Assembly (NCBI GenBank): GCA_947490615.1
Contig: CANLHK010000013.1
Location: 1 to 60,070, forward strand
Reading direction: 5' to 3'
Length of the DNA: 60,070 nt
From: Planctomycetaceae bacterium
Lineage (GTDB): Bacteria > Planctomycetota > Phycisphaerae > Phycisphaerales > SM1A02
The position numbers were made by a program, and so were the translations under genes. Under the pieces are notes generated by a model. That model saw nothing but the letters and a program-made list of their open reading frames with translations. It ran no database searches and was not told the DNA's origin. Positions within the stretch are counted from its first letter, which is position 1. The number at the start of each line of letters is the position of its first letter. Positions 1 through 60,070 of this stretch are shown here, one piece after another.

Positions 1-39
1 CGCTCAGCTCTACTTCGCCCCCACGCACCATGGCATGCG

Positions 40-426
40 CTACCGCCCCTCCGGCGGCTGCCACAACTCGATGCGGTTCCCCTCGGGATCCATCACCCAA
101 CCAAAGATGCCGTACTCGGATTCGTCGACGCGCTCGTCAACGGTGCATCCCTTGGCGCGCAACTCTTCGACCATCGCGCGCACATCGGCAACGCGATAGT
201 TCACCATGAACGACGCAGTGCTTGGTTCGAAGTACTTCGTGTCCGCCTTGAACGGACTCCACACGGTGGTGCCGACGCACGCAGGATTGTGCGGGCCGCT
301 CCACTTGAACACCGCGCCGCCCCAAGGCTCGAGTTCGATGCCGAGGTTGTCGCGATACCACGCGCCAAGCGCCTTGGGGTCCGCTGACTTGAAGAAGATG
401 CCGCCGACACCAAGAACGCGTTGCAT
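40..426 (-). CDS. VOC-family (glyoxalase/dioxygenase fold) protein
   Basis: A 128-residue protein with the compact beta-alpha-beta-beta-beta layout of a single-pair vicinal oxygen chelate domain. The N-terminal GVGGIFFKSADPKALGAWY and the C-terminal DPEGNRIELWQP (residues 113-124, with Glu120 in the usual metal-ligand position) are typical of the family. The frame is open further upstream, but the ATG at 426 is preceded by AGGAG at a six-base gap and begins exactly at the first beta strand, so I chose it. The substrate cannot be told from sequence; members act in methylglyoxal detoxification, antibiotic resistance or ring cleavage. It stands alone, with no operon partner visible before the window edge. 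Bases 1-39 hold nothing I recognise. Confidence 0.85.
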   Translation of the reverse strand: MQRVLGVGGIFFKSADPKALGAWYRDNLGIELEPWGGAVFKWSGPHNPACVGTTVWSPFKADTKYFEPSTASFMVNYRVADVRAMVEELRAKGCTVDERVDESEYGIFGWVMDPEGNRIELWQPPEGR

Positions 427-546
427 GAGAGCTCCTGCCGCGTGGCGGCGATGAAGGGGAAGAGTACAGGGAGAAGAGGCGACCACGCACGAACTCGGCA
501 CAGCGCGGACCGAGGAGTGTGGTCCAGTCACTCCGAACAACGAGCA

Positions 547-586
547 CAAAGAAACGGAGCGCCCGACTTACGCCGAGCGCTCCGTT
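547..586 (-). terminator. Intrinsic terminator of the 79-residue membrane protein gene
   Basis: A perfect 10-bp stem (553-562 with 577-586, AACGGAGCGC and its complement) closes a 14-base loop. Read on the minus strand it is followed by TTTCTTTGTG. It lies about 70 bases downstream of the minus-strand gene that ends at 658. On the plus strand a shorter TTAGTTTT tract follows, but no plus-strand gene feeds it. Confidence 0.7.
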
Positions 587-657
587 AGTTTTGCGTGGCT
601 CTCGAATCGATCAAACAGACCAAGATCGAGCGCTCCACAACTCGCTGCAAACCAGAA

Positions 658-897
658 TCAGGCTGGTGCTGCCTTCTTCGTCATCACAGCAATGATGACA
701 AAGAGCGCGATCAAACCAACGAATCCGCCCTCGCCCAACTGCGTGACGAAGCTCATGAGATTTGCCGTGATTCCGCCGAAGAAACCGACGCTGGCCGAGC
801 CGAAGATGATCTGCACGAGCACGCCAAGACCGATGAAGAGCAGCAGAATGTCCATCAATTCGCGAGCCCAGCTTTTGACGAAGGTGAATGCTTGCAT
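658..897 (-). CDS. Small two-span membrane protein, function unknown
   Basis: A 79-residue protein starting MQAFTFVKSWARELMDILLL. Two hydrophobic segments are visible, about residues 14-33 and 57-73, joined by a Gly/Ser-rich loop, with a short Lys-containing tail (TKKAAPA). The ATG at 897 has a well-placed AGGAG, seven bases upstream; a longer in-frame reading to 999 lacks membrane character and is unlikely. The gene is monocistronic and followed by a clear intrinsic terminator, which supports it being real despite its size. I do not recognise a family. The short helix-loop-helix membrane layout resembles holin-like or stress-induced small membrane proteins, but nothing shows such a role here. 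It lies next to an integrase relic at tRNA-Tyr, so acquisition with a former element is possible. Confidence 0.7.
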   Translation of the reverse strand: MQAFTFVKSWARELMDILLLFIGLGVLVQIIFGSASVGFFGGITANLMSFVTQLGEGGFVGLIALFVIIAVMTKKAAPA

Positions 898-1127
898 GTG
901 ATCTCTCCTGAGGATTCTGACCGACGCGAATCGCACGATGCGTTCGCCGTAATGAATGTCTCGGCAGTTATCATCGCTGCGCGCCACAAACAACCCCACT
1001 AAGTTGATGACGATGGTCGGAAGTTGCGCGGCGCCGGCTTGTCCCCCTCGATTGGGACCGTCGTTTGAGGCTCACCACGCCGAAAGACCACGGACCCTAA
1101 TGCAAGCACCCGAAACTACTTAGGTAG

Positions 1128-1628
1128 CACCAAAGCCCGCTGCGGAAGCAGTGGGCGGACGTGGACTGGAACCGCAAGCTGCTTGTCGTACGCAGCCCGA
1201 AGACTGCAGGGAAAGCAGCCCACGCAGTCCGCTCCGTGCCCGTCTGCCCTGCGCTTCAGCCGCTCCTCTGGCAGTTGCGCCAGGAGTCTGATTCCCACGC
1301 TGAGCGCATCGTGAAGCTCGTCCAATGTGAGGCCTACAACCTGCGCACTCGCTTCAAGAAAATCATCGAGCGTGCCGGCTTGCAGGCATGGCCTCGACTC
1401 CTCCAAAACCTCCGCGCAAGTTGCGCCACCGACTTCGCCCAGAGCCTACCTAACCACGAGGCTGCTCGCTTCCTTGGCCACAGTCCGCTCATTGCCGCGT
1501 CGCACTACCTACAGCCTTCAGACCACAACTTCAGAGCCGTGGCTGGCGAGGGCCCATGGATTAAAGACACGAACGACTCCGAACGTGGCGTACTAGGTGG
1601 CGTACGCGTGGCGTACCCGATGGCGTAG
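1128..1628 (+). pseudogene. Truncated tyrosine recombinase (integrase), C-terminal catalytic fragment
   Basis: The frame opens at 1128, just after a TAG at 1125, and enters a recognisable integrase core (LRKQWADVDW followed by VRSPKTAGK). The second catalytic segment is present as NLRASCATDFAQ, then RFLGHSPLIAASHYLQ, giving the box II Arg, the LGHS motif and the HY pair whose Tyr is the nucleophile. The whole N-terminal DNA-binding domain and the box I Arg are missing, and no start with a ribosome binding site precedes the fragment (the first candidate is a GTG at 1161). Intact planctomycete integrases with this motif set run about 350-450 residues. The fragment points at the 3' end of tRNA-Tyr, a common attachment site. 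I read it as the remains of an integrated element. Confidence 0.75.
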
Positions 1629-1741
1629 CAGGCTGCCGCACGCTCTCGCACCGAGTGGAACTCCTCTCCACTAACTCCAGAAGCGCAGCGAGGTTGCGCC
1701 AGTCCTTGCGAGACCGTGCAACCTCGTGCGATTTGCAGAAG

Positions 1742-1823
1742 TGGGCGGAGAGGGATTCGAACCCCCGTAGGTGAAACCAGCAGATTTACAGTCTGCCCTC
1801 GTTGGCCGCTTGAGTATCCGCCC
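1742..1823 (-). tRNA. tRNA-Tyr (anticodon GTA)
   Basis: An 82-base class II tRNA. The acceptor stem GGGCGGA pairs with TCCGCCC, the anticodon stem GCAGA/TCTGC encloses loop CTGTAAA, and a long variable arm with a GGT/ACC stem precedes the T arm (GGGGG, TTCGAAT, CCCTC). The discriminator base is A and the CCA end is not encoded. The 3' end faces the integrase relic at 1128-1628. Confidence 0.96.
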
Positions 1824-1898
1824 TGTGAGAAACCCGCTTGTTGGAGCGGGGTCGTGATCCTACCGCACGACCTTCGGTTGGGCAACCACCGCGAGAAT

Positions 1899-3461
1899 TC
1901 AGCGGGCTGCGAGGCCTGCTGCAGCGAGATCGCTCGGTGAAAGCCAGGGCAACGGCGCGGTCAGTGGTCCGAGATCGCCTCCCTGTTGGTAGCCGCGCAA
2001 GCTGAAGCACGACATCGCCACGGCGAGTCGGTCGATGAGCGCGCCCTCGACACTGGCGAGGTCTGGCGCTGAACCAGGCTTGATGAAGCAGAGCACTTCG
2101 ACGGGTTGCCCGAGCGCAGTGGCCTCTTGTTGCGACACGACAATCGGCAGCGTTGGGTCAACCGACGGATGCTCTGCGAGCAGGCGCTCTGCGAACGCTC
2201 GGTAGATGCAGAGGTTCGTCATCGTCCCGTCGCCCATCGCGCGTCGCGCTCGGACCAGCGCTCCTGCGATTGATTCGTTGGCGGTGAGCGAGTCGACCTC
2301 AGCTTGCGTGAGTGCGCGCACTGTTCGGAGGTCGACGCGGAAGCCGCGTCGGACGCGCCGTCCTGGCGAGGCGTACTTCGAGCGGTAGTTCAGATACGGC
2401 TCTTGCACAAAGCGCGCGATTGGAACGGTGTGCACGGTTCCGTCCGCATTCTGCACGCGCACGGTGAGCGTCTTGATCTCGGCGATGCGCCCATCGATCG
2501 AGTGCTGCTTCAACTCCACCCAATCACCGACGCGAATCGCATCGTTGGCGGTCAGCAACATGTTCGAGACCAGCGAGTAAAGAATGTCCTTGAACACCAC
2601 TCCAAGCACGGCCGCTGTCGCACCGAGTGCGGCGAGGAAGACCGATGGGTTCTTTCCGACGGCAATCGCCGCCGCGGAAATTCCGCCCGCGAGGAGCAGC
2701 GCCACGAGCAACACCTGTCGATAGCCGCGCAGCGCGTCGGGCCGATTGACTTCGGGTCGCGCTGAGTAGAGCTCGTCCGCGACTTTCATGAGCGTCGCTG
2801 CGATGAAGACACTCTTGACAATCGCATACGCGACGAGCAGGTTCGCCACATTGAAGGCGAGCAGCGGATTGAGCACCGCTGCATCACCGAGGAGATCCAC
2901 CAGTCGTGCCACCAAGAGTAACGGTGCGATCGCGCTGATCGGCACGATCACGCGCGACTGCGCGATCGCATCCGACAACCGCTTCTTGTGCGCGCGCTCG
3001 AGGGCGCGCGCGAGAATCGGCGCCAGCGCCGCCTGGAGCACGAGTCGAACCACAAAGCCCAGCGCCACCAACGCGAGGATCGCCATCATGTTCCACGCGA
3101 CCGAATTGGCGCGAAGCCACTTGCCAAACGCCGTGCGCTGCAGCGCGTCCACGAGGTCAAGCGCGGCGCGCTCTGCAGGCGAGTGCACGATGGCTGGCTC
3201 GGTGGGCTTCGCTCCAGCCACGCCTCTAGGCCCAACCTCTTCCTTCTCGGTCCGACCGACCTGTCGTGGATGCACAGGCTTCGCGTCCGCCGCCGTCTCA
3301 CCCTCTGCCTGCGCCTTGGGCTCGTGGAGCAGTTCGCGCACCGCCTCGAGCTGCGGAGCCGCAGTGGCCGAGGCGACGGGAATCAGAACCAGCAGCGCGA
3401 GAAGAGGGACGAGCAGTCGTTGCGAGGAGCGAACCATCGAAATCATCATGAGAAACACCAC
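1899..3461 (-). CDS. MscS-type mechanosensitive ion channel
   Basis: A 520-residue integral membrane protein. A signal peptide-like start (residues 10-35) is followed by a long hydrophilic periplasmic stretch to about 118. Hydrophobic spans follow at roughly 121-145, 172-190, 200-225 and 248-268, and then a Gly/Ala-rich pore helix (275-303). The MscS beta domain begins at 309 with IRVGDWVEL and continues through IAEIKTLTVRVQNADGTVHTVPI. A large cytoplasmic domain closes the protein. The layout fits the longer YbdG/YnaI-like subgroup that releases osmolytes under hypo-osmotic shock. Four Met codons lie in the first nine positions (3461, 3449, 3446, 3437), so the exact start is open. It is flanked by tRNA-Tyr downstream and tRNA-Thr upstream. 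Confidence 0.88.
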   Translation of the reverse strand: MVFLMMISMVRSSQRLLVPLLALLVLIPVASATAAPQLEAVRELLHEPKAQAEGETAADAKPVHPRQVGRTEKEEVGPRGVAGAKPTEPAIVHSPAERAALDLVDALQRTAFGKWLRANSVAWNMMAILALVALGFVVRLVLQAALAPILARALERAHKKRLSDAIAQSRVIVPISAIAPLLLVARLVDLLGDAAVLNPLLAFNVANLLVAYAIVKSVFIAATLMKVADELYSARPEVNRPDALRGYRQVLLVALLLAGGISAAAIAVGKNPSVFLAALGATAAVLGVVFKDILYSLVSNMLLTANDAIRVGDWVELKQHSIDGRIAEIKTLTVRVQNADGTVHTVPIARFVQEPYLNYRSKYASPGRRVRRGFRVDLRTVRALTQAEVDSLTANESIAGALVRARRAMGDGTMTNLCIYRAFAERLLAEHPSVDPTLPIVVSQQEATALGQPVEVLCFIKPGSAPDLASVEGALIDRLAVAMSCFSLRGYQQGGDLGPLTAPLPWLSPSDLAAAGLAAR

Positions 3462-3475
3462 GAATCACAGGGCAA

Positions 3476-3548
3476 AGCCGCCAACCGGAATCGAACCGGC
3501 AACCTCCAGATTACAAATCAGGTGCTCTGCCAATTGAGCTATGGCGGC
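3476..3548 (-). tRNA. tRNA-Thr (anticodon TGT)
   Basis: A 73-base tRNA. The acceptor GCCGCCA pairs with TGGCGGC, the D stem is GCTC/GAGC and the T arm is GCCGG-TTCGATT-CCGGT. Anticodon loop TTTGTAA gives TGT. The anticodon stem CCTGA/TCTGG carries a T-T mismatch at position 29-41. CCA is not encoded. The gene covers the first in-frame ATG (3541) of the divergent mnmG reading frame, which argues for the later mnmG start. Confidence 0.95.
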
Positions 3549-3606
3549 GGAGGGTGCGAAGTGTAGCGGAGCAGCGATTACCATTGCGGCCCCTCGAATT
3601 CGCGTG

Positions 3607-5610
3607 ATGACCAACTCCTCCCCCACTCCCCTTGCTGAGGCCCGCGATCACTTCGATGTCATCGTCGTCGGTGGCGGCCATGCGGGTACTGAGGCCGCTC
3701 GCGCTGCTGCGTCCGCGCTGGGTGAAGGCGGCCGCGTCGCGCTCCTCTCGATGGAGCCCGCGCGGCTTGGGCAGATGAGTTGCAATCCCGCCATCGGCGG
3801 ACTCGCCAAGGGTCAGATGGTCCGCGAGCTCGACGCGCTTGGCGGACTCATGGGTCTCGCGGCCGACGCGTCGGGCATCCAGTTCAAGGTCTTGAACTCG
3901 AGTAAGGGTCCCGCGGTCCGCGGTCCGCGCGCGCAGTGTGACAAGTATGCCTATCGCGCCGAAGTGCAGCGACTCCTTGCTGGCTACGAGCAGATCGATG
4001 TGTTCGCTGCCACCGCGGAGGAGATCCTGCTCGACTCAGATGGCGCAGCGTGTGGAGTGCGCATGCCGCCTGGCGCGCATCGCGTTGGTGCGAGTCGCAA
4101 TGCCATCGAACTGAATGCTCGCGGCGACGCCTTGGCAGAACCCGTCTTCACTGTCGCGTTGGAGCCGCCGTCGACCGCGCCGCGTGTGCTCACGGCCAGT
4201 GCCGTCGTGCTGACCACGGGAACCTTCATGCGTGCGCTCATGCACACGGGCCAACACACCCAAGAGGGCGGCCGCGTCGGCGAAGGAAGCGCCAAGGGCA
4301 TCAGTCGCACGCTGCAGACGCTGGGATTTGAACTCGGCCGTTTGAAGACGGGAACTCCGCCACGCATCGCGCGCGCCTCGATTGACTGGGAAGTGCTGGA
4401 GCCCGCGCTTGGCGATGTCGTCCCTGTTCCGTTCAGCGACCGCTCGCCTGAAGCGCTTCCTCTCGGGCGCTTTCCGCACCTCGCGCAAATCGACTGCCGC
4501 GAAACCGCGACGACTCCCGCGATCCATGCGCTGATCCGCGAGAATCTCTCGCGCGCTCCGATGTACTCGGGGCAGATCGAAGCCGAGTGCGGCCCCCGCT
4601 ATTGCCCGTCAATCGAAGACAAGGTCGTGCGCTTTGCCGATCGCGACGCGCATCATGTCTTTCTCGAACCCGAGTCGCTCTTCACCGACGAGATCTACCT
4701 GAACGGCGTCTCGACTTCGCTGCCGAGTGATGTGCAACTTCCATTGGTGCGCGGACTGCGCGGACTCGAACACGCCGAGGTGCAGCGCTTCGGGTACGCC
4801 GTCGAGTACGACATGGTCTGGCCGCACCAGATCGACTCCACCACCGAAACCAAGCGCGTCCCGCGGCTCTTTCTGGCTGGGCAGATCAACGGCACGAGCG
4901 GATACGAAGAAGCTGCAGCGCAGGGATTGCTCGCGGGACTGAACGCTGCACGGCGCGCGCGCAGATTGGAGCCCGTGCGGCTCGCGCGCGACGCCGCGTA
5001 CCTTGGCGTACTCATGGACGATCTCGTCACGCGCACGCCGCGTGAGCCGTACCGCATGTTCACCTCGCGCGCGGAACATCGCCTGCTCTTGCGCGCCGAC
5101 AACGCTGATGAACGACTTGCGCTTCTCGGTGCGTCGTGGGGCCTCGTCGACGCGACGCAACGCGCGCAGTTTGAATCGCGCATGGAAGCGAAGGCTGCGA
5201 TCCATCGCGCGCTTTCTGAGATGCGCGAAGGTGGCCTGCGACTCATCGATCTTGCCAAGCGACCTGACATCGATCTCAACTGGCTTGCGGAGCGTGTGGC
5301 ACCGACGCTCGACGGGGTGAGCGCTGCACTCCGCGTGTCGATGGTCGAACGCGTCGTGACCGATGCGCGCTATGAGGGATACATCGTTCTGCAGAACGCG
5401 GAGATTCGCCGCAAGCGCGAGTACGACGCGGTGTCGATTCCGTCGTCGTTCGATCCGCACGCGCTCCTTGGACTGCGCAACGAGGCCGTCGAGATGCTCG
5501 CGCGCTTCAAGCCGTGCACGCTTGGGCAGGCCAGTCGCATTGCTGGGATTTCTCCTGCAGATGTGACGGTCGTGGCGATGTGGGTGCGACGCACGACGCG
5601 CTCGGCGTGA
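3607..5610 (+). CDS. mnmG: tRNA uridine-5-carboxymethylaminomethyl modification enzyme MnmG (GidA)
   Basis: A 667-residue FAD enzyme which, with MnmE, installs the 5-carboxymethylaminomethyl group on wobble uridine 34 of tRNAs. The Rossmann motif VIVVGGGHAGTEAA lies at residues 18-31. Hallmark segments follow: SCNPAIGGLAKGQMVRELDA, GTFMRALMHTG, RLKTGTPPRI, the cysteine-bearing SGQIEAECGPRYCPSIEDK and GYEEAAAQGLLAGLNA. The C-terminal helical domain that contacts MnmE and tRNA is present. The protein is about 40 residues longer than usual because of an insertion before VVLTTGTFM. The ATG at 3607 was chosen because the earlier in-frame ATG at 3541 lies inside tRNA-Thr. MnmE is not in the window. 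Confidence 0.96.
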   Translation: MTNSSPTPLAEARDHFDVIVVGGGHAGTEAARAAASALGEGGRVALLSMEPARLGQMSCNPAIGGLAKGQMVRELDALGGLMGLAADASGIQFKVLNSSKGPAVRGPRAQCDKYAYRAEVQRLLAGYEQIDVFAATAEEILLDSDGAACGVRMPPGAHRVGASRNAIELNARGDALAEPVFTVALEPPSTAPRVLTASAVVLTTGTFMRALMHTGQHTQEGGRVGEGSAKGISRTLQTLGFELGRLKTGTPPRIARASIDWEVLEPALGDVVPVPFSDRSPEALPLGRFPHLAQIDCRETATTPAIHALIRENLSRAPMYSGQIEAECGPRYCPSIEDKVVRFADRDAHHVFLEPESLFTDEIYLNGVSTSLPSDVQLPLVRGLRGLEHAEVQRFGYAVEYDMVWPHQIDSTTETKRVPRLFLAGQINGTSGYEEAAAQGLLAGLNAARRARRLEPVRLARDAAYLGVLMDDLVTRTPREPYRMFTSRAEHRLLLRADNADERLALLGASWGLVDATQRAQFESRMEAKAAIHRALSEMREGGLRLIDLAKRPDIDLNWLAERVAPTLDGVSAALRVSMVERVVTDARYEGYIVLQNAEIRRKREYDAVSIPSSFDPHALLGLRNEAVEMLARFKPCTLGQASRIAGISPADVTVVAMWVRRTTRSA

Positions 5611-5628
5611 GGCCGCGGCGCCGCCTCA
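5608..5628. other. Hairpin containing the stop codons of convergent mnmG and pepA
   Basis: TGAGGC at 5608-5613 pairs with GCCTCA at 5623-5628. The TGA of mnmG is the left arm's first three bases and the pepA stop is the right arm's last three. No T tract follows on either side, so a Rho-independent role is doubtful; a weak bidirectional block or chance GC-rich symmetry are both possible. Confidence 0.35.
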
Positions 5629-7083
5629 ACACAGACTCTCAACCACATCCACCAGCATCCGCACGCCGTAGCCGTTGGGTCCCGCGACACAGAGATCGCT
5701 TGGCGTCTCGGAGTTCGCGACCCCTGCGATATCGATGTGCGCGAACGGCACCTTCTTGTCGACGAAGAAGTCAAGGAACGCAGCACCCTGAATCGGATGC
5801 GCGAGGCGCGACGGATTCGAGTTGATGATGTCGGCGTGCTGGCTCTTCATGTGGTCCTTGTGCTCCTTCCAGAGCGGCAAGCGCCACACTTTTTCGCCGG
5901 TGCGTGAGGAACTCGATTCGATGACTTCGCGCAGCGTGGCGTCGTCGCAGAAGTAGCCCGCGCTCCACGGACCAAGCGCCGTGACCACGCCACCCGTGAG
6001 GGTCGAGAGCTCGATCATCGTCGTCGGCGCGTACTTCTCGCAGCCGTACGAAATCGCGTCGGCGAGCACGAGTCGGCCTTCGGCGTCGGTGTTGGTGACC
6101 TCGACGGTCGTGCCGTTGTACATGGTGATGATGTCATCAGGGCGATAGGCGTTGGAGCTCACCATGTTCTCCGCCGCAGGGAAGAGCGCCACCACGCGCA
6201 TCGGCAACTTCGCGCTGGCGATGGCGTGCATCGCGCCAAAGACCGCCGCGCCACCGCACTTGTCGTACTTCATCCCCTTCATGCCGTTGTTCACCTTGAG
6301 CGAGTAGCCGCCAGTGTCGTAGGTCAGCGTCTTACCGACGAGGGCGAGCGTCTTGCCGCGCGCTTTGCTGCTGATGCGCTTGGGTGTGTACTCGAGAATC
6401 GCTAAGAGACTCCGCTCCGCGCTTCCTTGCCCAACCGCGACGATGCCGCCCATGCCGAGCCGTTTCGCATCGGCAAAGGAAATGAGCTTGAAGCGCATGC
6501 CCATGGAGCGCGCGAGCTTCTTCGCCTCGCTGGCAAACCAATTGGGCGTGCAGATGTTGGGTGGAGTCGCTGCGATGCGACGCGCTTCGTTCACGCTCGC
6601 GCCGATCGAGAGGCCGCGTGTGAATCCGTCGGCAAAAGCGCCCGAACCCGCGTCGATCGAGAGGCTCGAGGCGCGTGGCGCGCGCTGCGTCGATTTTCCA
6701 TCAAAGGAGTCGACGCGCCAGTTTCCGACCGTGACGCCTTCACCAAACGCCTGACCGAACTCACGCTGCTGCTTGGCATCGAACAAGCCGCCGAACGCGA
6801 GGCGGACCTTCGCGAACTTCATCCGCTCAAGCGCGCGCACGCAACGAGCGCCAGCGATGCGCGCCTCTTTCGCGGTGAAGTCCGCCTTCTTGCCGAGCCC
6901 GAGGATCACTGCTCCATCAGCGGCGCTGGTGATCTCGCCGAGATCGGCGCGAAAGCTCGCGGCACTGATCGCAGCGTTGCGCGCTGCATTGGCCTCGCCC
7001 TTGGTGAGCGTGGCCTCATCGGAATAGACCGCAAGCACGGGGACGGACTTTGGCGCGCGGACGATGGACAGACGATGAAACAT
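5626..7083 (-). CDS. pepA: Leucyl aminopeptidase (M17 family, PepA-like)
   Basis: A 485-residue cytosolic dizinc aminopeptidase that removes N-terminal residues from peptides. The M17 signature NTDAEGRLVLADA is exact at 331-343, giving Asp333, Glu335 and Arg337. Lys251 and Asp256 (KTLTYDTGG), Lys263 and Asp274 (MKYDKCGG) occupy the remaining metal and catalytic positions. The N-terminal domain is the usual poorly conserved macro-like fold. The ATG at 7083 follows GGAG at a five-base gap and was preferred to the upstream in-frame start at 7110. The gene is last in a minus-strand run after rpiB, with a 78-base gap, and meets mnmG tail to tail. Confidence 0.94.
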   Translation of the reverse strand: MFHRLSIVRAPKSVPVLAVYSDEATLTKGEANAARNAAISAASFRADLGEITSAADGAVILGLGKKADFTAKEARIAGARCVRALERMKFAKVRLAFGGLFDAKQQREFGQAFGEGVTVGNWRVDSFDGKSTQRAPRASSLSIDAGSGAFADGFTRGLSIGASVNEARRIAATPPNICTPNWFASEAKKLARSMGMRFKLISFADAKRLGMGGIVAVGQGSAERSLLAILEYTPKRISSKARGKTLALVGKTLTYDTGGYSLKVNNGMKGMKYDKCGGAAVFGAMHAIASAKLPMRVVALFPAAENMVSSNAYRPDDIITMYNGTTVEVTNTDAEGRLVLADAISYGCEKYAPTTMIELSTLTGGVVTALGPWSAGYFCDDATLREVIESSSSRTGEKVWRLPLWKEHKDHMKSQHADIINSNPSRLAHPIQGAAFLDFFVDKKVPFAHIDIAGVANSETPSDLCVAGPNGYGVRMLVDVVESLC

Positions 7084-7161
7084 CAGGACTCCAAGAGCTG
7101 GGGATACCAAGGAACGATCGTTGAGGAAGTGCTTGCGTGGATCACCCGCGAGTCAGGTGCG

Positions 7162-7626
7162 CTAACTGCGCAGAATCGAGGGATCTTCGCCACGCTCGAT
7201 CGCTTCGATCTTGTGGAGGCGACGAAGGTGACGACCTCCATCGAAGGGCGTGCGCACCCAAGTGTCGACGATGCGCTTCACCAGTGTGTGCCCGAGGAGA
7301 TCGGCAGAAAGGCAGAGGACATTCGCGTCGTTGTGCGTGCGCGAGAGCTGTGCGGAAAGCTCATCTTGCGCGAGTGCCGCGCGAATGCCGCGGAACTTGT
7401 TCGCGGCGATGCACATGCCGATTCCAGTTCCGCAGATGAGAATGGCGCGATCGGTTCCGCCCTTGGCAACGCGACTACACGCGGCGTACGCGCTGTCGGG
7501 ATAGTCGGTCATCGCGCCCTGCATGTCGGAAACGAGTTCGACCTCGTGCCCATCGGCCTTGAGATGAGCAATCAGCGCTTGAGTAGCGATGGCCCCGCGA
7601 TGGTCGCAGCCGAGTGCAATCTTCAT
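7162..7626 (-). CDS. rpiB: Ribose-5-phosphate isomerase B
   Basis: A 154-residue enzyme interconverting ribose-5-phosphate and ribulose-5-phosphate in the pentose phosphate pathway. The start MKIALGCDHRGAIAT, the active-site loop ILICGTGIGMCIAANK (catalytic Cys65) and the RTHNDANVL segment (His98) are diagnostic of the RpiB/LacAB family. It overlaps the preceding phosphatase gene by four bases (ATGA), so the two are probably translationally coupled. The pairing of a low-molecular-weight phosphatase with rpiB is also seen in other bacterial phyla. Confidence 0.95.
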   Translation of the reverse strand: MKIALGCDHRGAIATQALIAHLKADGHEVELVSDMQGAMTDYPDSAYAACSRVAKGGTDRAILICGTGIGMCIAANKFRGIRAALAQDELSAQLSRTHNDANVLCLSADLLGHTLVKRIVDTWVRTPFDGGRHLRRLHKIEAIERGEDPSILRS

Positions 7627-8081
7627 GGCGCTAGCATCCCCGCGACGCGCTGCGGAATCAACTCGGCAAAGTAGGCGCCAAGCTCGTCGTAGGCGCGCTG
7701 ACCGAGCCCGATCGGATCGGCGACATCGCCCGAGGGATCGAGTAACTGCACGCGCGAGGCTGCCGATGGGTCGTTGCCGACCAACGCGCGCGCCCGTGCG
7801 ACATGAAGCGAGGTCATCCCGAGGACAAGATCCGCCTTACGGACCATCTCCGCGGTGAGCCGCTTGGCATGCTCAGGAACGGGCGCGCTCATGCGCTCGA
7901 GGACCTCGACCGCTTCGGCGCTGGTCGATGCACCGTCGAAAGCACTCACGCCCGCTGAAGCGAAGAACAGTGCGCCGAGCCCAGAGGGAAGTTTGCCGCC
8001 ATCGGCGAGCATCTGCGCGATCCCTTCCGCCATCGGCGATCGACAAGTGTTTCCTGTGCAGACGAACAGGACCGTGCGCAT
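7623..8081 (-). CDS. Low-molecular-weight protein-tyrosine phosphatase (YwlE-like)
   Basis: A 152-residue phosphatase. The P-loop CTGNTCRS is at residues 8-15 (nucleophile Cys8, Arg14) and the general-acid Asp122 lies in the ADPIG motif near the C-terminus. Bacterial members dephosphorylate tyrosine (Wzb) or, in YwlE, arginine phosphate. The Thr following the Cys (CTGNT) is the residue reported to favour phosphoarginine in YwlE, so a protein-arginine phosphatase is plausible but unproven. No McsB-type arginine kinase is in the window. Its TGA overlaps the rpiB start. Confidence 0.9.
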   Translation of the reverse strand: MRTVLFVCTGNTCRSPMAEGIAQMLADGGKLPSGLGALFFASAGVSAFDGASTSAEAVEVLERMSAPVPEHAKRLTAEMVRKADLVLGMTSLHVARARALVGNDPSAASRVQLLDPSGDVADPIGLGQRAYDELGAYFAELIPQRVAGMLAP

Positions 8082-8137
8082 GGGGAAATGTTAGCGAAAT
8101 CTCACCCGCGAGCGTCGTCCGTCGGCGGGCGGTCTTC

Positions 8138-8455
8138 CTAGGACTCGGTCTCTTCGTCGTTGGACGCGGCCTCGGCTTGGTCTTCCCAACCTGGAGGCGG
8201 CGCAGACGCCTGCAAGAACTCTTGAGCACGCGCAAGATCGCCCCGCCGCACTTCAACGCTTGGAAGGCCAAACACGCCAGAAAAGAGCCGCGCGGCGTTC
8301 TGTCCTGTGATGACCGCGGGAATTCCCTCTTCAGCGAGCCGCGCCACCAAGATGCTCGCGGAGGTCTCGTCGCTGGTTCGCGTGAGTTCCACCATCTCTG
8401 ATGCAGCGGCCTCGGCTGCGGTCGGTCGTGGCTCTTGTTCGAATCCGCCACGCAT
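8138..8455 (-). CDS. DUF2007-like putative signal-transducing protein
   Basis: A 105-residue protein whose core, MVELTRTSDETSASILVARL then EEGIPAVITGQNAA and VEVRRGDLARAQEFL, matches the small alpha-beta domain of the DUF2007 family. That domain is found alone or fused to zinc ribbons and has no fixed function. An acidic tail (EAASNDEETES) ends it. I took the ATG at 8455 because it sits two bases from the stop of the upstream gene (TGAGATG), suggesting coupled translation. The internal ATG at 8395 would give an 85-residue protein covering only the conserved core and cannot be excluded. The upstream neighbour is a zinc-ribbon membrane protein, which matches the known DUF2007/zinc-ribbon association. 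Confidence 0.7.
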   Translation of the reverse strand: MRGGFEQEPRPTAAEAAASEMVELTRTSDETSASILVARLAEEGIPAVITGQNAARLFSGVFGLPSVEVRRGDLARAQEFLQASAPPPGWEDQAEAASNDEETES

Positions 8456-8456
8456 C

Positions 8457-8882
8457 TCAGGCGAGTCCCACGGGCGTTGTGGGGCTCGTTCGCGCGGACG
8501 CGTCCGATCGCCCATCAGCCGGTGCGCTGCTGGTTTCTTGCGGCAACTGAAGATCACCCTTGGCGGTGAACACGCGCGCGCAACCCGTGCAAGAGAAGAC
8601 TCCTTCGAACTGCACGCCAACCACCGCAGCGTTGGCGTGGTCGCACATCGGACAGACTCCGCGTGCGCAGGCTCGTCGAGCGACCTTGCGCTCAAGCGCC
8701 CGCAGGATGAGGTAGCCGCAGCGCGCGATGATCACCAGATAGACCGAACTAATCACCAAGATGATCGGCACCATCGGATAGGCCATGGTGCAGACAAACG
8801 CCACGATGAACAGCACGATGAACAGCCCAAGGCAGGCTTGGGGGTAGATCTCGTTGATGCCGCGGAGCACGCGATAGAGCAT
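8457..8882 (-). CDS. Zinc-ribbon membrane protein, function unknown
   Basis: A 141-residue protein starting MLYRVLRGINEIYPQ. Hydrophobic residues 16-60 make one long or two adjacent membrane spans. After a basic linker (ALERKVARRACARG) comes a four-Cys zinc ribbon, CPMC at 77-80 and CTGC at 98-101, then a low-complexity Ser/Ala tail. The ribbon would face the cytoplasm if the basic linker obeys the positive-inside rule. The ribosome binding site is weak. The stop is followed two bases later by the start of the DUF2007-like gene. Confidence 0.7.
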   Translation of the reverse strand: MLYRVLRGINEIYPQACLGLFIVLFIVAFVCTMAYPMVPIILVISSVYLVIIARCGYLILRALERKVARRACARGVCPMCDHANAAVVGVQFEGVFSCTGCARVFTAKGDLQLPQETSSAPADGRSDASARTSPTTPVGLA

Positions 8883-9117
8883 GGTCCAAGGGTACGAGGA
8901 GCGCGCTGCGGACGGTCGTGGGAGATTGTCCTGCGGCGCAATTCGGCGACAATTTCGGCCTCGCGCGCTGAGTCTCACGCGCGGCTTCTTCGCCACGAGA
9001 GTCCGACGGACCGCACGACGGGCTGTACACTGCCAATCCGCGACCACCATCGGCTGAGCCGACGAGCGTGTCGCGAAGGCTGCGAATACAACGCCAATCG
9101 GCGTCGAGTGGACCATC

Positions 9118-10227
9118 ATGAAACTCATCTGCGATCGCCTCTCGTTGTCCGACGCCCTCGCCATGGCCAGTGGCGTGGTGGCTGCGCGCACCCCGACTCC
9201 AGCACTGACTTGCCTCAAGCTCGTCGCCAAGGCGGGAGTGCTGCAAATCAGCGCGACCGACTCGGAGATCGGCATCGTCATCACCGTCCCCAATGTGGAT
9301 GTGAAGGAGCCGGGCGAGGCACTGATCCCCGCCGACAAGCTCAACCAGATCATCCGCAGCTGCGACGACTCGACGGTCGCCATCTCGGTCGATCGCACCT
9401 TGGCGACCATCACCACCGAGAGCTCGACCTTCAAGGTCTTTGGTCATGAGCCCCGCGAGTTCCCTGGTGTGCGTCGACCGAGCGATCGCTGCGACTTCGA
9501 GGTCGACGCGGGCACGCTTCGTCGCCTGATTCAGCGCACCACTTTCGCCACAGCGCGCGACGATTCGCGCTACGCGATCTCGGGCGTACTCGTTGATCGC
9601 AAGAAGACGCAACTGCGCCTCGTTGCTACCGACGGTCGCCGACTCGCGCTCGCGCGCGGCACCTGTAAGGGTGGCGACACCGACTCGACGTTCATCGTTC
9701 CGACCAAGGCGCTCAACGCACTCATGCGTCTGATGTCCGATCCTGACGCGGCCGTGCGCATCCACCGCGATGGCAACCAGGTCGTCTTCCAAGTGGGCGA
9801 TGTCGTCAGCGGCGCGACCTTGGTGTCGAGCGTTGATGAGCGCAATTTCCCGCCCTTCGAGGATGTCATCCCCAAGGAGCACGATCGTCGCGCCACCTGC
9901 GATGCAGCGGAACTCAGCGGCGCCATTCGACGCGCGAGCCTGCTCACGAACGAAGAGTCCAAGGGCGTGCGCCTGAGCTTTTCCCAGCAAGTGCTCACTC
10001 TGACCAGCCGCGCGCCCGAGATGGGCGAGTCGGAAATCCGCATCGACGGCATCGCCTTTCAAGGCGAGCCCATCGAGATTGCGTTCAACCCGACTTTCAT
10101 CGTCGATGTCCTCAAGGTCATCGACAGCGAGCAGGTCATGATCGAGATGAAGGCCCCCAACAAGCCGGGCGTCATCAAGGTCGGTTCGGACTTCACCTAT
10201 GTGGTGATGCCGGTTTCGCTGCAGTAA
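9118..10227 (+). CDS. dnaN: DNA polymerase III subunit beta (sliding clamp)
   Basis: A 369-residue clamp with the three repeated DnaN domains, about residues 1-120, 128-245 and 248-369. It tethers polymerase III to DNA and recruits mismatch repair and ligase proteins. Recognisable segments are MKLICDRLSLSDAL, TDGRRLALA, RRASLLTNEESKGVRLSF and the clamp C-terminus YVVMPVSLQ. In many bacteria dnaN follows dnaA, but no dnaA or recF is in this window. The 235 bases upstream (8883-9117) hold no recognisable gene. It is followed by a convergent thioredoxin gene. Confidence 0.96.
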   Translation: MKLICDRLSLSDALAMASGVVAARTPTPALTCLKLVAKAGVLQISATDSEIGIVITVPNVDVKEPGEALIPADKLNQIIRSCDDSTVAISVDRTLATITTESSTFKVFGHEPREFPGVRRPSDRCDFEVDAGTLRRLIQRTTFATARDDSRYAISGVLVDRKKTQLRLVATDGRRLALARGTCKGGDTDSTFIVPTKALNALMRLMSDPDAAVRIHRDGNQVVFQVGDVVSGATLVSSVDERNFPPFEDVIPKEHDRRATCDAAELSGAIRRASLLTNEESKGVRLSFSQQVLTLTSRAPEMGESEIRIDGIAFQGEPIEIAFNPTFIVDVLKVIDSEQVMIEMKAPNKPGVIKVGSDFTYVVMPVSLQ

Positions 10228-10275
10228 GCAGCGTGTTGGAGCCGTCCGCGCGTTCGCGTCAGTCCGCGTTCGCGC

Positions 10276-10953
10276 TCAATACTTGATGCCGCAACCGAAG
10301 GGCTTGGTCTCGCTTGGGGCGACAGACTCACCCTTCTTGAGTTGGGTCACAGCCTGCACGACATAGTTCGTCTTGCCATCGCCCGACTGGCTGTTGTCAA
10401 TCGCGCCCTTGTAGACGAGCACGCCCTTGGCGTCGATCACGAAGCAATGCGGCGTGGTGCGCGCACCAAACATCTTGCCGACCTTGCCATCACGATCAAA
10501 GAGCGCGGGGATCTCGATCTTGTTGTCCTTGAGGTGCGCTGCGGTATCGTCGAAACTCTTCGTGTCTGACACGCTCGAGTTGATCGCCACATAGACCACA
10601 TCAGCGAACTGCTCTTTCGCACCCTTGATCGAATTGGCGACCGTGCCATCGCTCATCACGCGGCGGCAGACTGGGCAACCTGGGTTGACCCACTCCAAGA
10701 CCACGACCTTACCGAGGCTGTCGGCGAGGACCCAGTCCTTGCCGTCCGAGGTCTTGAGCGTGAAGGACGGCGCGGGCTCACCAATCTTGGCGCCACCAGA
10801 CTCGGCCTTCGCTCCACCTCGGGCGGCGCGCTGGGACTTCGGTGCATCCTTCTTGGCGCCGCTGTCCTGTGAAGGGGCGTCTTGCGCGGACACCATCGCG
10901 GTGCAGCAGGTCAGAAGTGCGGAGGCGAGGACGATGCGAAGAGCTGGCTTCAT
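10276..10953 (-). CDS. Exported thioredoxin-fold (AhpC/TSA-type) protein with C-terminal GCGIKY
   Basis: A 225-residue secreted protein. A signal peptide (residues 1-24, ending in MVSAQD) is followed by a Lys/Ala/Gly-rich linker and a redoxin domain (GEPAPSFTLKTSDGKDW) with active-site NPGCPVCRR, a CxxC pair, and the cis-Pro segment ARTTPHCFVID. The C-terminus KPFGCGIKY carries an extra cysteine; planctomycete and Bacteroidota relatives have the same PYGCSVKY-like tail, whose Cys may resolve the active-site disulfide. The ATG at 10953 has GGAG eight bases upstream. It lies 72 bases downstream of a DsbD N-domain gene on the same strand, so the two probably form a periplasmic thiol-redox operon. 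Confidence 0.85.
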   Translation of the reverse strand: MKPALRIVLASALLTCCTAMVSAQDAPSQDSGAKKDAPKSQRAARGGAKAESGGAKIGEPAPSFTLKTSDGKDWVLADSLGKVVVLEWVNPGCPVCRRVMSDGTVANSIKGAKEQFADVVYVAINSSVSDTKSFDDTAAHLKDNKIEIPALFDRDGKVGKMFGARTTPHCFVIDAKGVLVYKGAIDNSQSGDGKTNYVVQAVTQLKKGESVAPSETKPFGCGIKY

Positions 10954-11025
10954 GATGAGAACTCCAAATGGTGACACGCGGTCAGACGGTGTTGGATCAG
11001 TCCGCGCAAGCGAGGACGACACCGC

Positions 11026-11922
11026 TCACGGTGCCGGAACAGGAATCGTGAACGAGTACGCGGGGCCATTCTTGCCGAGAATGAGCAATCCCGCGAGGGC
11101 CAACGGGCGGTCACCCGCGCTCGGTCGAGAAATGGAGAGTGGAAGGACCAAGGTGCGGCCCGTCCCTGCAGCGAGGTAGCCAGTTTCCAGCGAGACCCCT
11201 GGCGTATCGTTTGGAATGAACTGCCATTGCGAATCGGCTCCCACGGAGGTGGGCGCCTCGATGACGAGCACTGCGCTGAGTTCCTTCGCCTGCGAGTAAG
11301 CCATCTTCCACGACGCGGGAAGCGGAATTGGGGTGTGCGCGAGGCTCGCTTTGAGCGCGACGGCAGCCTTCGAGTCGGCCGCGACAGGCTTCGACAAGTC
11401 GATCGAACTCTCACCGCGGCCCATCAAACAGATCTCCTTACAGACCAGCCAACTCGATCGAACCGTCGCAGGAAGTCCCCCGCTTGGAATCGTCGCGGGC
11501 AGCTTCACGGCCGCGGAAATCGTGACCGACTTCTCGTAGCCGAAGGTGGTCTCGCCATGGGTGAAGATCGTGGGAAGGGGAAAGTCGATGGCGGGAGTTC
11601 CATCGGGGTTGGTGGCGAGGACGCAACCGTCAGGAAGCGTGAACTTGAGTCGCGTGGGCGCGCCCGACTGGCCTGGGTTGGTCCAGTAGATGTGCCACGA
11701 CGGAATGATGTCGAAGGTCGCGACGATGCGCACGGTGGCATTCGGCGCGACCGTCCCCACCACGGCGACCGAGACCTTGACGGCGTCTTCGCCCGACTGT
11801 GGCTCGCGCTGCTTGGGCGCTCCTGGGATTCCCTGCGCGAGCAACGGCGTTGTCGGCGCGAGCATCAAGAGTGCGCAAGGGACGATGGCTCGGGTCAACA
11901 GCGCGTTCAAGAGAGAGATCAT
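11026..11922 (-). CDS. Secreted DsbD alpha-domain-like protein (PF11412 type)
   Basis: A 298-residue exported protein. After a signal peptide (residues 1-30, APTTPLLAQ) come segments typical of the DsbD N-terminal immunoglobulin-like domain: FDIIPSWHIYWTNPGQSGAP, then SWLVCKEICLMG (Cys161 and Cys165), the redox pair that receives electrons from the DsbD membrane domain. The rest is a beta-rich tail ending FTIPVPAP. The electron-transporting membrane domain and C-terminal thioredoxin domain of full DsbD are absent here. The adjacent exported thioredoxin could be its partner. The ATG at 11922 lacks a strong ribosome binding site, but nothing upstream fits better. A 162-base divergent region separates it from the rhodanese-like lipoprotein. 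Confidence 0.8.
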   Translation of the reverse strand: MISLLNALLTRAIVPCALLMLAPTTPLLAQGIPGAPKQREPQSGEDAVKVSVAVVGTVAPNATVRIVATFDIIPSWHIYWTNPGQSGAPTRLKFTLPDGCVLATNPDGTPAIDFPLPTIFTHGETTFGYEKSVTISAAVKLPATIPSGGLPATVRSSWLVCKEICLMGRGESSIDLSKPVAADSKAAVALKASLAHTPIPLPASWKMAYSQAKELSAVLVIEAPTSVGADSQWQFIPNDTPGVSLETGYLAAGTGRTLVLPLSISRPSAGDRPLALAGLLILGKNGPAYSFTIPVPAP

Positions 11923-12084
11923 CGTGGTGGTTTCGCTTGCAGACGCAAAGGCGCGAACTCGGGATTCTTCCCTCGTCACGCCCCCACTTCGCGGAGGAAT
12001 ACGGGAAACTCGGACGCCGCCCGCTGCACGCATTCCTGCGTGACGCGAGGGTCGCGATCCTATTCCAGAGCCCGATGGCCCACC

Positions 12085-12537
12085 ATGACCTTCTGCAGCA
12101 TTCGAACAGTTCTCGTTGCCTTCTTGGTCCTTGCCGCGTGCACCGTCTGCGGTGGATGCCAGAACACCACGAGCGATCGCGACCTCGTCTACCGCACACC
12201 GAGTGAGCTCATCGAGTTGGCGAACACTGCCAGGGGACCATTCGGTGGCGGCGAACTTCCCAAGGTGCTTTGGCTTGATCCACGAACACCCGCCGAGTTC
12301 GCGGCCGAACACCTTCCGCAGGCGACGAGCATTCCCTTCCCCGAGATTGAGCGCACCCACGAAGTCTCCTGCAAGGGCTTCGATTTCTTCGTCGTGTACG
12401 ACTCCGACTACGACGATGTCATGGCCAAGGCCGCCGCCAAGCGCTTGTTGGAGTTGCGCTACAAGAAGGTTTACTGCATCGTGGGCGGACTCAAGGCATG
12501 GAAAGCCGACGGCAATCCTGTCGTGACTTCGAAGTGA
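12085..12537 (+). CDS. Rhodanese-like lipoprotein lacking the catalytic cysteine
   Basis: A 150-residue protein with a lipoprotein signal; the best lipobox is LAAC (Cys19), with VCGGC six residues later as an alternative. The body is a single rhodanese domain: WLDPRTPAEFAAEHLPQATSIPF (start), FFVVYDSDYDDVMAKAAAKRLLELRYKKVYCIVGGLKAW (end). Active rhodaneses place a cysteine after the central beta strand (VVYC). Here the position is Asp (VVYDSDYD), so sulfur transfer is not expected and a binding or scaffold role is more likely. It is divergent from the redox gene pair and convergent with atpG. Confidence 0.82.
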   Translation: MTFCSIRTVLVAFLVLAACTVCGGCQNTTSDRDLVYRTPSELIELANTARGPFGGGELPKVLWLDPRTPAEFAAEHLPQATSIPFPEIERTHEVSCKGFDFFVVYDSDYDDVMAKAAAKRLLELRYKKVYCIVGGLKAWKADGNPVVTSK

Positions 12538-12580
12538 AGTCACGGAGTCGATGCGGGTGGCATGAAGTCGCTGAAGGTGC

Positions 12581-13444
12581 TCACTCGAGCGCCGCTGCGC
12601 CCGCCACGATCTCGGTGAGTTCGGTGGTGATGCGCGCCTGGCGTGCTCGGTTGTAGTTGCGGCGAATGGTGCGCACGAGTCCGGCGGCGTTGTCGGTCGC
12701 GGACTTCATCGAGACCATGCGCATGACATGCTCGCTGACGGCCGCATCGTTGAACGCCTGGAAGATCGAGACCTCGACCGACTTGGGAAGGAGATCTGCG
12801 AGAATCTCGGCGCCCGACGGGCTGAACTCATAGTTCGCGCTCGAACGAGAAGCCTGCGGCGCAGCCAACGGCAGGAGCTGCATGCTCTCAGCGGATTGGC
12901 GGGAAGTGGTGATGAAGCGCATGTAGACGACATGCACGCTGTCGTACTTGCCCGCTTCAAACTCACCCATGATGCGCTGAGCGAGCGCTTGAACCTGCGC
13001 AAATTGCGGCTTGTCACCAAAGGTATGACGCTCGGCGATGTCGACCTTGGCAAAGCGGAAGTACGCGACCGCCTTCTTGCCGACGGTTTCAAGCACGACC
13101 TGCTTGCCTGCAGCCTTGAGCGTCTTGATGGTCTGGGCGCCCTTACGAAGCACATTGCCGTTGTAGGCGCCGCAGAGGCCACGGTCGGAACCGATCACCA
13201 ACACGAGGACGCGGTTGGCGGGTGTCGCGGGCGCAGCCATGAGCGGGTGCACGAAGTCGCTCCCCGCAGCCGCAGCGACCTCACCAACGAGGTCGCGAAT
13301 GCGGTCGGTGTAGGGCCGCGTGGCCTTGGCACGAGTCAGCGCCGCGGTGAACTTCGCGGTCGCAATCATCTGCATGGTCTTGGTGATGCGCTGGATGGTT
13401 CGCACCGCGACCATGCGCTTCTTGAGCTCGCGAATCTGTGCCAT
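12581..13444 (-). CDS. atpG: F1F0 ATP synthase gamma subunit
   Basis: A 287-residue central-stalk subunit. The N-terminal coiled coil MAQIRELKKRMVAVRTIQRI, TKTMQMIATAKF, the core VIGSDRGLCGAYN and the C-terminal helix RTIRRNYNRARQARITTELTEIVAG are unmistakable, and the length is normal. No alpha, beta, delta or epsilon subunit gene adjoins it: a rhodanese lipoprotein lies on one side and an MBL hydrolase on the other. The rest of the atp operon must be elsewhere or this is a second copy. The ATG at 13444 lacks a strong ribosome binding site. Confidence 0.96.
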   Translation of the reverse strand: MAQIRELKKRMVAVRTIQRITKTMQMIATAKFTAALTRAKATRPYTDRIRDLVGEVAAAAGSDFVHPLMAAPATPANRVLVLVIGSDRGLCGAYNGNVLRKGAQTIKTLKAAGKQVVLETVGKKAVAYFRFAKVDIAERHTFGDKPQFAQVQALAQRIMGEFEAGKYDSVHVVYMRFITTSRQSAESMQLLPLAAPQASRSSANYEFSPSGAEILADLLPKSVEVSIFQAFNDAAVSEHVMRMVSMKSATDNAAGLVRTIRRNYNRARQARITTELTEIVAGAAALE

Positions 13445-13513
13445 AGGGGCGGCGATGATAGCAAAGTCGCAGCCGCGCTTGGGCGGCTTGAACGCTGTCT
13501 TCAGGCCACGCGA

Positions 13514-14374
13514 TCAGGCGCCGTCGAGGACAAGCCCGTCGTAACCAAGTTCCATGCCGTCGGGGAGTTCAGCCGCGAGCGTGGCGTGGCGGATGTCGTG
13601 GGTCATGTGGACGAAACAGGTCCGCGTCGCGCCCGCTTGCGCAGCGATGGCCGTCGCCTGATCGACGGTGAGATGCGTCGGGTGGGCGCGGTAACGCAGG
13701 AGATCAAGCACCAGCGAGCGCAGTCCCCGCAAACGCGGCCACGCACTCGGCGGCATCGCGGAGAGATCGGTGCAATAGGCCAACGGCAACGGGCCAGGCT
13801 GGGTCTCCGCGACACGACCCGCGGCGTCGAGTGCGTCGATCCGATAGGCGAGGACGGGCAGTCGCCCATGGAGCACTTCAAACGGCGTGAGGCGCAGCCC
13901 GCGGAAATCAATCGGCGTCCCTGCGACCACGGTGCGCACGAACAGATCCGCGACGAAGGAGTCGTTCACATTCTCGTGGCGACTGAAGATGTGGCGGAAC
14001 ACGCGCTCGAGAAACTCGCGGGTGCGCAGATCGGCAAAGACTTCGATCGGCGCCTGCATGATGGCGTTGTAGCGGCGCACATCGTCGAGCCCGAAGGTGT
14101 GGTCGACATGGTCATGGGTAAAGAAGATCGCATCGACACGCTTGAGCCCAAGTCGCAGACTCTGTTGACGATGATCGGGTCCGCAATCGAGCAGAATGAC
14201 GCGCTCGTGGCCTGACTCATCGGTGAACAGCAACGCGGCTCCTGAACGGGTGCGTCGATCGCGCGGATCGTCGCTGGTGCAGACCGCACAGGAGCATCCA
14301 ATGATCGGCACACCCGCAGAGGTGCCTGTTCCAAGCAGCACCAGTCGCACATCGCGCACGAGTGCGGCCGTCAC
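13514..14374 (-). CDS. MBL-fold metallohydrolase, PhnP-like
   Basis: A 286-residue metallo-beta-lactamase-fold hydrolase. It carries the HxHxDH motif as THDHVDHTFGLDD, an N-terminal structural cysteine cluster GCSCAVCTSDDPRDRRTRSG as in PhnP (which binds a structural zinc), LLDCGPDHRQQ, and downstream ligands in LAYCTDLS and VHMTHD. PhnP hydrolyses cyclic ribose phosphates from C-P lyase, but no phn genes are present, and related members act on other phosphodiesters. I chose a GTG start at 14374: it overlaps the thiE stop by four bases (GTGA) and begins ten residues before the first beta strand, while longer readings run into the thiE frame. Confidence 0.85.
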   Translation of the reverse strand: MTAALVRDVRLVLLGTGTSAGVPIIGCSCAVCTSDDPRDRRTRSGAALLFTDESGHERVILLDCGPDHRQQSLRLGLKRVDAIFFTHDHVDHTFGLDDVRRYNAIMQAPIEVFADLRTREFLERVFRHIFSRHENVNDSFVADLFVRTVVAGTPIDFRGLRLTPFEVLHGRLPVLAYRIDALDAAGRVAETQPGPLPLAYCTDLSAMPPSAWPRLRGLRSLVLDLLRYRAHPTHLTVDQATAIAAQAGATRTCFVHMTHDIRHATLAAELPDGMELGYDGLVLDGA

Positions 14375-15408
14375 GGCGTGAGCTCCGCGAGCAACGCGCG
14401 CACGACGGCGGCAGGATCTTCGGCAGCGCAAACTGCACTCGACACCGCAAGCCCGCGACAACCCGCGCGCGCGAGTGGCGCCACCCGACCAGGCGCGATG
14501 CCACCGATGGCCAAGTGCGGAACATGGGAAAACGCCGCGCAATACGCGCGCAAGTACGCCTCACCCGACGGAGCCAAACCTGGTTTGAGGTCAGAGCAAT
14601 ACATCGCGCCAACACCGCAGTGATCGGCGCCCGCCTCGATGGCTGCGCGCGCCTCACCAAGCGAGTGGGTACTCGCACCGATGCGAAACGCAGGTCCCCC
14701 GATGCGACGCGCGTCACGAACGGATAGATCGTCGACGCCAAGATGGACACCGTCAGCGCCCGATGCGAGTGCCACATCGAGTCGATCGTTCACGATGAGC
14801 GAGACGCCGTGCGGGGCGCAGAGCGCTCGGACCGCTCGTGCGTGCGCCACGAAGTCGCGTGCGGAGCGTTCATCCTTCTCGCGCACTTGAATCGCGTCGG
14901 CGCCACCTTCAATGGCGCGCGTGACGACTTCTTCCCACGGATGTCGGCAGAGCGCTTTCGTGAGCAGCACGCAGAGTCGCCACTGGCGAAGCGCACCGCT
15001 TGAGGCACGAAGCGTCACCCGCGCGTCAAGCGTGTAGGCGCGATAGCGCAACGCTTCGACGGCGGCGCCAGCGCGCGGCTCGATGGTCTTGAGTGACTCT
15101 TCGAGAACGCGCAAGGCTTCGGTCAGGCGCTTGCCTGCCGCTTGGGCGATGGCGTTGACCGAGTCGCGCGTGTACTCGCCATCAACGGTGATTGCGGTGC
15201 CGACATCCCCTGAAACATCGCGGGTTGCGGCCAGCGCCGCAGGATCTACTGCCGAAAGAGCAGCCTGCAACGCGTGACGAAGCGCCTTGGCTTCTGCCGC
15301 GATCTCCCCATCGTTCCACGCAAAACGCGCGACATCCTCGAGCGTGCGCAAGGCTTCGCGCGCGCGGTTGAGGTTGGCGTCGATCATGCGCAGGCAGGCG
15401 TGGTGCAC
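14371..15408 (-). CDS. thiE: Bifunctional-type thiamine phosphate synthase with N-terminal ThiD2-like domain
   Basis: A 345-residue, two-domain protein. Residues about 8-130 ([22 protein letters not shown] ... [13 protein letters not shown], with [12 protein letters not shown] between) match the helical ThiD2 domain found in front of ThiE in cyanobacteria and others. Residues 145-345 are the ThiE TIM barrel that joins the thiazole and pyrimidine phosphates: [35 protein letters not shown], and LAIGGIAPG. The start is GTG at 15408 or ATG at 15387; I kept the longer form because relatives carry a few residues before the RIIDANL-like motif. The MBL hydrolase follows by a four-base overlap. No TPP riboswitch signature is visible upstream. 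Confidence 0.9.
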
Positions 15409-15410
15409 GG

Positions 15411-15439
15411 CTCACAGCGTAGCGTGCGAGCGGTATCCT
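15411..15439 (+). promoter_or_regulatory. Candidate promoter of the superoxide dismutase gene
   Basis: CTCACA (15411-15416) and TATCCT (15434-15439) are separated by 17 bases, about 53 bases before the SOD start. TATCCT is also the -10 hexamer of the better-supported rplM promoter in this window. Confidence 0.45.
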
Positions 15440-15492
15440 CCAATGCCCCGACGATTCGTCGGTCTCTCGTTGCAACGCGCACGGACCACCTC

Positions 15493-16272
15493 ATGTCCAC
15501 ACCGATTGAACTCACACGCCACGACGACCGTCGCGCCTTCCTCGGCACGCTCGCGTGTGGAGCCGTCGGCGCCGTCGCCGCAACAAGTTTTGGCTCAAAC
15601 ACATTCCTTCCTTCGCAGGAGAAACCACGCATGACCACGACGCTCACCGCCCACACTCTTCCCGAACTGCCCTACGCCGAGAACGCGCTCGAGCCGTCGA
15701 TTGACGCGCTCACGATGAACATCCATCGCACCAAGCATCACAACGCGTATGTGACCAACCTCAACAAGGCGCTCGAGGCCCATCCCGATTGGCAAGGAAA
15801 GTCGGTCGAGGAACTCTGCCGCACGCTTTCGAGTGTGCCTGAGTCGATTCGCACTGTGGTGCGCAACAATGGCGGCGGACACTGGAACCACTCGATGTTC
15901 TGGAAGTGGATGGCCCCCGCTGGTTCGGGTGGCGCGCCGAGTGCAGCGCTCACGGCCGCGATCAACTCCGCGTTTGGTTCGCTGGACGCGTTCAAGGAAA
16001 AGTTTGCGGCCGCTGGCGCTGGTCGCTTCGGTTCAGGTTGGGCGTGGCTCTGCAAGATGCCTGACGGCACCGTCGCGGTTGGCTCGACTCCCAACCAGGA
16101 CAACCCGCTTATGAAGGGCGTCTGCGATTGCAGCGGCACGCCGATCCTCGGCTGCGATGTGTGGGAGCACGCGTACTACCTCCACTACCAGAATCGTCGG
16201 CCCGACTATCTGAAGGCCTGGTGGAGCGTCGTGAACTGGAACGAAGTGAACAAGTGCTTTGAGGCGAAGTAA
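15493..16272 (+). CDS. sodA: Superoxide dismutase (Mn type), probably Tat-exported
   Basis: A 259-residue enzyme with a normal SOD domain from about residue 50. Metal ligands are His78 ([12 protein letters not shown]), His133 ([11 protein letters not shown]), Asp222 and His226 ([17 protein letters not shown]). The GGG before the second His and Gln202 in PNQDNPLM are features of manganese rather than iron enzymes, though cambialistic use cannot be excluded. Residues 9-35 ([22 protein letters not shown]) contain a twin-arginine RRxFL motif and a hydrophobic stretch, suggesting export of the folded enzyme by the Tat pathway. An internal ATG at 15631 would give a cytoplasmic form starting [15 protein letters not shown], which resembles the ordinary SOD start. 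Confidence 0.93.
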
Positions 16273-16325
16273 CGACGCTACCGAGCTGACGCATCGTGAC
16301 TACGACAGTGGCTGTGCTGCGCGGC

Positions 16326-17030
16326 TCAATCCGCGGGCATCAGCCCGTCGATCATCTTCATGAACGCGTCGCGGTTGGCCTCGACGGTCGCTTTCGGACC
16401 GTTGAGGCGGAAGTACACGGTGCGGCCTGGCGCTTGCACGATGGCACCGAGTTGGAGACTGTCCTTCTTGGGTGCTGCCGCGCCCATGGCCATGTAGTCG
16501 CCTTCGAGTTCGACAAGGCTCACCTGCAGCGGACCGATGTTCTTCTCGGAGACCTTTGGCTCGGCGCTCGCGTCGCCCTGCCGAAACATCCCGCTCCAAC
16601 GCCTTATGTTGGCGTCGATCGGTCCACCGTCGCCACCAACAAACAGGCTCACGACGAGTTCTGCAGACTTGGAAGAGTCGCCTTCTGCAGCGACGGCGTA
16701 TTGCAGCGTGCGAAACTGCGCCGAGGGTTTGGTCCAGACCCACGACACCGGCTTCGGCGCGCGCAGGCCAGCGACTTCGATCACTGCCGCATCGTCGGCG
16801 CTCGTGGAAGTCTTCCAAGTTGCGGGATCGACGGCGGTGCCGCTGATCTTGGGTAGCTCAATCGCGCCCGCCATTGCAGGCGATGAGTCGCCGCTCTCCT
16901 TCACGGGCGCTGGCGGCTTGGGCGGGGCCACATCATCACACGAGCTCAGGCAGAGCGCCGCGACGACGAAGGCGATGGGCGCAGGGGAAACACCAAAGGA
17001 GGAACACGAAGTGAGACGCAGCGAGGGCAT
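16326..17030 (-). CDS. Putative lipoprotein, function unknown
   Basis: A 234-residue protein with a lipoprotein signal ending LCLSSC (Cys31), followed by a Pro/Lys-rich linker. The body alternates short beta strands (WVWTKPSAQFRTLQYAV, SAELVVSLFVGG, VSLVELEGDYMAMG, GRTVYFRLNGPKATVEANRD) in a pattern seen in planctomycete lipoproteins that have no assigned role. I do not recognise a named family. The start at 17030 gives the best signal peptide. The gene is divergent from the amidohydrolase, with only 24 bases between the starts, and convergent with the SOD gene. Confidence 0.75.
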   Translation of the reverse strand: MPSLRLTSCSSFGVSPAPIAFVVAALCLSSCDDVAPPKPPAPVKESGDSSPAMAGAIELPKISGTAVDPATWKTSTSADDAAVIEVAGLRAPKPVSWVWTKPSAQFRTLQYAVAAEGDSSKSAELVVSLFVGGDGGPIDANIRRWSGMFRQGDASAEPKVSEKNIGPLQVSLVELEGDYMAMGAAAPKKDSLQLGAIVQAPGRTVYFRLNGPKATVEANRDAFMKMIDGLMPAD

Positions 17031-17038
17031 GAGATCCG

Positions 17039-17044
17039 TAGCAT
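17039..17044 (+). promoter_or_regulatory. Possible -10 hexamer just upstream of the amidohydrolase
   Basis: TAGCAT ends ten bases before the ATG at 17055, so the transcript would begin within a few bases of the start codon. No clear -35 is seen. It belongs to the set of start-proximal hexamers described in the findings. Confidence 0.3.
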
Positions 17045-17054
17045 AACGGGCTCG

Positions 17055-18602
17055 ATGGAGGCGACGCCCCGCACGATCACGCTGGTCAACGCACGGATCT
17101 GGACAGCGGATCCCGCGCGTCCCCACGCCCACACACTCACGCTGCGCGATGGCCTCATCACCGCGATCGATGAGACTCCCACAGGCGAATGCCTCGACAT
17201 GCAGGGCCATTGGATTGGCCCTGCGTTCATTGATGCACACCTTCATCTCACGCTTGGTGCAGCGACGCTTTCGCAGTGTGATCTCACGCGCTGCGCGTCG
17301 CGTGCGGAATTCGAAGTGAGGCTTGCCAAGCACGCGCGCGCGCTCGATGCACAAGGCGAACCTGACGCGTGGCTGATCGCGTTTGGTTGGAACGAATCCG
17401 ATTGGCACGGTGAAGCGCCCACGAAGGCGTGGCTCGATGGCGTTGGCGCCCGTCCGACCGTGGCCTGGCGCATGGACCAACACGCGTGCGTCGTGAACAG
17501 CGCCGCGCTCGCGCACCTCGACACCTCACCCATCGACGGCGGCGAGATCGAACTCGAGCACGGGCTCTTTCGCGAACAAGCGGCGTGGAAGCGCGTGCTT
17601 CCCGCGATTCCCGCGCTGTCCCCCGCTGCGAAACGCGCCAATCTCGCGAGAGCCTGCCAGCACCTGCACGCGCTCGGAATCGGCAGTGTCGGCTCGATGG
17701 AGTACCTGACGGATCTCGGCGAAATCGATCTTGCGATGCGTGAAGCGCTGTCGTTGCGCGTGCACGCCACGGTGCTCGATCGAGATTGGCCGCTCGAAAC
17801 TCCACCAACGCTGCCGAAGGATTCCAGCGCGTTCTTCCGCATCGTTGGGATGAAGAGTTTCGCCGACGGCACGCTGGGTTCGCGCACCGCGTGGATGCTC
17901 GATCCCTACGCCGACAAGCCTGAAACCTGCGGGTTGGCGATGGAGCACACACTGCAGGGCAAGCTCGCAGCCTGGATGCGCGCGGTCCAAACGCTGGGAC
18001 TCTCGCCGAGTATCCACGCCATCGGCGACCACGCCGCACGCACGCTGCTCGATGCGTTGGACGCGTGTGCCGATGATCCCGCGCCGCGCTTCGAGCACGC
18101 GCAGACGCTTCATCCGCGTGACCTCCCGCGACTCGCAGGACGCTTCGCGAGCATGCAACCGCTGCACAAAGCCGACGACGCGCGACAAGCACTCGCGCGA
18201 CTTGGGGCAGAGCGACTCGAACGATTCTTCCCGTTTCGCGCGCTCGTGGCCCATGGCGCACGACTCGCCTTTGGCAGCGATTGGCCGATCGTCTCGGCTG
18301 ATCCGCTCCTTGGGATCAAGGCCGCTGTGACGGGACTCGACCTCGATGGTCGTCCCTTTGCAACGGCGCATTCGATCTCGGTGCACGATGCGCTCGTTGC
18401 CTACACGCGGACTGCTGCAGAAATGCTGCAACTTCCAAGCGGCGTGCTCGCGCAAGGGCGCGTGGCGGATCTGGTGGTCCTCGATCGTTCACCGTTTGAG
18501 GTCGACTGGTCCACGGAGACACCACGCGTGCTCGAGACCATCGTCGCTGGACGAAGCGTGCATCGATCGTGCGCTGCGAATGCCCTGCAAACGGCGGAGT
18601 AA
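17055..18602 (+). CDS. Amidohydrolase family 3 protein (YtcJ-like)
   Basis: A 515-residue metal-dependent hydrolase. The N-terminal composite beta sandwich (ITLVNARIWTADP, GLITAIDE) leads into the barrel with GPAFIDAHLHL (HxH metal site near residue 60), MKSFADGTLGSRTAWM, SIHAIGDHAAR and the final metal Asp in LAFGSDWPIVSADPL. The C-terminal strand segment GVLAQGRVADLVVLDRSPF is also typical. Family members hydrolyse N-acyl amino acids, exoenzyme substrates or unknown amides; the sequence does not fix the substrate. The gene starts 24 bases from a divergent lipoprotein gene and precedes the porin-sulfatase pair by 67 bases. Confidence 0.9.
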   Translation: MEATPRTITLVNARIWTADPARPHAHTLTLRDGLITAIDETPTGECLDMQGHWIGPAFIDAHLHLTLGAATLSQCDLTRCASRAEFEVRLAKHARALDAQGEPDAWLIAFGWNESDWHGEAPTKAWLDGVGARPTVAWRMDQHACVVNSAALAHLDTSPIDGGEIELEHGLFREQAAWKRVLPAIPALSPAAKRANLARACQHLHALGIGSVGSMEYLTDLGEIDLAMREALSLRVHATVLDRDWPLETPPTLPKDSSAFFRIVGMKSFADGTLGSRTAWMLDPYADKPETCGLAMEHTLQGKLAAWMRAVQTLGLSPSIHAIGDHAARTLLDALDACADDPAPRFEHAQTLHPRDLPRLAGRFASMQPLHKADDARQALARLGAERLERFFPFRALVAHGARLAFGSDWPIVSADPLLGIKAAVTGLDLDGRPFATAHSISVHDALVAYTRTAAEMLQLPSGVLAQGRVADLVVLDRSPFEVDWSTETPRVLETIVAGRSVHRSCAANALQTAE

Positions 18603-18669
18603 GCGCACGGTTCGATTATGGTGCGCGACTGGCACTCTCCGAGTGCCATCGACCGTTCACGCTTGAAAG

Positions 18670-20001
18670 ATGTCCATGTTCACGACTTCCGCTCTGCCCA
18701 CGCTCCTCATCGCCGCGATCGTCCCGACTGCACTCGGCCGCGCCGACGACGCGACTCCTTCGCACGGCATCGTGCCGATCCCTGAGTACACCGGTGACTT
18801 CGCAACGCGCTCCCATCTTTCGGGTGATTGGGATGGCCACCGCACCGCGCTGGCCAACAAGGGTGTGACGCTCGATCTCTCGTACACGCAACTCGTGCAA
18901 GATGTCACGAATGGCGGTGCCGAAACGGGCACGCGCTACGGCGGCAAGTTTGACACGCTGCTGAATCTCGACCTCGATCGCATGGGCGCGGTGGCAGGCG
19001 GACTCGTGACCATGCGCATCGAATCGCGCTACGGTGAATCGGCCAACGAGATCGCGGGCACGATCCTTCCAGTCTCGGACACGATGTACTTCCCGCTGAC
19101 GAGTCCGCACGATGACGCGATCGTTGCGACGGTCACCGAACTGCTCTACACCCAGTTTTTCTCGAAGGAACTCGGAGTGTTCGTCGGCAAGTTCACCATC
19201 CTTGGCGCCGACACCAACGAGTTCGCAGGCGGGCGCGGCGACACGCAGTTCCTCGGTCACCAGTTCACGAGTGCGTCGGTGACTTCGCTCTTCAACCCCT
19301 ACTCCGCACTCGGCACGGGCGCGTTCTTCATGCCGACGCCCGAGGTCACCCTTTCGAGCTCGGTCTACACCTCGACCGATTCTTCGACGAGTGCGGGCTT
19401 TGACACGCTCGACGAAGGACTCATCTGGTCGACGGCGCTCGCGTGGCAATACCGCCTCGGTGAACTTCCTGGCGGCGTGCGCGCCACCTACCAGTTCGCG
19501 TTTGATCGAAACTTCGTGGAGTTCACGGGACAGTTCATCACGCCCGACGGCGTGTCGATCCCCGTCGACGGCAGCAGTTGGTGTGCCTTCGCCAACGCGT
19601 GGCAATATCTCTGGGTGGAAGAAGCCGCGACGAAACCGATCAATGTCGCGGATGGACAAACCGACTTGCAAGGCATCGGTGTGTTCTTGCGCGGAGGTAT
19701 CGCTGATCCCGACACCAATCCGATCAAGTGGATCGTGAGTGGTGGCGTCGCTGCCAAGGGACTTCTTCCTGGCCGCGATCGCGACACCATCGGTGTTGGC
19801 TACGCGTACTCGCAAACAAGCGAGCTGCCCTTCGTGACTTCGCTCATCCTCAACGAGACAAGCAGTCGCTTCGAGGCCTACTACGACTTCGCGTTGACGC
19901 CTGCCGCGGATCTCACCTTGGATGTGCAGATCGCAGACTCGCTGCTCTCGACCAACGACACCGCGACGGTGCTCGGCGCTCGCCTCCGCCTTGAGTTCTG
20001 A
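18670..20001 (+). CDS. OprB-family carbohydrate-selective porin
   Basis: A 443-residue outer-membrane beta-barrel protein with a signal peptide (residues 1-25, TALGRADD). The OprB signature is visible early, SHLSGDWDGHRTALANKGVTLDLSYTQ, and strands of alternating aromatic residues run to a C-terminal ALTPAADLTLDVQIADSLL and terminal Phe (RLRLEF), as expected for BAM-dependent insertion. OprB porins admit sugars; planctomycete members often sit beside polysaccharide enzymes. The ATG at 18670 or the one at 18676 (with GAAAG at a six-base gap) may be used. A sulfatase gene starts 12 bases after its stop. Confidence 0.9.
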   Translation: MSMFTTSALPTLLIAAIVPTALGRADDATPSHGIVPIPEYTGDFATRSHLSGDWDGHRTALANKGVTLDLSYTQLVQDVTNGGAETGTRYGGKFDTLLNLDLDRMGAVAGGLVTMRIESRYGESANEIAGTILPVSDTMYFPLTSPHDDAIVATVTELLYTQFFSKELGVFVGKFTILGADTNEFAGGRGDTQFLGHQFTSASVTSLFNPYSALGTGAFFMPTPEVTLSSSVYTSTDSSTSAGFDTLDEGLIWSTALAWQYRLGELPGGVRATYQFAFDRNFVEFTGQFITPDGVSIPVDGSSWCAFANAWQYLWVEEAATKPINVADGQTDLQGIGVFLRGGIADPDTNPIKWIVSGGVAAKGLLPGRDRDTIGVGYAYSQTSELPFVTSLILNETSSRFEAYYDFALTPAADLTLDVQIADSLLSTNDTATVLGARLRLEF

Positions 20002-20013
20002 TTGGAATCAACC

Positions 20014-21624
20014 ATGCATCCACAGCAGACCACTTCCGCCCTCACCGCCTGCGCGCTTGCGCTTCTCGTGGCCACGCAGTTGTTCCCTTCGACGGCACAC
20101 GCGCAGAGTTCCGTGCTCAGTAAGGCCACGCGGACTTCGCCGAGTTCTGAACCCGCAGTGTTGCAACCCGCGCAAGAAGCGGCCGCCACTGCAGAACTCG
20201 CTGCGCTTGCGACCAAGTTTGGCAAGAAGCCCAACATCGTCTGGCTCCTTGTGGATGACATGGGCTTTGGTGATCCTGGCTGTTACGGCGGCGGCATCGC
20301 GGTTGGCGCTGCGACTCCCAACATGGATCGCCTCGCGCGTGCGGGACTGCGCCTCACTTCCTGCTACTCACAACCGACCTGCACACCGACGCGCTCAGCG
20401 ATTCTCACGGGTCGTCTCCCTGTGCGCACGGGCCTCACTCGACCGATTCTCGCGGGCGACAAGCTCGCGGTGAATCCATGGGCCGATGAACTCTCCCTGC
20501 CGACGCTGCTTGGAAAAGCTGGCTATGCGACGGTCTTGAGTGGCAAGTGGCATGTCGGCGAAGCCGTCGGCATGCGCCCGCAGGACATTGGCTTTGACGA
20601 GTTCTACGGCTTCTATCCCGCGCAAAAGGAACTCACACAACATGTCGACAAGCGGCGCTATCCCGATCTCGTGCTCAATCCCGAGCGGTTGGCAATGCTT
20701 GATCGCACCGGTGGCAGTGAAGCGCTCGTGCACGGATTCAAGGGCGGCGCCACAACGGACATCATGGAGATCGACAGCACCGACGACATGGCCGAAGCCG
20801 ATGGGATGCTGAAGGAGTTCACCGTCAAGAAGATCGCCGAACTCGCCAAGGCAGGCAAGCCGTTCTTCCTTGAGCATGCCTTCATGAAGGTGCACGCCGA
20901 CAACTTCGCATCCAAGGCCTTCGAAGGCAAGAGCGCGAGCAAGTACCCGTACAAGGACGCGGTCGTCGAAGTCGATGCCTACATCGGTGAGATCGTCGCT
21001 GCCATCGAGAAGGCTGGCGTCCTCGACAACACCTTCATCTTCCTCACCAGCGACAATGGTCCGCAGCGTGACTCATGGCCTGACACGGGCTACACGCCGT
21101 TTCGCGGCGCCAAAGGTTCCGCGTGGGAAGGCGGCGTGCGCGTTCCTGGCATTGCCTACTGGCGCGGCGTCATCACGGCAGGTCGCGAGAGTGATGAGCT
21201 CTTCGACTTGATGGATCTCTTCAACACCTCACTGGCGCTGGCGGGCGCCACCGCGTCGATCCCCACCGATCGCTACATCGACGGCATCGACCAGACCTCG
21301 TTCCTGATCGCCGACGAGGGCCATTCGCGCCGCGAAAAGGTCTACATCTGGAATGTCGCCGACTTCATCGCGATGCGGATGTACGAGTACAAGCTGTACA
21401 TGAAGATCATCACCACCGACGCGCAGTGGCTCGACATCGACGCCACGACAGAGCACGACACGGGGCTCTCGCCGTGGCTGTTCAACCTCTACATCGATCC
21501 GAAAGAGGAGTATCCCGTGGGTCATCGCATGAACGCGTGGCTCGCATCGATGGGCGCCGAAGTGAACGGACACCGCGCGACCTTCAAGCAGTATCCCCCG
21601 AAGAACATCGGGCTGGGCAACTGA
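20014..21624 (+). CDS. Exported arylsulfatase (type I, formylglycine-dependent)
   Basis: A 536-residue secreted sulfatase. A signal peptide (to about residue 31, TAHAQ) is followed by a low-complexity linker and then the catalytic fold: KKPNIVWLLVDDMGFGDPGCYGG carries the calcium-binding Asp pair, and CTPTRSAILTGR holds the formylglycine-forming Cys123 (CxPxR). SGKWHVGE and FLTSDNGPQ supply further active-site residues. It removes sulfate from sulfated sugars or small esters after maturation by a formylglycine-generating enzyme, which is not in this window. The start at 20014 has TTGGA eight bases upstream. It forms a two-gene operon with the OprB porin, which suggests uptake of the desulfated sugar product. 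Confidence 0.92.
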   Translation: MHPQQTTSALTACALALLVATQLFPSTAHAQSSVLSKATRTSPSSEPAVLQPAQEAAATAELAALATKFGKKPNIVWLLVDDMGFGDPGCYGGGIAVGAATPNMDRLARAGLRLTSCYSQPTCTPTRSAILTGRLPVRTGLTRPILAGDKLAVNPWADELSLPTLLGKAGYATVLSGKWHVGEAVGMRPQDIGFDEFYGFYPAQKELTQHVDKRRYPDLVLNPERLAMLDRTGGSEALVHGFKGGATTDIMEIDSTDDMAEADGMLKEFTVKKIAELAKAGKPFFLEHAFMKVHADNFASKAFEGKSASKYPYKDAVVEVDAYIGEIVAAIEKAGVLDNTFIFLTSDNGPQRDSWPDTGYTPFRGAKGSAWEGGVRVPGIAYWRGVITAGRESDELFDLMDLFNTSLALAGATASIPTDRYIDGIDQTSFLIADEGHSRREKVYIWNVADFIAMRMYEYKLYMKIITTDAQWLDIDATTEHDTGLSPWLFNLYIDPKEEYPVGHRMNAWLASMGAEVNGHRATFKQYPPKNIGLGN

Positions 21625-21652
21625 CGCGAGGCGCGTCTATCCTGCGCGACGC

Positions 21653-22348
21653 ATGGACATCGGCATCTTCGGTATCTACAACGACCTCGGCCCTGTGGCG
21701 GCTGGTGCGTTTCTCTTCTGGGGGATCTTCTCGATCACGCTGCACGAGCTCGCGCACGGTTGGGCTGCGCTCTCGCAAGGTGACGACACGCCGCGGATCT
21801 ACGGACGACTCACGATGAACCCCGTGGTCCACATGGGTTGGATGTCGCTCACGCTGCTCGTCGTCACGGGAATCGCGTGGGGCATGATGCCGACCGATCC
21901 AGGAAAGTATCGCTGGGGTCGTCGCGGCCGCATCGTCGTGTCGGGCGCTGGTCCGATGATGAATGTGTTGCTCTGGGCGCTCTGTTGGGGAGGATTGGGC
22001 CTGGTGCTCGCTCCGTACCTTGACGACGCGAGCGGCGTCGTAGGAGCGTTTCGCAGATTGCCCGACGGGAACGCGCGGCAGTTGGCGATCTTCCTCTTCA
22101 TCGGTGGCAACCTCAACGGCATGCTCGCGCTGTTCAACATGCTGCCGCTGCCGCCCTTTGATGGCGCAAGCGTGTTGGCGGGCTTCTCGCGCACCTACTA
22201 CCGATGGATGCACAATCCGCAGATCGCCAATGCGGGCGTCTTCATCGTGATCGTCGCCATGGTGAGCGGCGTGGGTGGAGTGCTGGCGGAGTTCGCGAGT
22301 TCCGTCGGGCTTCACCTCTCAGCTTGGACCGCGCAGCTCCCCCGCTGA
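21653..22348 (+). CDS. Site-2 protease family (M50) intramembrane metalloprotease
   Basis: A 231-residue membrane protein with HELAH at residues 31-35 inside the first span and the second metal motif NMLPLPPFDG (Asn162, Asp170) in a later span, the zinc site of the M50 family. Hydrophobic segments lie near 15-38, 62-79, 93-122, 143-166 and 192-216. No PDZ domain is present, so it is the compact SREBP-type form often seen as a housekeeping membrane protein of unknown substrate. TATCCT lies nine bases before the ATG with no ribosome binding site, so translation may be leaderless. Confidence 0.88.
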   Translation: MDIGIFGIYNDLGPVAAGAFLFWGIFSITLHELAHGWAALSQGDDTPRIYGRLTMNPVVHMGWMSLTLLVVTGIAWGMMPTDPGKYRWGRRGRIVVSGAGPMMNVLLWALCWGGLGLVLAPYLDDASGVVGAFRRLPDGNARQLAIFLFIGGNLNGMLALFNMLPLPPFDGASVLAGFSRTYYRWMHNPQIANAGVFIVIVAMVSGVGGVLAEFASSVGLHLSAWTAQLPR

Positions 22349-22385
22349 GCCGGTTATCACACTGATTCACTGCAGCGCCAGCGCG

Positions 22386-22414
22386 TTGCGTCGCCCGCGG
22401 CTTTCCTCTACCTT
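22386..22414 (+). promoter_or_regulatory. Candidate promoter of rpsP-trmD-rplS
   Basis: TTGCGT (22386-22391) and TACCTT (22409-22414) are separated by 17 bases. Transcription from about 22421 would give a leader of roughly 125 bases before rpsP. Confidence 0.5.
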
Positions 22415-22492
22415 TCCCAACTCGCATCCGCGAACTGAAGGCGCAGCGCACGGCGGTCACTCCCGCTCCACACTGCGTCAGAGTCCTGATGA

Positions 22493-22510
22493 GTCCGTCA
22501 TGAGACGGAC
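22493..22510 (+). other. Stem-loop in the rpsP leader
   Basis: GTCCGTC (22493-22499) pairs perfectly with GACGGAC (22504-22510) across an ATGA tetraloop, 35 bases before the rpsP ATG. Its place in a ribosomal-protein leader makes an autoregulatory site possible, but no known S16 operator is recognisable. Confidence 0.5.
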
Positions 22511-22545
22511 GGGACCGAGGTTCGCCTTTCCGAAAGACTGACCAC

Positions 22546-22809
22546 ATGGTCGTTCTGCGCATGAAGCGAATGGGTCGCACCCATTCCCCGTTCTACCGTC
22601 TGTCCGCTATGGACAAGCGCAATCCCCGCGACGGTGCCGTGATCGAAAACCTTGGCTGGTACAGCCCAACCGCGAAGGCGGGCGAGCAATACCAATTCCA
22701 TGTTGAGCGCGTGAAGCACTGGCTCTCCGTTGGCGCGCAGCCCTCGGAAACCGCTGCGAACTTGCTCAAGAAGGTTGGCATCGATCCGACTCCAGGCAAG
22801 AAGGGCTAA
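22546..22809 (+). CDS. rpsP: 30S ribosomal protein S16
   Basis: An 87-residue protein with the S16 sequence throughout: MVVLRMKRMGRTHSPFYRL, then DKRNPRDGAVIENLGWYSP and the helix VERVKHWLSVGAQPSETAANLLKKVGI. Length and motifs are normal. It heads the conserved rpsP-trmD-rplS group; the usual second gene, rimM, is missing, as only 79 bases separate rpsP from trmD. The leader carries a stem-loop at 22493-22510. Confidence 0.97.
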   Translation: MVVLRMKRMGRTHSPFYRLSAMDKRNPRDGAVIENLGWYSPTAKAGEQYQFHVERVKHWLSVGAQPSETAANLLKKVGIDPTPGKKG

Positions 22810-22888
22810 TCGAACCGAGTTGTGAAAAACGCTGTCGGCATTGCTGACGGCGCTGCGGGTCGATGGCTTGGCGACGCGCGTGGGCACC

Positions 22889-23740
22889 ATGCGAATCGAT
22901 GTGCTGACCATCTTCCCTGATCTCTTCACGGGTTTTCTCGCCACGAGCATTCCCGCGAACGCGATCGAGTCGGGCGCACTGTCCTGCCATGTGCATGACA
23001 TCCGCGCCTACGCAGCGAACCGTCATCGCAAGACGGACGACAGACCGTTTGGTGGAGGTCCAGGCATGGTCATGATGTGCCAGCCCATCTTCGACGCCGT
23101 CAAGGCAGCAGAGTCGCAGGACACTGCTGCTGAGACTGCTGCGCCACTGCGCGTGCTGCTCACGCCGCAAGGCGAGCGGCTCACGCAGTCGCGCGTCGAA
23201 TGGTTGGCCGCACAACCACGCCTGCTTCTCCTTTGTGGTCATTACGAAGGCATCGACGAGCGCGTGGTCGAGGAGCTCAATCCCCTCGAACTCTCGCTTG
23301 GCGACTATGTCCTCTCGGGAGGCGAACTCGGCGCGATGGTTCTCATCGACGCCGTGGCGCGCCTGCAGTCAGGAGTCCTCGGTCACGAGGATTCCGCTGC
23401 GGAGGATTCGTTCAGTGTGCGCACTCCTGATGGCGCGCATCTCCTTGATTGTCCGCACTACACCCGTCCTCGCGAGTGGAACGGGAGGGAAGTGCCGGAC
23501 ATCCTGCTCTCGGGCGACCATGAAGCGGTCGACCGTTGGCGGGATGCGCAGCGACTCGAGCGGACGCGCACGCGCCGCCCTGATTTGCTGCAGAACTCTC
23601 CACTCGCTCATCCGCAACCCCTGCCGTCGGCCAACACACACAAGTCCGCTCGGCAAGTTGCTCGCACCACTCGGTCAGGCGCGTCATCCAACGGCGACGC
23701 TCCACTGCACGGTCACACCGCGCCTGAAGGCGCCAAGTAA
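22889..23740 (+). CDS. trmD: tRNA (guanine37-N1)-methyltransferase TrmD
   Basis: A 283-residue SPOUT methyltransferase that methylates G37 of tRNAs and so prevents +1 frameshifting. MRIDVLTIFPDLFTGF, DDRPFGGGPGMVMMCQP, the knot loops LLLCGHYEGIDERV and LGDYVLSGGELGAMVLIDAV, and the DCPHYTRP segment are all present. After the normal end (RTRTRRPDLL) a tail of about 45 Ser/Ala/His-rich residues is unusual. The ATG at 22889 starts the family sequence; upstream in-frame codons do not match it. Its stop is nine bases from rplS. Confidence 0.95.
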   Translation: MRIDVLTIFPDLFTGFLATSIPANAIESGALSCHVHDIRAYAANRHRKTDDRPFGGGPGMVMMCQPIFDAVKAAESQDTAAETAAPLRVLLTPQGERLTQSRVEWLAAQPRLLLLCGHYEGIDERVVEELNPLELSLGDYVLSGGELGAMVLIDAVARLQSGVLGHEDSAAEDSFSVRTPDGAHLLDCPHYTRPREWNGREVPDILLSGDHEAVDRWRDAQRLERTRTRRPDLLQNSPLAHPQPLPSANTHKSARQVARTTRSGASSNGDAPLHGHTAPEGAK

Positions 23741-23749
23741 GGAATCTCT

Positions 23750-24136
23750 ATGGCCCGTTTGAATCGCACACAGATCATGGAAGGCGTCGTTGCCTCCCAG
23801 ATGAAGCCCGCCAACGAACTGCCGAAGCTCAGCGTCGGCGACACCATCGATGTCCACTACAAGATCGTCGAAGGTGACAAGGAGCGCATCCAGGTCTTCC
23901 AAGGCGTGTTGCTCGCCGACACTGGTCGCGGCATTCACCGCATGATCACCGTTCGTCGCATTGTCGCCAACGAAGGTGTCGAGCGTTCGTTCCCCTTCAA
24001 TTCGCCGCGTATCGCCAAGATCGATGTGCTGCGCCGCGGCGACGCTCGCCGCGCCAAGCTCTACTTCCTCCGCGATCGGTTCGGCAAGAGCCGCCGTCTG
24101 CGCGATCGTCGTCGTGGCCTCAAGCACGTCAGCTGA
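23750..24136 (+). CDS. rplS: 50S ribosomal protein L19
   Basis: A 128-residue L19: the SH3-like barrel LSVGDTIDVHYKIVEGDKER, QVFQGVLLADTGRGIHRMITVRRI and VERSFPFNSPRIAKIDVLRRG, then YFLRDRFGKSRRLRDR. It contacts the 30S subunit at an intersubunit bridge. The final gene of the operon, with an AAGGA-type ribosome binding site and a strong terminator 25 bases downstream. Confidence 0.97.
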   Translation: MARLNRTQIMEGVVASQMKPANELPKLSVGDTIDVHYKIVEGDKERIQVFQGVLLADTGRGIHRMITVRRIVANEGVERSFPFNSPRIAKIDVLRRGDARRAKLYFLRDRFGKSRRLRDRRRGLKHVS

Positions 24137-24160
24137 GACCGCAGGTTTCATCGTCTTCCC

Positions 24161-24191
24161 ACAGGCCGCCGCAAGGCGGCCTGTTTCATTT
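24161..24191 (+). terminator. Intrinsic terminator after rplS
   Basis: ACAGGCCGCC (24161-24170) and GGCGGCCTGT (24175-24184) form a perfect 10-bp stem around a GCAA tetraloop, followed by TTCATTT. Confidence 0.85.
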
Positions 24192-24193
24192 CC

Positions 24194-24199
24194 TACAAT
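24194..24199 (+). promoter_or_regulatory. -10 hexamer of a probably leaderless queD transcript
   Basis: TACAAT ends seven bases before the queD ATG and lies directly behind the rplS terminator. No -35 match and no ribosome binding site are seen, so transcription would start at or next to the start codon. Confidence 0.45.
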
Positions 24200-24206
24200 C
24201 CGCGCC

Positions 24207-24569
24207 ATGCAGGTTCGACTCGCCAAGAGTTTCAGCTTTGAAGCAGCGCACTATCTGCCGTGCTTTCCTGACGGACACAAGTGCCGTCGCATGCATGGTC
24301 ACTCGTTTCGTATCGAGGTCGTCGTCGAAGGCGAGATGGATGAAGCGAAGGGCTACCTCGTTGATTACGGCGACATCAAGAAGGCGATCTCACCCGTCTA
24401 TGACGCGCTCGATCACCGCTGCCTCAACGAGATCGCTGGCCTCACCAACCCCACCGCCGAGATGCTCGCCAAGTGGATCTGGGATCGATTGAAGCCCACC
24501 CTGCCTCTGCTTTCGCAGGTCATCGTCTTTGAGACCTGCACCAGCCGCTGCGTCTATGAGGGCCGCTGA
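24207..24569 (+). CDS. queD: 6-carboxy-5,6,7,8-tetrahydropterin synthase (QueD)
   Basis: A 120-residue enzyme of the 6-pyruvoyltetrahydropterin synthase fold, converting dihydroneopterin triphosphate to carboxytetrahydropterin in queuosine synthesis. Zinc ligands are His15 (FEAAHYL) and the HGHSF pair at about 30-32; Cys26 (HKCRRMHGH) is the catalytic Cys, and LDHRCLNE and FETCTSRCVY complete the site. Length is normal. It overlaps the following unknown gene by 14 bases. Other queuosine genes (queC, queE, queF, tgt) are not in the window. Confidence 0.94.
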   Translation: MQVRLAKSFSFEAAHYLPCFPDGHKCRRMHGHSFRIEVVVEGEMDEAKGYLVDYGDIKKAISPVYDALDHRCLNEIAGLTNPTAEMLAKWIWDRLKPTLPLLSQVIVFETCTSRCVYEGR

Positions 24570-25275
24570 ATTGCGTCCTGTGCATGTGCTCCACGACGCC
24601 GCGGTGTTGGCGCGCCTGCTTGGTGTCGAGACGCCGTGCTGCGCGCAGCTTGCCATGTCGACGGCGGGGCAGCCCGTTGCGTGGGGAGCGTTCGTCGAAG
24701 GCAATCCGCTCTCGGGTGGTTGGATCGTCGATGTCGAATCGCCCTCACGACGCACCGTGTCGTGGAGCGGAACGCTCGCGGCGGAACTCTTTGGCGATGA
24801 GCCGCGCACTTGGATGAGGTCGGGACAGGATTGCTTTCGCGACTTCCTCGATGAGGTGAGCCCCGCGCTCCACCGACACCAACGCACCGTCTGCTTTCGA
24901 CCACACCACCGCCATGTCTTAGGCGATGTGCACAGCGCGGTGAAACTGCTGCGCGATCGCGCTGGTGAGCCCTTCGAAGTCTTGCTCTCACCGAGCGACT
25001 TGCTGGCTCCCTCGATGCTGCCGCGTCTTGAAGAACACCTCGCGCGCATGTTCACGCACCTTGGACCAGTCGCTGCGGCGATCATGATCTCTGATGTCGC
25101 GCTGCCCGACGATTCTGCCGAGGAAACCGGCTTGCTCGCACCCTGTCCCTTGGGCCAAGGTGTGCTCGGCACGCCGCTTCTCGCACGGCTCCTGCATGAG
25201 TGCGTCCCTGTGACAACCCCGGTGATTCTGCTGCCGCAAGGCCTCGATGCGCAGCGCGCGGTGCTTGCTCTGTAG
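24556..25275 (+). CDS. Conserved-looking protein of unknown function, overlapping queD
   Basis: A 239-residue soluble protein that I do not recognise. It begins MRAAELRPVHVLHDAAVLARLLG inside the 3' end of queD (14-base overlap), which implies co-translation. Visible features are a His-rich stretch FRPHHRHVLGDVHSAVKLL near residue 125, a patterned alternation of predicted strands and helices (VAAAIMISDVALPD, VPVTTPVILLPQGL), and LDAQRAVL at the end. The second half hints at a TIM-barrel such as a sugar isomerase, but no catalytic motif is clear, so this is only a guess. The link to queD could mean a role in deazapurine metabolism or may be incidental. Confidence 0.7.
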   Translation: MRAAELRPVHVLHDAAVLARLLGVETPCCAQLAMSTAGQPVAWGAFVEGNPLSGGWIVDVESPSRRTVSWSGTLAAELFGDEPRTWMRSGQDCFRDFLDEVSPALHRHQRTVCFRPHHRHVLGDVHSAVKLLRDRAGEPFEVLLSPSDLLAPSMLPRLEEHLARMFTHLGPVAAAIMISDVALPDDSAEETGLLAPCPLGQGVLGTPLLARLLHECVPVTTPVILLPQGLDAQRAVLAL

Positions 25276-25408
25276 GCTCGCAGCGCGTGGTTTGTAGGAG
25301 TCGTCCCGATGAGGTCGGCCGCCGATTCCGAATGTTCGGTTTGCGCGAGGCCGCGGAAGAGGTAGACTTTTCAGGTCTGCGGAACGGAATCCGCGACATG
25401 GAGTGTCG

Positions 25409-26068
25409 ATGACGGCGTTCTCGCACGGTCCTTCGAACATGCTCGCTGGCGGTCTCGACGCCAAAGTCCTCGTCCTGAATCGATACTACAGCGCGATTCG
25501 CGTCATTGACGCTCGTCGCGCTTTCCTGCTTTTGGCCAAAGAGATCGCCGAAGTCATCGCCGTCGAAGATGGCTCCTATGTCTCGTATCCATTTACGACT
25601 TGGACCGAGCTCTCGGAGTTTCGCAGCCGCTTTGAAGCGACGCAGCATGACTGGGTGCGCACCGCGCGCATCTCCATCGCCGTGCCCAAGATCGTGCGCG
25701 TGCTTGGCTACGACCGATTGCCGCGCGAACAAGTCAAGCTCAATCGCCGCAACATCTACGCGCGCGATTCCAATCGCTGCCAGTACTGCGGCAAGGGCTT
25801 CCCGACGCGTGAACTCACGCTCGACCATGTGAAGCCCCGCGTGCAAGGCGGCGGAAACTCGTGGACCAACCTCGTCTGTGCGTGCGTGAAGTGCAACGCC
25901 CGCAAGGGTGGACGCACACCTGAACAAGCTGGCATTCGGCTCATTCGTCCCGCAGTGAAGCCCAAGCGCAACCCAGCGATCTCGCTGCGCCTCGGCAGTC
26001 CCAAGTACGAGTCGTGGAAGGCTTTCCTCGATGAGGCGTACTGGACAGTCGAACTGTGCGACGATTGA
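25409..26068 (+). CDS. HNH endonuclease family protein
   Basis: A 219-residue protein with a C-terminal HNH domain: zinc-ribbon cysteines Cys124 and Cys127 (CQYCGKGF), the active-site LTLDHVKPRVQGGGNSWTNLV (Asp139, His140, Asn154) and the second Cys pair within VCACVKCNARKGG. The N-terminal 110 residues (KVLVLNRYYSAIRVIDARRA) match the standalone HNH proteins widespread in planctomycetes, cyanobacteria and actinobacteria, whose role is unknown and probably housekeeping. No methyltransferase or toxin partner adjoins it. The ATG at 25409 has GGAG five bases upstream; a GTG at 25403 is the alternative. Confidence 0.88.
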   Translation: MTAFSHGPSNMLAGGLDAKVLVLNRYYSAIRVIDARRAFLLLAKEIAEVIAVEDGSYVSYPFTTWTELSEFRSRFEATQHDWVRTARISIAVPKIVRVLGYDRLPREQVKLNRRNIYARDSNRCQYCGKGFPTRELTLDHVKPRVQGGGNSWTNLVCACVKCNARKGGRTPEQAGIRLIRPAVKPKRNPAISLRLGSPKYESWKAFLDEAYWTVELCDD

Positions 26069-26231
26069 TGCCGCGACTGTCTCGCGTCGCCTGAACGCGC
26101 GCAGGGAGAGTTCCTCGCGCAGGTCCGCATCTCACATGAAGATTGTGCAGGCCGCACCCAGCGTGCCGCGGCCTCGCCACGCTCCGTCTACATTCGGCGC
26201 CTCCCGCACCTGAAACTGTCGAGGTCCTCCA

Positions 26232-26807
26232 ATGCCCAAGCAAGAGACGAAGAAGAAGCGCAAGTCCGACTCGAGCGAAGGCGACGGTGCAATCATCGTG
26301 GTGGATGCCGCGGCCACCAAGGCGGCGAAGAAGGCCGCCAAGCTCGCGGCCAAAGAAGGTGCGAAGGCGGTCAAAGCCGCGCGTGCAGCAGCGAAGGCCG
26401 CAGCACGCGGACCCGAGTTCAAGCATGTCCGCAAGAAGAAACTCCGCAGCGGCAAGGGTCCAACGCCTCAGGAAATCGGCGAGTCACTCGTGGCGCTGTT
26501 CAACGCAGGCAAGAGCGAGGAAGCGGAGTCGACTTGGTATCACCGCAAGATCGAATCGATCGAGGACGACGGCACGGTGTTTGAGGGTTGGAAAGGCGTG
26601 CAGGAGAAAGGCGCGTGGTGGAAGTCGAACTTCACCGTCCTCTCGATGCACGCAAAGGGTCCCTACATTTGCACTGTGGGATTCACGGTGATCTACACCG
26701 GACGCGTGCGCATGCCTGACGGCACCGAGAGCGACGCGCATGAGTGCGGCGTCTACACCGTCGAAGATGGCCGCATCATCCGCGAGCAGTTCATGAAGGC
26801 GCTCTGA
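26232..26807 (+). CDS. NTF2/SnoaL-like protein with Lys/Ala-rich N-terminal tail
   Basis: A 191-residue protein in two parts. Residues 1-75 are low complexity and strongly basic, with AATKAAKKAAKLAAKEGAK-type repeats like histone H1 tails, implying nucleic-acid binding or a flexible extension. Residues 80-191 look like a SnoaL/NTF2 cone fold: PQEIGESLVALFNAGKSEEAE, then WYHRKIESIEDDG, WWKSNFTVLSMH, YICTVGFTVIYTG and HECGVYTVEDGRIIREQFM. No catalytic residues can be assigned. It is monocistronic, with a GAGGTCC-type ribosome binding site, and convergent with the CPBP protease. Confidence 0.75.
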   Translation: MPKQETKKKRKSDSSEGDGAIIVVDAAATKAAKKAAKLAAKEGAKAVKAARAAAKAAARGPEFKHVRKKKLRSGKGPTPQEIGESLVALFNAGKSEEAESTWYHRKIESIEDDGTVFEGWKGVQEKGAWWKSNFTVLSMHAKGPYICTVGFTVIYTGRVRMPDGTESDAHECGVYTVEDGRIIREQFMKAL

Positions 26808-26827
26808 GCGCTCGATGACTGCGCCAC

Positions 26828-28267
26828 TCACGACAACAGGGTGAGTCCAATCGTGAGCGTCACGGCGTTGTTCACGCCGTGGGCCACCATCGGTGCGATC
26901 AAGCTGCCGCGCATCTCCCGATAGAGGCAGAACCCAACCGCGAGTCCGCCAAGCGCAGGAACAAACAGCACTCCCTGCGGATGCACGATGGCAAAGACCG
27001 TGCTCGACGCGACTGCTGAGATCAGCATCGACACCACGCGCGCCTGCGGCAAGATCGACCCGCGCAGATGTCCGTAGAGGAATCCGCGGAACATGATCTC
27101 TTCGACAATCGGCGCCACCACACTCGCGAGCAGCAAGAGCAGCACGATTTGCCATCCAGTCGCATGCGCGAGGAGATCGACCACAGGATGCGACGGCGGC
27201 TTTCCTTGTCCGTTGATCGCAGCGTCGATGGCGCTCAGAATCGCGTACACGATGACGCCGAGCAGAAGAATCGGCACGGCGCTGATGTAGCAGAGCAATC
27301 CCTGCAACACCTCCATCGGAACGCCCTTGCCGCAATGCAAACCGACGAGTGCGCGCAACTCCGTCCAACCGACGCCGCGGTAGGCGGGGTACACCAACAC
27401 AACGAGCGAACTCAGCATCATGCCAATCGAAACGCAGAGCTGCGCGTTTTCGCCTGCATCCGCAAGCGCAGGCAGAATGAACAGCGCCGAAAGCAGATTG
27501 ACGGCGAGGTATGTGGCGAGCCAGAGTGCAAAGGTCTCGCCGAGGACGAGTGCGGTGCGAGCGTTGTCGGCCAGTCGAATCGCGGGACGCACCGTGCCTC
27601 GCATCGCAAGCACGAGGAGAACGACGAGTGCGATGACGCCGCCAAGGAAGACCAGGAGATACCAACCTCCCACCGCAAGAAGCACCACCATCGTTGCTGC
27701 GGAACTCGTCACGGCATCAGGTCCGAGCGCCTCGGCAAAGAACCCGAGCTTCGGCTTCAGCGCCGCGACCTCCGCGACAGCGCCCTTTCCCTCTTCATCG
27801 CCGTCGGCGGCGAGTTCGATGCGCTTGGCCATGGCTGCGACAACTTCGTCGCGCAGTTCTTTTGCTGCGACGGAGGCCTTGGACGGTAGCGCGAGCCCGT
27901 TGGCGTACTCGACTCCTGCGCTCCAACCGTCAATCGATCCAACGAGTACGGAGTACCCAAGCTGCTCTTTGAATCCGCCCTGCTTCAACGACTCTGCCTG
28001 CGCGAGGACTTGCTTCGAGTCGACCGTGGGAGCAAGCCCATGCATGGCGATCGTCAACTTCCCGACGAGTTGCGACTGGGTGGGAATCGAATCGAGTTCG
28101 CCCAGCCCCTCGTCCGCGGCGTGGAGCGCCTCAGCCGTCGGCGGCGGCGCGTCGTCCGATTCGCTCCGCGCCTTCTGGAGATACACCGCCAGCCCCGCGG
28201 TCGCGGCGATCAGAAGCCAGACCACCACGCGGCCGAAGTTGGTGTGAGAGCGATCACTAGGAAGCAT
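26828..28267 (-). CDS. CPBP-family intramembrane metalloprotease (Rce1/Abi type)
   Basis: A 479-residue protein. One N-terminal span (12-30) precedes a soluble domain of about 150 residues (helical, rich in Ala/Lys/Glu). Several membrane spans then lead to the CPBP active site: Glu389-Glu390 with Arg394 (VEEIMFRG), His429 (FAIVHP) and the HGVNN motif at 463-467. Family members cleave prenylated proteins in eukaryotes; bacterial ones have varied or unknown substrates. The ATG at 28267 (AGGA ten bases upstream) gives a sensible first span; a longer form from 28324 is possible. It is divergent from rplM. Confidence 0.87.
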   Translation of the reverse strand: MLPSDRSHTNFGRVVVWLLIAATAGLAVYLQKARSESDDAPPPTAEALHAADEGLGELDSIPTQSQLVGKLTIAMHGLAPTVDSKQVLAQAESLKQGGFKEQLGYSVLVGSIDGWSAGVEYANGLALPSKASVAAKELRDEVVAAMAKRIELAADGDEEGKGAVAEVAALKPKLGFFAEALGPDAVTSSAATMVVLLAVGGWYLLVFLGGVIALVVLLVLAMRGTVRPAIRLADNARTALVLGETFALWLATYLAVNLLSALFILPALADAGENAQLCVSIGMMLSSLVVLVYPAYRGVGWTELRALVGLHCGKGVPMEVLQGLLCYISAVPILLLGVIVYAILSAIDAAINGQGKPPSHPVVDLLAHATGWQIVLLLLLASVVAPIVEEIMFRGFLYGHLRGSILPQARVVSMLISAVASSTVFAIVHPQGVLFVPALGGLAVGFCLYREMRGSLIAPMVAHGVNNAVTLTIGLTLLS

Positions 28268-28421
28268 GCGGGGGTCCTGAGGGTTTATCGGGCGCGAAAT
28301 CAGCGCACGAGTCGTCTCGTGCATGGATGGCGCGCACCATAGTCGGTCCACTCGAGCCGTGACTGCGCCGCGATGCGACCCGTCAGCGCGGCAGGCGCGC
28401 GAAGCTGAACTCCCCATGAAG

Positions 28422-28449
28422 TTGACAGCAACAGAGGGAGTGGTATCCT
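28422..28449 (+). promoter_or_regulatory. Promoter of rplM-rpsI
   Basis: A consensus -35 TTGACA (28422-28427) and TATCCT (28444-28449) lie 16 bases apart, giving a leader of about 75 bases before rplM. This is the best-matching sigma-70 type promoter I see in the window. Confidence 0.7.
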
Positions 28450-28533
28450 CGCCGATTCTCCGCACGGAGTCCCGTGCTTACCTTGACTGTCCCGCGCCGC
28501 GAGGTGCCGTGGACTGAACGATTTGGACAGACC

Positions 28534-29076
28534 ATGCCTCGTCAGACCTACATTGCAAAGCCCGGTGAGATCAAGACTGTCTGGAGGCATGTTGATGCCG
28601 AAGGCAAGACGCTCGGCCGCCTCGCGACCGAAGTGGCGCTCGTTCTCATGGGCAAGCACCGCCCCGAATTCACTCCTGGCGTGCTCTCGGGCGACGCCGT
28701 GATCATCACCAACGCTTCGAAGATCGTTCTCACGGGCCGCAAGCTCGATCAGAAGACTCGTCGCCGTTGGTCTGGCTACCCAGGTGGACTCAAGGTCCGC
28801 TCGTACCGCCAGGAAATCGAGTCGAATCCGATGCGCCTCGTCAGCGAGGCGATCTTCCGCATGATCCCCAAGGGTCGCTACGGTCGCTCGCTCCACGCGC
28901 GCCTTCGCGTCTTTGCGGGAGCCGCCCACACCCACACTTCGCAGTCGCCCGTTGAGTTCGACACGAAGTCTGAGGCGCACACCATGCCTGAGCGCAAGCC
29001 AACGGCTGCCACGCAGAAGTCGGCGCGCCTCAAGAGCGCGCCACGCCGCGCTCACTCGCGCACCATCGCCAAGTAA
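28534..29076 (+). CDS. rplM: 50S ribosomal protein L13 with C-terminal extension
   Basis: A 180-residue L13. The conserved domain is clear: VWRHVDAEGKTLGRLATEVA, LMGKHRPEFTPGVLSGDAVI, TGRKLDQKTRRRWSGYPGG and MIPKGRYGRSLHARLRVFAG. Bacterial L13 is normally about 142-150 residues; here a basic tail of some 40 residues (TMPERKPTAATQKSARLKSA) follows, as often seen in planctomycete ribosomal proteins. It is followed after 108 bases by rpsI, the usual partner. Confidence 0.96.
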   Translation: MPRQTYIAKPGEIKTVWRHVDAEGKTLGRLATEVALVLMGKHRPEFTPGVLSGDAVIITNASKIVLTGRKLDQKTRRRWSGYPGGLKVRSYRQEIESNPMRLVSEAIFRMIPKGRYGRSLHARLRVFAGAAHTHTSQSPVEFDTKSEAHTMPERKPTAATQKSARLKSAPRRAHSRTIAK

Positions 29077-29184
29077 TGACGCAGCCGTCACGGCTGACGC
29101 ACCGATCCGAATCCGCAAGCACCTTGAACTCCCCTCGAAGCCACCGCGCACACTGAGTGCTGCGCCGACCGAACGAAAGACGCC

Positions 29185-29637
29185 ATGACCGAAGAGACCA
29201 CGACTCCCACCGCCTCGACCACGACGCGCATCCTCCGCGGCCCCGATCAGAAGGGCTGGTACTGGGGAACGGGCCGTCGCAAGACCGCCGTCGCGCGCGT
29301 CCGCATCAAGAGCGGCACGGGTGCGATCGAGGTGAACGACAAGGAGTTCGCCGAGTTCTTCGTCGAAGAGCGTGACCGCGGAGCGATCCTTGCGGTGCTC
29401 GAGAAGACGGGCCTCAAGGGCAAGGTCGATGTGAAGGTCAATGCACACGGCGGTGGAACGACCGGCCAGTGCGGCGCCACCCTGCTCGGCATCGGCCGCG
29501 CGATCATGAGCTTTGACGCGACGCTCGAACCCATTCTGCGCGAGAACGACTTCCTCACCCGCGACGCGCGTAAGGTCGAGCGCAAGAAGTACGGCCAGTC
29601 CGGCGCCCGCCGCCGCTACCAGTTCAGCAAGCGCTGA
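29185..29637 (+). CDS. rpsI: 30S ribosomal protein S9
   Basis: A 150-residue S9. After about 25 extra N-terminal residues rich in Thr the standard sequence begins, WYWGTGRRKTAVARVRIKSG, followed by VNAHGGGTTGQCGATLLGIG, LRENDFLTRDARKVERKKYG and the terminal RRRYQFSKR, whose final Lys-Arg reaches the P-site tRNA. Second gene of the rplM operon, with a strong terminator beyond it. Confidence 0.97.
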   Translation: MTEETTTPTASTTTRILRGPDQKGWYWGTGRRKTAVARVRIKSGTGAIEVNDKEFAEFFVEERDRGAILAVLEKTGLKGKVDVKVNAHGGGTTGQCGATLLGIGRAIMSFDATLEPILRENDFLTRDARKVERKKYGQSGARRRYQFSKR

Positions 29638-29686
29638 TCTGGGAGTTGGAGACGCGGCTCGAAGCCAAGTCCAACCCCGAAATCAA

Positions 29687-29722
29687 GAACGCCAAGCCTC
29701 ACAGCTTGGCGTTCTTCTTTTT
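29687..29722 (+). terminator. Intrinsic terminator of the rplM-rpsI operon
   Basis: GAACGCCAAGC (29687-29697) and GCTTGGCGTTC (29704-29714) form an 11-bp perfect stem with a six-base loop, followed by TTCTTTTT. Confidence 0.93.
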
Positions 29723-29740
29723 CGGTCTCTTGCGCGAGCG

Positions 29741-31387
29741 TCACACGCCGCGAATCTGGTTTTCGGCGGCCCGCATGCGCCGCGTCATCAACGCGACGGT
29801 GGTGCGATCTTCGCCGGCGAGCGTTTCCATGGTTCGCGGCGGAAGGCCGCAGAAGCCGTGGCGGCGCGCGACAAGGCGCGCTGCGTCACGAAGTTTCGGC
29901 TCGGACATCGCCGCCGCGACACGCGCAGCATGATGTCCCATCGGATCGACGATCGCCTGCCATTGCGCGACTTCCTTGAGCGCGTGCATGGCAACACCCG
30001 CCGCGTGCCGCGCGGAAGCTCGAGGCGTCCGTCGTGCGGGGATGAGCTTGGCAATGGCGTAATCGGCTGCGAGCGAGGCCGCGCGGTCAAAGCGCTGACG
30101 CGACGGATCAAATCCCGCGACGACGCCCTGCGCGGTCCACGAGAGTTCGCGCACGAGCGTGCGCAACTCATCGGCAGGCAAGCGCTCGGTCCCTGTGTCA
30201 ATCGCCTGATCCGCGCGGCCAAGTGCGATCACCATGGCGCGTTCAATCAACAGCGCACGAAGGCGCAACGCGGTGCGGAGGTCGGTCTCGATCTGGTCGA
30301 GCGCCGTGCGATCGGGCCAACGCGGCAAGGCATCGATCGCGCGTGAGGCGCGACGAAGCAAGTAGTGCATCGCTGCGCCGCGGGTTTCATCGCGCTCGTT
30401 GGCCGCGCGCGCATCCGTGGAGTACAGCCTTCGGATCGCCCGCGCCGACTCCACCATCGCCAGGAGTTCGCCGTCGACGAGGCCAAGCGGATGCAACTTG
30501 CGCACCGAGGGCGCAGAGGGAATCGTTTCTGCTGCGCCCGGAAGATCAAAGGTCGGAAGATCGACCCACGACGGTTGCACGCCGCGCAGCAATTCTCCGC
30601 GCCGACGATCCACGAGTGCGCGCAACAGTGGTTCGGTGCGGCCAACACGGGCTGCGATCTTGGCGGGATCCACGCCAAGCCTCCACGCGCGCTCCGCCAA
30701 ACGGCCCGAGTGCTCAATGACGCCTCGACCCGTCGACGCGCGCACGCCAAACTCGCGCAGCAGCAGCAGTCGGACGCCTTCGTGGGAGCGATGGAAGCGC
30801 GCCGAGAGTTCTTTCGCGGCGAGATTGAGCGAGCTGCCGCTCTCCAGAAGTCTGCGCGCCTCATCCAAGATGCCGCAGCGCTCACTGGCATCGATGCGGC
30901 GGAAGTTCCGCGCGCGGGCGACTTCCGCTGGATGTTGCTCCGCGAAACGCTCGAGACTGGCGCGATAGATCTCGACGCGCTGCCGACCACCGTCCAACAC
31001 CCAGTGCGCGCAGAGTCCCGCGCGACGCCAGCGTTGCAAGGTCTTGGAGGCGATCCCTAGTTCACGCGCGAGATTCTCAGGAGTGGACGCGCCGCCAGCA
31101 CGCTCCTCTGGACTCATGGCGATTCGCGCGGAAAGGTCGAGGACCAGCGTCGAGAGATCCGCGCGCAACGCGCGGCCAGTGACGACTTCGCCTCGCGCCG
31201 CCGCCACCTCAGCACCAAAGATGCGCTGCAGCGTTTCCTCCAACGCATACTGCGTCGACGCGTCGGTCGCGGCGATGATCGCCTCGGCTGCGTCGATCTG
31301 TCGGCGCGTCGCGGCTTCCGACGCGTAGGCCGTCTGCGCTGGAAGCGCTTGGATCGTCTTGAGGCTGTAGCTGGCTCGTCGAGGCAT
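29741..31387 (-). CDS. Sigma-70-like regulatory protein with N-terminal helix-turn-helix, degenerate
   Basis: A 548-residue soluble protein. Residues about 102-150 (STPENLARELGIASKTLQRW, then RAGLCAHWVLDGGRQRVEIY) form a MerR/excisionase-like winged helix-turn-helix. A second helix-turn-helix may lie at 186-212 (NLAAKELSARFHRSHEGVRL). Residues 368-450 run parallel to sigma-70 region 2, with GVVAGFDPSRQRFDRAASLA standing where sigma factors have KFDPxRGxxFSTYA. Residues 486-545 resemble region 4 (RRHGFCGLPPRTMETLAGED). The usual NLRLV, DLIQEG and WWIRQAI core motifs are degraded, so promoter melting or core binding may be lost. Comparable HTH-sigma proteins are, as far as I recall, found in Phycisphaerae. 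It is monocistronic and convergent with rpsI. Confidence 0.65.
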   Translation of the reverse strand: MPRRASYSLKTIQALPAQTAYASEAATRRQIDAAEAIIAATDASTQYALEETLQRIFGAEVAAARGEVVTGRALRADLSTLVLDLSARIAMSPEERAGGASTPENLARELGIASKTLQRWRRAGLCAHWVLDGGRQRVEIYRASLERFAEQHPAEVARARNFRRIDASERCGILDEARRLLESGSSLNLAAKELSARFHRSHEGVRLLLLREFGVRASTGRGVIEHSGRLAERAWRLGVDPAKIAARVGRTEPLLRALVDRRRGELLRGVQPSWVDLPTFDLPGAAETIPSAPSVRKLHPLGLVDGELLAMVESARAIRRLYSTDARAANERDETRGAAMHYLLRRASRAIDALPRWPDRTALDQIETDLRTALRLRALLIERAMVIALGRADQAIDTGTERLPADELRTLVRELSWTAQGVVAGFDPSRQRFDRAASLAADYAIAKLIPARRTPRASARHAAGVAMHALKEVAQWQAIVDPMGHHAARVAAAMSEPKLRDAARLVARRHGFCGLPPRTMETLAGEDRTTVALMTRRMRAAENQIRGV

Positions 31388-31575
31388 GGCGCAGGGTCTG
31401 CGGCGAATGGTCAGAGGTCGGCGAAGTTTACAGCGTCAGAGCACGCAGTCCGTCGCGCCGGGTTCGACCATGGCGCCACAGAAGCGGGTACTTCTCGTTC
31501 GCGCCGCGGCGCTCTGTGCCTCACCAAGTTCGCCGATTCACGCGATTTGCTGGGCCGTTCTCGGATCCCCACCCC

Positions 31576-32847
31576 TCAGCCCGCGGCGGAATTCACCCGC
31601 GAGGCCGCCGTTGGCGCAGCGTTTCCAAGCGCTTGAGCGGCCTCAGGCGTGAGAACATTGGCCGAGATCGAGGTGGTGCGCGCGATCCGCGGATTGAGGC
31701 GGGTGAGCAACTCGTGCGGGATCAGTCCCGCTTCGGCGGCAAGCCGTGGGAGATGCGTCGGCGCGTGAATGTCGCGGGAAATGAGCTCGACCGAGCAGCC
31801 GATCCAGTCGTGGATGTCGCCCGTGTGGAGTCCGGTGACATCGACCGTGAGTTGATCCATATTCACGACACCAACCACGGGTGCATGCACCATGCGGCCA
31901 TCGGGCGTGAACAAGCGCACGCAGGCGCGGCCCGAAGCGTCAGGCGTGCGCGGCAGCGGGTAGCCGTCGGAGTAGCCAACAGGAATCAGCGCGATCGTCG
32001 ACGGACGCTGCGCGATCCATCGACCGCCGTAGCCAACGGCAGTCCCCGCAGGAATCGCCTTCGCTTGCACCACGGCCGTCGACCAACGCACCACAGGTCG
32101 GAGCTCTTCGCGCGCGATGACCGCATCGGGCGCCTCGAGTTCATCGAGTCCATAGCCGAGCCACGCCACACCAAAGCGCACCATGGTGCGGTGGTAACGC
32201 GCGTCGCGAGCCAACGCATAGGTACTTGCGACATGCTCAAGCACATCGCTGGGCATGTCGGCGCGACTGGCCGCGATCACATACTCGTAACACTCCATCT
32301 GCCGCGCCGTCAGCGCAGCATCGGTGCGCGCATGAGAGAAGTGCGCAAACACGCCGCGTAAGGTGAGGCGCGAGGAGTGGGCAATGCGCGCAATGATGCG
32401 CACCGCTTCATCAGGCAGCGCGCCACCGCGGCTCATTCCCACATCGACTTCAACATGGACAGGAAGTTCGATTCCCAGCGACGCAGCGCAGGCTTCAAGC
32501 GCCGCGAGATTCTCTTCATCGTGCACGACAAGATGCAGTTGCCCCGCGAGCATGAGTCGGACGAGTTCGTCCTCACGAGCGATCGAGGTGACGGGCATCA
32601 GCACGAGAATCGGCACGGCACCGTTGACGGCGGCGGCGGTTTCGATGGCTTGCCGAAGGGAATACACCGCAAGCATCTGTGCGCCCGCGCCGACCAAGCG
32701 ACGCGCCACGCGCGTGACACCAAGACCGTACGCGTCGGCTTTCACGATGGGACAGAGTGCGCACCCGTCGCCGACAACCCGCCGAATACACAGCATGTTG
32801 TGATCAATGGCCGAGAGGTCGATGTCGATGGTGCTGGTGTCTTGCAT
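31576..32847 (-). CDS. alr: Alanine racemase
   Basis: A 423-residue PLP enzyme supplying D-alanine for peptidoglycan. The PLP-binding lysine lies in IVKADAYGLG near residue 38; the VFAHFSHA segment, the catalytic Tyr in VGYGGRWIA, LIPVGYSDGYPLP and VGVVNMDQLTVDVT are all typical of Alr/DadX. A C-terminal tail of about 30 residues extends past the usual end. The ATG at 32847 is preferred to an upstream GTG at 32865. It is divergent from the RNA helicase. Together with murA, murG and ftsW it shows that a peptidoglycan pathway is present. Confidence 0.94.
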   Translation of the reverse strand: MQDTSTIDIDLSAIDHNMLCIRRVVGDGCALCPIVKADAYGLGVTRVARRLVGAGAQMLAVYSLRQAIETAAAVNGAVPILVLMPVTSIAREDELVRLMLAGQLHLVVHDEENLAALEACAASLGIELPVHVEVDVGMSRGGALPDEAVRIIARIAHSSRLTLRGVFAHFSHARTDAALTARQMECYEYVIAASRADMPSDVLEHVASTYALARDARYHRTMVRFGVAWLGYGLDELEAPDAVIAREELRPVVRWSTAVVQAKAIPAGTAVGYGGRWIAQRPSTIALIPVGYSDGYPLPRTPDASGRACVRLFTPDGRMVHAPVVGVVNMDQLTVDVTGLHTGDIHDWIGCSVELISRDIHAPTHLPRLAAEAGLIPHELLTRLNPRIARTTSISANVLTPEAAQALGNAAPTAASRVNSAAG

Positions 32848-32981
32848 GGCGTCTTGCCTGCGCACTCAACTCAATTGCACCTTCCCGCACTCTGGCGCGA
32901 GCAGCCCAAAGGCATGCTCCTGTCCGCGCGTCATGCGTCGAAGGCTGGCCATCCTGACCGGACACCTTCTGGAGGCTGCAT

Positions 32982-33010
32982 TTGTATCGACTTCTGAAAC
33001 CCTCTACCAT
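32982..33010 (+). promoter_or_regulatory. Candidate promoter of the RNA helicase gene
   Basis: TTGTAT (32982-32987) and TACCAT (33005-33010) are 17 bases apart. The leader of about 65 bases contains a stem CGCCCT/AGGGCG at 33045-33060 around CGGA, 20 bases before the start codon. Confidence 0.45.
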
Positions 33011-33080
33011 CACCGTTCCTCACATTCAGAAACGCGTGCGACAACGCCCTCGGAAGGGCGGTGTGTTGCAGAAAGAGTCA

Positions 33081-34436
33081 ATGGACAATTCAGCCCTCGA
33101 TACCTTCGACACCACAAAGACCTTCGCAGACCTCGGCCTCCGTTCAGAGGTGCTTGAGGGTCTGACCAAGCGCGGTTTCGTTCATCCGACCAGGATTCAA
33201 GCGGCGCTCATCCCCATGGCCCTCAAGGGTCACGATGTGCTTGGCCAGGCAAAAACGGGAACGGGCAAGACCGCTGCGTTTGGACTCCCGCTCCTGCAGA
33301 TGCTCGATCCCCACGCTGGATTTGCCGCGCTGGTCTTGGTGCCCACCCGAGAGCTCGCCATCCAAGTCGCGAAGGAACTTCAGGAACTTGGAAGCTTCGC
33401 CAAGGTCCATACGGTCGCCGTCTACGGCGGACAACCGATCACCAAGCAGATCCCCATGCTGGAGAAGCGGCCCTCGATCATCGTGGGCACCCCAGGGCGC
33501 GTCATGGATCTCGCCGAGCGGAACATCCTCCCGTTTGGTGAGTTCCGCTTTGCCATCCTCGATGAAGTCGACCGCATGCTCGACATCGGCTTCCGCGACG
33601 ACATCCGCAAGATCCTCGGCAAGCTCAAGAAGACTCCCCAGACCATCTTCGTCAGCGCGACGATCTCGGCAGAGATCGAGAAGCTCGCGCGCAGCTACAT
33701 GAAGAACCCGGAGAAGATCGTCACCTTCGAGAAGAGCCTCACGGTCTCGCAGGTTGAGCAGAGCTACTTCGCCGTCGAGCGCTGGGACAAGAAGCGGCTG
33801 CTGCTTCACCTCCTGAAGAAGGAGTCACCGACGCTCGCGGTCGTGTTCTGCCGCACCAAGCGCGCGGTGGATGAGATCACCGAGTACCTCAACAAGCACA
33901 AGATCCCCGCGGAAGCGATGCATGGCGACATGTATCAGAAGAAGCGCGATCAAGTGATGGGCAACCTGCGCCAAGGGAATCTCTCGGTCCTCGTCGCGAG
34001 CGATCTTGCTGCACGCGGACTCGATGTCACCGACATTTCCCATGTCGTGAACTACGACATGCCCGAGGATCCCGAGGTCTATGTCCACCGCATCGGCCGC
34101 ACGGCGCGCGCGGGACGCAAGGGAGTTGCCTGGAGTTTCGTCGCCCCCGATCAAGGCGAACTCCTGACCAGCGTGGAGATGCTCGCCAACGTCGAGATCC
34201 CCACGACGACCTACACCGACTTCAAGCCAGGACCAGTGCCATCGGATGTGACGGCGATGCGTGAGCATGAGGCCAAGCGCAAGGAGACCGCGCAGAACGC
34301 GCGCAATCGCAACGCTGGTCCTGAAGTTCCCGTCGTCGCCGAGACTGTGGACACGACGATGTTCCCCGACGGCATCGTGCCGACGGCGCTGCACGGGCGG
34401 CGCATGGGTGGTCGCTCGCGCACGAATCGTCGCTGA
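33081..34436 (+). CDS. DEAD-box-family ATP-dependent RNA helicase (DEVD variant)
   Basis: A 451-residue RNA helicase with all core motifs: Q motif FVHPTRIQ, motif I AKTGTGKT (57-64), PTRELAIQ, TPGR, motif II written DEVD (160-163), SAT (191-193), VFCRTKRAVDE, VASDLAARGLDV and HRIGRTARAG. Asp-Glu-Val-Asp in place of Asp-Glu-Ala-Asp keeps the catalytic acids. The C-terminal 60 residues are basic and Arg-rich, suited to RNA binding in ribosome assembly or mRNA decay. The ATG at 33081 follows AAGAG; the longer in-frame reading to 32982 overlaps the candidate promoter. The psuG gene follows after eight bases. Confidence 0.94.
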   Translation: MDNSALDTFDTTKTFADLGLRSEVLEGLTKRGFVHPTRIQAALIPMALKGHDVLGQAKTGTGKTAAFGLPLLQMLDPHAGFAALVLVPTRELAIQVAKELQELGSFAKVHTVAVYGGQPITKQIPMLEKRPSIIVGTPGRVMDLAERNILPFGEFRFAILDEVDRMLDIGFRDDIRKILGKLKKTPQTIFVSATISAEIEKLARSYMKNPEKIVTFEKSLTVSQVEQSYFAVERWDKKRLLLHLLKKESPTLAVVFCRTKRAVDEITEYLNKHKIPAEAMHGDMYQKKRDQVMGNLRQGNLSVLVASDLAARGLDVTDISHVVNYDMPEDPEVYVHRIGRTARAGRKGVAWSFVAPDQGELLTSVEMLANVEIPTTTYTDFKPGPVPSDVTAMREHEAKRKETAQNARNRNAGPEVPVVAETVDTTMFPDGIVPTALHGRRMGGRSRTNRR

Positions 34437-34444
34437 GTGCGCGT

Positions 34445-35479
34445 GTGAACTCCTCTTCTATGACGCCTCTTGTCCGCACCGCTCCTGAGGTCACGGACGC
34501 GCTGGCTTCGGGCCGCGCGGTCGTCGCGTTAGAGACGGCGGCGGTGACGCACGGACTTCCGCGCGCACCACTGACGAGTCTTCCACCGTATCTCAGTGAT
34601 CCGCGAACTCCTGCAGCGATTCGTGCCTGCTTCGGCGCGAGTGTTCCTGTGCATCGCGCGCTTGGCCATGCGTTGGCTGCGGCGGTTCGCGCGGAGGGTG
34701 CGGTCCCCGCAACCATCGGCGTCTTGCGCGGGCAACTCGTCGTTGGACTGACGGTGAGCGAACTCGACGAACTCGCGGAGCTGCGCGAGGTCAGCAAGAT
34801 CGCAGCGCGGGACGCAGCACTCGTCGCAGCTCGCGGCGGAAGCGGCGGCACCACCGTGGCGGGCACGCTTCTTGGTTGCGCGCTTGCTTCGCCGTCACCG
34901 ATTCGCGTGTTTGCCACGGGTGGCATCGGTGGTGTGCACCGCGACTTCGCGCAACGCCCTGACATTTCCGCGGATCTCCACGCGATCCGCGACTCGGGCG
35001 TACTCATCGTTTCGGCGGGCGCGAAGTCGATTCTCGATCTTCCCGCCACCGTTGAGATGCTCGACACGCTCGGCGTGCCACTCGTCGGACTGCAGACGCC
35101 CTACTTCCCCCGCTTCCTCTGCGAAGGCGATGCAGACCTGCTGGTGAACTGCGAGGTTCAAGACGAACGCCACGCTGCCGCGCTCTTTGCGGCGCATCGA
35201 ACCCTGCAACCGCATCGTGGCATGTTGCTCTGTGTTCCGCCGCCGAAAGAGTTCGCGCTCGACTCGGCGACGATGGAGCGCGCCATCGGCGAGGGGCTCG
35301 CTGAGTGCCGCCGCCTCGCAACGCGCGGACCTGAAGTGACGCCGGTGCTCCTTGCCGCGGTCGCGAAGGCCACCGAGGGTCGATCGCTTGCTGCGAATCT
35401 CGCCGTGCTCCTGAACAACGCCCGCGTCGCGGCGCGCGTGGCGGCGAATCTTGCCGAATCCGCTGCGACCGGTGGCTGA
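34445..35479 (+). CDS. psuG: Pseudouridine-5'-phosphate glycosidase
   Basis: A 344-residue enzyme that splits pseudouridine 5'-phosphate into uracil and ribose-5-phosphate. The manganese and substrate-site segments are visible: VVALETAAVTHGLP, ATIGVLRGQLVVGLT, VSKIAARDAAL, GGTTVAGTLL, VFATGGIGGVHR and DISADL, with CPPPKEF-like VPPPKEFALD near the end. Length is slightly above the usual 300-310. A GTG at 34445 or an ATG at 34460 may start it; neither has a clear ribosome binding site, and it starts eight bases after the helicase stop, so coupling is likely. The usual kinase partner psuK is not adjacent. Confidence 0.92.
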   Translation: MNSSSMTPLVRTAPEVTDALASGRAVVALETAAVTHGLPRAPLTSLPPYLSDPRTPAAIRACFGASVPVHRALGHALAAAVRAEGAVPATIGVLRGQLVVGLTVSELDELAELREVSKIAARDAALVAARGGSGGTTVAGTLLGCALASPSPIRVFATGGIGGVHRDFAQRPDISADLHAIRDSGVLIVSAGAKSILDLPATVEMLDTLGVPLVGLQTPYFPRFLCEGDADLLVNCEVQDERHAAALFAAHRTLQPHRGMLLCVPPPKEFALDSATMERAIGEGLAECRRLATRGPEVTPVLLAAVAKATEGRSLAANLAVLLNNARVAARVAANLAESAATGG

Positions 35480-35780
35480 GTGATCGCTGACCGAAGACTG
35501 ACCGAGCGCTGACTTGACACCTCCGCGCCACTCTGTTTGACTATCGGTGTCGCGGGCCTTCGCCCCGACGCCGATGCCCACGCCGTAGAGATGCCGCGAC
35601 GCCGAGGGAAGCCGCCCATGCGCACCCATGCCATGGTGGCCCCTGCCGACGCAGTTCTTTCCCGTTGGGGAATCCGCGCTCAAGCCCTGCAAATCCTCGA
35701 CTGCATCCCGTGTCGCCCTGCGCGTGCGGACACTCATTGGCCTCCACGCCCACGAGCGGAGTCGAATCTTGGTTCCCACG
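35480..35780 (+). other. Non-coding leader region of rho
   Basis: A 301-base gap between psuG and rho. It contains short CTGACCGA/CTGACTTGAC repeats near 35487-35519 and a TTGACA at 35514-35519, but the nearest -10-like sequence (GACTAT, 35539-35544) is 19 bases away and weak. The frame of rho is open through the second half but shows no protein-like sequence. rho is known to be autoregulated by termination within its leader in several bacteria, and a leader of this length would allow that; this is inference. Confidence 0.4.
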
Positions 35781-37976
35781 ATGGCCGCAAAGAAGACTGC
35801 ATCGAAGAAGCCCTCGACCGACAAGGCCGAGGTGAAGAAGCCCGCGGCAGTCAAGAAGAAGCCGACGCCAACCAAGAAGGCTGAGCTTCCCAAGGCCGCG
35901 CCCGTGAAGGCCGCGGTCAAGAAGCCCGCTGCCACAACGAAGAAGGTGACCAAGGCCGCTGAGCCGAAGCCTTCTGCGAAGATTGCGGCGACCGCCGCGC
36001 CGAAGCCCGAAACGAAGCCTGCGCCGAAGTCGGCGCTGAAGCCTGAAACGAAGACCGAAACGAAGACCACCGCCAAGCGCGCACCGAAAGCGAGCGCTTC
36101 CGCGGCGCCGAAGGCTCCGCGCGTTGAGGCTGCTCCCGCTCCAACTTCCGTCGCCGCGCCAGCTCCCTCGCGCCCGATTGTGGTGGAAGTGAAGCCTGCC
36201 TCGGCATCGCACGGGCACGCGCAGCCGCCGCAGCAGCAACAACATCATCAGCAAAACCGTCCACACCATCACGGTCACGCTCCTCAGCAGGGTGATGCGG
36301 GCGCGAACGGTGAGGGCGGCACAGGCGCGCCCTCGACCGACGGCGCGCCAGGCGACGGTGAAGGCGGAGGCAAGCGCCGCCGACGCAGGCGTCGGAGGAG
36401 GCGCGGCGGTGGCGGCGGCGACCCCAACAATCCCAACGCGCCGCAACAGCAGGGACAACAGCAACAACAGCAAGGTCAGCAGCAGCGACAGAACCAAGGA
36501 CAACAGCAAGGCCAGAACCAAGGACAACACCAAGGCCAGCGTCAAGGCCAAGGTCAAGGTCAAGGACAAGGTCAAGGACAAGGTCAAGGCCAAGGTCAAG
36601 GCCAAGGACAAGGACAAGGTCAGAAGCAAGGACACCACAAAGGTCAGCATCCGCATCAGCAGCAGCGTCAGAATCAACAACAGCAACAACAGCAGCGCCA
36701 GCACCAACAGCAGCGTCAGCAGCAGCATCGTGGTCCAGCACCCGAGTTGAATGCCGATGAGGGCGACGACTTCGACGGTCCAGACGATGGACTCGACGAC
36801 GGCGACACGACGCTCGACCAGAACGGCGTCCCGCAACCGCTGCCCACCTTCGAGTGCGAGGGCTATCTCGAATGGTCGGGCAACGGCGATGGCCGCATCC
36901 GCCAACTTGGTGACGGCTTCATCGAGTCGAGCGAAGATCTCTTTGTTCCTGCATCACTGCAGAACGAATATCCGCTGCGCCATGCGCAACGCGTCGTCGT
37001 GGAAGGCGTCGTCAAGCGCACCAAACGCAAGCGTCGCGGGCCGCGCAATGCGCGTCCAACCGTGACGCGCGTCCTCTCGATTGAGGGCATTCCTCCTGAG
37101 GAGTACGCGCGCCGCAAGGTCTTCGCCGAGTGCACGGCGCTCGATCCGCAGCCGCGCATTTCGCTTGAATACAAGGGCTGCCCGCCAGCCTGTCGCCTGA
37201 TCGATCTGTTCTGCCCGATTGGTTTCGGCACCCGCGGGCTCATTGTTGCTCCGCCGAAAGCGGGCAAGACGATCCTGCTGCAGAACATCGCCTACGGCAT
37301 CAAGCGCAACCATCCGCACATTGAGCTTGTCGCGCTTCTCATCGACGAGCGCCCCGAAGAAGTCACCGACTTCAAGCGCAATGTTCCTGCGCATGTGTTG
37401 GCGAGTTCCAACGATCAGGATCTTGATCGTCACCTCTCACTGGGCATCCTCGCCATCGAACGCGCCAAGCGCATGGTCGAAGCTGGCCGCGATGTCGTGG
37501 TGTTGCTCGACTCGCTCACGCGTCTCGGTCGTGCTTTCAACAACAGCCGCAAGTACGGTTCGTCGGGACGCACCATGTCGGGCGGCTTGGATTCACGCGC
37601 CCTCGAAGTGCCCAAGCAACTCTTCGGCGCTGCCCGCAAGTGTGAAGAAGGTGGCTCGCTCACCATCATCGCCACCTGCCTCGTGGACACTGGTTCGCGC
37701 GCGGACCAGATGATCTTTGAGGAGTTCAAGGGCACGGGCAACATGGAGCTGATCCTCGATCGGTCCATCTCCGAGAAGCGAATCTTCCCCGCGATCAACC
37801 TCGCGGCCAGTGGAACGCGCAAGGAGCAGTTGCTCATTCCTGAGCGCGAGCTCAAGACCGTGACGGCGTTGCGTCGGCGATTGCTTTCCGTTCCGCCGCA
37901 CGCGCAGATCGAGCAGTTGCTCGCGGCCTGCCAGCGCTTTGAGAACAATGAGCTCATGGTTGGCGGCGCGAGCTAG
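35781..37976 (+). CDS. rho: Transcription termination factor Rho with long disordered N-terminal extension
   Basis: A 731-residue Rho. The catalytic part is standard: Walker A APPKAGKT (488-495), LLIDERPEEVTDF, Walker B VVVLLDSLTRLGRAFN, SGGLDSRALEVPKQLFGAAR, EEGGSLTIIATCLVDTGSRADQ and FKGTGNMELILDR. The primary RNA-binding fold (about 355-455) is divergent: GDGFIESSEDLFVPASL replaces the usual GFGFLR-type motif. Before it lies about 350 residues of low complexity: Lys/Ala/Pro-rich 1-135, His/Gln-rich 145-170, a run of ten Arg (199-208) with five Gly, and a Gln/Gly tract 221-315. Ordinary Rho is about 420 residues. The ATG at 35781 begins the Lys/Ala stretch and was chosen over an in-frame 35628 start that has no protein-like sequence. 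Confidence 0.95.
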   Translation: MAAKKTASKKPSTDKAEVKKPAAVKKKPTPTKKAELPKAAPVKAAVKKPAATTKKVTKAAEPKPSAKIAATAAPKPETKPAPKSALKPETKTETKTTAKRAPKASASAAPKAPRVEAAPAPTSVAAPAPSRPIVVEVKPASASHGHAQPPQQQQHHQQNRPHHHGHAPQQGDAGANGEGGTGAPSTDGAPGDGEGGGKRRRRRRRRRRGGGGGDPNNPNAPQQQGQQQQQQGQQQRQNQGQQQGQNQGQHQGQRQGQGQGQGQGQGQGQGQGQGQGQGQGQKQGHHKGQHPHQQQRQNQQQQQQQRQHQQQRQQQHRGPAPELNADEGDDFDGPDDGLDDGDTTLDQNGVPQPLPTFECEGYLEWSGNGDGRIRQLGDGFIESSEDLFVPASLQNEYPLRHAQRVVVEGVVKRTKRKRRGPRNARPTVTRVLSIEGIPPEEYARRKVFAECTALDPQPRISLEYKGCPPACRLIDLFCPIGFGTRGLIVAPPKAGKTILLQNIAYGIKRNHPHIELVALLIDERPEEVTDFKRNVPAHVLASSNDQDLDRHLSLGILAIERAKRMVEAGRDVVVLLDSLTRLGRAFNNSRKYGSSGRTMSGGLDSRALEVPKQLFGAARKCEEGGSLTIIATCLVDTGSRADQMIFEEFKGTGNMELILDRSISEKRIFPAINLAASGTRKEQLLIPERELKTVTALRRRLLSVPPHAQIEQLLAACQRFENNELMVGGAS
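36543..36620 (+). repeat. CAAGGN hexanucleotide tandem repeat within rho
   Basis: Thirteen consecutive copies of CAAGGN (N = C, T or A) encode thirteen Gln-Gly pairs starting at Rho residue 255. The third codon position of Gly varies, so the array has diverged and is held at protein level. Shorter CAAGG units flank it. Such arrays can change copy number by slippage. Confidence 0.9.
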
Positions 37977-37984
37977 TTTTGCCC

Positions 37985-38896
37985 ATGCCGTGCATCCCGC
38001 CGTGCATCCCGCCGTGCATTGATGTCGAGATCGCGGATGCGCGACTCGACGCCTTTCGCAGCGTGCGCGACCGCGACCTTCGCGGCACGCTTGGGTTGCA
38101 CGCCGTCGAGAGCGAGCGCGTGGTGCGCCGATTTCTGGTGGCCGCGGTTCGCCGTGGTTCGCAACCGATGCCACCGAGACTTGAACCGCTGGCGTTGCTG
38201 GCCACGACGCCATCGATCGAGCGACTCGCGGATGTGATCGTCGAGGCGATCGCGATGTTTCCCGCGTTGGTGATCTATCGCTGCGCCAACGAGCAGGCGC
38301 TCCACACCATCACGGGTTACACCATGCACTCTGGTGCGATCGCGCTCGGACGCAGACACGGCGACGGCTCGATCAGCGAACTCGCGGCGTGCCTCGCGCG
38401 CGGCGAGCAACCGATGCGCGAAGTTCTTGTCGCGCTTGACGGCGTGACGCAGACCGACAATGTCGGCGCGATCTTTCGCAACGCAGCGAGTTTCGGTGCG
38501 CGTGGCGTGCTGCTCTCTCCGCGCACGAGTGATCCGTTACTTCGCAAGGCGCTGCGCGTCAGCATGGGGCGCGCGGTGAATGTGCCCTTTGCACGAGCAC
38601 GAGAGGACGAGTGGCCCTCGTGCCTTGAACGACTGCGTTCCGAGCGCGGCTATCGCATTCTCGCCGCCGAAGACACCCCGAGTGCGGTGAACCTCACGAC
38701 GATTCAACCCGCGGCCAAGACGATCGTCATCTTTGGCGCGGAACAAGATGGTGTCTCACGCGCGGTCCTCGATCTCGCCGACGCTGTGGTTCGCATTCCA
38801 ATGTCGGACCATGCGACCGCACTCGCGGACGATCCGCCAAGCTTGAATGTGTCGATCGCCAGCGCCGTGATCCTGCACGGCTTGATGGCGGATTGA
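37985..38896 (+). CDS. TrmH/SpoU-family RNA methyltransferase
   Basis: A 303-residue SPOUT methyltransferase, probably 2'-O-methylating tRNA or rRNA. Motif 1 is VLVALDGVTQTDNVGAIFRN, motif 2 TIVIFGAEQDGVSRAVLDL, and motif 3 VRIPMSDHATALADDPPSLN leading to NVSIASAVILHG; the loop before SLNVS is longer than usual. The N-terminal 140 residues, including VRDRDLRGTLGLHAVESERVV, resemble the substrate-binding domain of TrmH-type enzymes. The protein starts with PCIPPCIPPCID, made by a 12-base DNA repeat. The ATG at 37985 is eight bases after rho and a TTG at 37979 is also in frame. It is convergent with murA. Confidence 0.9.
   Translation: MPCIPPCIPPCIDVEIADARLDAFRSVRDRDLRGTLGLHAVESERVVRRFLVAAVRRGSQPMPPRLEPLALLATTPSIERLADVIVEAIAMFPALVIYRCANEQALHTITGYTMHSGAIALGRRHGDGSISELAACLARGEQPMREVLVALDGVTQTDNVGAIFRNAASFGARGVLLSPRTSDPLLRKALRVSMGRAVNVPFARAREDEWPSCLERLRSERGYRILAAEDTPSAVNLTTIQPAAKTIVIFGAEQDGVSRAVLDLADAVVRIPMSDHATALADDPPSLNVSIASAVILHGLMAD
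37988..38020 (+). repeat. 12-base tandem repeat at the start of the SpoU methyltransferase gene
   Basis: CCGTGCATCCCG occurs twice in full (37988-37999, 38000-38011) and once partly (38012-38019). It encodes the CIPP repeat at the N-terminus of the methyltransferase. Confidence 0.85.
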
Positions 38897-38911
38897 TCAC
38901 GCTCGAGGCTG

Positions 38912-40264
38912 TTACGCCGTGACGGCAGTGCCCGTGTTCGACTCGGCAGGACTCTCGGCCGCCGACTTCGATGCGACTTCATCGCGGACGCGTTCAATCC
39001 GTGCACCAAGGATGTTCAACTGCTCTTCCATCCGCGTGTAGCCGCGATCAAGGTGGTAAATGCGCGAGACATTGGTCTCGCCTTCGGCCGCGAGACCAGC
39101 AAGAACGAGGCTCGCGCTCGCACGAAGATCACTCGCCATGACGGGCGCGCCCTTGAGTGGCGCACCACCAGCGACGACGCAGGTTGGACCTTGGCGGTAG
39201 ATCTGCGCACCCATGCGCGACAGCTCCGCGACATGCATGAAGCGCTCAGGATAGATCTTCTCGGTGATGATCGAGTTGCCACCCGCGAGGCAGAGCAGGG
39301 TCATGAACTGTGCCTGCAGATCGGTGGGGAATCCTGGATGGGGCTGCGTCGTGATGTGCGTTGGGCGCAGCATGCGCTCACTCGTCACACGGACCGTCGC
39401 GTGCATCGGATTGTCCGCACCTTCGACGAGCTCGACATGGACACCGATCTCATTGAAGCGATCGATCACCGCGAGCATGCCGTCGTAGGGGAACTCTTCG
39501 AGGATGACATCGCCGTTGGTCACGGCTGCAGCGACGGCATAGGTTCCCGCAACGATGCGGTCAGGAATGATCGTGTGATCGGCCTTGCCGAGTTGCTCCA
39601 CGCCATCGATGACCAAACGAGGTCCACCGGCGCCTTGGATCTTCGCACCCATCTTGTTTAGGAGGTCGGCGAGGTCGACGACTTCGGGTTCGCACGCCGC
39701 GCACTCGATCACGGTGCGACCTTTGGCCAGAGCGGCAGCGCACATGACATTCGCGGTGCCGAGCACGGTCGAACCAAACGGGCCACCGAGGAAGACCGTC
39801 GTGCCTTTGAGGCCATCGGGCGCGGTCACGATGATGTCGCCACCATCGAGTTCAACCTTGGCACCGAGCGCCTGCATGCCGCGAAGATGGAGGTCAATCG
39901 GCCGCGAACCAAACGCGCAACCGCCGGGCATGGCGATCACCGCGCGGCGCCGACGCGCCAGGAGTGGGCCAAGCACGCAGATCGAGGCACGCATCGTCTT
40001 GACGATGTCGTAGTGGGCGTGGACCTTGTTCTGGTCCATCACGCGCATCTTGACGGTGCCACACTCGCCGTCGACCTGCACTCCAAGTTCGCGCAGCAGG
40101 CGCGCCATGTTGGAGATGTCCACGAGACACGGCACATTGCGCAGCACCAACTCGCCGTCGGTGCAGAGTGCGGCGGCCATGAGCGGCAGCGTCGCGTTCT
40201 TGGAGCCTTCAATCTGAATCCTGCCGGCGAGGCGGCGTCCACCCTGAATACGAAATGAGTCCAT
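38912..40264 (-). CDS. murA: UDP-N-acetylglucosamine 1-carboxyvinyltransferase
   Basis: A 450-residue enzyme for the first committed step of peptidoglycan synthesis, transferring enolpyruvate to UDP-GlcNAc. Lys22 and Asn23 ([13 protein letters not shown]), the catalytic Cys116 in [16 protein letters not shown] (the residue alkylated by fosfomycin), [15 protein letters not shown] and the [17 protein letters not shown] end are all present. About 20 low-complexity residues extend the C-terminus. The catalytic Cys predicts fosfomycin sensitivity at the target level. Monocistronic, and its stop is 15 bases from the convergent methyltransferase gene. Confidence 0.97.
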
Positions 40265-40625
40265 GGTCTGCTGCAGTCCTTTGCGGGCGATTCAGACCTC
40301 GGCGAGAGGTCTCGGCTTCATGCCAGGTGCCCAGAGAGATGAGGAGTGGGAAAAGTCGGGAGCGTGGAGGGAGTTCGATCGGCGCGGTCGTATCGAGTGC
40401 GCGGATTATGGCGACTGCATCGGCTTGTGGAGGCGCGCCGCAACACCTTCTGCCCGTTTCTTGCGGACGCTCCCAACAGGCGCAGACGGCCCTGCTCCGC
40501 ACAGTCGGCACAGAGGTCTTGAGGGTGCGGGGAGATCGCTCCAACTCCTTGACCATGGCGACCACGCATTGGAAGGTTGTCCATGGGAGATCAAGAGGTC
40601 GTCCCCTCTGGAAGGAACCAACATC
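40265..40625 (+). other. Non-coding gap between murA and the fibro-slime gene
   Basis: This 361-base divergent region contains no reading frame with recognisable protein sequence. It must hold the murA promoter (minus strand) and that of the fibro-slime gene. TTGACC at 40549-40554 could be a -35, but no convincing -10 follows. An AAGGA about nine bases before 40626 is the ribosome binding site of the next gene. Confidence 0.5.
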
Positions 40626-41549
40626 ATGTGCAACCGCAAGCAACTCATCGCCCGCACTCTGCTCTTCGTGACTGCCGCCCCGTTGGCCATCTCTGCCTAC
40701 TCGCTCAGCCGCTCGCCAACCGCTTCGATGGTGGACCCGCCAGCGACCGTGACACTCACGGGCGTCGTGCGCGACTTCAAGGAGCGCGGCACCCCGGGTG
40801 GTCTGAACGACATGGAAGCTGTGCCCTCGCACGGCTTCGGTCAGTACTGCGACAACATCCAGCCGACCCTCGGCGCCGACCACAAGCCCGTCTTCAAGGG
40901 CGGCGGATTCAAGCTCAAGACCCAGTGGAAGAACTCCGCTGGCAAGAACATCTGCTGGAGGCTGTACAACCAGTCGCTCGGCGATGTGAAGGGTTCAAAG
41001 GAGTCGTACATCGACGCCGGCGGCATCACCAGTGCCGCGACCTTTGACAAGTGGTTCAACGATGACATGCTCGTCAATGTCTCGGCGCCCCTGAACATGA
41101 CGCTGGTGCGCCAGACCAACGGCACCTATGTCTACAACTCGTCGACCGATCCCGCCTACAACAACGCGACCTACAACGGTCAGTTCTTCCCGATCGACGG
41201 CCAGTTGTTTGGCTACACCAGCGGAAGCCCGCACCACAACTACCACTTCACCTTTGAGCTCCACACCGAGTTCAACTACGACGCTGACGCGAACCAGCAG
41301 TTCGCGTTCAGCGGTGACGACGATGTCTTCGTCTTCATCAACGGCCAGCTGGTGATCGACCTCGGCGGCGTGCACGGCAAGATCGAGCAGGAAGTCGGAC
41401 TCAATCGCCTCGGCCTTGTCGACGGCGAGAAGTACACGCTCGACTTCTTCTTTGCCGAACGGCACCGCACCGAGTCGAACTTCAAGATCACCACGAACAT
41501 CAACCTGATGAACGTGGAGTTGCCGACCGTCTCCCACGCGTTCGACTGA
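40626..41549 (+). CDS. Exported fibro-slime domain protein
   Basis: A 307-residue secreted protein. A signal sequence (residues 1-25, IARTLLFVTAAPLAISAYS) precedes a fibro-slime domain: VTLTGVVRDFKE at about 42-53, then FDKWFND near 140, FPIDGQLFGY, and the hallmark NQQFAFSGDDDVFVFINGQLVIDLGGVH (223-250, best read as two segments) and YTLDFFFAERHRTESNF. The fold is PA14-like and is thought to bind carbohydrate; it was named from slime-mould and Fibrobacter surface proteins. No C-terminal PEP-CTERM tail or anchor is present, so it is probably released or held by other means. An intrinsic terminator follows. Confidence 0.88.
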   Translation: MCNRKQLIARTLLFVTAAPLAISAYSLSRSPTASMVDPPATVTLTGVVRDFKERGTPGGLNDMEAVPSHGFGQYCDNIQPTLGADHKPVFKGGGFKLKTQWKNSAGKNICWRLYNQSLGDVKGSKESYIDAGGITSAATFDKWFNDDMLVNVSAPLNMTLVRQTNGTYVYNSSTDPAYNNATYNGQFFPIDGQLFGYTSGSPHHNYHFTFELHTEFNYDADANQQFAFSGDDDVFVFINGQLVIDLGGVHGKIEQEVGLNRLGLVDGEKYTLDFFFAERHRTESNFKITTNINLMNVELPTVSHAFD

Positions 41550-41659
41550 TCGAACGCTCCGCCAGAGGGACTCTGAACCCGCCACGCGCGATGGACCAGA
41601 CGAAGTCCTCGCAGGCCCTTCGGCTCCCGCCGAGGGGTGGACGACGACACCGTGGCATC

Positions 41660-41693
41660 GACCGGCGCGCCTACGCGCGCCGGTCTATTTTTT
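41660..41693 (+). terminator. Intrinsic terminator after the fibro-slime gene
   Basis: GACCGGCGCGC (41660-41670) and GCGCGCCGGTC (41675-41685) make a perfect 11-bp stem around CTAC, followed by TATTTTTT. Confidence 0.94.
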
Positions 41694-41720
41694 GCGCCCG
41701 ACCGCGGCGCGTCGTACAGT
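41692..41720 (+). promoter_or_regulatory. Promoter of a probably leaderless FNR transcript
   Basis: TTGCGC (41692-41697), immediately behind the terminator, and TACAGT (41715-41720) are 17 bases apart. The -10 ends seven bases before the ATG at 41728, so transcription would begin at the start codon. No ribosome binding site is present. Confidence 0.55.
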
Positions 41721-41727
41721 CGCGGCG

Positions 41728-42810
41728 ATGCCCGACTCTGCGCCGTCACCTTCGCCAGCTCTCGAACGCGATTCGACTCAGGAGCACGCCAACGACCCCG
41801 TCCTTCCTGAGGCGTCGATGCATCTCGTCATGCCTAACGCACCCGTGACAGGGGTGATCCATGCCACGAGTCTTTGCATGAAGGGGAAGAGCGCCTCCTT
41901 CGTACGCCATGTTGAGATCGACATCACGGGCACGCCGTTAGAAGGGTCGTTTCGCGCGGGCCAGAGCTTCGGAGTCATCCCGTCAGGCACCGACCGAAAC
42001 GGCAAGCCGCACAAGGTTCGCCTCTACTCACTCGCGAGCCCCTCGTGGGGTGAGGACGGCTTTGGACGGATCATCGCCACGACCCCCAAGCGCGCGATCG
42101 CTGAACGGGAAGCGCAGCGCCCAACCGACGATCCCAACGACCACTCGCTCTTCCTTGGCGTCTGCTCCAACTGGTTGTGCGACCGCAACGCTGGTGACGC
42201 TGTCGACCTGTCGGGACCCAACGGGAAGCGTTTTCTGCTTCCCGTGGACACCTCGAAGCACGAGTACCTCTTCCTCGCAACGGGCACGGGCATCGCGCCA
42301 TTTCGCGGATTCTTGATGGAGCTCCTCGTCGGTCCGCCCGCGGGCTCCCCTGCTTCTGCCAACTGGAAGCGTTGCGAGTCGCCGATCCATCTCGTGATGG
42401 GTACGCCCTACACCAGCGACCTGCTCTACGACGGTTGGCTGCGTGAACTCGCCAGCGCGCATCCGAACTTCCACTACCACATCGCGGTGTCTCGCGAACG
42501 GAACGCGGAAGCTGGTCCCAACATCGGCAGCGCCGCAACGCGAGGGGAGTATGTGCACCACTACCTCGACCGACAGCTGCTGGCCAACTCGCCGCTCACG
42601 CAACTGGTCCGCAGTCCGCGCACGCTCGTCTATGTCTGCGGCCTCGCGGGCATGCAACTCGGCGTCTTCGAGCTCTTCGCGCGCCACGGGATCACCGGCT
42701 ACACCAAGATCGGGCCCGAGCTCGCGGACAAGCCTGTTCCAGAATGGACCACCGAGGATCTCAAGCGCCGCGTGCGCCCGACCCATCGTTGCATGCTTGA
42801 GGTCTACTAG
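41728..42810 (+). CDS. Plant/cyanobacterial-type ferredoxin-NADP(+) reductase
   Basis: A 360-residue flavoprotein passing electrons between ferredoxin or flavodoxin and NADP(H). FAD-binding RLYSLASPSWGED, the VCSNWLCD segment, the NADP-binding ATGTGIAPFRGFLMELL and VMGTPYTSDLLYD, and the CGLAGMQLGVFE motif are present. The chain ends in an aromatic residue (CMLEVY), as the Tyr that stacks on the flavin in plastid and cyanobacterial FNRs. The first 40 residues are a variable extension. The protein is of the plant type rather than the short bacterial FPR type. It is convergent with fumC, 15 bases apart; no ferredoxin gene is nearby. Confidence 0.9.
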   Translation: MPDSAPSPSPALERDSTQEHANDPVLPEASMHLVMPNAPVTGVIHATSLCMKGKSASFVRHVEIDITGTPLEGSFRAGQSFGVIPSGTDRNGKPHKVRLYSLASPSWGEDGFGRIIATTPKRAIAEREAQRPTDDPNDHSLFLGVCSNWLCDRNAGDAVDLSGPNGKRFLLPVDTSKHEYLFLATGTGIAPFRGFLMELLVGPPAGSPASANWKRCESPIHLVMGTPYTSDLLYDGWLRELASAHPNFHYHIAVSRERNAEAGPNIGSAATRGEYVHHYLDRQLLANSPLTQLVRSPRTLVYVCGLAGMQLGVFELFARHGITGYTKIGPELADKPVPEWTTEDLKRRVRPTHRCMLEVY

Positions 42811-42825
42811 ATTGAGCCGCTCGGT

Positions 42826-44376
42826 TTAGCCGCCGCCGGGACCCTTGCCGCCTGGCTTGGTCATCGAAGTCGCATCGAGCAACTTCGCAAGCTGCTTGGG
42901 CTCGACGAGTTTGTTGCGCAGCACATACTCGCGGACGGTCTCGCCAGTCTTGAACGCTTCCTTCGCGACCTTGGCCGCTGCGTCGTAGCCGAGCACAGGA
43001 GCGAGACTCGTGCACATCATCAAGCTCTTCTCGACGGTGCCCGTCGCTTCGGCCTCGTTGAGCTTGAGACCTTCGAGGCATCGATCGCAGAACATGGTGC
43101 AGGCGTTGGCCAGCAGATCGATCGACTCGACGAGTCGCTCAGACAGCACAGGCATCGCCACATTGAGTTCGAGCAGCGAACCGATGCCGCCAAGACCACC
43201 CATGGTGATCGCTGCATCATTGCCCACGACCTGACAGGCGACCATCATCACGCTCTCGCAGATGACGGGATTCACTTTGCCAGGCATGATCGACGAGCCT
43301 GGCTGCGTCGCGGGCAGCGAGAGTTCGAAGAGCCCGCAACGGGGACCCGATCCAAGCCAACGAATGTCGTTGGCGATCTTGGTCAGGCTCACGGCAATGG
43401 TCTTGAGTCGCGCATGCGCGTCAACGACGCAATCGCGCGTCGACTGCGCCTCGAAGTGGTTCGCAGCCTCCGCGAACTTCACGCCCGTCTCTTTGGTGAG
43501 ACGCGTGCAGACGGTCCGTCCGAACTTCACATTCGCGTTGATACCAGTGCCGACCGCAGTGCCGCCGATGGGCATGTTGAGCGCGAGCGTCGCGCAGGCT
43601 TCCTTGGCGCGCAGTACGGAGTAATGCACCGCCGCCGCGTACCCGCTGAACTCCTGGCCCACGCGAATCGGCGTGGCATCCATGAGGTGGGTGCGGCCGA
43701 TCTTCACGACCTTGTCCCACTCCTTCGCCTTGGCGTCGAGCATGGCGGCGAGCCGCTCAAGGGCTGGCAGAAGGCGGTTGGTGATCCGCAGCGCGCCTGC
43801 GATTTGCATCGACGAGGGGAATGTGTCGTTCGAGCTCTGGCTGCAGTTCACATGATCGTTGGGATGAATCGGATCCTTGGAACCGATCGGCTTGCCTGCC
43901 CGCTGACTCGCGATGTTGCCGACGACCTCGTTCACATTCATGTTGGTTGAAGTGCCCGAGCCCGTCTGGAAGACATCGATCGGGAAGTGCTCCATCAACG
44001 GATGGGGCAATCCTGGAAGCGCGGGCTGCTTGAAGCGCGCGAGAAGTTCATCGCAAGCGCCGACGATCGCAGCAACCTTGTCCTTGCCGAGTTCACCGAG
44101 CTCGAGGTTCGCTTGCGCGCAGCACTTCTTGAGGAGAATGTGCGCTTCGATCTGCGCTTGCGGAATCGTGCGGAATGACACGGGAAAGTTGAGGACCGCG
44201 CGTTGCGTGGTCGCGCCGTAGAGCGCGTTGACGGGGACATACATGTCCCCCATCGAGTCGGTCTCGCGTCGCGGACCAACGAAGGCTGCGGGCTTGCTGC
44301 TCGTGTTCTTCGATGGTGCCGTGGAAGGCGTGCCCGACTTCTTGCTCGGTTTCATGGTGCTCGCGTTTGACTTCAT
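42826..44376 (-). CDS. fumC: Fumarate hydratase class II
   Basis: A 516-residue enzyme of the citric acid cycle, hydrating fumarate to malate without an iron-sulfur cluster. The family signature GSSIMPGKVNP is exact; TGSGTSTNMNVNEVVGN, CSQSSNDTFPSSM, GRTHLMDATPIRVGQEFSGY and MPIGGTAVGTGIN also mark class II. About 35 Lys/Ser/Thr-rich N-terminal residues precede the usual start (ETDSMGDMYVP). The ATG at 44376 has GGAG eight bases upstream; another Met codon lies at 44355. It follows the HEAT-repeat gene on the same strand after 42 bases, so the two may be co-transcribed. Confidence 0.95.
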   Translation of the reverse strand: MKSNASTMKPSKKSGTPSTAPSKNTSSKPAAFVGPRRETDSMGDMYVPVNALYGATTQRAVLNFPVSFRTIPQAQIEAHILLKKCCAQANLELGELGKDKVAAIVGACDELLARFKQPALPGLPHPLMEHFPIDVFQTGSGTSTNMNVNEVVGNIASQRAGKPIGSKDPIHPNDHVNCSQSSNDTFPSSMQIAGALRITNRLLPALERLAAMLDAKAKEWDKVVKIGRTHLMDATPIRVGQEFSGYAAAVHYSVLRAKEACATLALNMPIGGTAVGTGINANVKFGRTVCTRLTKETGVKFAEAANHFEAQSTRDCVVDAHARLKTIAVSLTKIANDIRWLGSGPRCGLFELSLPATQPGSSIMPGKVNPVICESVMMVACQVVGNDAAITMGGLGGIGSLLELNVAMPVLSERLVESIDLLANACTMFCDRCLEGLKLNEAEATGTVEKSLMMCTSLAPVLGYDAAAKVAKEAFKTGETVREYVLRNKLVEPKQLAKLLDATSMTKPGGKGPGGG

Positions 44377-44418
44377 GGTGAGGACTCCGCCGCCGGACCA
44401 TGGAATATAGCGGTGCGC

Positions 44419-45798
44419 TCAATCCGCGCGCGCGGGCGCTGCGAGAAGCACGCCTTCAACACTTCCAAGTTGGCGGCGTTCTTCAACGCTGAGCCGTGGT
44501 CCGAAGCGGAGCTTCATCTCGTCGATGAGTGCTCGCGCCGAACTGTCGCCGCTGCTAGCGAGGCGTCCTGCCACGAGGACCCATCGCGCGGGCGACGGAT
44601 CCTGCCGCGCAGCGTCCTCAAAACGCCCCGCGCTCAACCGCGCCTGAAAGAGCGCCTCATCGAGACTCGTGCCTGCCGTGGGTTTCGACGCTTCCAATCG
44701 ACTGACCGCGTCACCGCGCCGACCCATGGCGACCAGTTGCTCCGCAAGTCGGACCACCACCGCCGCAGCGTGGGCGTCTTCGGTTCCCGTGAATCGACGG
44801 GCGCCTGCGTCAAAGATGCGCAACCGCGTGCGCGCATCCACGGTGCGCGCTGCGAGAAGACCCGCGTCCGCCTCGAGGAGATCGGACGCGCTGAGCTTCG
44901 TCGCGACTTCTGCCAGACGATCGTGCCGCTGATCGCGGGCCTCGCCCGACACCTGAAACACCAGAAGTTCATCGAACCCCGCGCGTGTCGGTCGCTCGCG
45001 GGCGATCGCCGCCATCACCACCACGGCAATCGCAGGATCGTTGGCGCGCGCGAACACCCGCGCACTCTCGCCTGCGCGCAAGAATCCCTCCGCGGCGCCG
45101 CGACGAACCGCTGGCGCAGCGTTGGCCAGGAGCCGCGCCGCGAGCGCGACATCCGCGGCCTCACCAAGTTGCGCCACGAGCAGTGCGACCGAGGGCGTGG
45201 CCCGCCCGTTGGCGATGGTCCGCAGCGATGGCGCCAGCGTCGCCTTCCAACTCAGAGGAGCGCGCCCGAGCCGCACGAGTTCCGCGAGCAGTTTCGCACT
45301 GCCCTCACCGTGCACTGCGTCATCGAGCCGCGCCGCAGCGGGAGTGAACGCCGAAGGAGTCGGCGCTGCTAAGAGCGCTTCGAGCCACGCTTCGACCACC
45401 GAATCTTCCGCCTCACGAGCGAGACCGGCAGCGAGTCTCTCGCCCGCGCTCGGCACTCCAAGGTCGATCACCAGTCGCCCGACTCGCCTACGGACCCGCG
45501 CGTCGCTGTCTCCGAGAAGTTGGGCCGCCGCGGTCGCGAGCTCTTGATCGGGCTGCATGCCATCGCGAAGGAGTCGCTCAATCTCTTCGACTGCGGCCAG
45601 TCGCACCACCGCCACATCATCGCGCAAGAGTTCGGCGACCGCGCCCGCCCGCGCCTGCATTGGGAGACTCGACAGCCATCGTCCCGCAAGATCGGCCACG
45701 CGCGCCTCGACGCGCGCGCAGTCGTCGGCAATGGACGACGCGCCAGCGTGCGCGGGTAGCAACAGCGGAAGGAGCATGAAAGCCGTCGTGCGAATCAC
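44419..45798 (-). CDS. Exported HEAT-repeat protein, function unknown
   Basis: A 459-residue secreted or periplasmic protein. The GTG at 45798 gives a compact signal peptide (IRTTAFMLLPLLLPAHAGAS) and has GAGG six bases upstream, so it is preferred to the earlier GTG at 45837. The first half consists of amphipathic helix pairs spaced about 30-35 residues (ELLRDDVAVVRLAAVEEIER, LLGDSDARVRRRVGRLVIDL, LLANAAPAVRRGAAEGFLRA), the HEAT-repeat pattern. The second half is helical and Ala/Arg-rich. No catalytic motif is seen; a protein-binding scaffold is the likely role. It is divergent from the TPR gene. Confidence 0.75.
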   Translation of the reverse strand: MIRTTAFMLLPLLLPAHAGASSIADDCARVEARVADLAGRWLSSLPMQARAGAVAELLRDDVAVVRLAAVEEIERLLRDGMQPDQELATAAAQLLGDSDARVRRRVGRLVIDLGVPSAGERLAAGLAREAEDSVVEAWLEALLAAPTPSAFTPAAARLDDAVHGEGSAKLLAELVRLGRAPLSWKATLAPSLRTIANGRATPSVALLVAQLGEAADVALAARLLANAAPAVRRGAAEGFLRAGESARVFARANDPAIAVVVMAAIARERPTRAGFDELLVFQVSGEARDQRHDRLAEVATKLSASDLLEADAGLLAARTVDARTRLRIFDAGARRFTGTEDAHAAAVVVRLAEQLVAMGRRGDAVSRLEASKPTAGTSLDEALFQARLSAGRFEDAARQDPSPARWVLVAGRLASSGDSSARALIDEMKLRFGPRLSVEERRQLGSVEGVLLAAPARAD

Positions 45799-45982
45799 GG
45801 AAGTCCTCACCACATCGGCCACTGGACCTCGAGACACGAGGAATCCAATCCGAGGAGTTCAAGCATGGGGACGCCTCCCACGGTTCCCGCCCCTCTCGCT
45901 CGCCGCTTCGAGGGATTCCTCCGCTTTTCTTCCCTTCCTTGCCGACGAAAGCGCCTATCTTCGGCGGATCGGGAGCGCCATC

Positions 45983-47356
45983 ATGGCAAGTCAAAGTAAA
46001 GGCGAACAGCACGCGCACCGCGCACGCGAGATGCTCCGACAGGGCAGGCTCAAGGACGCCGAACGCGAACTGCGCGCGGCGGTCGCGATCGATCCCTCGC
46101 GTGGCGACTGGACGCTGCAATTCGGCTGGACGCTCGAAGCGATTGGCCGACACGACGAAGCGCTCACGCAGTACCGCCAGTCCGCTGCGTTGCTGAAAAA
46201 CGCCCGCGATCCTGCGCTCTCTGAGGGCGTGCTGCTCTCCAAGATCAATCGCCCTGCCGATGCCATCCCCGCACTCGAAAGCGCGCTGCGCATCGATCCC
46301 GCCTGCGAGACGGCCGCGTCACTCTTGATTCGATCGCTGGCACAGCTCGGTCGCCACGAAGAAGCTGAAACCGCCTACTACATGGCGCTCGACGCGATTG
46401 GTCGTCCCGCGACGGCGCACCTTGAAATCGCGCGCAGCCTCCTCGCGCGCGGCGATCTCAAGCGCGCCGAGATCTGCTACCGCCGCGCCATCACCGAAGG
46501 TCCTTCGCTTGGTGGCGCGCGCACCGAGCTCGCGCGCGTCGTGCTGCTTTCGGGCCGGCCTGCCGATACCGCGATCTTGTTGCAAGAAGAGTTCAAGCGC
46601 GGCGGAGTGCCCACAGGCATCGCGCTTGAAGCGGTTCGAATCCACCTCGCGTGCGGTCGAAACACCGAAGCCGTGCAGGTGCTTGAGCAACTCGCGCGTG
46701 TTGAGCCATCCAACGCGCGCATGCATCTCTTGCTTGCCCGCGCGATGCGTCGTCGCAACGATCTTCCACGCGCGATCCGGCATCTCGAAGTCGCCAGCCG
46801 ACTCGCGAGCGACATGCCAGGACTTTCGACCGAGGCTGCACTCATCGGACTCGCGCGCGGTTTCGTTGACGACGCCCGCGCGCTCTTGGTCAAGCAACTC
46901 GCCAAAGAACGCGAATCGGTCAGCGTCATGGAAGCACGCGCCGCAGCAATGGATCGCGTGGATGTCCTCGAGTACCTTGGCGCGCTCTTGGCTGTTGGTC
47001 TTGATGAGCAGGCAGAGAAGGCGTTGCTCGAGCGCTTCGGCGAGCGCGTCCTGCGCACGCATTCCAACGACACCGTCGTGCTTCGCCTTGCTGCGCACAT
47101 TGCCTTGGCGCGTGGCGATCTCTCGCGCGGACGGGCAATTTCGCGGCGTTTGCTGCGCCTTGAGCCTGATTCGATCATTGCCGTGCACAACCTCGCGCTC
47201 ATCGCTCTCAAGCGCGGCAACTTCGGCCTGGCTTGGGCTTGGATCAAGCGCGGCCGTGCGATGGCACCCGCGGACTCGGGCATGCGCAAACTGCGCACGC
47301 TTTGGTTCTGGTCGCGCCTGTGGCGGACGGTCACGCCGTTTCGCGGGCGCGCCTGA
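45983..47356 (+). CDS. Tetratricopeptide-repeat protein
   Basis: A 457-residue protein made almost entirely of TPR-like helix pairs, for example AREMLRQGRLKDAERELRAA, LGRHEEAETAYYMALDAIG, LLARGDLKRAEICYRRAITE and IALARGDLSRGRAISRRLLR. It has no signal peptide and ends in a basic, Trp-rich segment (LRTLWFWSRLWRTVTPFRGR) that might contact membrane or nucleic acid. TPR proteins act as scaffolds; the partner is unknown. GGGAG lies seven bases before the ATG, and a TATCTT (45956-45961) 21 bases before it is a possible -10. A convergent terminator separates it from rpsR. Confidence 0.85.
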   Translation: MASQSKGEQHAHRAREMLRQGRLKDAERELRAAVAIDPSRGDWTLQFGWTLEAIGRHDEALTQYRQSAALLKNARDPALSEGVLLSKINRPADAIPALESALRIDPACETAASLLIRSLAQLGRHEEAETAYYMALDAIGRPATAHLEIARSLLARGDLKRAEICYRRAITEGPSLGGARTELARVVLLSGRPADTAILLQEEFKRGGVPTGIALEAVRIHLACGRNTEAVQVLEQLARVEPSNARMHLLLARAMRRRNDLPRAIRHLEVASRLASDMPGLSTEAALIGLARGFVDDARALLVKQLAKERESVSVMEARAAAMDRVDVLEYLGALLAVGLDEQAEKALLERFGERVLRTHSNDTVVLRLAAHIALARGDLSRGRAISRRLLRLEPDSIIAVHNLALIALKRGNFGLAWAWIKRGRAMAPADSGMRKLRTLWFWSRLWRTVTPFRGRA

Positions 47357-47371
47357 GTCGCTCTCGACCTC

Positions 47372-47409
47372 CAAAAAGAAACACGACCGACGCAAGCGTC
47401 GGTCGTGTT
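47372..47409 (-). terminator. Intrinsic terminator of rpsR (bidirectional hairpin)
   Basis: AACACGACCGACGC (47380-47393) mirrors GCGTCGGTCGTGTT (47396-47409). On the minus strand TTTCTTTTTGG follows, a good terminator for rpsR; on the plus strand only GTCTGTGTT follows, a weaker stop for the TPR gene. Confidence 0.88.
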
Positions 47410-47464
47410 GTCTGTGTTGGATTTGAAACCTGCCGAGAGCGCAAGGCACTCGCGAGCGTGTCAC

Positions 47465-47698
47465 TCACATCGTCGCCGAGGTGTACGGCAGAAGCGCCAT
47501 GAAACGCGCGCGCTTGATCGCCTGCGCGACCTTCGCCTGCTGCTGAGCCGAGAGGCTCGTGCGCTTGCGCGAGTAAATCTTGCCGTTCGGCGTCATGAGG
47601 CGACGAAGATCGTCGGTCGAGCGATAGTCGACATAGAGACGGCCTGCGACGCCCTCTTTGAGGCGGAAGGCTGGAGGGGCTGCTTGGAACTGGCTCAT
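47465..47698 (-). CDS. rpsR: 30S ribosomal protein S18
   Basis: A 77-residue S18: [20 protein letters not shown], then [20 protein letters not shown] and [17 protein letters not shown] lies five bases before the ATG. The usual partners rpsF, ssb and rplI are absent, so rpsR is a single-gene unit here with its own promoter (47847-47875), a leader of about 140 bases with a strong hairpin, and a terminator. Confidence 0.96.
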
Positions 47699-47814
47699 GC
47701 TGATCCTTCGAGGCCCGAGGGCCGTTGTCGGCGAGCCCCAACCACGCCAAGGGCGAGAGGTTGCGAGCGCGCGCTGTCATGGATGCCTGTCGATGCGGAG
47801 CACCGAGAGGGTGT

Positions 47815-47834
47815 GCCCACCACACTTGGTGGGC
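47815..47834 (-). other. Stem-loop in the rpsR leader
   Basis: GCCCACC and GGTGGGC (47815-47821 with 47828-47834) form a perfect 7-bp stem with a six-base loop, starting within about ten bases of the predicted transcript start. S18 leaders in other bacteria contain an S6:S18 binding site; the CCG-bulge motif of that site is not obvious here. Confidence 0.6.
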
Positions 47835-47846
47835 GACGGGTCGCGA

Positions 47847-47875
47847 AAGATAGCAACTCTTGGCGCTGCCGCCAA
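47847..47875 (-). promoter_or_regulatory. Promoter of rpsR
   Basis: On the minus strand TTGGCG (47875-47870) and TATCTT (47852-47847) are separated by 17 bases. Confidence 0.65.
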
Positions 47876-47950
47876 CCTTGCGTGAGGCAGGAGAAGTTCC
47901 GAGCGAATGCGCGGCAGTTCGAGGGTCCGAGAGGATCCTCCAAAAACCCG

Positions 47951-47959
47951 TGCTAGATT
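47951..47959 (+). promoter_or_regulatory. Possible extended -10 of the pseudo-receiver/GGDEF operon
   Basis: TGCTAGATT fits the extended -10 form TGnTAnnnT. No -35 match is evident at the proper spacing. A GAGGAG follows at 47966-47971. Confidence 0.35.
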
Positions 47960-47981
47960 CGGTGCGAGGAGTGCGCCTCGG

Positions 47982-48674
47982 TTGCCTTTGCCTGCCCCGA
48001 AACCTGTCGACGCGCTGCGTCAGCACACCCGAGCCGTCGTCCTGATTTCGGCCCAAGACGATGCCTCGCCCCTGCTGCTCGACGCCATCCGTGACTCTGA
48101 GGTCCCCTGCGAACTTATCGGGCACCCGCTGGTGGCGATGGCTGAACTCGTGCGACTCGAACAAGACAACCATCACGGTGCCCACGAGCGGACCGCGCTC
48201 GTCGTGGCCGACGATGAGCGGATCGACCAGCTCGACTCGCTCTTTCACGCTGTGCGCGTGCGACTTCCCCGCGTGGCCATCTGGGTCGTGGCCGGCGAGT
48301 TCGCGGTCCAAGTCCAACGCGCCTCGCAGCCGACTTCGGATGGAAAGCCCGAGACGAACTCGCACGCTCCCGTCGGCCGGTCTCCTGCTGCGGGTAGCAC
48401 CGGCGCGCATCGGCCCGCGTCGACGCACCAATTCCCACGCTCGGTTCCGCCGCTGCGCATCGCCGATGGCTCCATCGATCTCGATGAGACACCGTTGCGC
48501 GCCGTCGAACCAGCCTCCGACGCGCCGCCGCGCGAGAAGCCTCCGGTTGAGGACGACGATCCAGAGCCACCGTCCACCGATCGGAAGTCGACCGCGTTGA
48601 CCGCCGCGGAACTCGACATGCTTCTTGGTTGGGACGACGAAGAGACGCAGCCCAAAGACGGAGGTCGTCGATGA
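47982..48674 (+). CDS. Pseudo-receiver protein, function unknown, first gene of a c-di-GMP cassette
   Basis: A 230-residue soluble protein. Residues about 15-110 alternate strand and helix like a response-regulator receiver (TRAVVLISAQDDASPLLLDAI, ERTALVVADDERIDQLDSLF, VRLPRVAIWVVAG), but the phospho-accepting Asp, Thr/Ser and Lys set is not recognisable. The rest is a Pro/Ser/Asp-rich disordered tail ending in a short helix (TAAELDMLLGWDDEETQ) that could dock onto a partner. The start is uncertain: a TTG at 47982 lies ten bases after GAGGAG and begins the first plausible sequence, whereas no ATG is available there. Its stop overlaps the ATG of the GGDEF gene by four bases, so the two are co-translated and probably work together. 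Confidence 0.6.
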   Translation: MPLPAPKPVDALRQHTRAVVLISAQDDASPLLLDAIRDSEVPCELIGHPLVAMAELVRLEQDNHHGAHERTALVVADDERIDQLDSLFHAVRVRLPRVAIWVVAGEFAVQVQRASQPTSDGKPETNSHAPVGRSPAAGSTGAHRPASTHQFPRSVPPLRIADGSIDLDETPLRAVEPASDAPPREKPPVEDDDPEPPSTDRKSTALTAAELDMLLGWDDEETQPKDGGRR

Positions 48675-50236
48675 GTAACGCGCGACCTTCGACCTCGTCC
48701 CGCACGCGCCGCGGGCGCATCGTGGTGGTGAGCAGCGGCGACGGCATGCGCGAACTCGCTGCAGCATTGCGCCGCAAGTTCATCAATGTGACAGAAGTCG
48801 CAACGGCCTTCGACGCTGTCGATGAGTGCCAGAAGGCCGCCGCGCGCGAACCGATCGCCGCCGTGATGCTCTCACCCGAGTGTGAGCACTACGACCCCGC
48901 GCGATTCGCCGACGCGTTTGAGCGCGTCGACCCGAGCGTGCCACTCATCCTCGCCGTCACGGCGGCGGAAGATGAGCTCACGGCAGACGCAGCTGTCGAG
49001 CTCTTCGAGTGCTCGGTGCGCATTCCACCGCGCGACGAAGAACTCGCCCGCGTGCTCGACGACCTCGGGCTGCTCGAGCCCAGCGCGGCGACCCGCCAGA
49101 CGATTCCTCCGCTCGAGCGTGAGCCGCCTGAAATCCTCATCGATGCGACGATTGAGCGCGCGCAAGAGTCCGCCCGGCAAATCGCCCACAACACCCACGA
49201 GACGCCTGCAGCGAAACACGCGAGCATCAGCAGTTCGGCTCCATCCACTCCTGCTTCCGTCGCGCACCCGACGAGTCCATCGCCACTCACGCCGACTCGC
49301 ACCGCCTCGCGCCCGATGTTTCAGATGCCCGCGCCTTCCAAGCGCGCCAACGATCACGCTACTGACGCGCCGCCGAGCGACCTCGATCTCGTGCGGGCTG
49401 TGATGACGGGACACGATGCGCTCGGTGCGGCGATGCGCGTCCTGCGACATGGCATCGGCAGCACCGATGTGCGCTTTGTCCCGGAGACTCGCCCTGGTGA
49501 GGAAGCAGCCATCGAACCCGATCGCCGCGGACTCCTGCAGATTCCCGTGGCGCGAAGCGATGGTCGACTCTACGGCGTGCTGCTCTCGCGCACCATCGAT
49601 GAGACTTGCCTGCGCGCGTGGGCAACCTGGCTGAGCGCGTGGCTCGATCTTGACGAGAGTCATCAGGAGTTGCGTCGCCTCACCTGGGCCGACGAGCTCA
49701 CGGGGGCAGGCAATCGCCGCGCCTTCGACAAGTTGCTCTTCGAGACGATCAAGTCCGCGCAGCAAGGCTGGCGCTACTTCGGGCTCATGCTCTTCGACAT
49801 CGACGACTTCAAGCGCTACAACGACCACCACGGTCACGATGTCGGCGACGAAGTGCTCCGCGAGATCGTGGTGTTGCTGCACGCCTGCATTCGTCGCGGC
49901 GATCGCTGCTTCCGTATTGGTGGCGATGAGTTCGCGGTGCTCTTCTGCGATCCCGATGGACCGCGTCGCGGTGGCACGCTCGATCGTGACGCCGCTGCGA
50001 TGATCGCCAAGCGATTCCAACGCGCCGTTGAAGAGCTCAACCTGTCGCATATCGGACTGGCTGGACCTGGGACGGTGTCGGTCTCGACAGGTTTCGCAGC
50101 CTTTCCATGGCACGGGCTCGATCCTGTCGCGCTCTATCGAGCGGCCGACGGATTCTGCCTCGAGTCCAAGCGCGCGGGGAAGAACCGCATTACCTTTGGC
50201 CCTGGAATGGGCGCCCCCGAGGAAACACCGACTTGA
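48671..50236 (+). CDS. Diguanylate cyclase with N-terminal pseudo-receiver domain
   Basis: A 521-residue protein with three parts. Residues 13-130 form a receiver-like domain (RGRIVVVSSGDGMRELAAAL, then PIAAVMLSPE) without a clear phosphorylation site. Residues 140-235 are a Ser/Pro/Thr-rich linker. A middle domain (about 237-335) may be sensory and has GAF-like spacing. The C-terminal GGDEF domain (about 345-510) has LTWADELTGAGNRRAFDKLL, the metal Asp in LMLFDIDDFKRYND, an intact IGGDEFAVLF and the RRGD inhibitory site five residues before it, so active, product-inhibited synthesis of cyclic di-GMP is expected. GGAGG lies six bases before the ATG. Upstream partner gene overlaps by four bases. 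Confidence 0.9.
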   Translation: MSNARPSTSSRTRRGRIVVVSSGDGMRELAAALRRKFINVTEVATAFDAVDECQKAAAREPIAAVMLSPECEHYDPARFADAFERVDPSVPLILAVTAAEDELTADAAVELFECSVRIPPRDEELARVLDDLGLLEPSAATRQTIPPLEREPPEILIDATIERAQESARQIAHNTHETPAAKHASISSSAPSTPASVAHPTSPSPLTPTRTASRPMFQMPAPSKRANDHATDAPPSDLDLVRAVMTGHDALGAAMRVLRHGIGSTDVRFVPETRPGEEAAIEPDRRGLLQIPVARSDGRLYGVLLSRTIDETCLRAWATWLSAWLDLDESHQELRRLTWADELTGAGNRRAFDKLLFETIKSAQQGWRYFGLMLFDIDDFKRYNDHHGHDVGDEVLREIVVLLHACIRRGDRCFRIGGDEFAVLFCDPDGPRRGGTLDRDAAAMIAKRFQRAVEELNLSHIGLAGPGTVSVSTGFAAFPWHGLDPVALYRAADGFCLESKRAGKNRITFGPGMGAPEETPT

Positions 50237-50445
50237 GGTCCACTGCCGGCGTTCGTCCCTGGGATGGAGGTCATTCTCTCGCAGCGCCGTATCGGAGCAC
50301 GGGCGCAAGGCTCCTGCTGATGCGAGGCCCCCGAAGCGCCGATGATTCGTCGCCTGCACTGATTCCCACCGCTCACGACACTCGATTCACTCGAGGCTTT
50401 GAGCAGACCGCAGGCCGCCGAATGCCTCTCTAAGTTTCGAAGTTC

Positions 50446-51402
50446 ATGAGTCCTTCCCGCGTACCACGAACCCTGATCCTGAGCGACCTGCACCTTGGCA
50501 GACCTGGCGGCGCCGGCCGCGCGGATGCGTTCGAGTCGCTGCTCTCTGACTTCGACCGCGTGATCGTCAATGGCGACATCGCCGAACTCCACCACGCTGC
50601 CTATCAAGCCGATGCCAACTTCGAGCTCGAGCGCTTCAAGGACATCTGCGTCACGCGCGGCATCAAGCTCGATCTCATTGCGGGCAACCACGATCCGTTC
50701 GTGAGTGAGACCCGCGCGATCACCCTCGCCGATGGCGCCATCTACATCACCCATGGCGACGCGCTGCATCCAGCGGTCGCACCGTGGTCGCCGTTTGCTG
50801 CGTCGATGCGCAGTGCCTTTGACGCGGCACTCGCTGCAGCACCGCAGGATCTTGCGGAGGATCAAGCGCGATTCCGCGCCGCGCGCGAAGGCTCCATTGC
50901 CGAGTGGCGCGTCATGGGTCATGGCGCCCATGTTTCCACAGCGCGCAACATCGCACTCCATCCGCGTCTTGCACTCTCGGTCTTGGCCTATTGGATGCGC
51001 TACCCCGCGCTCGCTGCGGCATGGGCCGCGAAGTTCGCACCCGTCGCAGGCACCGTCATCGTCGGACATAGTCACCACGCGTTCCTCCGTCTCATTGGTG
51101 GCAGGCGCGTCGTCAACACGGGCGCCTTTGGATTTCCTGGGCGTCCGCACGGCGTGGTGGTAGAAGGTTCGACGGTGCGCCTGCACGCGCTGACCAAGCG
51201 CGGACAACTCTTCGCACTCGCGACGAATCCGAAGTCGGCATGGCCGATTCAGTTTCACGCGACTGCCCACGCGCGCGCGACGCAGACCAGCGCGGCACCT
51301 CGAGCGAAACTCAGTCAGGACGCCGACAACGGGGCGGTCAACACGCCCGTGATGAACCGCGCCGCAGCATCGATCCCCTCGCGATCGATGGATGTGCAGT
51401 AG
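50446..51402 (+). CDS. Metallophosphoesterase (LpxH/YbbF-like)
   Basis: A 318-residue calcineurin-like phosphoesterase. Metal motifs appear in order: SDLHLG (10-15 region), VNGDI, GNHDP, ITHGD and GHSHH. The spacing and the helical insert between HGD and GHSHH resemble UDP-2,3-diacylglucosamine hydrolases of lipid A synthesis, but LpxH-specific residues cannot be confirmed and no other lpx gene is near. After VRLHALTKRG the last 60 or so residues are low complexity; about 29 of them are encoded in DNA that is also the 3' end of mvaB on the other strand (88-base overlap, 51315-51402). Confidence 0.87.
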   Translation: MSPSRVPRTLILSDLHLGRPGGAGRADAFESLLSDFDRVIVNGDIAELHHAAYQADANFELERFKDICVTRGIKLDLIAGNHDPFVSETRAITLADGAIYITHGDALHPAVAPWSPFAASMRSAFDAALAAAPQDLAEDQARFRAAREGSIAEWRVMGHGAHVSTARNIALHPRLALSVLAYWMRYPALAAAWAAKFAPVAGTVIVGHSHHAFLRLIGGRRVVNTGAFGFPGRPHGVVVEGSTVRLHALTKRGQLFALATNPKSAWPIQFHATAHARATQTSAAPRAKLSQDADNGAVNTPVMNRAAASIPSRSMDVQ

Positions 51403-52208
51403 CCGCGCGACGCACACAACGCAGCGAGGCGCTCCGACGCCACATTGCCCGTCGCACCTAGCGCGTACGGACAACCGCCAATCCCACCCGTCGAACCATC
51501 GAAGCGCCGCACGCCCATCGAAAGCGCACGCTCGGCGCACGCCATCGCGCGACCAAAGGTGTCGTGCAAGTGCACCGTCAGCGTCTCCATCGGCACCACG
51601 CACGCACAGGCCTCGATCACGCGCGCCAACTCATCAGGATGCGCCACGCCGATGGTGTCGCCAAGGTCAAACTCATCGACTCCAAGATCCTTGAGTTGCT
51701 GACAGACCTTCGCGACCGCCTCGGGCGCGATCGCGCCATCGATGGGACAAGCCACGATGCAACTCACATAGCCGCGGACGCTCACACTCGCCTCATGCGC
51801 GCGCACGACCACGGGTCGAAAGCGTTCGATGGACTCGGCAATCGTCGCGTTGATGTTCTTGCGCGCGAACCCTTCGCTTGCTGCGGTGAACACCGCGATC
51901 TTCTTCAGCCCTGCAGCGAGGGCACGGTCGAGGCCTTGCTCGTTTGGAACCAACGCGCTGTAGAGCACGCCGTGTTTCGCGGGAAGCCGCGCCAAGACTT
52001 GCTCAGCGTCGGCGAGTTGCGGAACCCACTTTGGGCTCACGAAGCTCGTGACTTCGATCTCGCGGAATCCTGCAGCGACCAGCAACTCGATGTACCGCAC
52101 CTTTTCGTCGACACCGATGATGCGCTTCTCGTTCTGCAGCCCATCACGCGGCCCGACCTCGCAGAGCGAGACGAAGTTCTGCGCGGAGCGGTGCACGCCG
52201 TGACTCAT
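51315..52208 (-). CDS. mvaB: Hydroxymethylglutaryl-CoA lyase
   Basis: A 297-residue DRE-TIM enzyme splitting HMG-CoA into acetyl-CoA and acetoacetate, used in leucine and ketone-body breakdown. The catalytic start LCEVGPRDGLQNEKR, VTSFVSPKWVPQLADAEQV, VHLHDTFGRAMA and the active-site cysteine loop GGIGGCPYALGATGNVASE are diagnostic. Its ATG overlaps the stop of the 63-residue membrane protein gene by four bases; its 3' end overlaps the metallophosphoesterase gene on the opposite strand. The other leucine-catabolic genes are not in the window. Confidence 0.94.
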   Translation of the reverse strand: MSHGVHRSAQNFVSLCEVGPRDGLQNEKRIIGVDEKVRYIELLVAAGFREIEVTSFVSPKWVPQLADAEQVLARLPAKHGVLYSALVPNEQGLDRALAAGLKKIAVFTAASEGFARKNINATIAESIERFRPVVVRAHEASVSVRGYVSCIVACPIDGAIAPEAVAKVCQQLKDLGVDEFDLGDTIGVAHPDELARVIEACACVVPMETLTVHLHDTFGRAMACAERALSMGVRRFDGSTGGIGGCPYALGATGNVASERLAALCASRGYCTSIDREGIDAAARFITGVLTAPLSAS

Positions 52209-52396
52209 GCTCCGCCCTTCCGACTCTCGCGCTCCTGTTGCTCACGCGCGAGTTGCGCGCGATGCTCCTTGTCGGCGTGGCGATAGAGCAGGACTGAGAT
52301 GACGAGCACCGAGAAGGTGAGAATCGCGCCGCCAAGCAGGAGCGCGAGTTCTGCGCCGCGGAAATCGAACACTCCCTCGGGGGTCGACGGATTCAT
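52205..52396 (-). CDS. Small single-span membrane protein linking ygfZ and mvaB
   Basis: A 63-residue protein: a short polar N-terminus (MNPSTPEGVFDFRG), one membrane span at about 15-38 (AELALLLGGAILTFSVLVIS) and a strongly charged C-terminal helix (YRHADKEHRAQLAREQQERE). By the positive-inside rule the charged tail is cytoplasmic. Both ends overlap neighbours by four bases (ATGA with ygfZ, ATGA with mvaB), which strongly supports real, coupled translation. The layout recalls CcoQ/CcmD-type or other small assembly proteins, but the sequence gives no specific match. Confidence 0.78.
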   Translation of the reverse strand: MNPSTPEGVFDFRGAELALLLGGAILTFSVLVISVLLYRHADKEHRAQLAREQQERESRKGGA

Positions 52397-53637
52397 GAAG
52401 ATCCTCCGCGTTGGGATTGGCTGTCGGCCGCATCGGACGACGCGAGAAACGAAAGCGATCCGACGGTGGCGGTTGCCTGCGCGCCTTCAGCGTTGACGAG
52501 CACGGTGGTGCCGTCGGCGTACGAACTCGAAGCGATCATCGCAAACGCCACGGGTACCGCGCCAAGCATCGGAGCCAGTGCGCTTGATGTGACGACGCCG
52601 ACTTGATCGCCAAAACGACTCTCGGCACCCTCGGTGTTCAGCTTGGCAAACACTTGCGCATCAGCGACAGGAAGGAGATCTTCCTCAATGCGCAGTCCAA
52701 CGAGTTTCTGCTTGGGCTTGCCGAGATGCTGCAGTCGCGCCACCACTTCCTGTCCTGGATAGCAACCCTTGGTAAACGAGACCCGCGACGCAAGCACGCC
52801 CGACTCCTGCGGGAGATTCGTCGGCCCAAAGTCGATGCGGAAGTACGGCGTTCCTGCTTCCACTCGGGCGGTGTTCACCGCGAACCAACCTGCAGGGCGC
52901 GCGCCAAAGGTCGTGAGACTTCGCCAGATCGTCGCCGCATGCGCGAGAGGAATACTGAGCTCCACGCCCGCCACGCCGAGCTCGTTCACGCGCCAACACT
53001 CGGCGTGTGCACTCCCCAATGGCGCGCTCCAAGCTTCATCGCATGCGTTGGGTGACGCGAGATCCACAGCGCGCAACGCGGCCTCCGCTTTCGGGCCGTG
53101 CAACGCCAGACGCGCGTGGGTTTCCTGTCGCGAGGCAATGACGACCTCTTCCGAGAAGAGCAACTTCTCCAATGCACTCTGCACTCCGACACCATCATGC
53201 ACGAGCGTGTCAAGAAGCAGCAGCTCACCGATTTTGCAGACCACCAGGTCGGCTTCGATTCGTCCCTTTCGATTCGTCAGAAACGCGCGGGTCACTCCCG
53301 CGTCGGGCAACTTGCCGATCTCTTGTGTCAGCAAGCGATTCACGAAGTCGACGCGGTCCTTGCCGCGCACGGCAACCGTGGTGCGCTGCGGACAATCGAC
53401 CAGCGCAACGCCGTTGCGAATCGCCGCGTATTCGAGCTCGACCTCTGCATACGCCGCAACGACTTCACAGGTCGGCGCACCACTCGCGTCCGCAGGGCCA
53501 AACGGGAGATACTCGATCTCAACCGTGCCGCGCGTGGCCATCGCCGCACGCGCTTCGCGAGCGCGCTCGGTGCGCCGCGCCGCATCCTGCGCGGCAAACG
53601 CACGATGCTCCGCACGAAGTTGACTGTCGAACAGCAT
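52393..53637 (-). CDS. ygfZ: YgfZ/GcvT-family folate-binding protein
   Basis: A 414-residue protein of the GcvT fold. The family motif TKGCYPGQEVVARLQHLGKP, with the conserved Cys, identifies the YgfZ/Iba57 branch, which uses tetrahydrofolate in maturation of certain iron-sulfur proteins, including MiaB, which is also in this window. DFVNRLLTQEIGKLPD and AFLTNRKGRIEADL are further markers. It is longer than E. coli YgfZ (about 326) because of an N-terminal helix rich in Ala/Arg/Glu. The ATG at 53637 starts the conserved MLFDSQLRAEH; an earlier in-frame codon at 53670 is less likely. It heads the ygfZ, small membrane protein, mvaB operon. Confidence 0.9.
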   Translation of the reverse strand: MLFDSQLRAEHRAFAAQDAARRTERAREARAAMATRGTVEIEYLPFGPADASGAPTCEVVAAYAEVELEYAAIRNGVALVDCPQRTTVAVRGKDRVDFVNRLLTQEIGKLPDAGVTRAFLTNRKGRIEADLVVCKIGELLLLDTLVHDGVGVQSALEKLLFSEEVVIASRQETHARLALHGPKAEAALRAVDLASPNACDEAWSAPLGSAHAECWRVNELGVAGVELSIPLAHAATIWRSLTTFGARPAGWFAVNTARVEAGTPYFRIDFGPTNLPQESGVLASRVSFTKGCYPGQEVVARLQHLGKPKQKLVGLRIEEDLLPVADAQVFAKLNTEGAESRFGDQVGVVTSSALAPMLGAVPVAFAMIASSSYADGTTVLVNAEGAQATATVGSLSFLASSDAADSQSQRGGSS

Positions 53638-53692
53638 GGTCGCGATCCTATACCATCGCGCACCCTTCAACTGCTTGAGTCAAGGAACCAAC

Positions 53693-54760
53693 ATGGACAT
53701 CGAACTCTTCCGTCGTCTCTGCGAAACCCCAGGAATACCCGGCCGCGAGGAGCGCGTGCGCGCGCTGATCGCCAAGGAAACCAAGGGACTCTTCGACGCC
53801 TGCGAAACCGATGCGATGGGTTCGTACCTCTGCGTTCGCAAGCCCACGCGCAAGCCTGCGGGCAAGAAGGGCTCGAGCAAGGCCACGCGCGTCATGCTCG
53901 CAGCGCACATGGATGAGATTGGTTTCTTCGTGCGGCATATCGATGAGCAAGGCATGATCTGGGTGAACCCCGCTGGCGGATTCGACCCGCGCAATCTCTT
54001 TGCCTCACGCGTCCTTGTCTGCACCGCCAAGGGCGACTTCAAGGGCGTGATGAATCCTGGTGGCAAGCCGATTCACATCTCCAGCGAGGCCGATCGCGCC
54101 AAGGTCCCCGGCGTGGAAGAGTTCTTCATCGATCTCGGCCGCGACGCCGCCGAGGTTCGCAAGAGCGTTGAGATCGGCGACTATGTGGTGATGGACACGC
54201 CGTTTCTCGAGACGCCGAAGAAGCTCGTGTCGAAGGCCGTCGACAATCGGCTCGCCTGCTACATCGCCATCGAAGCCTGCCGCGCACTTGCCAAGCGCAA
54301 AGGCGGACACGCTTGCGAGATCATCTGCGCCTTCACCACGCAGGAAGAGGTCGGACTGCGCGGCGCGCAAACCGCGGCGTATGCAGCGAAGGCCGACATC
54401 GGCGTTGGTCTCGATGTGACGCTCGCCTGCGACACGCCTGGAGTGCCAGACACCCAGCGCGTCACCAAGCAAGGTCTCGGCGCCGCCATCATGATCCAAG
54501 ACAGCTCGATGATTTCAGACGCTGGACTGGTTGAGGATGTCGTGAAGGTCGCCAAGAAGCACCACATCGCCTACCAGAAGTGCATTCTGCCGCGCGGTGG
54601 ACAAGATGGCGCTGCGATTCAGCGCGCTGGCATCGGTGCGCGTTGTGTCGCCATCGTGACGGGTACGCGCTACATCCACACCTGCACCGAGATGGTCGAC
54701 AAGGACGACCTCAACGCGACGGTCGAACTTCTCGCGGAATGGTTGGCGAGTCTCGAGTGA
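53693..54760 (+). CDS. M42-family metallo-aminopeptidase
   Basis: A 355-residue zinc aminopeptidase of the glutamyl aminopeptidase/FrvX group. Metal and catalytic motifs are in place: AAHMDEIGFFV (His and Asp), SKAVDNRLACYIAIE, the Glu pair in TTQEEVGLRGAQTAA, VGLDVTLACDTPG and the late His in GTRYIHTCTEM. Members form dodecameric tetrahedral shells that trim peptides released by proteases. AAGGA precedes the ATG by nine bases. A 55-base divergent region separates it from ygfZ and contains TATACC at 53649-53654, a possible -10. Confidence 0.92.
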   Translation: MDIELFRRLCETPGIPGREERVRALIAKETKGLFDACETDAMGSYLCVRKPTRKPAGKKGSSKATRVMLAAHMDEIGFFVRHIDEQGMIWVNPAGGFDPRNLFASRVLVCTAKGDFKGVMNPGGKPIHISSEADRAKVPGVEEFFIDLGRDAAEVRKSVEIGDYVVMDTPFLETPKKLVSKAVDNRLACYIAIEACRALAKRKGGHACEIICAFTTQEEVGLRGAQTAAYAAKADIGVGLDVTLACDTPGVPDTQRVTKQGLGAAIMIQDSSMISDAGLVEDVVKVAKKHHIAYQKCILPRGGQDGAAIQRAGIGARCVAIVTGTRYIHTCTEMVDKDDLNATVELLAEWLASLE

Positions 54761-54790
54761 GAGACGCGTGATGCACGCTTGATCCGCGCG

Positions 54791-55918
54791 TCAACGCGCG
54801 AGTTCGATGGCGGCCTTGGCAATCTCGGTCGCGGCATCTTGGCGCGGTCGTGCCAGCAACGCAGCACGCATGGTCTCACGACGCGCGTGATCGCAGAGGA
54901 GATCAATGAGCGTGGCGCCCAGCGAACTGCCACCAGGCAACGCATTGCGCTGCGCGTCGATCGCGTCCTCGCAGAGCACGCAGACACCCTCGTCGTGGTA
55001 CGGCTTCGCGTTCCACTTCTGGTGAAGATCCGCGTGGTAGGGATAGGGCGCGAACACCGTCGGCACCGCGTTGAGAATCGCTTCGGCCACCGAGTTCGCA
55101 CCTGCACGAGAGAGCGCGAGATCGGCAGCGCCCCACGCCAAGCCCATCTCATGGAGGAATGGAATCACCTGTGCACGCACCCCGGCGTCGCGGTAGCTCC
55201 GCTCGATCGGTGTGCGGTCAGCGTTGCCGATGAGGTGCAACACTTGCCACTCACCAAAGGCAGCGCGCTCCCGCGTCAAGAGAAGCTGCATCAGCTCGTT
55301 GAGACTCGTGGCGCCTTGCGAGGCACCTGTAATCAAGAGCGTTCGGAAACCGCGCTCGAGTCCGAGTCGTGCAGCGCATTCCTCACGCGGAAGTGACGCC
55401 AACGCGGCCTGACGCACGGGCATGCCCACGATCTTCTCGGCAAACGCGGGCATGGATGGCGTCGCACACGCACTCAGCACGCGACGCGCGCGGCGCGCGA
55501 CCAATCGATTGGCTTTCCCAGGCGTGGCGTCGAGATTCACCAACAGCACCGGCACTCGCATCGCACTGGCCGCGAGGACAACGGGGCCCGTGACATAACC
55601 ACCAAGTGCGACCACCACACGCGCGCCGCGTTCGGCGAGAAGCTCACGCGCTTCGGCGCGACCCGCCATGAACGCGCGCACGAACCGCACGAGTTTCAAC
55701 GGTCGCGGTGAGAGTCCTTCCGCTTGAATCGGCATGTAGTCGGCACCGACATGCTCAAGCATGCGGGCGTCGACCGCGCGCGTCGAACAGGCAAACACGC
55801 GGTCCAACTGTGGCGCAAGTTCTGCGAGGCGCTCCGCGATGGCGATTCCTGGCGCGATGTGTCCGCCAGTGCCGCCTCCTGCGAGCACGATGCTGCCTTC
55901 ACTCGTGCTGCGGTTCAT
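54791..55918 (-). CDS. murG: UDP-N-acetylglucosamine-lipid II GlcNAc transferase (MurG)
   Basis: A 375-residue GT28 glycosyltransferase adding GlcNAc to lipid I. The N-terminal GxGGHxxP motif is seen in VLAGGGTGGHIAPGIAIAE; ALGGYVTGPVVLAASAM and the C-terminal GASQGATSLNELM, FLHEMGLAWGAADLALSRAG and NSVAEAILNAVPTVFAPYP follow. The usual HEQN motif is replaced (VNLDATPGKANRL), as in several planctomycetes. The ATG at 55918 overlaps the ftsW stop by four bases, the classical ftsW-murG order of the division cluster. Confidence 0.94.
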   Translation of the reverse strand: MNRSTSEGSIVLAGGGTGGHIAPGIAIAERLAELAPQLDRVFACSTRAVDARMLEHVGADYMPIQAEGLSPRPLKLVRFVRAFMAGRAEARELLAERGARVVVALGGYVTGPVVLAASAMRVPVLLVNLDATPGKANRLVARRARRVLSACATPSMPAFAEKIVGMPVRQAALASLPREECAARLGLERGFRTLLITGASQGATSLNELMQLLLTRERAAFGEWQVLHLIGNADRTPIERSYRDAGVRAQVIPFLHEMGLAWGAADLALSRAGANSVAEAILNAVPTVFAPYPYHADLHQKWNAKPYHDEGVCVLCEDAIDAQRNALPGGSSLGATLIDLLCDHARRETMRAALLARPRQDAATEIAKAAIELAR

Positions 55919-57210
55919 GCCGTCGCGACGCCTTCGATCGTCGGCATGGCCTGCGCGTCCGCGGGCAGTTCGCCGCACGGCGTTCCATCCTCGTTGATGC
56001 CCAGCGCTCGCTCACGAAGAATCGCGTGGCGCTCAATCGAAAGCAACAAACCGAGCGCAAGGCCCGTCGTCACCCAACCCGAACCACCCGAGCTGATGAA
56101 CGGAAGCGCGATGCCTTTGGTTGGTGCGAGTCCCGTCACGACAAGCAGATTGATGAGCACCTGCAAGCCAACCGTGATGAGCACGCCAGTCCCGAAGAGT
56201 CGCGAGAAGGACGGAACGATCTGTTCAGCGTCGCGCAACTTCGAGCCGCGCATGACGATCGCCAGTCCGCACAACAAGAGCGCCGCAAAGAGCAGCACGA
56301 TGAGCATCGCGCCCATCACGCCGAGTTCCTCGCAGATGATCGCAAAGACAAAGTCGGTGGTGTCTTCAGGCAAGTAGCCGAACTTCTGCAGGCTGTTGCC
56401 GATGCCGCGTCCCCAGAATCCGCCGCCCGCGATCGCGCTCAACGCCTGAATCGTGTGGTAGCCCGCGCCTTGCGCATCGGCCCACGGATCCATGTACGAC
56501 GCGAGTCGCGCCATGCGATACGGCTCGAGCTTCACCGCAACGACCGCGCCGATCGCACCGATGGGAACGAGTCCTGCGACATACCACCAGCGCATTCCAC
56601 CGATGGTGAGCAACGCTGCGCAGCTCATGAAGACGAGTGCCGCCGTGCCAAGGTCTTCTTTGCCGATCAACGCGCAGATGAAGACCAGGACCGCCAACGC
56701 AGGAAGAAAGCCGCGCTTGAAACTCCGCAGTCGATCGGCGTGACGCACGCAATACCACGAGACCACGATGAGCATGCCCCACTTGGCAAACTCGCTCGGT
56801 TGGAAACCAAGTGCCGCGGGACCGATCCACCGCGCGCTGCCGTTCACTTCTCGTCCGACTCCAGGAACTTGCGTGAGGCCGAGCGTGACCACCATGCCGC
56901 CAAGGAGCCACGGAATCCACGAGCGAGCGCCGCGCGCGGTCATGAACCGTTCGACATCGAAGCGCGAGCCAAGCCACAACGCCAACAGCGCGACCGCTGC
57001 GAGGATGGCGGGCCTCCCGAAGAAGATGGTGTTGAACTCGATGGGCGTGTAGCGCGCGCTCAACCGTTCAAAGGCCTCATGACTCAGCGCGCCCGACTTC
57101 ACCAACGCCTCGTCGGGCGGTACATCAAGGCCCGCGGAGTTGATCATCACCACTCCTATGACAAGGAGCGCGAGCATCGACAGAATCACGCCATGCGACA
57201 TCCGAAGCAT
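55915..57210 (-). CDS. ftsW: FtsW/RodA/SpoVE-family peptidoglycan polymerase
   Basis: A 431-residue polytopic SEDS protein polymerising lipid II glycan strands with a class B penicillin-binding protein. Conserved loops are present: GREVNGSARWIG and LGFQPSEFAKWG (essential region), GKEDLGTAAL, GYHTIQALSAIAGGGFWGRG, LPEDTTDFVFAIICEELG and KGIALPFISSGGSG. About ten membrane spans are visible. The N-terminal periplasmic loop (35-65) is longer than usual. Immediate coupling to murG favours FtsW over RodA, though no ftsI, ftsQ or ftsZ lies in the window. Starts at 57210 or 57201 are both possible. Confidence 0.93.
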   Translation of the reverse strand: MLRMSHGVILSMLALLVIGVVMINSAGLDVPPDEALVKSGALSHEAFERLSARYTPIEFNTIFFGRPAILAAVALLALWLGSRFDVERFMTARGARSWIPWLLGGMVVTLGLTQVPGVGREVNGSARWIGPAALGFQPSEFAKWGMLIVVSWYCVRHADRLRSFKRGFLPALAVLVFICALIGKEDLGTAALVFMSCAALLTIGGMRWWYVAGLVPIGAIGAVVAVKLEPYRMARLASYMDPWADAQGAGYHTIQALSAIAGGGFWGRGIGNSLQKFGYLPEDTTDFVFAIICEELGVMGAMLIVLLFAALLLCGLAIVMRGSKLRDAEQIVPSFSRLFGTGVLITVGLQVLINLLVVTGLAPTKGIALPFISSGGSGWVTTGLALGLLLSIERHAILRERALGINEDGTPCGELPADAQAMPTIEGVATA

Positions 57211-57289
57211 GCGGGCTTATCGGCAAGGCGCGCGCCGACGATGGAGAAGTCCTGCCCGTGAAATCTCGCGGTTGGTGGAGTTGATGCGG

Positions 57290-57295
57290 TACTCT
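57290..57295 (+). promoter_or_regulatory. -10-like hexamer directly before miaB
   Basis: TACTCT ends eight bases before the ATG at 57304, and no ribosome binding site is present, consistent with leaderless initiation. No -35 match at normal spacing. Confidence 0.35.
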
Positions 57296-57303
57296 GCGCG
57301 GCG

Positions 57304-58953
57304 ATGTCCAGCGGAACCACCGATGCCCCGACGGTCTACCTCGAGACCTTCGGCTGTCAGATGAACGAGCTCGACAGCGAGCTCGTGCGCGGCCACCTGC
57401 GCTCGCTCGGCTATCGCTTCGTCGACGACTTCACCACGGCCGATGTCGTGCTCTACAACACCTGTTCCGTGCGGGAACAGGCCGAAAATAAGGCGTACAC
57501 GCGCCTCGGCCTCGTGGGACTCCGCAAGAAGGCAGGCCAAGAGGTCATCCTCGGCGTCCTCGGCTGCATGGCAGAGCGCGACGGCGCGGACATGCTCAAG
57601 CGTTTCCCCCAGGTCGATCTCCTCTGCGGTCCTGGTGAGCTCGATCGTTTGCCCGCATTGATCGACAACGCGCGGCGGACGGGCGGCGCACAACGCGCGG
57701 AACGCCTCGCACTCGCAGGAGACAAGAGTCGGCGCTCGAGCACGCTTGCTGCCGCGGCCGACAACCTCGAGCTGCTCGATCTCTCCCGCGCGTTCGATCC
57801 GACTGGACCCGACGCGCACCGCAAGTCGGCCTATGTCCGAATCACCCGCGGCTGCAACAAGTTCTGCACCTACTGCGTCGTCCCCAACACCCGAGGCGCC
57901 GAAGTCCACCGCCCGCCAGGATCGATCGTCGACGAGTGCCGCCGACTCGTCGACGCGGGCGTGGTGGAGATCACCCTGCTCGGCCAGACCGTGAACCACT
58001 ACCGCTACACCCACGGTCTCGCCGTGGATGACGCGGGCCGTGAGCAGCCGCAAGTGGGCCCGGGCCTCGCTGGGTTCCGCGCCGCTCCCGCCGAGGGAGT
58101 CAATGTCACGAGCTTTGCGCGCCTCCTCGAGCGCATCCACGAGGAAGTGCCTAGTCTGCAACGACTTCGATTCGTCACGAGTTATCCGCGCGACTTCGGC
58201 GACGACATCCTTGAGGTCATGGCGGCGTGCCCGCGGATCTGCCGCTACATCCACGCCCCAGCCCAGTCTGGGTCGAATCGCATTCTCAAGGCGATGAACC
58301 GCGGCTACACCCGTGAGGAGTACCTCGCCTTCGTCGATCGCGTCTTCAAGAAGCTCCCCGACTGCACCATCGCGGGCGACATCATCGTGGGATTCCCGAC
58401 CGAGACCGACGCCGAGTTCGAGGAGACCGTCTCCTTACTACGAGCCGTCCCCTTCAAGAACAACTACATCTTCAAGTACTCGCCGCGGCCAGGAACGGTC
58501 GCGATCGATCGCTTCAAGGACGATGTCCCCAACGAGGTCAAGAAGCTCCGCAACAACCTGCTCCTCAATGTGCAGTCTGAGGTCAGCCGCGCAGCCCACG
58601 AGCAGTGGGTTGGCAAGCGCGTCAGCGTGCTCGTCGAAGAGCTGCGCGATCATGGCGCGAGGGAGGAGCGTGCGGCGGAGGCCACGGAGCGATCTCTCGA
58701 GAATGCGCGCGCAAAAAACTCCGCGATCCTCACCCATCCCGAGTCAAAAAAGATTCAGCTGCTCTGGGATCGCCGCCAAGGCTCCCCGCGAACCGGAGTT
58801 CAGGCCGTTGGCCGCACTGCGGGGGATTTGGTTACGGCGATCAACCTTACGGCCGAGCAAGCGAAACTCGATCTCCAAGGCTTGATCGGAACCGTCGTTG
58901 AGGTCGAGATCACGAACTGCTCTCCCATGTTGCTCCAAGCGCAACTCAAGTAG
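57304..58953 (+). CDS. miaB: tRNA-2-methylthio-N6-dimethylallyladenosine synthase (MiaB)
   Basis: A 549-residue radical-SAM methylthiotransferase acting on i6A37 of tRNA. Cys18, Cys54 and Cys88 (TFGCQMNE, NTCSVRE, LGCMAE) bind the auxiliary 4Fe-4S cluster in the N-terminal UPF0004 domain. CNKFCTYC at 184-191 binds the radical-SAM cluster. QSGSNRILKAMNRGYTREEY and GDIIVGFPTETDAEFEET follow. The C-terminal TRAM domain is present but interrupted by an insertion of about 40 residues (AREERAAEATERSLEN). MiaB is about 440-475 residues elsewhere; another insertion lies before the radical-SAM core and one at 225-250. miaA is not in the window. Confidence 0.95.
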   Translation: MSSGTTDAPTVYLETFGCQMNELDSELVRGHLRSLGYRFVDDFTTADVVLYNTCSVREQAENKAYTRLGLVGLRKKAGQEVILGVLGCMAERDGADMLKRFPQVDLLCGPGELDRLPALIDNARRTGGAQRAERLALAGDKSRRSSTLAAAADNLELLDLSRAFDPTGPDAHRKSAYVRITRGCNKFCTYCVVPNTRGAEVHRPPGSIVDECRRLVDAGVVEITLLGQTVNHYRYTHGLAVDDAGREQPQVGPGLAGFRAAPAEGVNVTSFARLLERIHEEVPSLQRLRFVTSYPRDFGDDILEVMAACPRICRYIHAPAQSGSNRILKAMNRGYTREEYLAFVDRVFKKLPDCTIAGDIIVGFPTETDAEFEETVSLLRAVPFKNNYIFKYSPRPGTVAIDRFKDDVPNEVKKLRNNLLLNVQSEVSRAAHEQWVGKRVSVLVEELRDHGAREERAAEATERSLENARAKNSAILTHPESKKIQLLWDRRQGSPRTGVQAVGRTAGDLVTAINLTAEQAKLDLQGLIGTVVEVEITNCSPMLLQAQLK

Positions 58954-59061
58954 TGGTCGAGAAAACCACAAGCCGAACTCCGTGACGCGCGAGTGGTGGA
59001 TCTGTGTGGGGTGCACACCCGCAGCGAACCCCACCGCCGCTCACAACTTCCATCGACTTGC

Positions 59062-59089
59062 TTGACTGCCTTCGATCGTGGACTATGTT
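59062..59089 (+). promoter_or_regulatory. Promoter of the VPAPG-sorted exported protein
   Basis: TTGACT (59062-59067) and TATGTT (59084-59089) are 16 bases apart, the same spacing as the rplM promoter. The leader of about 95 bases includes a small stem CAACGC/GCGTTG near 59110-59128 and a GGGAG seven bases before the start codon. Confidence 0.6.
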
Positions 59090-59192
59090 CCTTCTCGAGG
59101 GAGGGGTCAACGCTAAAGGGGCGTTGTTCTCACGGGAGAGTGCTGGGCTTGACCTCACCGAGCTCGCCAAAAAAGGAATAGGGAGTTTTATC

Positions 59193-59897
59193 ATGAAGAC
59201 TGGAATGATTGCGGCCATCGCTGGCCTCGCTGTGTCTGGCATGGCTTCGGCCACCTGGACCGAGTTCTACACCGTCAAGACCCAAGTGACCGAGGGCGTC
59301 AGTGGCATCCAGTTGGATGTCTACAAGCTCTACGCTCGCTTCAACGGTCCGACCGACACCGTCCTGAACGCGTTCAACCTCGACCGCGCCAACGCGGGGA
59401 GCAGCTTGAATAGCTTCTACCACCTCGACCTCTCCGACTACGCCGATGCGCTGTCGACGACTGCTGGTTCGTGGTCGCCCGCCCTCACCGGCAGCGCGAC
59501 ACTGAACCGTCCGTACGACTCGTACCTCACCGTTGGTGGTATCCCCAACGCGACCAACGGCGTCTCCGCCGATCCGTCGTGGGGTAACCCGCTCTCGTGG
59601 CACCGTCCTGACGTGCCAACCGCCCACGCTTGCGGTTGGTTCGCCCCAGGTGGATCGATCATGGGTCGCGTCGGCCAGGCCGGCAACACCGCTGACTCGG
59701 TCGTCCTCGGCCAGTTCTCGATCGCCCGTGATTCCACGGGTGGCACCTACTCGATCAGCATCGGCTACAACTCGGGTATCCCAGGTACCCCAGTCCAGTT
59801 CGCCGACGGCACCTTCACGATCGGCGTCCCAGTCCCAGCCCCAGGCGCGATCGCGCTCCTCGGACTCGCTGGCCTCGCTGGCCGTCGTCGCCGCTGA
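59193..59897 (+). CDS. Exported protein with VPAPG (PEP-CTERM-like) sorting tail
   Basis: A 234-residue secreted protein. A signal peptide (residues 1-21, MIAAIAGLAVSGMASA) is followed by a beta-rich body with Asn/Thr/Ser/Tyr composition typical of extracellular proteins (TEFYTVKTQVTEGVSGIQLD, NSFYHLDLSDYADA, WHRPDVPTAHACGWFAPGG). The C-terminus has the sorting layout: VPVPAPG, a hydrophobic stretch (AIALLGLAGLAG) and RRRR. This is the VPxPG form of the PEP-CTERM signal, processed in exosortase-containing bacteria; no exosortase gene is in the window. It has its own promoter, a strong ribosome binding site and a terminator. The function of the body is unknown. Confidence 0.85.
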   Translation: MKTGMIAAIAGLAVSGMASATWTEFYTVKTQVTEGVSGIQLDVYKLYARFNGPTDTVLNAFNLDRANAGSSLNSFYHLDLSDYADALSTTAGSWSPALTGSATLNRPYDSYLTVGGIPNATNGVSADPSWGNPLSWHRPDVPTAHACGWFAPGGSIMGRVGQAGNTADSVVLGQFSIARDSTGGTYSISIGYNSGIPGTPVQFADGTFTIGVPVPAPGAIALLGLAGLAGRRRR

Positions 59898-59927
59898 TCG
59901 CTGACTCGCAATCAATGCACTCTTCAT

Positions 59928-59963
59928 CCCGACCGCGGTAACCCCGCGGTCGGGATTGTTTTT
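59928..59963 (+). terminator. Intrinsic terminator after the VPAPG-sorted protein
   Basis: CCCGACCGCGG (59928-59938) and CCGCGGTCGGG (59944-59954) form an 11-bp stem, followed by ATTGTTTTT. The remaining bases to 60070 show no feature I can support. Confidence 0.93.
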
Positions 59964-60070
59964 GGCGCTGCTCGGCGAGATGCGCGAGCTGCGACGCGCG
60001 ACGAGCAGATTCCCTTGCGGTCTGGTCGCCTTCGTAACCAGATCCACCACCTCAACTTGAGACCAACTGA

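Follow-up and report, generated by a model that had tools for sequence, protein, structure and literature searches.

A sigma-70-derived protein of the Phycisphaerales with eroded signature residues and a predicted N-terminal array of helix-turn-helix units

Two kinds of departure from the classical sigma factor are already known: sigma-like proteins that have left sigma work, and working sigma factors that have diverged very far. In the alphaproteobacterial PhyR a sigma-2/sigma-4 domain has ceased to work as a sigma factor (PMC4598750), and in T4 gp55 a very diverged sigma-2 binds the clamp helices and opens promoters (PMC7892883). The gene described here lies in a 60,070-nucleotide stretch of DNA from a planctomycete of the order Phycisphaerales (the window, by which the whole stretch is meant), and its protein invites comparison with both. 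PhyR is the nearest precedent, the likeness being a sigma domain out of sigma work; it differs in joining a receiver to an ECF-type sigma domain and in binding the anti-sigma factor NepR, whereas the window protein has helix-turn-helix (HTH) units and gives no receiver match, and region 1.2, present in the intact relatives of the window protein, further sets the family apart. With gp55 the likeness is an extremely diverged sigma-2, but gp55 retains clamp contact and promoter opening, and an N-terminal HTH array is not described for it in the available part of the source (PMC7892883).

With the sigma-70 factors of groups 1 and 2 the likeness is one of common descent: intact members of the family match sigma-70 models, and the predicted fold of the window protein resembles sigma-70 over residues 306-454 and, more weakly, on to residue 548. 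The window protein differs in having no Pfam or NCBIfam sigma match, in the disappearance of the signature residues of regions 2.2, 2.3-2.4 and 4.2, and in its three N-terminal HTH-like units. Residues 99-154 match BldC, phage Xis and the DNA-binding domains of small terminases along almost the full length of each solved chain (Z 5.4-7.0), but none of these small proteins or domains has a sigma half. The best NCBIfam model for one intact relative (L054) was MzaA, the sigma-70 protein of the MZA anti-phage system (E 3e-50), at 172 bits against a cut-off of 800 and over the sigma part only; PADLOC also reported MzaA for L054 (E 3.1e-36), plus mad1 at the HTH, and gave no match for the window protein. 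No published description of this family was noticed in the literature searched, which misses most subscription papers, and a sigma architecture with an N-terminal HTH array, kept after motif loss and with its stages of decay visible, looks new. One gene can be traced across lineages, as a sigma factor with intact motifs in some, half-decayed in another, and in others as a conserved protein without a sigma signature that retains the predicted DNA-binding half, and the conversion of an initiation factor into something else becomes directly testable.

The gene and its single-sequence matches

The preliminary description had read the gene (Table 1), by eye, as a degenerate sigma factor fused to a MerR/excisionase-like HTH. 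Its open reading frame is real (minus strand, ATG start and 548 codons in the ORF list of the window), and both sigma-like motifs that had been quoted from it are present, FDPSRQRFDRAASLA beginning at residue 426 and RHGFCGLPPRTMETL at residue 509. Single-sequence searches of the window protein returned the HTH at residues 102-152 as their only match, with E 2.6e-5 for HTH_17 (24.8 bits, below the curated cut-off of 27) and E 5.2e-6 for PHROG 66, "excisionase and transcriptional regulator". At E <= 10 there was no sigma match in Pfam, in NCBIfam or, by phmmer, among PDB sequences. Against a profile of intact sigma-2 the protein scored about -0.6 to -0.9 bits and against that of intact sigma-4 it gave no match, and 4700 shuffled C-termini reached maxima of 7.6 (sigma-2) and 8.0 (sigma-4) bits. 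Since the single-sequence searches gave only the HTH, and shuffles score as high, the eye-made motif reading was insufficient by itself: on the window sequence alone the sigma outline was no better than chance, and it was through the family that it became convincing.

Table 1. Coordinates of the gene, its parts and its neighbours in the window
Feature	Coordinates	Strand	Description or basis
Whole gene	29741..31387	-	Three HTH-like units N-terminal, eroded sigma-70 C-terminal; 548 aa
Helical N-terminal domain, no known name (residues 1-93)	31109..31387	-	High-pLDDT prediction
HTH1, MerR/Xis/BldC-like winged helix, predicted (residues 99-154)	30926..31093	-	HTH_17, PHROG 66, VIA
HTH2, homeodomain-like, three helices, predicted (residues 163-219)	30731..30901	-	VIA
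HTH3, terminase/DeoR/sigma-4-like HTH, predicted (residues 220-275)	30563..30730	-	VIA
Eroded sigma regions 1.2 to 2.4 (residues 306-454)	30026..30472	-	VIA, intact orthologues, replaced signature residues
FDPSRQRF, region 2.3 remnant (residues 426-433)	30089..30112	-	Aligns to FDYARGFKF of intact relatives
Eroded sigma region 4 (residues about 484-547)	29747..29938	-	Family profile against RpoS/RpoD region 4
alr (alanine racemase), upstream neighbour	31576..32865	-	Ala_racemase_N E 7.8e-46; 188 bp gap
Convergent neighbour, reads as rpsI (ribosomal protein S9)	29185..29637	+	Read from translation

Intact and eroded members of one family

Matches to the gene were found in 59 of 61 relatives, with no internal stop among the matches listed and with some ending at contig ends. 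A copy 78% identical (L121, CAMBUI010000028.1) and a relative 63% identical (L122) also turned up. A profile made from 26 near-relative rows found a match in 191 of the 198 genomes of the class, four of these matches being weak (E 4e-6 to 3e-4) and perhaps not this gene. There is one copy per genome, in nearly all relatives sampled, and the gene is not indispensable everywhere, since a good genome of the window organism's own family (G020) is without it. Full-length copies also occur outside the class (families f49, f90, f99, f70, f35, f96, f56 and f63), and most other matches of that search, which cover the sigma part only, were taken as other sigma factors. One out-of-class member (G275:C281:4485-6113) has one TAG within its matched stretch. 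L059, the 3' part of which has unknown residues and then runs out of frame, was excluded from some counts, and L024, which is cut by a contig end, from the alignments.

Among the 26 near relatives, HTH_17 matched at E <= 1 in 24 and Sigma70_r4 at E <= 1 in 15; Sigma70_r2 was absent among the 25 Pfam families listed, and RpoS region 4 was reached by the 26-row profile with E 7.6e-6. Beyond the order of the window, this gene exists with the same N-terminal half and with its sigma-70 regions intact, and Sigma70_r2 (best E 4.9e-14), Sigma70_r4 (best 1.2e-22) and TIGR02937 (best 5.3e-31) each match 10 of 10 such orthologues. The protein shares common descent with sigma factors, as is established by the full-length intact orthologues and by the trees of the N-terminal half, and the fusion of a degenerate sigma factor to a MerR/excisionase-like HTH is upheld by orthology and phylogeny, and less firmly by the predicted fold. 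That the window copy matches no sigma model, whereas its orthologues match sigma-70 models clearly, is a warning for annotation.

Profiles of sigma regions 1.2, 2 and 4 were built from 21 intact rows, with family f5 and the later-fetched genes held out. All 20 held-out genes from outside the order, which were picked by the author, non-randomly, from match lists and five of which lie outside the class, scored 74-139 bits for sigma-2 and 30-87 bits for sigma-4; RpoD of the window genome scored 71.6 and 57.8 bits, and L081, a standalone sigma paralogue in the same genome, 76.1 and 45.3 bits. Within the order, sigma-2 has been lost (at most 32 bits, or no score) in 58 of 64 genes, which belong to families f1 (37), f2 (9), f3 (1), f4 (6) and f6 (5), and three of the 58 give no sigma-2 score at all (L060 and L140 of f1, and one gene of the window organism's genus). 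Sigma-4 is better preserved than sigma-2, with maxima of 27.3 bits in f2, 25.9 in f1 and 32.9 in f3. In f5 all six genes keep sigma-2 (58-102 bits), and five of the six have sigma-4 at 55 bits or above. The f5 gene L126 (genome G052) is half-decayed, at 57.8 bits for sigma-2 and 9.2 for sigma-4; FSAYANW is retained in it, and EGN and the reading helix of region 4 are gone. All five f6 genes (L089, L093, L094, L095 and L096) stop before region 4 and retain the N-terminal half, and no sigma-4-like stretch was found in the other frames of the f6 DNA fetched. In the f1-f4 genes extracted whole, the reading frame continues through the region 4 remnant. As a separate observation, L081 (G000:C3:178376-179293, minus strand) and 14 similar loci, from 12 genomes in all, are standalone sigma paralogues in which FSTYxCR replaces the usual region 2.4 FSTYATWW, so that the double tryptophan is missing.

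When a tree was built from the N-terminal half alone, a single branch (94/89) set the eroded genes of f1, f2 and f4 apart from the rest; f6 made up a separate clade (100/97), and the f5 genes there are intact. A further tree, made by a quicker method from 90 rows and with f3 included, joins f3 to the eroded f1, f2 and f4 (94 SH-aLRT) and places L126 within the f5 clade (100 SH-aLRT); this tree carries no bootstrap, holds four of the 15 genus rows, leaves out five other rows and came with a warning that the long branches L159 and L160 meet. One and two losses of sigma for f1-f4 and f6 were inseparable (AU p 0.439). Because the half-decayed L126 sits inside the f5 clade, it suggests a separate decay, and sigma decay has probably occurred at least twice.

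The sigma-70 residue numbers used below (Y430, W433 and so on) are those that we take to be the equivalents, placed by motif. None of the 24 intact rows departs from Y430, R588 or Q589 at the equivalent positions, and all are acidic at that of E407. The aromatics of -10 melting, Y430 and W433, correspond to A436 and L439 in the window protein, and throughout the 15 rows of its genus Y430 has become A, W433 L, T429 R and Q406 R, and G408 is L or I; the N409 equivalent is never N, E407 remains E in three rows, R588 is replaced by T (nine rows) or S (six) and Q589 by K (11) or R (four). Elsewhere in f1, W433 survives in one of 15 rows and Q589 in two of 15, and the five f6 rows have Y430 in one, W433 in one and G408 in three. 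The erosion first noted by eye in the -10-reading and core-binding motifs is borne out residue by residue, for the residues that read -10 and -35 and for those of region 2.2.

Within the genus, dN/dS over regions 1.2-2.4 was 0.03-0.30 in eight of 10 pairs (the other two were not computable), and over the less constrained remnant of regions 3-4 it was 0.055-0.50, figures that are rough because dS was often near 1. With these low ratios and with several new residues shared by all 15 genus rows, the sigma remnant is altered yet constrained.

The N-terminal half and the predicted fold

The N-terminal half was modelled with a mean pLDDT of 91.3 as a helical domain followed by a winged HTH and two further HTH-like units; where one MerR/excisionase-like domain had been described, three HTH-like units are predicted. 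In the model HTH1 has two helices followed by a two-stranded hairpin; VIA matched it to a domain of a phage DNA-packaging protein (7lwr, Z 7.0, 53 of 54 residues covered), to Xis (4j2n, Z 6.0) and to BldC (6amk, Z 5.6), and a winged-helix fold is predicted for it; the Z values stay below 8, but the match takes in the complete small domain. The VIA matches of HTH2 were 2rn7 (Z 6.3) and a POU domain entry (Z 6.1), and HTH3 matched 6ejq (Z 6.6, rmsd 1.0 over 48 residues).

This half, too, is constrained. Across 58 intact and eroded rows Y47, R119, G124 and L125 are invariant and 12 further positions nearly so, and 10 of these 16 positions fall within the HTH units. R119, G124 and L125 belong to HTH1, and R200, E203 and R206 of HTH2 and R263 of HTH3 are nearly invariant; in residues 1-93, which hold Y47, the same is true of A34, E35, G71 and L78. 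The net positive charge of HTH1 is lower in f1 (about +3) than in intact forms (about +6), and this tells against DNA binding having stayed the same, while that of HTH3 is not lowered, its mean net charge being +1.0 to +10.2 across every family group.

The full AlphaFold model (pLDDT 89.5, pTM 0.60) places residues 306-454 on E. coli sigma-70 with a VIA Z of 8.4, a value that the tool treats as ambiguous where proteins are helical, and an rmsd of 3.6 over 132 residues, and the 50 matches that VIA listed all carry RNA polymerase or sigma titles. Foldseek gave E values of at least 0.2 with the full model and nothing at E <= 0.001 with either the full or the N-terminal-half model, a result that excludes no family. 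With Z in the ambiguous range and Foldseek weak, the predicted fold supports a sigma identity but falls short of proving it.

Possible roles and genomic context

It is probable, in our view, that a sigma factor has here been turned into a DNA-binding regulator, with its sigma part a re-purposed scaffold. The preliminary description had put forward a repressor, an anti-sigma decoy or an unconventional initiation factor as candidate roles. The ancestor was a sigma-70 factor that already bore an N-terminal array of putative DNA-binding modules, and in the window's lineage the residues for -10 melting and reading, for -35 reading and for clamp contact in region 2.2 have disappeared, the sigma half having probably ceased sigma work. 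The HTH array has stayed and would now bind specific chromosome sites at which the protein might act as a regulator or as a chromosome-binding protein, and the sigma-derived helices may serve as a folded scaffold or as a protein-protein surface. A DNA-binding regulator is favoured by the retention of the HTH units, and a normal initiation factor is unlikely given the lost signature residues and the loss of the whole of region 4 in the five f6 genes. We infer that the eroded protein would bind DNA, would have lost its binding to RNA polymerase and would have a regulatory role. Against this regulator reading stand T4 gp55, as a very diverged sigma-2 that works (PMC7892883), the modest charge shift of the 2.2 helix and its undiminished acidic residues in the genus, the lower charge of HTH1 in f1, the single signature residues that survive in a few eroded rows and the failure to see a conserved operator; the rough dN/dS figures, the weaker constraint on regions 3-4 and the ambiguous structural scores count on the same side.

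Less likely is a mimic or decoy in the manner of PhyR, in which the eroded domain would bind an anti-sigma factor or another partner of a paralogous sigma, and so release or sequester that sigma. As in the sigma-like domain of PhyR (PMC4598750), the fold has seemingly been kept though signature residues were lost; an intact standalone sigma paralogue (L081) is at hand in the same genome, and the remnant is under purifying selection. No receiver domain, however, was found among the Pfam matches at E <= 10, half of such a mimic (region 4) is gone in the five f6 genes, and the conservation of the HTH units would be left unexplained.

Still more doubtful is an unconventional initiation factor, in which the HTH array would replace the reading of -10 and -35, the eroded sigma core would still tether RNA polymerase, and promoters would be recognised by a new code; were this true, such a factor would have arisen stepwise and repeatedly within extant lineages. 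T4 gp55, with its working and diverged sigma-2, is a precedent (PMC7892883). All 15 genus members preserve F and R in the FDPxR remnant, and the 2.2 helix shows no depletion of acidic residues in the genus (3.0, with 2.4 in intact forms). Its mean net charge is -1.4 in intact forms (-2.6 in f5), -0.5 to +0.4 in f1-f4 and -1.2 in f6, and these charge data are weak evidence either way. Against an initiation factor stand the replacement of the Y430, W433, G408 and N409 equivalents in every genus row and the missing region 4 of f6, and, since different eroded families have different residues at the signature positions, no shared new promoter-reading surface is visible across them.

That the sigma half simply drifts, with only the N-terminal half of importance, is quite improbable: it would fit the lower likeness of the sigma regions (22-34%) than of HTH1 (41%) in the other f1 genera, the loss of region 4 in f6 and the absence of the gene from at least one good genome of the same family (G020), but it is opposed by the low dN/dS of regions 1.2-2.4, by the new residues fixed in the genus and by the frame left open through the region 4 remnant in f1-f4.

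Turning from the preferred regulator reading to possible targets, no conserved operator could be made out by eye upstream of the gene in 14 genus members, the fifteenth having too little upstream DNA. Directly upstream of the gene, on the same strand, a gene of one BLAST cluster occurs in nine of 13 order regions, and one member of that cluster is PF02621 (MqnA-like) by Pfam. Among the f1 genomes searched, six carry one or two PF02621 genes each, and in five of these a copy lies just upstream of the sigma-derived gene. In none of eight further genomes, seven of the window organism's genus (g1) and its sister G031, was a PF02621 gene found, and all eight keep the sigma-derived gene. As this genus and its sister do without PF02621 and retain the gene, a dedicated regulator of menaquinone synthesis is unlikely, and that candidate was rejected. 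Genus g1 and G031 have apparently lost the futalosine route to menaquinone (MqnA/MqnD).

Elsewhere in the window, an ORF of 782 aa at 35628-37976 on the plus strand has a C-terminal half that reads, from its translation, as the transcription terminator Rho, preceded by a long low-complexity stretch rich in Q, G and H.
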